Source of the DNA: a virus
Strand: one strand, 5' to 3'
Virus record (IMG/VR): IMGVR_UViG_3300044991_002708
Location: 1 to 23,134 of that record
Length of the DNA stretch: 23,134 nucleotides
In this document: positions 1-23,134 of the stretch, piece by piece
Layout of the letters: each line of letters begins with the position of its first letter
How positions within the stretch are numbered: position 1 is the first letter of the stretch
Made by a program: the position numbers and the translations under genes
The notes under the pieces: model-generated
Told to the model about the DNA's origin: nothing
The model's input: only the letters and a program-made list of their open reading frames with translations
Database searches by the model: none

Positions 1-707
1 GGGAAGATCGGGGCAACCACTGTCGCCAGAGGTGAACCGGTATGACGCGCCGCCCGCAGCGTCGATCCACCGAGGGGCGAGAACAGATCAAAGGCCGGAC
101 TGCCGAAGTTCGGATCTGTCATCACCGTGCCCAGACTGCGCGATACGCCGTCCGCTCCCATGGCATACGGCACCAGCCAGCGGCGCAAGGTGGCATCGAT
201 CTGGACCAGACCATAGCGGGCACACAGTCCTGCTTGCTGATCCGCCAGATAGCGACGAGACGGCGTTGCGACGATCAAGGCATCCAGCGTGAATCCGGAT
301 GGCGTCGCATCGCTGTGAAACTGCGCCAGCCACCACCAGCCCGCCGCACCATCGGCCGCGAACCAGATCTCGGTGTCCTCATCCATGCCCCAGTCGCTGG
401 AGGCCATGACCACATCCAGCGTGGCCACCATGTCGCCATAACTTGCGTGTGCAGAGCACAGCACCGGGCCATTGGCGTCAAAGGAAATCATCCAGCGCGG
501 CGTGTCGTCCTGCATGGCAGTGACTGGTGCCCCGGCCTGGATGAAGTGGAAATACTCTTCCCACCCGGGTTCCGTCTGATCGTCCAGCACGGTGACGAAT
601 CCCGCCTGTCCGAGATGGTCCTTGAGGGGCAGATAGAGTTCCTCGTACATCGTGACGTCGTCCATCATCCCGGCCGCAAAGGACTTCTTGAAACCAACCC
701 GGCTCAT
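1..707 (-). CDS. Phage tail-tip-region protein, unrecognised, 3' end cut by window
   Basis: An open frame runs leftward from an ATG at 707 to the window edge without a stop, giving at least 235 residues; the C-terminus is outside the window. The start overlaps the stop of the upstream 336-aa gene (ATGA at 707-704) and has a GGAG Shine-Dalgarno about 8 nt upstream, so translational coupling is likely. The protein begins MSRVGFKKSF and is acidic and Trp-rich in the middle (a WWW run near residue 128). I see no signal peptide, membrane segment or catalytic motif. As the fourth gene after the tape measure in a tail operon, it is probably a tail-tip or tail-associated protein. That role is inferred from position only; I do not recognise the family. 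Confidence 0.8.
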   Translation of the reverse strand, partial: MSRVGFKKSFAAGMMDDVTMYEELYLPLKDHLGQAGFVTVLDDQTEPGWEEYFHFIQAGAPVTAMQDDTPRWMISFDANGPVLCSAHASYGDMVATLDVVMASSDWGMDEDTEIWFAADGAAGWWWLAQFHSDATPSGFTLDALIVATPSRRYLADQQAGLCARYGLVQIDATLRRWLVPYAMGADGVSRSLGTVMTDPNFGSPAFDLFSPLGGSTLRAARHTGSPLATVVAPIF

Positions 708-1714
708 GCGCTTTCTCCATGAATTGCCAGTGAGGCATAGTCGTTGGCCAGACTCACGGTGCCGGCGGGAACTTCGCGTCGATACCAGAGCGGCAATGCG
801 GCCGGTTGTGTGGTGAAACTGACCTGATTGCCCGTGACCCAGGTCCCGCTCCAGGCCAGTGCCTTGATCGTGAAATACGGGGTACCGGTCGCCGGGTTGA
901 TCGGCGCGTAATCCGCTGCGGTGGAGCCAACTGCAGCCAGAGCGCCGACGGTTTGCCCCGCGACGGCGAACGTCGTGGCGCCTGTGAAGGTCAGCGTCCA
1001 GTTGTCAGCGACGGCGCCCTTGTTGTGCGCGACCAGATTGCCGAGCGTCACTGCATCGAAATTGCCGGCCACGCTGGTCTTGGCAATGTTGGTACAGGCC
1101 GCCACGATCTGCGCAGTCGGGAAGATGCTGCTGACGAGGGTATTCGTCGTCGCGTAGGCATTGGCCAGTGCCGGACTGAACGTCAGCGTAGCGAACTCGG
1201 CCCCATAGGTCACGGCGGACACCGTCACCCATTCCTCGTTGCCCGTGCCACCGGTACTGGGCCGGTCAGCGACGCGGACCAGGTCGCCGACCCGGAAGGG
1301 TTGCAGGATGGCGTAGGCGGAGGGGTTTTCGCAGAGGAGTTGGAGTTCGGTGGCACCCGCTGCCGTGGCGGCATTCAGCGTGCCGATGCCGTAGGGGCGG
1401 CTGGTGATCTGGTCCTCGGTGTCGGTGGTGGTGCCTGGCGCGAAGGTGACGAAGTCGCCGGCCGGCGTCAGTGCATCGAGGAACACCCGCACATTCATCA
1501 GCGCCACATCCTGCGCGCTGGCGATGTGGATGAAGGCCTTGCGCCACTTCACCGATCCGGCCAGACGCTCGGCCTGCGAGACATCAGGGAAGAGATTGTT
1601 TTTGACGCCGGAGACCAGTTGGGTGCTGGCCATGCGGCCGCCGTTCTGGGCGGGGGTGGTATTCGACATCAGGGCGGCAGGTCGCCACAGGATTTCTGCA
1701 TCCAGAATGGGCAT
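704..1714 (-). CDS. Tail-tip-region structural protein, unrecognised (336 aa)
   Basis: Complete 336-aa frame starting at ATG 1714, with an AAGGA Shine-Dalgarno in the preceding TTTACGTAAA-rich leader. It ends in an ATGA overlap with the next gene. The sequence is rich in Ala, Thr, Gly and Val and looks like beta-structured virion protein; there is no signal peptide or membrane helix. It has one Cys pair-like spacing but no enzyme motif I recognise. It follows the tape measure, the 861-aa and the 128-aa genes and precedes another unknown, so a part of the distal tail or baseplate is the reasonable inference. It is separated from the 128-aa gene by about 90 bp, the longest non-coding gap within the tail genes. 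Confidence 0.8.
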   Translation of the reverse strand: MPILDAEILWRPAALMSNTTPAQNGGRMASTQLVSGVKNNLFPDVSQAERLAGSVKWRKAFIHIASAQDVALMNVRVFLDALTPAGDFVTFAPGTTTDTEDQITSRPYGIGTLNAATAAGATELQLLCENPSAYAILQPFRVGDLVRVADRPSTGGTGNEEWVTVSAVTYGAEFATLTFSPALANAYATTNTLVSSIFPTAQIVAACTNIAKTSVAGNFDAVTLGNLVAHNKGAVADNWTLTFTGATTFAVAGQTVGALAAVGSTAADYAPINPATGTPYFTIKALAWSGTWVTGNQVSFTTQPAALPLWYRREVPAGTVSLANDYASLAIHGESA

Positions 1715-1724
1715 AGCGGTTTCC

Positions 1725-1734
1725 TTTACGTAAA
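1725..1734. promoter_or_regulatory. 10-bp perfect palindrome upstream of the 336-aa gene
   Basis: TTTACGTAAA is a perfect palindrome lying in the short leader of the 336-aa gene, just before its Shine-Dalgarno (the minus-strand reading continues AGGAAACCGCTATG). It could be a protein-binding site or simply an AT-rich leader. No partner copy was seen in the window, so its function is open. Confidence 0.3.
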
Positions 1735-1743
1735 AGAGGCAAT

Positions 1744-1784
1744 GCCCGTCCCTCTCGCTGCCAGGGCAGCAAGATCAGACGGGC
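1744..1784. repeat. Nested inverted repeat in intergenic gap
   Basis: In the 90-bp gap between the 128-aa and 336-aa tail genes, GCCCGTC (1744-1750) pairs perfectly with GACGGGC (1778-1784). Inside it GCTGCC (1757-1762) pairs with GGCAGC (1765-1770) across a 2-nt loop. On the transcribed minus strand the structure is followed by a CTCTTTT stretch, which is too weak to call a classic intrinsic terminator. It could be an attenuator, an RNA processing signal or a transcript-stabilising hairpin that sets the level of the last tail genes. Confidence 0.45.
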
Positions 1785-1804
1785 GGAAGGTGGGGTGCTC
1801 CGAC

Positions 1805-2191
1805 CTACAAGGTCATCAGCTTCAGCGTGCCGAGATAGAAATCCCCCGGTGCCGGATTGGGACGGGAGATCAGCGGTGTCGCCTCGAAAGCGGGTGCCTC
1901 GTGATGACGGAACATGACCAGCCAGGACTGGCCGCGCAGCGTCAGCGGGTACATGGCCCCCGGACTGCGTGCTCGCAGTTCAATGGCTTCGACCTGCTCG
2001 CGGGTGAACCACCCAGCATCCGGTTCCGAGGTCAGCGTGATCTGTGTGCCGCTCTGGATGCCGCCATAGAACACCACCAGCGAGCCATCGAGCGCGCGCT
2101 TGACTGATTGCGCTACGGCGGCATTGGCAAACTCATCGGTCCAGACCAGACCATCGGGCAAGGGGACGCCGTCTAAAGAATTGATGCTCAT
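1805..2191 (-). CDS. Conserved phage tail-associated protein (128 aa), function unknown
   Basis: A 128-aa frame whose ATG (2191) overlaps the stop of the 861-aa gene as ATGA, so translation is probably coupled. It begins MSINSLDGVPLPDGLVWTDE and carries segments such as VFYGGIQSG, TLRGQSWLVMFRH and a C-terminal YLGTLKLMTL. I recall this general pattern from small proteins near tail-tip genes of other siphophages and prophages, but I cannot name a Pfam family with certainty. No membrane segment or catalytic motif is visible. Its position after the tape measure and the large 861-aa protein suggests a small tail-tip or adaptor protein. Confidence 0.8.
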   Translation of the reverse strand: MSINSLDGVPLPDGLVWTDEFANAAVAQSVKRALDGSLVVFYGGIQSGTQITLTSEPDAGWFTREQVEAIELRARSPGAMYPLTLRGQSWLVMFRHHEAPAFEATPLISRPNPAPGDFYLGTLKLMTL

Positions 2192-4773
2192 GTCCAGATC
2201 ACCTCCACGACATTGGTTCCGTTTTGCAGCAGGGCATGAAGTTGCCCGTCGAGATAGGCGGGAATCCCGCCCGGGTAGTCCGCCTCCGCGAGGCCGGTTC
2301 GCGCCAGGACCAGCGTCGGATGCTTTGTGACTTGCGTCGAGATACCCCGGTAAGTGGACGAGCCGTTGTAGGGCGCCACCAGGCCATCGACGAGATACTG
2401 CTCGACCGCACTGGCGTTGGCCCAGTCACCCACCAGGGTCGTCGTGCCATGACCATCCGCCGAGGCGGAACTGATCGAGAAGCGGCGTCCGTAGCGACTG
2501 ATATAGGTCTCGCGGCTCATGCTGGCCGTCTTGGTTTCCTCGAAGGGATCCCAGCGCCAGCGGGCAGCCTCGTACTGCGCGTTGCCAGCGACGGTGATGG
2601 CATTCATATCGGCGATGATGTCCCAGGCCACTGTATAGGGACCGCCCAGTGGCCAGGTCCAGATCTTGTAGCCCTGGCCGTTGTCGAACAGCCAGTAACT
2701 CTGAGATGAGGTGTAGGCCGAGTGGTTTTCGTTCATAAAGCAGTCGCCGGTGAAGTCCTGCGAGGCAACCACTGACGTGACACCGTTGGCGGTCGAGGTC
2801 AAGGCAAAGCCGATGGTCTGCAGATTCGAGCCGCTCTGGTCGAGCGCGGTTGAGGGGCAGTAGCGCGGACTGTAGTTGTAGCCGGTGTAGCCCGGCCCGG
2901 ACTTCACGTAGTAGCCCCCGGTCGGAAACTGGCTGCGCGTTACACCAGGGACTGCCACTTTCTTCTCACCACGAATGATCACGGTGACCGTGAGTCCGGT
3001 GGCGTATTGCGATCCCAGCGTCACACCCGGATCAGTATCGAAGGCGAACACCTCCTGCGCCAGCGGCACGGACGACACGCCACTGGGCTGATGCCAGTAG
3101 CGCGTATCGGCAGCACCGTAGAAGCCCCACGCCTCGGCACGCTGGCCGTCACTGGTAACGATCAGTGCCGCCGCGAAGTCATTCTTGTTGAGATAGACCC
3201 CATCGGCGATCTGCTGACTGGGCAAGGCCAGGCCCACGATCCCCTTGCCGGCGCCACTGACGCCGCTGGCAAAGCCCTGCATGGTGATGCCGGTGGTCCC
3301 CGGTGGCAGCGTGCTCATCGGCAGCAGGAACTCGACCAGATCGCTTTGGGCGTTGGCACCAAGATTCCGGACGATGACCGGATCGGCCCGACCGCCGCCT
3401 GCGCGTGAGGCAAATCCACCCAGCGGCAATACCACCACCATGCAGGCCGCGAAGGGAAACTCGTTGACCACCCGCAGGCGCACGAAGACCCCAACCCCAT
3501 TGACGGCACGCAGTTCGACCAGGCGGAACGCCGCCTTGTAGAGTTTGATGGTGCGTAGTTCCACGGTTTCGCGGAACGCCGCTGCTTCGGCCACGAAAGG
3601 CGCGCTGCCAGCGGTGAGCAGGTTGATGGCGCCGATGGTGCGTGTCGCCTGCGCACACAGTTCCCCGTCGTAGCGCACCTCGATCGCAACCTCCGTCATC
3701 GCAAAATCCACGACACCGGATTCATGGGTCCACGCACCGGCTGGATCGAAGTAGTTCCCCTCATCCGGCGCATCGAATCCTCGCCAGGTGAACGACCCGC
3801 TGTAGCCCCGGCCGGAATCCGGTGTGATGGGCCAGGACGCGCCTATCGCTGATTCCGGCGTGACCGGCTGAGCGAACCAGAAACTGCGTCCGCTGGGCGT
3901 ATGGCTGTAGCGATGCACCACCAGCCAGCGGGGGCCCTGGGCGCCAGGCTGCGGGAAGCCCGGCAGATCGATACGCATGCGTGCCAGATCGAAGGCATCA
4001 CCACGCGCTTCGAGTTCCGCCGATGGTGCCGGTTGCCGGATCAGATCCCAACTGACCCAATGGTTGAACACCTTGCTGCTGCTGATGCGAAAGCTGCCGT
4101 TGGTGAAGAGCTTGTGGATCACCTGCGACCACGGCAGGGTCTGATCGGTCGCGCTGAACACGGCGGTATCGGCCAACTCGCCACTGCCATTTTTGGTGGG
4201 CGGCGTGCCTTGCGCGGTCATCACTGTGTTCTGGAGATACGTGTTGCCGCCCACCGCGACCGGCCAGTGCAGGACATGGAACGGGATCGGCGGACAATCA
4301 GTTGTACTGCCGGCACCGCTACCGCCTGTACCGCCAGTGCCTCCTGTTCCACCTGATCCACCCGTCGCGCCGCCAGATCCATTGCCAGTGGGCGAACTGA
4401 TGCGCAGTGGAATGAGTGCCTTCAGTCCCGAACCGCCGCCGACAACGGTTGATCCCGCACCGCCACCGCGCAGCTGACTGGCCACACGAACAGCGACTCC
4501 GGATTTCGGGGTCTGATCCGGAGGAAAGCGACTGGCCAGGCACTGATTGACGGCATTCACTTGCGCGGTGGCCACCTGTTCGCTCAGTTGCGTGCGCAGC
4601 AGCGATTGCGGCCGCCAGGACTCGGTTGCCACCGTGAGCGCGTCGAGCCAGTCCAGCAAGGTCACTTCACAGTGGCTGACTTGCCCGGCGTCGACCAGTT
4701 CATCCCGGCTGGGCGTATCACAGTCGTAGAAATGCACCGTGACAGCGGCCGGCGGATTGGAGGCTGCGCTCAT
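2188..4773 (-). CDS. Large tail-tip protein with glycine-rich linker, unrecognised (861 aa)
   Basis: An 861-aa frame starting at ATG 4773, overlapping the tape-measure stop as ATGA. Three parts can be seen. There is a short N-terminal region (about 1-100) with scattered Cys. A glycine/serine/threonine linker follows at about 129-156, built of GGTGG-type repeats. A long C-terminal body (about 160-861) is rich in beta-prone, Tyr- and Trp-containing sequence. There is no signal peptide, no membrane helix and no hydrolase motif I can identify. In lambda the genes after the tape measure are M, L, K, I and J; this protein does not resemble gpJ or the NlpC-type gpK. By size and position it may be the central tail-tip or host-contacting protein. 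That is inference from context. Confidence 0.8.
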   Translation of the reverse strand: MSAASNPPAAVTVHFYDCDTPSRDELVDAGQVSHCEVTLLDWLDALTVATESWRPQSLLRTQLSEQVATAQVNAVNQCLASRFPPDQTPKSGVAVRVASQLRGGGAGSTVVGGGSGLKALIPLRISSPTGNGSGGATGGSGGTGGTGGTGGSGAGSTTDCPPIPFHVLHWPVAVGGNTYLQNTVMTAQGTPPTKNGSGELADTAVFSATDQTLPWSQVIHKLFTNGSFRISSSKVFNHWVSWDLIRQPAPSAELEARGDAFDLARMRIDLPGFPQPGAQGPRWLVVHRYSHTPSGRSFWFAQPVTPESAIGASWPITPDSGRGYSGSFTWRGFDAPDEGNYFDPAGAWTHESGVVDFAMTEVAIEVRYDGELCAQATRTIGAINLLTAGSAPFVAEAAAFRETVELRTIKLYKAAFRLVELRAVNGVGVFVRLRVVNEFPFAACMVVVLPLGGFASRAGGGRADPVIVRNLGANAQSDLVEFLLPMSTLPPGTTGITMQGFASGVSGAGKGIVGLALPSQQIADGVYLNKNDFAAALIVTSDGQRAEAWGFYGAADTRYWHQPSGVSSVPLAQEVFAFDTDPGVTLGSQYATGLTVTVIIRGEKKVAVPGVTRSQFPTGGYYVKSGPGYTGYNYSPRYCPSTALDQSGSNLQTIGFALTSTANGVTSVVASQDFTGDCFMNENHSAYTSSQSYWLFDNGQGYKIWTWPLGGPYTVAWDIIADMNAITVAGNAQYEAARWRWDPFEETKTASMSRETYISRYGRRFSISSASADGHGTTTLVGDWANASAVEQYLVDGLVAPYNGSSTYRGISTQVTKHPTLVLARTGLAEADYPGGIPAYLDGQLHALLQNGTNVVEVIWT

Positions 4774-7748
4774 GAGGCCCGCGAAAGTTCGCGCAGGGCA
4801 CTGGCCAGTGCCATCGCCGTATCGCGGGAGGACTGCACCGTATGGGCCTTGCCACCGACATGGAAGCGCAGATCGACAACGTCCCGGGCCGGTGTGAAAG
4901 AGGCTCCGGTGCCAATGGGTGCCTGGGCAAGGATTGACCCGACCGCACCGCCGGTCGCAAAGCGTGGCAGTGCAGGCATCGCCGGCAGCAGTCCCACATT
5001 GACCGCCTCGAAGAAAGCCTGGCCGAATTTGCGCACCGACGCGGCACGCACTACGAACTCGCCGGCCGAGAGCAAGGCGGGAATGGAATCCGAGGTCTCT
5101 GTGCCGGGGCCAGTGATTCTTCCGGTCAATCGTCGGAATCCGGCAGCGACAGCGGCTCCACCATCGGCCAGGCGTTGAACCGGATAAATCAGACCACCAC
5201 CGGCATTGCTTTGCACCGTTTGCACATAGACGGTATGCACGCTGCTGGTCGGTCGCGTCAGTTCCGATAGTGCGTTGCGCCAGAAGCTGAGATCAGGGCG
5301 CGGGGTATGGTTGGCCTGGGTCGGTGCCGAGAGCGTGATCTTCAGATCCTGGACGAATGACGCCAGTGCCGCGCGGGGTTTGTCGAAGGACATGGTGGCC
5401 GGTAGTTCGACGCCACCGGCGGCCAGGGTCGATTTGAGCTTCTCGATGTCGGCCAGGACCTTGCTGGTATCGGCCTCGACCTTCTGCTGCAGGACGCGGT
5501 TCTCGGTATCGGCTTTGAGTTTGTCGAGGCTGGCCTCGGCCTCTTTCGTATCGGCCTGAATCTTCGCCACCAGTGCCTGGGCTTCGGTCAGCGCCTTGAG
5601 CTTTTCCACACCGGCGCGAGCGGCCTCGATATCGATATCGAGTTGCCATTTGTCCTTCTGCAGCAACTGCTGGCGCAGCTTGCCCAGTTCTTCCGTGACC
5701 GACGCCAGCGAACGCTTGGCTTCGTCGGCACCGCTACCGGCGGCACTCGCCGCCTGCTTGTGGGCATCACCAAGTCCTTTGAGCGCCGCATCGGCAATCG
5801 CGGCCGACTCCTTGATCTGGCCGATCGCATTGGCTGCCGCCTGGCCTTCGGAAACGACCGTCTGGGTGACGGTCTTGCCGTTCTGCTCGACTTGCCGCGT
5901 CACGGCCGAGGCCGAACGTTCCGCCAGGGCAATGGCATCCTCGGCGAGTTTGCGCGCCTGCTCAAAATTGCCAGATGCCAGGGCTGCACGTGCCTGGGCT
6001 TGCTTTTCATCAATCTGGCGCAGGCGGTCCTGATAGGCGGCGTACTCATCAGCCCCCTTGCGAGCCAACTCGCGTATCCGGTCTTCGACCGACAGACGTA
6101 GATTGAGGCGTGCTTCATCGGCAGCCTTGGCCGCCTGCAGATGGCGCTGTTCCTCGGCGATCAGACGGTCGACGGTGGCGCGGTAGGCTGTCTCCAGTTG
6201 GCTGTAGAGGCTGATCCGGGCATCGATGGCCTGACGCTCGACCGCCTGCACATCCTGGCCCGCCGCGCGAGCCAGAGCGACCGAGGCCCCATAGCTGGCG
6301 CTCCACGCTGACTCCATCTGCCGCGCTGCCGTCTCGATGGCGGCGATTTTGTCGCGCTCGGCGGTGAGCAGCGTTTGCGCCGAATCACGAATGGCGGCCG
6401 CTTCAGAGCGATACGCTGTCTGTGCGGCGGCTTCCTGACGCTTGTAATTGGCCTCAATCTCGGTGACACGGGCATCCCAGATCGCCTTGATGTCGGCGGC
6501 CACCTGTTTGTAGTTCGCGCCGAGTTGCTTGATGGTCTCGGTGGCTTTCTTGATCTCGGCATCCATCGCCTGCCGGATGGCCTCACCGACCTGAGTTGCG
6601 GCACCCTGGACCGAGCGCAAGGCCTCGGCCGTGGCAGGCAACGCCGCCTTGAGCCGTTCGGCGGCCTGAGCGGCCAGGGTCATCTGGGTCTTGACCGAGA
6701 GGGTTCCGGTTGCCCCGATTTCTTCCAGAGCGGCATTGAGTTGCTGCAGTTGTTCGCTCTGACGCGCCAGTCGATCTGTTTCCTGGGTCATTTCCCGGAT
6801 CTGCTGGATTGCCGAGACAATGCCCCGGCCGATTTCCCAGACGGCCACGGCGGCGAGCACCGGAAGGAAGCGCATAAAGGCGGCTCTGAGGAGACTGACT
6901 GCCTCCAGCAACTTGGCGACCGCTGCCACACCTTTGACGGCCAGCACCGCGAGCAGGATCTCTCCCAGAATGCGCAGGGTGGCGATGATGGCGTCACCGT
7001 GACTGGCCAGCGCGACCAGGGCATCGGCCAGACGCTGCAGTGCGGGCAGTGCCGCTTCGGCAATGCGCATCGCAATGCCCGAGAGCGCCTGTTTGACGGT
7101 ATCGAGCGTGTCGTTAAATTTCTCGGCGGCGCGGGCGGTGTCGCCACTGATTTCCAGGCCGAGTTCCTTGAACTTCTGCTTGAGTTGCTCGATGCCGGCC
7201 CGTCCCTGATTGAGGAAGGGAATCAGATCGACACCGCTTTTGCCAAAGAGCTTCACAGCCAGCGCCGATTTCTCTGCCCCATCGGGCATGGCGGCGAAGG
7301 CGTCGGCCAGATCGAGCAGGACGTCCTCGGTAGGCCGCAACTGACCGGCCGCATCCTTGACCGAAACACCCAGTCGGCTGAAGGTTTCAACCTGCTCCTT
7401 AGAGCCACTGGCCGCCTCGACCATGGCGGTGGCCAGCTTCTGCATGCCCTTCGCCAGACCTTCGAGGGACACGCCGGATTGCTCGGCGATCGGTTTGAGC
7501 AGCGACAGCGACTCCACCGAGATGCCGGTCTTCTGCGACAACTTGGCGAGATTGTCCGCCGTATCCAGCGCCGCCTTGCCGGCAGCCACCAGTGCACCCA
7601 CCGAGAGCGCAGCACCCATTGAGGCCAGCAGGCCATTGACCGACTTGGCGGCCGAGGTGATGTTCTCCAGACCCGACTTGACCGAGGCGAACGCCTGCCG
7701 GGTCTGGTCTATCGCGGTGATCAGTATCTGGGCGCGGTCAGAGGCCAT
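4770..7748 (-). CDS. Tail tape measure protein
   Basis: A 992-aa protein, the longest in the window, placed after the tail chaperones as in lambda (gpH position). It acts as a ruler inside the tail tube and is used during DNA ejection. Visible parts: an N-terminal phage tape-measure-like region (about 1-230) with LSQKTGISVESL and LFGKSGVDLIPFL; a hydrophobic, membrane-seeking stretch (about 254-304); a long Ala/Glu/Lys/Gln-rich coiled-coil region (about 320-790); and a C-terminal region with GRITGPGTETSDSIPALLS and GEFVVRAASVRKFG, a pattern common at tape-measure ends. The start overlaps the preceding 217-aa gene by 11 nt. By the usual rule of about 0.15 nm per residue it predicts a tail near 150 nm. 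The TMP assignment is strong. Confidence 0.93.
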   Translation of the reverse strand: MASDRAQILITAIDQTRQAFASVKSGLENITSAAKSVNGLLASMGAALSVGALVAAGKAALDTADNLAKLSQKTGISVESLSLLKPIAEQSGVSLEGLAKGMQKLATAMVEAASGSKEQVETFSRLGVSVKDAAGQLRPTEDVLLDLADAFAAMPDGAEKSALAVKLFGKSGVDLIPFLNQGRAGIEQLKQKFKELGLEISGDTARAAEKFNDTLDTVKQALSGIAMRIAEAALPALQRLADALVALASHGDAIIATLRILGEILLAVLAVKGVAAVAKLLEAVSLLRAAFMRFLPVLAAVAVWEIGRGIVSAIQQIREMTQETDRLARQSEQLQQLNAALEEIGATGTLSVKTQMTLAAQAAERLKAALPATAEALRSVQGAATQVGEAIRQAMDAEIKKATETIKQLGANYKQVAADIKAIWDARVTEIEANYKRQEAAAQTAYRSEAAAIRDSAQTLLTAERDKIAAIETAARQMESAWSASYGASVALARAAGQDVQAVERQAIDARISLYSQLETAYRATVDRLIAEEQRHLQAAKAADEARLNLRLSVEDRIRELARKGADEYAAYQDRLRQIDEKQAQARAALASGNFEQARKLAEDAIALAERSASAVTRQVEQNGKTVTQTVVSEGQAAANAIGQIKESAAIADAALKGLGDAHKQAASAAGSGADEAKRSLASVTEELGKLRQQLLQKDKWQLDIDIEAARAGVEKLKALTEAQALVAKIQADTKEAEASLDKLKADTENRVLQQKVEADTSKVLADIEKLKSTLAAGGVELPATMSFDKPRAALASFVQDLKITLSAPTQANHTPRPDLSFWRNALSELTRPTSSVHTVYVQTVQSNAGGGLIYPVQRLADGGAAVAAGFRRLTGRITGPGTETSDSIPALLSAGEFVVRAASVRKFGQAFFEAVNVGLLPAMPALPRFATGGAVGSILAQAPIGTGASFTPARDVVDLRFHVGGKAHTVQSSRDTAMALASALRELSRAS

Positions 7749-8391
7749 GCTTCGTCAGTTGCTGCAGGATGGATGAGGTCAATTTCGGTAGTTGTGAACG
7801 GACAATGCCGGGCAGATCCAAGCGGCCACGCAGGGTGACCATCGGTACCAGCACAGCAATCGGAATCTCCTGGCCACGCTTGATGGACTTGGCACCGGTG
7901 CGTCCGCGCTCGGCACGCTTGAAGCGGCGCAGTTCGGCGGCGTTTTCCTTGATGACTTCCGCCATGAGGATCACCTTGCCGTTCTTTTGAATGAAGAAGG
8001 CGTTACCGGTGCGCATCAGGCCATCGATGACACGTCGGAAGGCCTTGCGGCCCAGACGCTGGTGTTCGGGCAGCAAGGGGATCAACATCTTTCCGCCAAT
8101 CGTGCCACCTCGCGTATGGATGCCAAGCCAGGGAATGCGCGAGCCGATCATCAGGGCGGGAAACTTCGCCGGGCTGCCGGCATAGAGCTTGTGCCGCATC
8201 GAGCGCACGAAGCCGGCCTTCCTGACCTTAAACGCGGACTGCATGCGCGCCTGCACCGTCTGCGCAATCTCCCTGCCGGCTGACTTCATGCCGGCTTCCA
8301 CGGCCTTGCGGATGGCCCGGCGCTTCTCGGGTATCCAGCTATCGAGGCGCTTCGGATCGAGCAATCCCGAGGTGGTCAGCGACAGCTTCAT
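7738..8391 (-). CDS. Minor tail protein, resembles the DUF6441 family
   Basis: A 217-aa basic protein between the tail chaperone pair and the tape measure. Its ATG (8391) lies within the stop of the G-T frame (ATGA), and its own stop overlaps the tape-measure start by 11 nt. The C-terminal pattern PIAVLVPMVTLRGRLDLPGIV and the earlier FFIQKNGKVILM resemble a small phage tail family I remember as DUF6441, found at this same position. The N-terminal third is Arg/Lys-rich (MKSAGREIAQTVQARMQSAF). Role unknown; possibly a tail completion or initiator protein comparable to lambda Z, though the gene order differs from lambda, where Z lies before the tail tube gene. The family name is from memory. 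Confidence 0.8.
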   Translation of the reverse strand: MKLSLTTSGLLDPKRLDSWIPEKRRAIRKAVEAGMKSAGREIAQTVQARMQSAFKVRKAGFVRSMRHKLYAGSPAKFPALMIGSRIPWLGIHTRGGTIGGKMLIPLLPEHQRLGRKAFRRVIDGLMRTGNAFFIQKNGKVILMAEVIKENAAELRRFKRAERGRTGAKSIKRGQEIPIAVLVPMVTLRGRLDLPGIVRSQLPKLTSSILQQLTKHGL

Positions 8392-8968
8392 CGTTCAAGT
8401 TCCTTGAGCAAGTCCTTGATCTCCGCACCCCCGCCGCGTGCAGCGGTCAACTGGATGGTCAGTTCAGCGGCCAGTGCGTCACGTTCGTTGCGGTCGATGG
8501 CCTTCAGGAAAGAGCGAACCTGCGCCAGCGAATAATTCAGGACGTCGCCGTAGTGGTGCCCGTGGGCAATGAGCCGCTGGAGAAGGATTCCCCAATCTGA
8601 CCGATCCGGCCCGCCAGACGCAGCAGTGCTGGCGTGACCTGGCGGATAAAAAAATCGGCATTGACCTCAAACACCGCTTCCGCCAGCCGAATCGCGCAGT
8701 CCAGTGGCAGATCAGCGACCCACTCGCGCGGACGGCGCACCGCGACAGACAATGCAATCACCGCATCGTCGCCGCGCTCGCCAAACAGCGCGAGCCAGTC
8801 GACGTCGCTGGTGATGTGCTGGGCAAACGGTCGAATGGCACGCACGAAGGCAGGCAACTCGCCGACCTTCAGTGGTGTCAGGTCCACGGCTTCACCACCG
8901 ATTTCGATGGACACCGGTACCGGCGGCAAGGCGTCCTGGGAGGACTCAGAGGAAGTGGTCATGGCCAT
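8388..8968 (-). CDS. Tail assembly chaperone G-T fusion, made by -1 frameshift
   Basis: A 193-aa product is predicted if ribosomes slip back one base at TTTTTTT (8654-8648, minus strand). The zero frame reads GAT TTT TTT ATC; after slipping it reads TTT TTT TAT and stays open for another 87 codons to a TGA at 8388. The added part contains DWGILLQRLIAHGHHYGDVL and then a charged helix (RNERDALAAEL, KDLLKELER). It resembles the T-part of lambda-type G-T chaperones and has no start of its own. The shifted frame ends exactly at the ATGA start of the next gene, which fills what would otherwise be a 145-bp empty gap. In lambda, gpG and gpGT load tail tube subunits onto the tape measure. Expected coordinates: join of 8968-8648 and 8648-8388. 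Confidence 0.87.
8537..8968 (-). CDS. Tail assembly chaperone G (unshifted product)
   Basis: A 143-aa acidic protein read without frameshift. The start at ATG 8968 overlaps the tail tube stop (TGATG); a second ATG at 8959 is possible and may have better Shine-Dalgarno spacing. It contains VSIEIGGEAVDLTPLKVGELPAFVRAIRP, shortened here to its key parts IGGEAVDLTPLKVGELP and FVRAI, a pattern seen in phage tail chaperones and tail-assembly proteins. It sits between the tail tube and the tape measure, as expected for gpG. Shortly after the slippery site the zero frame runs into low-complexity SSGSLPTGTTTATS and stops, as usual for the short form. In lambda the G:GT ratio is set by frameshift efficiency. 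Confidence 0.85.
   Translation of the reverse strand: MAMTTSSESSQDALPPVPVSIEIGGEAVDLTPLKVGELPAFVRAIRPFAQHITSDVDWLALFGERGDDAVIALSVAVRRPREWVADLPLDCAIRLAEAVFEVNADFFIRQVTPALLRLAGRIGQIGESFSSGSLPTGTTTATS
8648..8654 (-). promoter_or_regulatory. Slippery heptamer TTTTTTT for -1 frameshift
   Basis: Seven T on the minus strand are phased as T TTT TTT in the gpG frame (GAT TTT TTT ATC), the canonical X XXY YYZ form for simultaneous -1 slippage. The -1 frame is open on the far side to 8388. GC-rich sequence follows and could fold, but I did not identify a definite pseudoknot. Confidence 0.82.
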
Positions 8969-9723
8969 CACCCCAGTTGAACGATGCGCCCGAACTGGCC
9001 GAGCACTGCGTCGTAGGGTTTTGAACTGTCAGCCAGTAGCGAGCCTTCCATCTCGAACTTGTTGAGGTCGTTCGAAATGATGTCGAACTTCTTCAGGGGA
9101 TCGAAGGCGACGCGGTACAACTCGATCAACACCTTGGCATTGCTGGCCGCCGTATTGACGCCTTCGAGCCGCAGGAAGCGCTCCGGCAAGGGTTGCGTGA
9201 AGATGCCAATCGCGGTGACGGCGCCGTAGGTGTAGCTGGCTTTGAATGGTGCGGTCAGACCGGTGACATCAAGGAATTGGATCGCCCCGAAATCCACGTC
9301 GGCCGTGTAGTGCGTACCCAGCGTCAGGGTGGCTGGCGTTCCGGCCGAATCGACGACCGACAAAGCCGAGACCTTGGGGTGTGCCAAGAAATAGCGGTCG
9401 CCGACCACTGGGGTGGCACCGCCGATGGATTCGTTGGTGACGCTGCCACCGGTCCCGGTTTCGTGGTTGCCGTAGATGGCCAGGGCGAGGTTTTCTTTGG
9501 TGAATTCCTCGATGGTCAGTGCAACTGTGGCGGACTTCTGTTTCACCAGGCGCAGATCGACGGCGCGCTGACCGGTCTGGCTCTCGTAGTGCTCGATCAC
9601 GTCGGTCTTGAGGGATAGCGACAGATCGGCCACGTTGCCTGGCGTGCGGACATTGATCGGCTCGCCATTGACGTTGCGTTCGCCGAGATAGACCCGGCCT
9701 TGGAAGGATGCGTAGTAGGACAT
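8968..9723 (-). CDS. Major tail tube protein
   Basis: A 251-aa protein with a strong Shine-Dalgarno (AAAGGAG) before ATG 9723, placed directly upstream of the tail chaperones, where lambda has gpV. It starts MSYYASFQGRVYLGERN and has segments typical of phage tail tube proteins: a short beta-rich N-terminus, KSATVALTIEEFTKENLALA, and a C-terminal LIELYRVAFDPLKKFDIIS followed by a FEMEGSLLAD strand. Subunits stack as rings around the tape measure to form the tube. The stop overlaps the gpG start (TGATG). The middle (about residues 95-170) may be an inserted Ig-like or surface domain. The tail-tube call rests on gene order and general pattern. Confidence 0.87.
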   Translation of the reverse strand: MSYYASFQGRVYLGERNVNGEPINVRTPGNVADLSLSLKTDVIEHYESQTGQRAVDLRLVKQKSATVALTIEEFTKENLALAIYGNHETGTGGSVTNESIGGATPVVGDRYFLAHPKVSALSVVDSAGTPATLTLGTHYTADVDFGAIQFLDVTGLTAPFKASYTYGAVTAIGIFTQPLPERFLRLEGVNTAASNAKVLIELYRVAFDPLKKFDIISNDLNKFEMEGSLLADSSKPYDAVLGQFGRIVQLG

Positions 9724-9729
9724 GCTGGA

Positions 9730-9939
9730 TTACTCCTTTGGGGTCTTGGCAGTGCGGGTTGCGCTGGGCTTCTGGGGCTCCACCTGGTCGGCGACGGGTA
9801 GCGGGTCGCTGCTGGCCGGGGTGCCGATATCGCGCTCGGTGAGCCAGCGCGCGGTGTGGTCATCCACGTCGATGACATGGCCGGGGGGATAGGCCACGCC
9901 ACCATGGGTGTGGGTGACCTTGAGTCGTAGCTTGGGCAT
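9730..9939 (-). CDS. Small phage protein (69 aa), resembles DUF7210
   Basis: A 69-aa frame starting at ATG 9939 with an ideal Shine-Dalgarno (AAGGAGG, 6 nt upstream), which decides this start over longer upstream extensions. The first half, MPKLRLKVTHTHGGVAYPPG then VIDVDDHTARWLTERDIG, matches a pattern I know from short phage proteins next to tail genes (remembered as DUF7210): a small beta fold followed by a helix. The C-terminal 25 residues are Pro/Ala/Lys-rich and probably disordered. It sits between the terminator-like protein and the tail tube. Function unknown; a minor head-tail or tail assembly factor is possible. Confidence 0.82.
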   Translation of the reverse strand: MPKLRLKVTHTHGGVAYPPGHVIDVDDHTARWLTERDIGTPASSDPLPVADQVEPQKPSATRTAKTPKE

Positions 9940-9941
9940 GG

Positions 9942-10370
9942 TCAGCCTCCTTGTGAAATGTCGGAAACGAGGGTTCGGTAGGTGATGCGGTAAATGGCCG
10001 GGATGGCGATCGCTTCCACGTCGGCGTCTTCCGCCTGGTAGTCCGCCTCCATCTCGGCCAAACTCAGGGCGAGACCGCCGAGCGTGGTTTCGGCCAGCAG
10101 GGCAAGGTGGGCCTTGCACAGCAGATCGTCGGCCACGGCATAGCCATCGGTCGGATCACGGGCGTAACTGGTAAGACGTACTACCAGTTCACGTTCTATC
10201 CGGTCATTGCTGCGCTTGACCGGTGCGTCCGACACGATGGCCAGAACGAGTGCTGGCGTCTGATCACGGGCAATCGCTGTCGTGGGTTGCCGCAACACCG
10301 GTGCCGGTGCGACGGCCGCCTGACAGCAATCCATGACCGCACGGATCAACAATTCCCGCCGCGAGATCAT
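9942..10370 (-). CDS. Tail terminator / minor tail protein U-like
   Basis: A 142-aa protein whose ATG (10370) overlaps the end of the gpFII-like gene (ATGA). It begins MISRRELLIRAVMDCCQAAV and has a central IERELVVRLTSYARDP segment and a C-terminal AIPAIYRITYRTLVSDI. This layout of an N-terminal helix, strands and a closing 'YRITYRT' strand is like small tail-terminator proteins (lambda gpU or the DUF3168 type) that cap the tube before head joining. Its place between the joining protein and the tail tube supports this. The sequence match is from pattern memory, so a more general label of tail completion protein is safer. Confidence 0.75.
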   Translation of the reverse strand: MISRRELLIRAVMDCCQAAVAPAPVLRQPTTAIARDQTPALVLAIVSDAPVKRSNDRIERELVVRLTSYARDPTDGYAVADDLLCKAHLALLAETTLGGLALSLAEMEADYQAEDADVEAIAIPAIYRITYRTLVSDISQGG

Positions 10371-10660
10371 GACAACCTCGTCAGCGTGGCCCGAGCCTCC
10401 GAGCCATCGCCGACCAGTCGCACCTCACGGACACGATAGATGGCTCCGCCAATGACGAGTTCGTGACCGGTATCCAGCATCACGTCACTGGCCGGGTACC
10501 GGATCGCGTAGTCGGAACTCAAACCCAGGCCATCCAGCACCTCAGCATCGGGAGCACGGAAATCCACCAGCACTTCCGAACCCCCAATTAACGCAGGCGT
10601 CAGTAAACCAGCACTACCTGCAGCGTCGTAGAGCAGGCGTAAAGTAGTCATCGATGTCAT
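10367..10660 (-). CDS. Head-tail joining protein, gpFII-like
   Basis: A 97-aa protein, close to the length of lambda gpFII (117 aa) and of related small attachment proteins. It contains VDFRAPDAEVLDGLGLSSDY and a final strand pair HELVIGGAIYRVREVRLVGDG, the pattern of FII-type proteins such as the Gifsy-2 homologue. These bind the filled head and provide the surface for tail docking. ATG 10660 is preceded by AAGG at about 9 nt; ATG 10651 is an alternative. It is cut off from the capsid gene by the plus-strand Cdd1-like gene, whose ATG lies only 27 bp away in the divergent direction. Confidence 0.75.
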   Translation of the reverse strand: MTSMTTLRLLYDAAGSAGLLTPALIGGSEVLVDFRAPDAEVLDGLGLSSDYAIRYPASDVMLDTGHELVIGGAIYRVREVRLVGDGSEARATLTRLS

Positions 10661-10687
10661 GTATGAATCGCCTTATGAGGACTTGAG

Positions 10688-10978
10688 ATGGTCAAAAAAG
10701 CGACGTGCGCTACGGAAGCGACGACCCTGGAAGCCATCCCCAATATCGGTACCGCGATGGCCGGTGATTTGCGCCAGATGGGACTGATCCTGCCAACTGA
10801 TCTCGTTGGCAAGGATCCCTACGAGATGTACCTGTCGCTATGCGATCTGACCGGCGCCCGACAGGATCCTTGCGTCCTCGATACCTTTATCGCTGCAACC
10901 CGCTTCATGGCAGGCGATCCGCCGCACCCGTGGTGGCACTACACGGCGGAACGCAAACTCAACTTCAAGTCGCTGTGA
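10688..10978 (+). CDS. Helix-hairpin-helix protein, Cdd1/'pathogenicity locus' family
   Basis: A 96-aa plus-strand gene in the middle of a minus-strand head operon. It has LEAIPNIGTAMAGDLRQMGL, a helix-hairpin-helix of the type that binds the DNA backbone. After it come DPYEMYLSLCDLTG, RQDPCVLDTFIAATRFM and PWWHYTAERK. This layout matches the small Cdd1 family (PF11731, also annotated as mitomycin-resistance-like or pathogenicity locus protein), whose biochemical role is not established. GAGG lies upstream of the ATG. Its 3' end overlaps the capsid gene stop by 14 nt (tail to tail). The position and strand fit a moron: an extra gene carried by the phage, possibly expressed in the lysogen. No clear promoter or terminator was seen. 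Confidence 0.87.
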   Translation: MVKKATCATEATTLEAIPNIGTAMAGDLRQMGLILPTDLVGKDPYEMYLSLCDLTGARQDPCVLDTFIAATRFMAGDPPHPWWHYTAERKLNFKSL

Positions 10979-11969
10979 GTTTCACCAGCACACCGGGGCG
11001 ATGGCACATCGGCAACGGATTCGACTGCGTGTGCAGATCGGTACCGCGCTCGAACTTGCGTGGCTCCTGCTTGGCGTACAGCGACTGACCCAGCGTATTG
11101 ACCGTCTCATTGAAGTCGGCCGGCGCGAAATAGGTACCGAAGGTGTCCACCGTGCCGAGCGGGAAGGCATGGGCTTCACCGGGTGCGATGAACTTGCGCA
11201 CGGTACCGTTGCCGTCTGATGCCTGACCGCGATACTCCTCGAACGTGACCCCGGTATAGGTGAAACCGGAGCGCACGTCGTTGATGAGCATGATGCCCTG
11301 CTGCCAGTTGGTGTAAGCGGTCTTGACCTCCTTGTGCGTGGTGAGCGCTCGGAAGAATTCCGGCGAACACAGCACATGGACGCCCGTCATGAACTCGCCC
11401 TGCAACTTGTCCTCGATCGCGGTCAGTAAGTCGTAGCAATGCCCCTTGATGTCGCTGTTGGCATTGGTCAGATCGAAGCCAACCGTTTCCTGCGACAAGC
11501 CGAATTCGCCGAACAGGTCGTAGATGGTGCTGCCGTCCGCATCGAGGATCTGGCCCTTGATGGCGCCCATGCGCAGATGCTCCAGGGTGATCGCATGCTT
11601 GTTACGCATGGTCTCAAGATGCCGTGCCATCACACCTGAGATGGCGTCCATTTCGGTTTCAGATCCGAAGGCACGGATGCCCTGGACTTCTTCGGGCAGC
11701 ACCACATCGTCGTGCGGGATGTGGGGGATGACGAAGGAGCGCAGCTTGCGGGTACCACGCTCACCGACCGTCCCCGGCGAACCGACCGGACGAGTCGGCA
11801 GCAGGTTCAGCTTGCCGGCGTACTCCTCGACGATGATCTGGCGGGTACGGACCGGCTTGGCCGGGAAGAGATTGAGTTGCTCGAGGCGGCCGTAGCGGTT
11901 GGGCAGGATGTTGATCGCTGCCGTGAGGCTGGCCATCGCGAAGCCGGGATTGTCGAAAGGATTCTGCAT
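10965..11969 (-). CDS. Major capsid protein (lambda gpE family)
   Basis: A 334-aa protein with GGAG before ATG 11969, following the decoration protein as D-E does in lambda. It belongs to the phage_cap_E family (PF03864) by pattern: an N-terminal LTAAINILPNRYGRLEQLNLF, then RQIIVEEYAGKLNLLP, then a helix MARHLETMRNKHAITLEHLR followed by GAIKGQILDADGSTIYDLF. The C-terminal part has HVLCSPEFFRALTTHKEVK and GEAHAFPLGTVDTFGTYFAP. Length is close to lambda gpE (341 aa). It builds the HK97-fold icosahedral shell. A separate gpFI gene does not follow; the plus-strand Cdd1-like gene occupies that place. Confidence 0.95.
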   Translation of the reverse strand: MQNPFDNPGFAMASLTAAINILPNRYGRLEQLNLFPAKPVRTRQIIVEEYAGKLNLLPTRPVGSPGTVGERGTRKLRSFVIPHIPHDDVVLPEEVQGIRAFGSETEMDAISGVMARHLETMRNKHAITLEHLRMGAIKGQILDADGSTIYDLFGEFGLSQETVGFDLTNANSDIKGHCYDLLTAIEDKLQGEFMTGVHVLCSPEFFRALTTHKEVKTAYTNWQQGIMLINDVRSGFTYTGVTFEEYRGQASDGNGTVRKFIAPGEAHAFPLGTVDTFGTYFAPADFNETVNTLGQSLYAKQEPRKFERGTDLHTQSNPLPMCHRPGVLVKLTAT

Positions 11970-11993
11970 GTTTGTATCTCCAGAAAGGTGGGG

Positions 11994-12371
11994 TTAGGCC
12001 GAATCGCGAACCAGGATGCCGAGGGCAGTGAGTTGCGCCGTGGCGGTTGCTTTTTGCGGTGCCGTAATGCCTGCAGGCCAGATCAGTCCGTTACGGGCGA
12101 CGATGGCGTGACGGGCAATCAAGAGGGCGTCCTCACGATCAATCAGCGTGGCGTCGGTGTCGGTGGCCAGCACGCCGATGGCGGATTCGGTACCGTCACT
12201 GGCAGCCGGTGCCAGGGCGTGCAACTTGCCGTCAGCGGTTTTGCGACCGAGTACGGTGCCGATGGCTAGGTTCTGGCCGGCAGCGACGACAGCCGCTTCG
12301 CGGGAATACAGATTGGGCGCCTCGTACTTCAGGACGTCACCGAGGTTCTTGCTTTGGGTCATGACGGGCAT
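11994..12371 (-). CDS. Head decoration protein (gpD family)
   Basis: A 125-aa protein with AAGGAG before ATG 12371 (a second ATG at 12362 is less well spaced). It contains NLGDVLKYEAPNLYSREAAVV, then LAIGTVLGRKTADGKLHAL, and later ESAIGVLATDTDAT and ARHAIVARNGLIWP. This is the typical layout of lambda gpD/HDPD proteins (PF02924), which trimerise on the expanded capsid and stabilise it. Length is near the lambda gpD value of 110 aa. It lies directly between the protease/scaffold gene and the major capsid gene, as in lambda. Confidence 0.92.
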   Translation of the reverse strand: MPVMTQSKNLGDVLKYEAPNLYSREAAVVAAGQNLAIGTVLGRKTADGKLHALAPAASDGTESAIGVLATDTDATLIDREDALLIARHAIVARNGLIWPAGITAPQKATATAQLTALGILVRDSA

Positions 12372-12374
12372 CGC

Positions 12375-12710
12375 TTACTCCTTGGAAATGAGTTTCTTGA
12401 CGGCGCTGACGATCGGCGAGGTTTCCGGACGGGAGACCTCCTGCGTGCCGGCATCAGCAGGGATGGTTGATTGAATCGGTGTAGCGTCCGAGCGGGCCGC
12501 CTTGGCCTCGATCAGCACCCGGCGTACTTCGGCTTCGGTTTTGCCAGCCGCGATGAACTCGGCGGCCTTGTCCGGGGCTCCGGCGATGAGGCACAACTCG
12601 GCGATGGCCTGAGCCGATTGAGTCACTTCGCGCCGGGCTTCGGCCACCAAGACTGCAGCGGCGTCGACACCGATCATTTCGGGAACAACTTCAACTTCTT
12701 GTGGATTCAT
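12375..12710 (-). CDS. Nested capsid scaffold protein (Nu3-like), internal in-frame start
   Basis: Inside the protease gene, ATG 12710 is in frame and has a perfectly spaced Shine-Dalgarno (AGGAG, then six bases, then ATG). Initiation there would give 111 residues sharing the protease C-terminus, beginning MNPQEVEVVPEM and containing AIAELCLIAGAPDKAAEFIA and AEVRRVLIEAKAA helices. Lambda expresses its scaffold Nu3 in exactly this nested way within gene C. An upstream linker (SSRSRKSPQARAGTRTEAAT, Lys/Arg/Pro-rich) separates it from the peptidase domain. The overlapping start is well supported by sequence; its use is inferred from lambda. Confidence 0.8.
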   Translation of the reverse strand: MNPQEVEVVPEMIGVDAAAVLVAEARREVTQSAQAIAELCLIAGAPDKAAEFIAAGKTEAEVRRVLIEAKAARSDATPIQSTIPADAGTQEVSRPETSPIVSAVKKLISKE

Positions 12711-13601
12711 TTTTTGCTCCTGTGTGGGAGTCGCCGCCTCGGTTCGAGTGCCTGCCCGAGCCTGAGGCGACTTGCGGCTTCGGGAGCTAAGAAACAATGA
12801 GAAATCGGCCAGTGCCGATTCGAAGGTGCCGACCGCATCAGCGAGTCCAGCGGCGATGGCATTGGCACCGAAGTACAGACCAGCCTCCGTGGAGCGCACG
12901 TCATCGGTGGCCAGCGTGCGCATCGAGCCCACGTGCTCGACGAACAGGCCGTAGAGGCGATCAACCTCGGCCTGCAGTTCGGCCTTCGCTTCATCGGTGA
13001 GGGGCTGGTGTGGCGAGAAGTCGTTCTTGTGCGTGCCGGCGGTCACCGCCGTGTAGCGGTAACCCTCATTGGCGTCCTTGACCGACTGGTCGATGTGCAG
13101 GGCAATCACGCCGATGGAGCCCACACCACCTGTCTCGGACACGATGAGGCGATTGGCGGCGGAACCGATGGCATAAGCCGCCGAGTAGGCCGAGTCGTTG
13201 GCCACCGCCCAGATCGGTTTGACGGCCGAGGCTTCGCGCACCCGCCGCGCCAGTTCAAAACTGCCCGAGGCCTCACCACCGGGTGAGTCGATATCAAGCA
13301 GGATGCCGGCGATCTGGGGATCGGCCAGTGCGGATTCCAGCATGGCGGCGATTTCGGTGTAACTGGTGAGGCCCGAGGCCGCATCGAGGCCAGCGGTGCG
13401 TTTGACCAGCGTGCCATGCACGGGAATGACGGCAATGCCGGGGGTTCCCGAAGGCATGTTGCGCGGCCCCGGCAGCGCCAGGTCGGCGGCAGGCGGCTGG
13501 ATGTTCAGTCGGTCTCCAAGCACGGCCAGGATCACGTCCAACTTGGCACGATGGACGAGCAGTGGCGTCCCGAACAGGCGGGATGCAAGATGAGGCAGCA
13601 T
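12375..13601 (-). CDS. Head maturation protease, peptidase S49 (lambda gpC-like)
   Basis: A 408-aa protein, GGAG before ATG 13601, 3 nt after the portal stop. The S49 (SppA/ClpP-like) domain spans about residues 50-265. It has LLDIDSPGGEASG (about 101-113), the nucleophile region NDSAYSAAYAIGSAAN with probable catalytic Ser140, the SIGVIALHID strand, and TAGTHKNDFSP with probable general-base Lys192. This Ser/Lys pair spacing fits S49 enzymes. The remaining C-terminal part (about 298-408) is Ala/Glu-rich and scaffold-like, as in lambda C, whose end is Nu3. It processes portal and scaffold inside the prohead. The gene also encodes the scaffold from an internal start. Confidence 0.93.
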   Translation of the reverse strand: MLPHLASRLFGTPLLVHRAKLDVILAVLGDRLNIQPPAADLALPGPRNMPSGTPGIAVIPVHGTLVKRTAGLDAASGLTSYTEIAAMLESALADPQIAGILLDIDSPGGEASGSFELARRVREASAVKPIWAVANDSAYSAAYAIGSAANRLIVSETGGVGSIGVIALHIDQSVKDANEGYRYTAVTAGTHKNDFSPHQPLTDEAKAELQAEVDRLYGLFVEHVGSMRTLATDDVRSTEAGLYFGANAIAAGLADAVGTFESALADFSLFLSSRSRKSPQARAGTRTEAATPTQEQKMNPQEVEVVPEMIGVDAAAVLVAEARREVTQSAQAIAELCLIAGAPDKAAEFIAAGKTEAEVRRVLIEAKAARSDATPIQSTIPADAGTQEVSRPETSPIVSAVKKLISKE

Positions 13602-13604
13602 GGG

Positions 13605-15116
13605 TTACTCCGTTGGTTGGTCGGCGGGTTCTGCCGGGTCTTCCGGGTCTGGCCGAGCCGGTGTCTCGGCAACCGGGACACTGGGCACCTTGTCGTGCCG
13701 TGGATCCGAGTCAAAAACGAGTCCCAGTTGGTCGGCCCGCTGGTTGTCCGTCGCAATCTCGCGATCGACATCCTCGGCGTCGTAGCCATAGGCCGAAATG
13801 GCTTCCGAGCGGCTCATCAGGCCCGCCCGGATGGCCAGTTTCATGGCGTTGAATTCCTTCTGCGGATCAACCCACTGCCAGCCCTGCGGAATCCACTTGG
13901 CCGCCTGGTACTCACGCTGACGTCGGCTGTAGCCTGGCAGCGGTAACGCACCTTCCAGTGCGGCCTGATCCATCCAGGCCCGCCAGATCGGCCGGCACAA
14001 CTGATGAACGATCACGCCATGCTGAAGTGCTTCGCAGCGACGACGAAATTCCAGCAGTCCCGCCCGGATCGACGAGTAATTCACCTGAGTCAGATCCCCG
14101 GTGAGCATCTCGTAGGTGATGCCCATCGCGGCGGCCACGGCGCGGAACTGCTGGCGCATGAACTCGGCGTAGGAACTGCCGACATCGGCCGGGGCCGAGA
14201 ACTTGATGTCCTCCCCGGGCTCGAGGATTTGTAAGGTGCCGGGTTCCAGCCCCGCCAGTGCGACGCCATTGGCGTCTGCCGAGCCTTCGCCGAGCAGGTT
14301 GTCTTCCGGGCTCATGCGCGTGATGAAGCCGGCGAACATGGCAGCGGTTTTCTTGCGCACCAGTTCGGCATCGTCGTATTGGTCGAGTTCGTTGAGTTTG
14401 ACTAGTGCACGCGCTAGCCACGGCTCGCCCCGGATCTGGCCGGGACGCAGCGGTCGGAAGAGATGAATTAGTTCGTCGGCCGTTACGCGCACCGTGTCGA
14501 GACCACCTGATCCTGACATCGGCGCCAGCGCACCATCGTTCGGATGGGATCGGTACAGGTGGTAGGCTACACGACGACCGAGCCGGTCAAACTCAATACC
14601 GGCGCGGATCACGTTGCCGTTGGTCAATTCCCGGTTCATTCCCATGGGCAGATGCTCGGCTTCGAGCACCTGAATCTGCAACGCTACCGGCAGACCATCC
14701 TCGGGACGCCTCCAGCGCAGCCGCACCAGCGCTTCGCCGCCTTCAAGCATGGCCCGACATGCCAGTGCCTGCAGACCATAGAAATCCGTGAGACTCGAGG
14801 CATCGGCAAACTCGCACCAGTCCCACCACAGTCGCTGGATGGCTTCGCGCTGCGTGGCATCCGCCACCATGCTCTGCGGCTTGATGCCGGTCCCGATCGC
14901 ATTGGCGACAAAGGAGTCGACGCCAGCAGCAGCCCAGGCATTGCGTCGGACTAGATCACGGCTCTTGGCGCGCAGACTTTCCTGTGAGTAGGCCAGCGCC
15001 GCGACAGCACCCGGGTTCGACACCGACCAGGCCAGCGTGCGCCGCCCCTGTCCGGCACCGTCATAGACCGGCGTGCCGCCGAATAATTGGCGACGGATGT
15101 TTTTGAGCCAGGCCAT
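13605..15116 (-). CDS. Portal protein (lambda gpB family)
   Basis: A 503-aa protein with ATG 15116 overlapping the gpW-like stop (TGATG). It matches the lambda-type portal family (phage_portal_2, PF05136): SLRAKSRDLVRRNAWAAAGV near residue 48, then GIKPQSMV, WCEFADASSLTDFYGLQALA, and later GEPWLARALVKLNELDQYDDAELVRKKTAAMF, given here as its parts GEPWLARALVKLNEL and YDDAELVRKK. After it come EFMRQQFRAVAAAMGITYEM and LTQVNYSSIRAGLLEFRR. It forms the dodecameric ring at one capsid vertex through which terminase pumps DNA. The final 30 residues are Pro/Asp/Glu-rich and probably disordered. Length is close to lambda gpB (533 aa). Confidence 0.95.
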   Translation of the reverse strand: MAWLKNIRRQLFGGTPVYDGAGQGRRTLAWSVSNPGAVAALAYSQESLRAKSRDLVRRNAWAAAGVDSFVANAIGTGIKPQSMVADATQREAIQRLWWDWCEFADASSLTDFYGLQALACRAMLEGGEALVRLRWRRPEDGLPVALQIQVLEAEHLPMGMNRELTNGNVIRAGIEFDRLGRRVAYHLYRSHPNDGALAPMSGSGGLDTVRVTADELIHLFRPLRPGQIRGEPWLARALVKLNELDQYDDAELVRKKTAAMFAGFITRMSPEDNLLGEGSADANGVALAGLEPGTLQILEPGEDIKFSAPADVGSSYAEFMRQQFRAVAAAMGITYEMLTGDLTQVNYSSIRAGLLEFRRRCEALQHGVIVHQLCRPIWRAWMDQAALEGALPLPGYSRRQREYQAAKWIPQGWQWVDPQKEFNAMKLAIRAGLMSRSEAISAYGYDAEDVDREIATDNQRADQLGLVFDSDPRHDKVPSVPVAETPARPDPEDPAEPADQPTE

Positions 15117-15337
15117 CAGAACCCCTTGCCGGTAACGACGCGGATCTGTCGCGGGGCTGGTGGGATCAGGCCCGTGTTGGCCGCCTGTGCGGACAAGCCA
15201 CGCTCGACGGCGCGAATCGCCTCCTTCAGTTCCTCGACCGAGCGATACTCGACGGTCTTGTCGCCAAAGGTCACGCGCTTCTCGCCTTTGGCGAGTGCGG
15301 CTTCGAGGGCAGTCAGTTGATCTTCTGTGTAGGCCAT
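15116..15337 (-). CDS. Head-tail connector protein gpW-like
   Basis: A 73-aa protein starting at ATG 15337; longer upstream extensions overlap the 194-aa gene and are not protein-like. It begins MAYTEDQLTALEAALAKGEK and continues VTFGDKTVEYRSVEELKEAI, the classic gpW pattern (PF02831: helix, beta hairpin, helix), and ends RQIRVVTGKGF, which resembles the basic tail of gpW. Lambda gpW is 68 aa, close to this. gpW docks beneath the portal after packaging. It is immediately upstream of the portal gene and overlaps it by one base, as W-B in lambda. Confidence 0.92.
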   Translation of the reverse strand: MAYTEDQLTALEAALAKGEKRVTFGDKTVEYRSVEELKEAIRAVERGLSAQAANTGLIPPAPRQIRVVTGKGF

Positions 15338-15342
15338 AGATG

Positions 15343-15927
15343 TCAGGCGACCTTGATCGCCACTAGATTGCTGCCTGCCTTGACCACGGCGTTGGAACCA
15401 CCGACTTCCGAGGCAAAGCGGATTTGAAGCGTGCCAGCCGTTGCCCCGGTGATGACAAGGAAAGATCCGGTCGCGAGCGTGTTGGCATTGGCGACATCGA
15501 CGCCGGTGCTGGCCGCGCCCGTATCGGCGGCACGCTGGTTGGCCAGCGTTCTTGCGGTCAGTGAGGTCGGTGTGTTCCATTGCGCGACATGGGTTGCGCC
15601 ACTGGGTACCGTCTGCGTGAGACGGAGTCCGGTATTGGTCGCAGCCGTCTGGAACATCACGCGCGCATCGATCGCATAGGTGCTGTTGGCTGCCAAGGCG
15701 ATGGCCAGACCGGTGACATTCGCCAGTGTCGTCGTGTTGTTGGTGACGTCAGCGGCCAGTCGAACGGTGGATAGACGCGGCTCCGGCACCAGATCTATCC
15801 ATGCCGTGCCATCGCACCAGTACGGATGATTGTCGGACGACAGGCGCACAATGACCCCGGCGATAGCGGTCGACGCGGCAGGCAACGCCGCGACGACAGG
15901 CACCACGCGATAGGACAGATCCTTCAC
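15343..15927 (-). CDS. Beta-rich virion surface protein, unrecognised (194 aa)
   Basis: A 194-aa protein that appears to start with GTG at 15927, 3 nt after the stop of the 263-aa gene; the Shine-Dalgarno is weak, so translational coupling is likely. An early segment IVRLSSDNHPYWCDGTAWID looks like a surface or fibre-attachment motif. The rest is Thr/Ala/Asn-rich and beta-prone (LANVTGLAIALAANSTYAID, then GTLQIRFASEVGG). The pattern is common in phage particle or fibre proteins that mediate contact with other surfaces, but I do not recognise a specific family. It forms a block with the 263-aa and 120-aa genes inserted between terL and gpW. Confidence 0.8.
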   Translation of the reverse strand: MKDLSYRVVPVVAALPAASTAIAGVIVRLSSDNHPYWCDGTAWIDLVPEPRLSTVRLAADVTNNTTTLANVTGLAIALAANSTYAIDARVMFQTAATNTGLRLTQTVPSGATHVAQWNTPTSLTARTLANQRAADTGAASTGVDVANANTLATGSFLVITGATAGTLQIRFASEVGGSNAVVKAGSNLVAIKVA

Positions 15928-15930
15928 CGC

Positions 15931-16722
15931 TTAGCCCATCACCACGACGCGGTAGGCGTTGCTGGCCGGTGCCGCTGCGAAGTTCAGACGTGCCGTGTTA
16001 GTCGTTGGCAGGCTCACATCGCAGGTAACCTGCTCGTAGTTGCCGGAGGCTTGATAGACCTGGACCACGACATCGCGGGTGGCGAAGTTGTGATTGACAT
16101 CGAACTGGGTGCTGCTGCCATCACCGATCGTGGCTTGGGCGCGACGGGTCTTGTTGGCCCAGGCATTCAGTTTCAGCGGCGTGACGATGCGCTGGTCATC
16201 GGTACCGGCATCGGTTTCGGATTGGGTGGCGATCTCGGCAATGCCGGAACTGGTTTCCGAGGCGGCACCGATGGCCGCACCGAATTGCAGCCAGGTCACA
16301 TCATCCGAATCCAGGATGAAATTGACTACCGACTGCCGCCAACTGGTACCGGCCGAGGTGCCTTCTTCGACGGTGGCGACGGCTTGTTCCAGTTCGCCGC
16401 TGGTCGAAGCATCGAGGCTGCGCGTCATGGCGACGGCCGCGCCGTTCCAAATGTAGATTCCATTCTCGGAGCCGACTGTCTGGGCCTTGACCAAGACGCG
16501 ATCGCCGACAGTCAGCGTGATGCCATCAATGGACGCACCAGGTGAGGACAGATTGACGTTGGCCTGGCTGGCAACGCGGCAGGAGTCCTTCCACGCCAAA
16601 CCTTCGACGGCCGAGTTGAGATCCTGCTGGCGGACCGGTTCGTCCGGATTCACCGGGGCCGGCAGATTGCGGATGCGGGCAACGCCGCCAAAATCGAGAT
16701 CAGAGAGTTGCTTGCGGGACAT
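15931..16722 (-). CDS. Tail fibre-like protein (263 aa)
   Basis: A 263-aa protein with AGGAG before ATG 16722. The N-terminal part (RKQLSDLDFGGVARIRNLPA) and the middle (CRVASQANVNL, ASIDGITLTVGDRVLVKAQ, GIYIWNGAAVAMTRSLDA) match a repeat type common in phage tail fibres and receptor-binding proteins. A further region has ETSSGIAEIATQSETDAGTD and IVTPLKLNAW, a fibre shaft pattern. The C-terminus has FDVNHNFATRDVVVQVYQ and ends AAPASNAYRVVVMG, a fibre-tip-like domain. It is likely part of a host-binding fibre or head-associated fibre. Its place between terL and gpW, far from the tail genes, is unusual. Confidence 0.87.
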   Translation of the reverse strand: MSRKQLSDLDFGGVARIRNLPAPVNPDEPVRQQDLNSAVEGLAWKDSCRVASQANVNLSSPGASIDGITLTVGDRVLVKAQTVGSENGIYIWNGAAVAMTRSLDASTSGELEQAVATVEEGTSAGTSWRQSVVNFILDSDDVTWLQFGAAIGAASETSSGIAEIATQSETDAGTDDQRIVTPLKLNAWANKTRRAQATIGDGSSTQFDVNHNFATRDVVVQVYQASGNYEQVTCDVSLPTTNTARLNFAAAPASNAYRVVVMG

Positions 16723-16757
16723 GTGTTTCTCCTGTGTGATGACTACGTAACAAGTGA

Positions 16758-17120
16758 CTAGGTAAGACGAGCCACCCCGGCGACCGGAATGGCGAAGTGA
16801 ATGACCAGTTGGTTCGGGCCGGTGTGCACGACATCGGCCTCGATTTCGTTACCACCGCTATCGAGAATTGCCACGGCGGGCCGGAACCCCAGGTTGTGGT
16901 TGATCGTCCAGAGCGTCGTTGCCGACACCTGGCTGTGGGTGAAGGCAATGCCGCTGCCCCCGTTGCCAATCTCGCGAGCGGCCAGTTCGTTGATCGCGGT
17001 GACCAGATCCGACTTGGCCGAGGTATTGAGCTGATGCAACGGGCCGGTGCGGGACTCGACTTGCTGGAACATCTCGGCAACCCGCGTCACGAAGCTGTTC
17101 AGTTGCGACTGCAGGCTCAT
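16758..17120 (-). CDS. Small fibre-like protein with the same C-terminal domain type (120 aa)
   Basis: A 120-aa protein directly after terL (9 nt between stop and ATG 17120, with GAGGA upstream). The N-terminal half (FVTRVAEMFQQVESRTG, LNTSAKSDLVTAINELA) is the helix-rich pattern seen at the beginning of many tail fibres. The C-terminal half has TLWTINHNLGFRPAVAILDS, then GGNEIEADVVH and LVIHFAIPVAGVARL. This matches the type of C-terminal domain in the adjacent 263-aa protein (the shared feature is an NHN followed by beta strands). It may be a short fibre, or a chaperone or partner of the larger fibre. No catalytic motif is present. Confidence 0.82.
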   Translation of the reverse strand: MSLQSQLNSFVTRVAEMFQQVESRTGPLHQLNTSAKSDLVTAINELAAREIGNGGSGIAFTHSQVSATTLWTINHNLGFRPAVAILDSGGNEIEADVVHTGPNQLVIHFAIPVAGVARLT

Positions 17121-17129
17121 GCTTCATCC

Positions 17130-19097
17130 TCAGTTGAGCCAACGGCTGCGGATCAGGCGACGGGCCGGTCGTTGATTGGCTCCAGAAACAACAAGGCCAC
17201 CAGAATCGGTGGCCTCGATGGGTTGTTCGGTGACCGTCTCCGGCGGAGACAGTCCGAGTTGTCGTTCAAGTTCGCGCCAGTGACGATCCTCGAAGCGATC
17301 GAGGCCGGAGGCGGCAGCAGCGGCCCGGGCATAGACGTAACAATCGAGTGCTTCGTTACGCTCCCGCATCTTCTGCCACTCGCGGATGGCGAAGCCGTTC
17401 CTGTCACGCCGGGTAATCAACTGCTCGGCGCATAGTTGCTGCAAGAACTCGGCATCCACCTTGGGCAGATGGACGAAGCCGGCCGGATAGCGGATCGTCA
17501 CGCCGTCCTCGGCCACCTCCGGTGCCTTGCGCAGGTTGTTGTAGAACTCCAGCTTGGCGATGCCACCGGCGACTGAGAAAACCTTGATGCCCCGGCGCAG
17601 CTTTTTGCCGCCAGATGTGGCATCGACGGCAGTCGGCGTGCCAACCAAGGCAGCCCCCCGGGCGACGCCTTTGACGGCCATCAGACGCGGGTCGCGCACA
17701 CTCCGGACAAACGCATACGCTTCCTGCGTCGCGAAGCCGGTATCCAGTGCCAAACGTCCCAGTCCAAGCTGGCAGCCGGTTTCATGTGTCCAGGTTTCCC
17801 GCAGTACGCTGGCCAGTGCTTTCCACACCTCGTCGCGGGCGGTGTCACCCATCAGCACGCGATGCTCGACCAGCCAGGACTCCTTGCCTCTGCCGAAAGC
17901 CCACACCGAGACCTCGATGCGATCCTTCTGGACGTCAGCACCAGCGCTGAGCAGGAGGCCACCCACCGGGATGGTCCCGATCCGATAGTCCTCGCGGCGT
18001 TCCAGCAAGCGCTGCCAGTCGGGCGCTTCGCCTTCCTCGACCCAGGTTTCCCCGAGTTCGGTGTTCTTGAAGGTCTTGATAGCGGCAGCGGATCCGGCTT
18101 CCTTACTGATGGCACTCTCCCAGGCAGCCGCGACATCTTTCCAACTGCGCCAGCCGATTGGGCTGTACAGACTCGACAGGTGGAAGCCGGCAGTGCGACT
18201 GGCACCCTCAGCCATCGCCCGCCATTCGCCGTGCTCCAGCATCCATGTCTTGTGGTGTTCCGGGATTGGCACCTCACAGGATTCGCACACGTAGGCTGCC
18301 GTGTCCGGGAAGTTGCCATCCTCACCACGCTCCCAGCGCAGTTGCTCGAAGCGCAACCATTGCCGGTGACCACAGTGCGGACAGGGCACGAAGTAGCGTC
18401 GCTGGTCCGATGCTTCGTATTCCCGTTCGATGGTGCTGACACCGGCAATCGTTGGGGTCGACACAATGAAGACCTTCCGCCGGGAAAACGTCCGGGTACG
18501 GGCCTCCGCCAGGGCCACAGCATTGCCCTCGCCATCGACATCAATCGGATAACCATCGACCTCGTCGAGGAAGAGATATCGTACCGGCATCGAGCGCAGT
18601 CCGACCGCGCTGTTGGCCCCAGTCATCACCAGCACGCCACCACGAAACTCCTTCGCCAGTATCGTATTGCCCGAGTCACGACTCCTGGCTGGCGCGATCA
18701 ACTCACGCAGGATCGACGATTCATCGATCAGCGGATCGATCCGTTGCTTCGAGTTGCGCTTGGCCATTTCCACGGTGGGCCAAACCGCCATCATTGGACC
18801 CGGCGCATGGTGAATCACGTAACCGATCCAGTTGCTGCCCATCTCGGTTGCGCCCAGCTGGGCCGCTTTCATGAACACCACGCGCTCGACCGGCGAGGTC
18901 GGCGACAGGCAATCCATGATGGCCTTCAGATATGGGGTGCGACTGGTGCGCCAGCGGCCCGGCTCGGACGATGCCTTGGAGGACAGCATGCGATGCCGGT
19001 CGGACCACTCCGATACCGACAGCAGCGGATCAGGGACAAGCCCCTCTCGCCAGGCACGCTCGATATCGAGGGCGCCTTCGTACTCTTCCTGGTCCAT
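17130..19097 (-). CDS. Terminase large subunit (lambda gpA family)
   Basis: A 655-aa protein (ATG 19097, TGATG overlap with the small subunit stop; a TTG two codons-worth upstream in frame is less likely). It is the ATP-driven packaging motor and nuclease. The ATPase part has a Walker-A-like KAAQLGATEM (about residues 77-86), as in GpA-type terminases, a Walker B RYLFLDEVDG (about 173-182) and STPT (about 213-216). A zinc-finger-like CPHCGH (about 239) pairs with CESC (about 271). The nuclease part has acidic residues at ADVQKDRIEV (about D388), ALDTGF (about D452) and ALDCYVYARAA (about D585). Lambda gpA is 641 aa. The call is strong. Confidence 0.96.
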   Translation of the reverse strand: MDQEEYEGALDIERAWREGLVPDPLLSVSEWSDRHRMLSSKASSEPGRWRTSRTPYLKAIMDCLSPTSPVERVVFMKAAQLGATEMGSNWIGYVIHHAPGPMMAVWPTVEMAKRNSKQRIDPLIDESSILRELIAPARSRDSGNTILAKEFRGGVLVMTGANSAVGLRSMPVRYLFLDEVDGYPIDVDGEGNAVALAEARTRTFSRRKVFIVSTPTIAGVSTIEREYEASDQRRYFVPCPHCGHRQWLRFEQLRWERGEDGNFPDTAAYVCESCEVPIPEHHKTWMLEHGEWRAMAEGASRTAGFHLSSLYSPIGWRSWKDVAAAWESAISKEAGSAAAIKTFKNTELGETWVEEGEAPDWQRLLERREDYRIGTIPVGGLLLSAGADVQKDRIEVSVWAFGRGKESWLVEHRVLMGDTARDEVWKALASVLRETWTHETGCQLGLGRLALDTGFATQEAYAFVRSVRDPRLMAVKGVARGAALVGTPTAVDATSGGKKLRRGIKVFSVAGGIAKLEFYNNLRKAPEVAEDGVTIRYPAGFVHLPKVDAEFLQQLCAEQLITRRDRNGFAIREWQKMRERNEALDCYVYARAAAAASGLDRFEDRHWRELERQLGLSPPETVTEQPIEATDSGGLVVSGANQRPARRLIRSRWLN

Positions 19098-19642
19098 CAA
19101 TCCACTCGCGGCCGCATGTCGCCGAGTTCGATCAGGTGATCGCGCACAGCAGACTCCAGGGCGACGTGCAATTGATGGGCATCGATTTCCAATTTGGCAG
19201 CCATCTCGGCCGTTATCCGGGCTGGCCAGTTGAGCCAGGCATCCCGTTCTGTCCTCGCCAGCCGGAACACATGAGCGATGGCTTGTGACCGATCAACCAG
19301 GTCACCCTTGAGTTGGGCCAGGCGCACCTTGTTGGTCTGGGCTTTGACGACCTCGTTGACGGTCCTGGCCTGTAACAGCGAGGTACCGCCAGCGGACAAC
19401 GGTGGTGCAACAGGTTCGACCGGAGTGCTTGCTGTGCGAATCGGCTCCGCTGCTGACGAAGCTGTTTTTGCATCGGCTGGCTTACGAGCCGCCACGGTGT
19501 TTTGCGCCCACTCCAGGTCGGCCCGGTTCGGTTCGATCGTCCCATCTACCTCCGGCGTAATGCGGCCGGTATCGATCGCCTTCTTGACTGCTACATGAGA
19601 GACGCCGCGATGGCGGGCGTAGGCGCGTATCGACAGACCCAT
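19097..19642 (-). CDS. Terminase small subunit, Nu1-like
   Basis: A 181-aa protein if it starts at ATG 19642; ATG 19651 (184 aa) or TTG 19654 (185 aa) are alternatives, and none has a strong Shine-Dalgarno. The N-terminal MGLSIRAYARHRGVSHVAVK followed by a DTGRI turn is a helix-turn-helix like lambda Nu1, which binds the packaging site. A Pro/Ala/Ser-rich linker (about 55-90) leads to a helical C-terminal half with VRLAQLKGDLVDRSQAIAHV and RLARTERDAWLNWPARITAE, the part expected to bind the large subunit. It is adjacent to terL and overlaps it by one base. It starts the structural operon; the divergent plus-strand unit lies about 110 bp away. Confidence 0.85.
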   Translation of the reverse strand: MGLSIRAYARHRGVSHVAVKKAIDTGRITPEVDGTIEPNRADLEWAQNTVAARKPADAKTASSAAEPIRTASTPVEPVAPPLSAGGTSLLQARTVNEVVKAQTNKVRLAQLKGDLVDRSQAIAHVFRLARTERDAWLNWPARITAEMAAKLEIDAHQLHVALESAVRDHLIELGDMRPRVD

Positions 19643-19652
19643 GATGTACATC
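19643..19652. promoter_or_regulatory. Palindrome GATGTACATC at the terminase small-subunit start
   Basis: A perfect 10-bp palindrome covering the candidate ATG codons at 19651 and just upstream of ATG 19642. If bound by a regulator it would bear on the late operon. It may also be chance, because a start region ATG-TAC-ATC folds back this way by itself. Confidence 0.2.
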
Positions 19653-19690
19653 AAGCCAATCGCAGAAGCTTTTAAACGTCGCGATTCAGT

Positions 19691-19724
19691 GCTTGGCTTT
19701 CCTCCAGAACAGCGCGTTCATGCA
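19691..19724 (+). promoter_or_regulatory. Repeated upstream element, copy 1
   Basis: GCTTGGCTT (19691-19699) followed, 17 nt from its first base, by AACAGCGCGTTCAT (19708-19721). The same two blocks at the same spacing occur at 21013 and 21488, each about 65 nt before the start codon of a plus-strand gene. Here the distance to ATG 19755 is 64 nt. A weak sigma70-like reading is possible (TTGGCT, 17-nt spacer, GTTCAT). AACAGCGCGTT is also a near-palindrome that could bind a regulator. This copy is more diverged after the second block. Confidence 0.72.
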
Positions 19725-19754
19725 ATCACCATCACCACACACGAGGGCCACAGC

Positions 19755-20003
19755 ATGAACAGCAAACAAAGCATCGAAGCCAAAGTCATCGACACCAACC
19801 ATCACCTACGCGGCTGGATGGACATCCAAGTCGAGTTCGACCAGGGCAAACCGATTGAGGTCGTCCACGACGGCAAGACCTACTCCTTCACGGGCAAGGA
19901 CGGCGTCTGGATGTCCACCGGTCGCGAAACGCGCGAAATGGCCACCCTCGAAGATGCCCGCCTCTGGATCACGCTGGACGGGCGCATCGTCCTCGAAGAC
20001 TGA
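19755..20003 (+). CDS. Conserved hypothetical protein (82 aa)
   Basis: An 82-aa protein starting at ATG 19755, preceded by GAGGGCC. An in-frame extension upstream to 19641 would run through the repeated element and is rejected. The sequence has short strands: IEAKVIDTNHHLRGWMDIQV, then PIEVVHDGKTYSFTGKDG and LEDARLWITLDGRIVLED. No membrane, signal or catalytic motif is visible. It is the first gene of a plus-strand unit with the DUF3489-like gene 28 bp downstream. Possibly a small regulatory or DNA-mimicry protein, but I have no family to name and no evidence beyond position. Confidence 0.77.
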   Translation: MNSKQSIEAKVIDTNHHLRGWMDIQVEFDQGKPIEVVHDGKTYSFTGKDGVWMSTGRETREMATLEDARLWITLDGRIVLED

Positions 20004-20031
20004 ACATCACCCCACTTACACGGAGATCAAC

Positions 20032-20586
20032 ATGACCACCACAAGCAAACTCACCGACACCCAGCACCAAGTTCTGACCCACGCGGCCGATCAACCTGAG
20101 GGCCGCCTCACCTGGTTCCCCGAAGGGGTCAAAGGTGGGGCGCGACAAAAAGTTATCGCCGGCTTGTTCAACAAAGCCCTGATCACCAGCAACGGTGGTC
20201 AGGACTGGTTTGTTGCTGCCGAGGGCTACGACGCCCTGGGGCGCGCACGACCGACGCCGGCGGCCACTCATCCCGACCCGGAGGTTGAGGCCGCCGTGTC
20301 GGCGGCTGAGGCCAACTGGGCGCAAGAAAAGCAGGAAGCGGCAAAACCCCTGCTCAAGGTTGGTGTCGAGGGCAAACCCCGCACCCGCGAGACCAGCAAG
20401 CAGGCCACGGTAATCCAGATGTTGCAGCGTCCCGAGGGCGCCACTATCAGCCAGATCTGCGCGGTCACCGGCTGGCAGGCACACACGGTACGCGGAACCT
20501 TTGCCGGGGCAATCAAAAAGAAACTCGGGCTCAACCTCACCTCGGACAAGGCCGATGGCGGGGATCGTGTGTATCGCCTGGCGTGA
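20032..20586 (+). CDS. DUF3489-like winged-helix protein
   Basis: A 184-aa protein with ATG 20032 and a CGGAGATC Shine-Dalgarno. The N-terminus (LTDTQHQVLTHAADQPEGRL) with KGGARQKVIAGLFNKALI is a helix-turn-helix-like region. A linker of about 60 residues rich in Pro, Ala and Glu follows. The C-terminal KQATVIQMLQRPEGATISQI, VTGWQAHTVRGTFAGAIKKK and VYRLA form the DUF3489 winged-helix pattern (PF11994, from memory). This family is common in phages and integrative elements and is thought to bind DNA, but its role is unproven. An earlier start at 19855 would overlap the 82-aa gene out of frame and is not supported. Confidence 0.87.
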   Translation: MTTTSKLTDTQHQVLTHAADQPEGRLTWFPEGVKGGARQKVIAGLFNKALITSNGGQDWFVAAEGYDALGRARPTPAATHPDPEVEAAVSAAEANWAQEKQEAAKPLLKVGVEGKPRTRETSKQATVIQMLQRPEGATISQICAVTGWQAHTVRGTFAGAIKKKLGLNLTSDKADGGDRVYRLA

Positions 20587-20597
20587 GCCACAAACAA

Positions 20598-20630
20598 CAA
20601 GGGCAGCCCGGTTAGCCGGTACCGCCCTTG
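20598..20630. terminator. Hairpin between convergent DUF3489-like and HU genes
   Basis: CAAGGGC (20598-20604) pairs with GCCCTTG (20624-20630), and inside it CCGG (20608-20611) pairs with CCGG (20616-20619) around TTAG. It lies exactly in the 65-bp gap between two converging stop codons, where a bidirectional terminator is expected. There is no strong T-run on either side, so efficiency is uncertain. Confidence 0.5.
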
Positions 20631-20651
20631 CCACACCCTACAGGAGCTGGA

Positions 20652-20945
20652 TTACTTCTTGGCTTTCTTCTTCGGTGCGACAGCGGCCTTGAAGCCAGCG
20701 CCAGCCTTGAAGGTTGGAACCGTTGTCGCAGCAATTTTCAGCGCTTCGCCGGTCTTGGGGTTCTTGCCAGTACGTGCGGCACGCTTGGATGCCTTGAAGG
20801 TACCGAAACCAATCAGCGCGACATCATTGCCCTTGGCAACGGACGCGGTAATGATTTCGAGCAGTGCATCGATGGACTTGCCGGCAGCGGCCTTGGAGAC
20901 CTCAGTCTTGGTGGCCAGTGCTTCGATCAGTTCCGATTTATTCAT
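20652..20945 (-). CDS. HU-family DNA-binding protein
   Basis: A 97-aa protein starting at ATG 20945, with GGGAG upstream; a longer reading from 21059 has a non-family N-terminus. It starts MNKSELIEALATKTEVSKAA, then IDALLEIITASVAKGNDVAL, followed by IGFGTFKASKRAARTGKNPK with TGEALKIAATTVPTFKAGAG. This is the full HU/IHF fold, including the GFGTF turn and the RxGRNPxTGE-like arm (here ARTGKNPKTGE). The C-terminal KKKAKK tail adds basic charge. HU bends DNA and may assist packaging, replication or regulation. It is transcribed away from the next plus-strand unit, and the intergenic region holds copy 2 of the repeated element. Confidence 0.95.
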   Translation of the reverse strand: MNKSELIEALATKTEVSKAAAGKSIDALLEIITASVAKGNDVALIGFGTFKASKRAARTGKNPKTGEALKIAATTVPTFKAGAGFKAAVAPKKKAKK

Positions 20946-21012
20946 GGTGGTGTCGCTCCCTTGGCTTGGAAAACCAGTGATTCTCCCACCAATTGAACTT
21001 CCATCATAAAGA

Positions 21013-21046
21013 GCTTGGCTTCGTGATTGAACAGCGCGTTCATACG
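21013..21046 (+). promoter_or_regulatory. Repeated upstream element, copy 2
   Basis: GCTTGGCTT at 21013-21021 and AACAGCGCGTTCAT at 21030-21043, then ACG, with the same 17-nt offset as the other copies. The next 34 bases up to the Shine-Dalgarno also match copy 3 well. It lies in the divergent region between HU (minus) and the 64-aa gene (plus), 67 nt before ATG 21080. Confidence 0.78.
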
Positions 21047-21079
21047 CACATCGCATCAATCAACTCGAAGGAGATCACC

Positions 21080-21274
21080 ATGCAAACCAACACCGCCCTC
21101 CAGCAGCACACGAATTACGACGCTGACGACCATGCCTACCTGACCGCCAAGGGCTGGACGGATGCAGAGATCCTCGCGCGATGGGACGCCGAAGCCAAGT
21201 GCGGCAAAGGACCTTGCCGGTGGCAAACCGAGTCCGCCCGTAACAAGCTCGCCGCCGTGACGGGTCGCAAGTAA
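21080..21274 (+). CDS. Conserved small protein (64 aa), function unknown
   Basis: A 64-aa protein with AAGGAG before ATG 21080, which decides the start over an in-frame extension from 20993 that runs through the repeated element. It has YDADDHAYLTAKGWTDAEIL, then ARWDAEAKCGKGPCRWQTES and ARNKLAAVTGRK. I recall closely similar short proteins in phage and integrative-element accessory regions of Proteobacteria, without a function. Two Cys (GKGPC, AKCGK) are close together but not a metal motif. First of a two-gene unit with the 62-aa gene. Confidence 0.78.
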   Translation: MQTNTALQQHTNYDADDHAYLTAKGWTDAEILARWDAEAKCGKGPCRWQTESARNKLAAVTGRK

Positions 21275-21299
21275 GCCCCCAACTTTTGAGGAGTGACAG

Positions 21300-21488
21300 A
21301 TGGAACCCACCAACACAGGCAACGACCAGGAATCATCGATTCGCTGGCTGCTTGAAAACCGTCGACCCGAGGTGTCGCGTGCTCAAGCACTTCGCATCCT
21401 GCGGATTGCCATTGCCGGAGACTGCCAGGCAGTACGTCTGCTCGATCAAATGGACGGCGAAAATGATTCAAAAATGTTCGACAAATAG
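21300..21488 (+). CDS. Small hypothetical protein (62 aa)
   Basis: A 62-aa acidic protein with a good Shine-Dalgarno (GAGGAG) before ATG 21300, 25 bp after the 64-aa gene. It is largely helical: SSIRWLLENRRPEVSRAQAL, then RILRIAIAGDCQAVRLLDQM. Its TAG stop at 21486-21488 shares its last base with the first base of copy 3 of the repeated element. No family recognised and no catalytic motif seen. Confidence 0.72.
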   Translation: MEPTNTGNDQESSIRWLLENRRPEVSRAQALRILRIAIAGDCQAVRLLDQMDGENDSKMFDK

Positions 21489-21521
21489 CTTGGCTTCACA
21501 ATCAAACAGCGCGTTCATACG
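21488..21521 (+). promoter_or_regulatory. Repeated upstream element, copy 3
   Basis: GCTTGGCTT at 21488-21496 and AACAGCGCGTTCAT at 21505-21518, then ACG, again at a 17-nt offset. The following stretch to the AAGGAG Shine-Dalgarno of the 125-aa gene is conserved with copy 2, including CAAC-CGAAGGAGAT. It lies 67 nt before ATG 21555, matching the spacing of copy 2. Confidence 0.78.
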
Positions 21522-21554
21522 GGTGTCGCAACGATCAACCCGAAGGAGATAACG

Positions 21555-21932
21555 ATGACCACCCAGCAAACCATCCCCGCCACCCAGAACGAAGCCTGGG
21601 GCTTCTTTGGCACGATGAACGACACCGCCGCAGCCGCCTGGCCGATCGCGATGACCGCAATTTCGGATGCCACCTACCAACCCCTCGAATCGGTCAGGCT
21701 GTTCCTCGACAGCCGCCACGGACGCCATTTTGCGGACGACGTCCTAAACGAGTTGCTGCGGGGTCACACGATCCAGCAGGCCATCGACGCCGCAGTAACG
21801 CGGTGGATGGGCTGGACGATTGGCCGCCAAACCAGCAAGGACTACGGCATCCCCAAGGGGCTGCCTTACCTCACAGGCTTCGTGATCCACTGCGAAGTGA
21901 CCGACGAGTCCTTCGAAGCCGAAGCAGCGTAA
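21555..21932 (+). CDS. Conserved hypothetical protein (125 aa)
   Basis: A 125-aa protein with AAGGAG before ATG 21555. It contains NEAWGFFGTMND, AWPIAMTAISDAT, SVRLFLDSRHGRHFADDVLN, then AAVTRWMGWTIGRQTSKDYG and IPKGLPYLTGFVIHCEV. I recall similar proteins as conserved unknowns in accessory regions of mobile elements (phages and ICEs) of Proteobacteria. SRHGRHFADDV is the most distinctive stretch. No signal or membrane segment is visible. The 68-aa gene follows after 10 bp, probably in one unit. Confidence 0.82.
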   Translation: MTTQQTIPATQNEAWGFFGTMNDTAAAAWPIAMTAISDATYQPLESVRLFLDSRHGRHFADDVLNELLRGHTIQQAIDAAVTRWMGWTIGRQTSKDYGIPKGLPYLTGFVIHCEVTDESFEAEAA

Positions 21933-21942
21933 GGAGATCGCC

Positions 21943-22149
21943 ATGGCTGCCGTCGTTACCACTCCGCAAATCGAAGCCAACTACAACCAGTTCATCACCG
22001 AACTGACTGCGCTCACCCGCAAGTACGGGGTCGCGATCAAGTCAGTCGGCGGCGTCTACCTCGCTGACGATCCCAGCGAATTCACCAACGTCCGCTACGA
22101 TGCCGACATCACCAGCGGCGACCTCCTGCCGGAGTTCCGAAACGACTGA
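21943..22149 (+). CDS. Conserved hypothetical protein (68 aa)
   Basis: A 68-aa protein with AAGGAG before ATG 21943. It reads YNQFITELTALTRKYGVAIK, then SVGGVYLADDPSEFTNVRYD and ADITSGDLLPEF, a pattern I recall as a conserved small protein without known function. A helix leads into short beta strands. Its last 108 nt overlap the C-terminus of the converging methyltransferase gene. Both frames look protein-like, so one of them may have drifted past an earlier stop. Confidence 0.78.
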   Translation: MAAVVTTPQIEANYNQFITELTALTRKYGVAIKSVGGVYLADDPSEFTNVRYDADITSGDLLPEFRND

Positions 22150-23134
22150 TAGCGCGTCGAACGCCACGCCATCAGACTGCCGGGTGGCTTGCGCCCCAGC
22201 GTAGTCTTGCCAGCGGCGCACGATTACATCGACGTACTTCGGATCCAGTTCGATCAGCCGCGCTTTGCGGCCTGACTTGTGCGCCGCGATCATCGTGGTG
22301 CCTGACCCGCCGAAGGGATCCATCACCACATCACCCGGGCGACTGGAGTTGCGTATTGCCCGCTCCACCAGTTCCACCGGCTTCATGGTCGGATGCAAAT
22401 CGTTCTTCTGCGGTTTCTTGATCTGCCAGACATCGCCCTGGTCGCGATCCCCGCACCAGTGACGATCGGCGCCCTCGGGCCAGCCGTAAAGAATCGGCTC
22501 GTACTGACGCTGATAGTCGGCACGCCCCAGGGTGAAAGTGTTCTTGGCCCAGATAACAAAGGTGGACCAGTGGCCACCGGCAGCACGGAACGCCGACTGC
22601 AAGCGATCCAGTTCGCTCGATGACATGGCCACGTAGATGCCGCCCTGGCAATGCGCCACGGTGGGCGTCAGTGCCGCCAGCAGGAAATCGTAGAAACCGT
22701 CGCCCAGGTTGTCGTTGAGGATCGCGCGATCCTTGCCGCGCATCTTGTCCTTGGCGCTGTTGGCGTAGTTAACGTTGTACGGCGGATCGGTGAACACCAT
22801 GTCGGCAATCTCGTCGACCAGTAAAGCTGCGTAGGCATCCGCATCTGTCGAGTCACCGCAGAGCACGCGGTGCTCCCCGCAGATCCAGACATCGCCAGCC
22901 CTGGATACAACGGGGCCTGTGTCTTCCGGAACAGAATCCTCGTCGGTATCGCCTTCGTTGGTCGTTTCCTCACCGGCCAGCAGGTCAGCCAAGGCATCGG
23001 CATCAAAGCCAGTCAGGGACAGATCGAAGTTGTCATCTTGCAGCGCGGCCAGTTCGACCTGGAGCATGGCGTCGTCCCAGCCGGCGTTCTCGGCGATGCG
23101 GTTGTCGGCAATGACCAAAGCGCGACGCTGCGTC
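22042..23134 (-). CDS. ParB-type/beta-class DNA methyltransferase, 5' end cut by window
   Basis: The frame is open from beyond 23134 to TGA at 22042, giving at least 363 residues; a TTG at 23118 is an internal codon, not a convincing start. The visible N-terminus, QRRALVIADNRIAENAGWD, is the end of a ParB-like nuclease/DNA-binding domain that usually precedes this methyltransferase type. Then come VFTDPPYNVNY (catalytic DPPY, about residues 111-114 counted from 23118), HPTMKP (about 242), and DPFGGSGTTMIAA (SAM-binding FxGxG, about 267). The order DPPY before FxGxG marks a beta-class enzyme, N6-adenine or N4-cytosine. The last 35 residues overlap the 68-aa gene antisense. It probably protects phage DNA from restriction or regulates genes; the target sequence is unknown. 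Confidence 0.93.
   Translation of the reverse strand, partial: TQRRALVIADNRIAENAGWDDAMLQVELAALQDDNFDLSLTGFDADALADLLAGEETTNEGDTDEDSVPEDTGPVVSRAGDVWICGEHRVLCGDSTDADAYAALLVDEIADMVFTDPPYNVNYANSAKDKMRGKDRAILNDNLGDGFYDFLLAALTPTVAHCQGGIYVAMSSSELDRLQSAFRAAGGHWSTFVIWAKNTFTLGRADYQRQYEPILYGWPEGADRHWCGDRDQGDVWQIKKPQKNDLHPTMKPVELVERAIRNSSRPGDVVMDPFGGSGTTMIAAHKSGRKARLIELDPKYVDVIVRRWQDYAGAQATRQSDGVAFDALSVVSELRQEVAAGDVGIVADVGEFAGIVSEVDAAD

Follow-up and report, generated by a model that had tools for sequence, protein, structure and literature searches.

A very probable programmed −1 frameshift at a conserved T-run heptamer joins the two frames of a phage tail assembly chaperone

How the second of two overlapping frames is translated is the question raised by the locus between the tail tube and tape measure genes of IMG/VR virus record IMGVR_UViG_3300044991_002708. 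The window, by which we mean the whole stretch of 23,134 nt that was analysed, is a 23 kb viral contig of 62% GC. When the first frame, G, is read to its own stop at 8539-8537, positions 8392-8536 are left uncovered by any gene. The initial annotation had given this gap as 8388-8536 and had explained it by a programmed −1 frameshift at a run of seven Ts, which would join the tail assembly chaperone G to a T part; a coding gap of this kind is indeed present once the shift is disregarded.

The genes around the locus place it in a phage tail module. The order of this module is tail tube, G/T, DUF6441 protein and tape measure, with the DUF6441 gene as one extra gene separating T from the tape measure gene (Table 1). 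The tail tube gene is the upstream neighbour of G and overlaps it at TGATG. The head module is of lambda type, with a GpA terminase, a lambda-family portal, an S49 protease and a capsid protein E, and it also encodes a head-tail attachment protein (PF05354). The virus is a tailed phage, probably a siphovirus, and near relatives of its tube gene are found in betaproteobacterial genomes or bins (Propionivibrio, Thiobacillus, Comamonas, Rhodoferax and others) and in some gammaproteobacteria. Elsewhere in the window, an 861-aa protein with no match in Pfam or PHROGs is encoded directly after the tape measure gene (2188-4773, minus strand), and a gene for an HU-type DNA-binding protein (PF00216) lies at 20652-20942 (minus strand). 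A 31-nt repeat, GCTTGGCTT...ACAGCGCGTTCAT on the plus strand, precedes three small plus-strand genes (19691-19721, 21013-21043 and 21488-21518) and grows at two of them to 75 nt (80% identical) that end at the start codon (21008-21082 and 21483-21557); the repeat may act as a promoter or regulatory leader common to these genes.

Table 1. Positions of the G/T locus and its neighbouring genes in the window.
Feature	Coordinates	Strand	Remarks
Tape measure protein, 992 aa	4770..7748	−	several PHROG tape measure families, e.g. phrog_8462 E 1e-47
DUF6441 protein	7738..8391	−	PF20039 E 7e-82; downstream neighbour, ATG overlaps T stop
T part, −1 frame, 86 aa + stop	8388..8648	−	
Gene G, tail assembly chaperone, 143 aa, 15.2 kDa	8537..8968 (ATG 8968, stop 8539-8537)	−	
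Slippery heptamer T_TTT_TTT (Phe-Phe codons)	8648..8654	−	phase checked
GAGGT, Shine-Dalgarno-like, 9 nt before heptamer	8664..8668	−	candidate stimulator
TGA closing the −1 frame, 12 nt upstream of heptamer	8667..8669	−	
Major tail tube protein	8968..9723	−	NCBIfam NF052337 tail_tube_6XGR E 9e-60; PHROG 807

The identification of G as a tail assembly chaperone is supported by its profile match and by gene order. G matches PHROG 1442, ‘tail assembly chaperone’, with an E value of 4e-26, and all 28 of the 28 relatives scanned match the same family. AlphaFold2 predicts a beta hairpin and helices for G (pLDDT 78), and the nearest entry to this model in BFVD is the chaperone G of phage DLP_5, followed by tail proteins and chaperones of other phages and, further down, by the ‘Pre-tape measure frameshift protein G’ of Xylella phage Sano. 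Among solved structures, the HK97 chaperone 2ob9 (Z 3.7 over 85 residues, rmsd 4.3, with unrelated entries reaching Z 3.5) and yqbN 3klu (Z 4.6) both rank in the top three, at scores too weak to establish a shared fold, and Foldseek returned no significant match for G in the PDB. In Pfam neither G nor T had a significant hit, NCBIfam and a sequence search of the PDB returned no match for either, and the profile libraries used placed G in no family in common with lambda G.

We next consider where a shift could occur. The plus strand carries A7 at 8648-8654, which is T7 on the coding strand, and its phase, GA T_TTT_TTT A, is the one originally claimed when it is read off the coding strand of G: the codons are GAT TTT TTT ATC, the canonical X_XXY_YYZ phase. 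Since the −1 frame is closed at the TGA at 8669-8667, the shift must fall between there and the G stop, and T7 is the sole in-frame X_XXY_YYZ heptamer of that interval. From T7 the −1 frame runs, as had been reported, for 87 codons (86 residues and a stop, ending at 8388), and its TGA at 8390-8388 overlaps the ATG at 8391-8389 of the next gene as ATGA. The G-T fusion would be 193 aa long, with a mass of 20.9 kDa as against 15.2 kDa for G. T7 by itself is not rare, there being one T7 or A7 in the window against 0.48 expected and at least one in 30 of 100 shuffles; what sets it apart from chance is the phase in which it lies, its location and its conservation.

Conservation was followed in two sets of relatives. 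A search based on G in viral contigs yielded 80 loci, making 81 sequences with the window, 69 of them distinct; one pattern of this search covered the slip-site stretch, and the search was repeated through the tail tube gene, without G. T_TTT_TTT or T_TTT_TTC stood in phase in 81/81 sequences of the G-based set (69/69 distinct), and T_TTT_TTN in 121 of the 127 distinct genes taken as G in the tube-anchored set (last base T in 117, C in 3 and A in 1), counts that are uncorrected for the phylogenetic linkage of the relatives and overstate the number of independent events. Past the G stop, the −1 frame is open for at least 49 codons in the relatives from the G-based search. Among the six tube-anchored loci where no site was detected, T7 was present on re-reading at one where the wrong ORF had been picked first (L177), the bases at the slip site were masked at another (L229), and the automatic pick gave no recognisable G at three (L211, L228 and L230). 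The only clear exception is L210, a more distant locus with a divergent G, no slip site and no T. By eye, the opposite strand after the G stop of L210, at 7150, could encode a small membrane-like protein where T would be. A Burkholderiaceae assembly (L185) has T6A, a run one base shorter, and its G ends about five codons later; this is a broken copy or a sequencing error.

Codon choice at the site departs from that in the rest of G. The first Phe codon is TTT in 100% of sequences, as against 26% (59/229) elsewhere in G, where TTC is dominant, and the codon before it is GAT in 68 of 69 sequences and AAT in one, while elsewhere in G GAC is commoner than GAT; the tube-anchored set agrees on both biases. 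Synonymous identity per column is 1.00 at GAT and at the first TTT, about 0.50 being expected, whereas the last base of the second Phe codon is free; identity is also raised over much of the G/T overlap. Tandem slippage of two tRNA-Phe by one base from UUU-UUU or UUU-UUC would account for the phase and for the U that always precedes the first Phe codon, and it would need UUU at the first Phe while leaving U or C free in the last place.

The T frame is under purifying selection. Past the G stop, changes among nine of the nearest sequences number 398, 288 and 770 at T-frame codon positions 1, 2 and 3, and comparison of the window with each relative gives dN of 0.30-0.39 and dS of 0.95-3.1, the larger dS values being saturated, with dN/dS at about 0.15-0.36. 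The residues W, L, G, H, Y, Q and G occupy columns that do not vary across 28 relatives. PHROG 13355, an unannotated family listed as of unknown function, matches T in 28/28 relatives and is the T part of the chaperone in the window and 27 relatives. The structure model of T is of modest confidence (pTM 0.49) and had no significant Foldseek match in BFVD. The description of T as ‘tail-chaperone-like’ holds in one sense only, namely that chaperone genes of other phages have a second frame homologous to T; a homologue of the shifted frame among tail chaperones was found in phages Summit and DLP_5, at about 28% identity over G-T.

These features bear on other ways in which T might be expressed. 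Chaperone genes are split in some phages, and T could function as a separate subunit, which would allow it to be a gene with a start of its own, reached by re-initiation or coupling without a frameshift. The T frame of the window, however, holds no ATG, GTG or TTG until codon 66 past the slip, beyond most of the conserved core, which excludes an independent start at a usual codon there, and 36 of the 69 distinct sequences have none between 30 codons before the slip and the conserved Trp. As a separate T would also leave the invariant T TTT TT[T/C] unexplained, we consider it extremely unlikely. Slippage of RNA polymerase on T7, with a gained or lost base putting T in frame, would fit the seven-base homopolymer that forms the site in the window and at most tube-anchored loci. 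Polymerase slippage usually needs longer runs, however, and of 190 sites 45 are runs of just six (mostly T6C) and a single one reaches eight, such that the X_XXY_YYZ pattern is kept but run length is not; this explanation is very unlikely. The chance is negligible that T is the relic of a decaying frame, or that a sequencing error at T7 hides one continuous fused gene. Homopolymers are error-prone, and the Burkholderiaceae copy with one T fewer appears broken, but the run is found in more than 100 distinct sequences from independent contigs, a recurrence that rules out the error in run length allowed for in the initial annotation, and purifying selection on the T frame speaks against decay.

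The sequences show directly that T7 lies in the slippery phase with an open −1 frame beyond it, that both parts have homologues, that the heptamer is conserved and that the T frame is under selection; from these data a programmed −1 frameshift at T7 very probably makes the G-T fusion alongside G. The original interpretation has thus held up, through the chaperone profile, the gene order, the conserved T protein, the fixed heptamer and an annotated parallel in Summit, with the slip itself predicted from sequence. G would mostly be translated unshifted to give the 143-aa chaperone, while a smaller share of ribosomes, on reaching GA T_TTT_TTT A, would move back by one base as both tRNA-Phe pair anew with UUU, and would continue in the −1 frame to give the 193-aa G-T. 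By analogy with lambda, the frameshift rate would lie in the low per cent; G would serve to coat the tape measure protein and the T part to bring in tail tube subunits, and neither G nor G-T would stay in the virion. U_UUU_UUU induces far less slipping in E. coli than A_AAA_AAG does (PMC5009743), and a modest slip site of this kind fits the low GT:G ratio in lambda.

A weak site might be helped by nearby sequence. The Glu codon within GAGGT is GAG in 161 of the 165 sequences that have Glu there, as against 62-65% elsewhere in G, and because GAG is favoured there beyond codon usage, this suggests that GAGGT may be a Shine-Dalgarno-like stimulator of slippage. The frameshift in dnaX has such a Shine-Dalgarno-like stimulator upstream. 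Downstream, RNA folding gave no consistent structure (mean z −0.4 over 69 sequences), and a consensus fold of close relatives with z −2.0 against column shuffles rests on a gapped stretch; a downstream RNA structure is not convincing, and we claim no stem. We tentatively propose that the weak U_UUU_UU[U/C] could rely on the upstream GAGGU, and not on downstream RNA structure, to set the ratio of G to G-T, though we think this somewhat doubtful.

The annotation of these phages can be corrected accordingly: T, which has been assigned to a family of unknown function (PHROG 13355) or missed, is the second half of the chaperone. The T-bearing group is a large set of phages and prophages, mostly of betaproteobacteria, and the near-complete fixation of T_TTT_TT[T/C] in GC-rich genomes provides a clean natural data set on the retention of frameshift sites. 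The general picture of tail assembly is unchanged by this finding.

The finding is well supported and ordinary, its kind being already known from lambda G/GT (Levin 1993; Xu 2004, as cited in PMC5009743 and PMC4378225), for which the model of G and GT roles is reviewed in PMC5009743. The window resembles lambda in its order of tube, G, T in the −1 frame and tape measure, and in a −1 shift near the 3′ end of G that adds a C-terminal extension, with two product sizes expected. It differs in its heptamer, T_TTT_TTT against GGGAAAG in lambda, the latter as given in the initial annotation. That difference stands, but the all-T type is not novel, as T TTT TTC has been published for a related Pseudomonas group (PMC4378225); an exact-word literature search for T-run heptamers returned no match. 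The published slip site is that of Pseudomonas phage PaMx73 (PMC4378225). This phage and Ab30, both D3112-like phages of P. aeruginosa, share with the window a homologous tube (about 39% for Ab30), the position of the chaperone and T_TTT_TTC at the corresponding VNxxFF motif, which in Ab30 was seen here; they differ in the last base, C, and in being Mu-like phages with another head module. Pseudomonas phage B3 likewise has a homologous tube and chaperone and a −1 frame open beyond the G stop, but its heptamer is C_CCT_TTC, near the same Phe-Phe position. T_TTT_TTC also occurs in pAN, and T_TTT_TTT in Klebsiella phage Kp4852-3. In Stenotrophomonas phage Summit (MZ326862), the record annotates a joined product named ‘tape measure chaperone frameshift product’, and the only in-frame heptamer, situated in the overlap, is T_TTT_TTT, as read from the sequence. 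Summit and DLP_5 have homologous tube, G and T, and their T_TTT_TTT lies in the matching phase, 33 codons ahead of the G stop; they differ from the window in sequence, at the identity given above, and in their larger genome (96 kb), and in the DLP_5 record T stands apart as a hypothetical protein.
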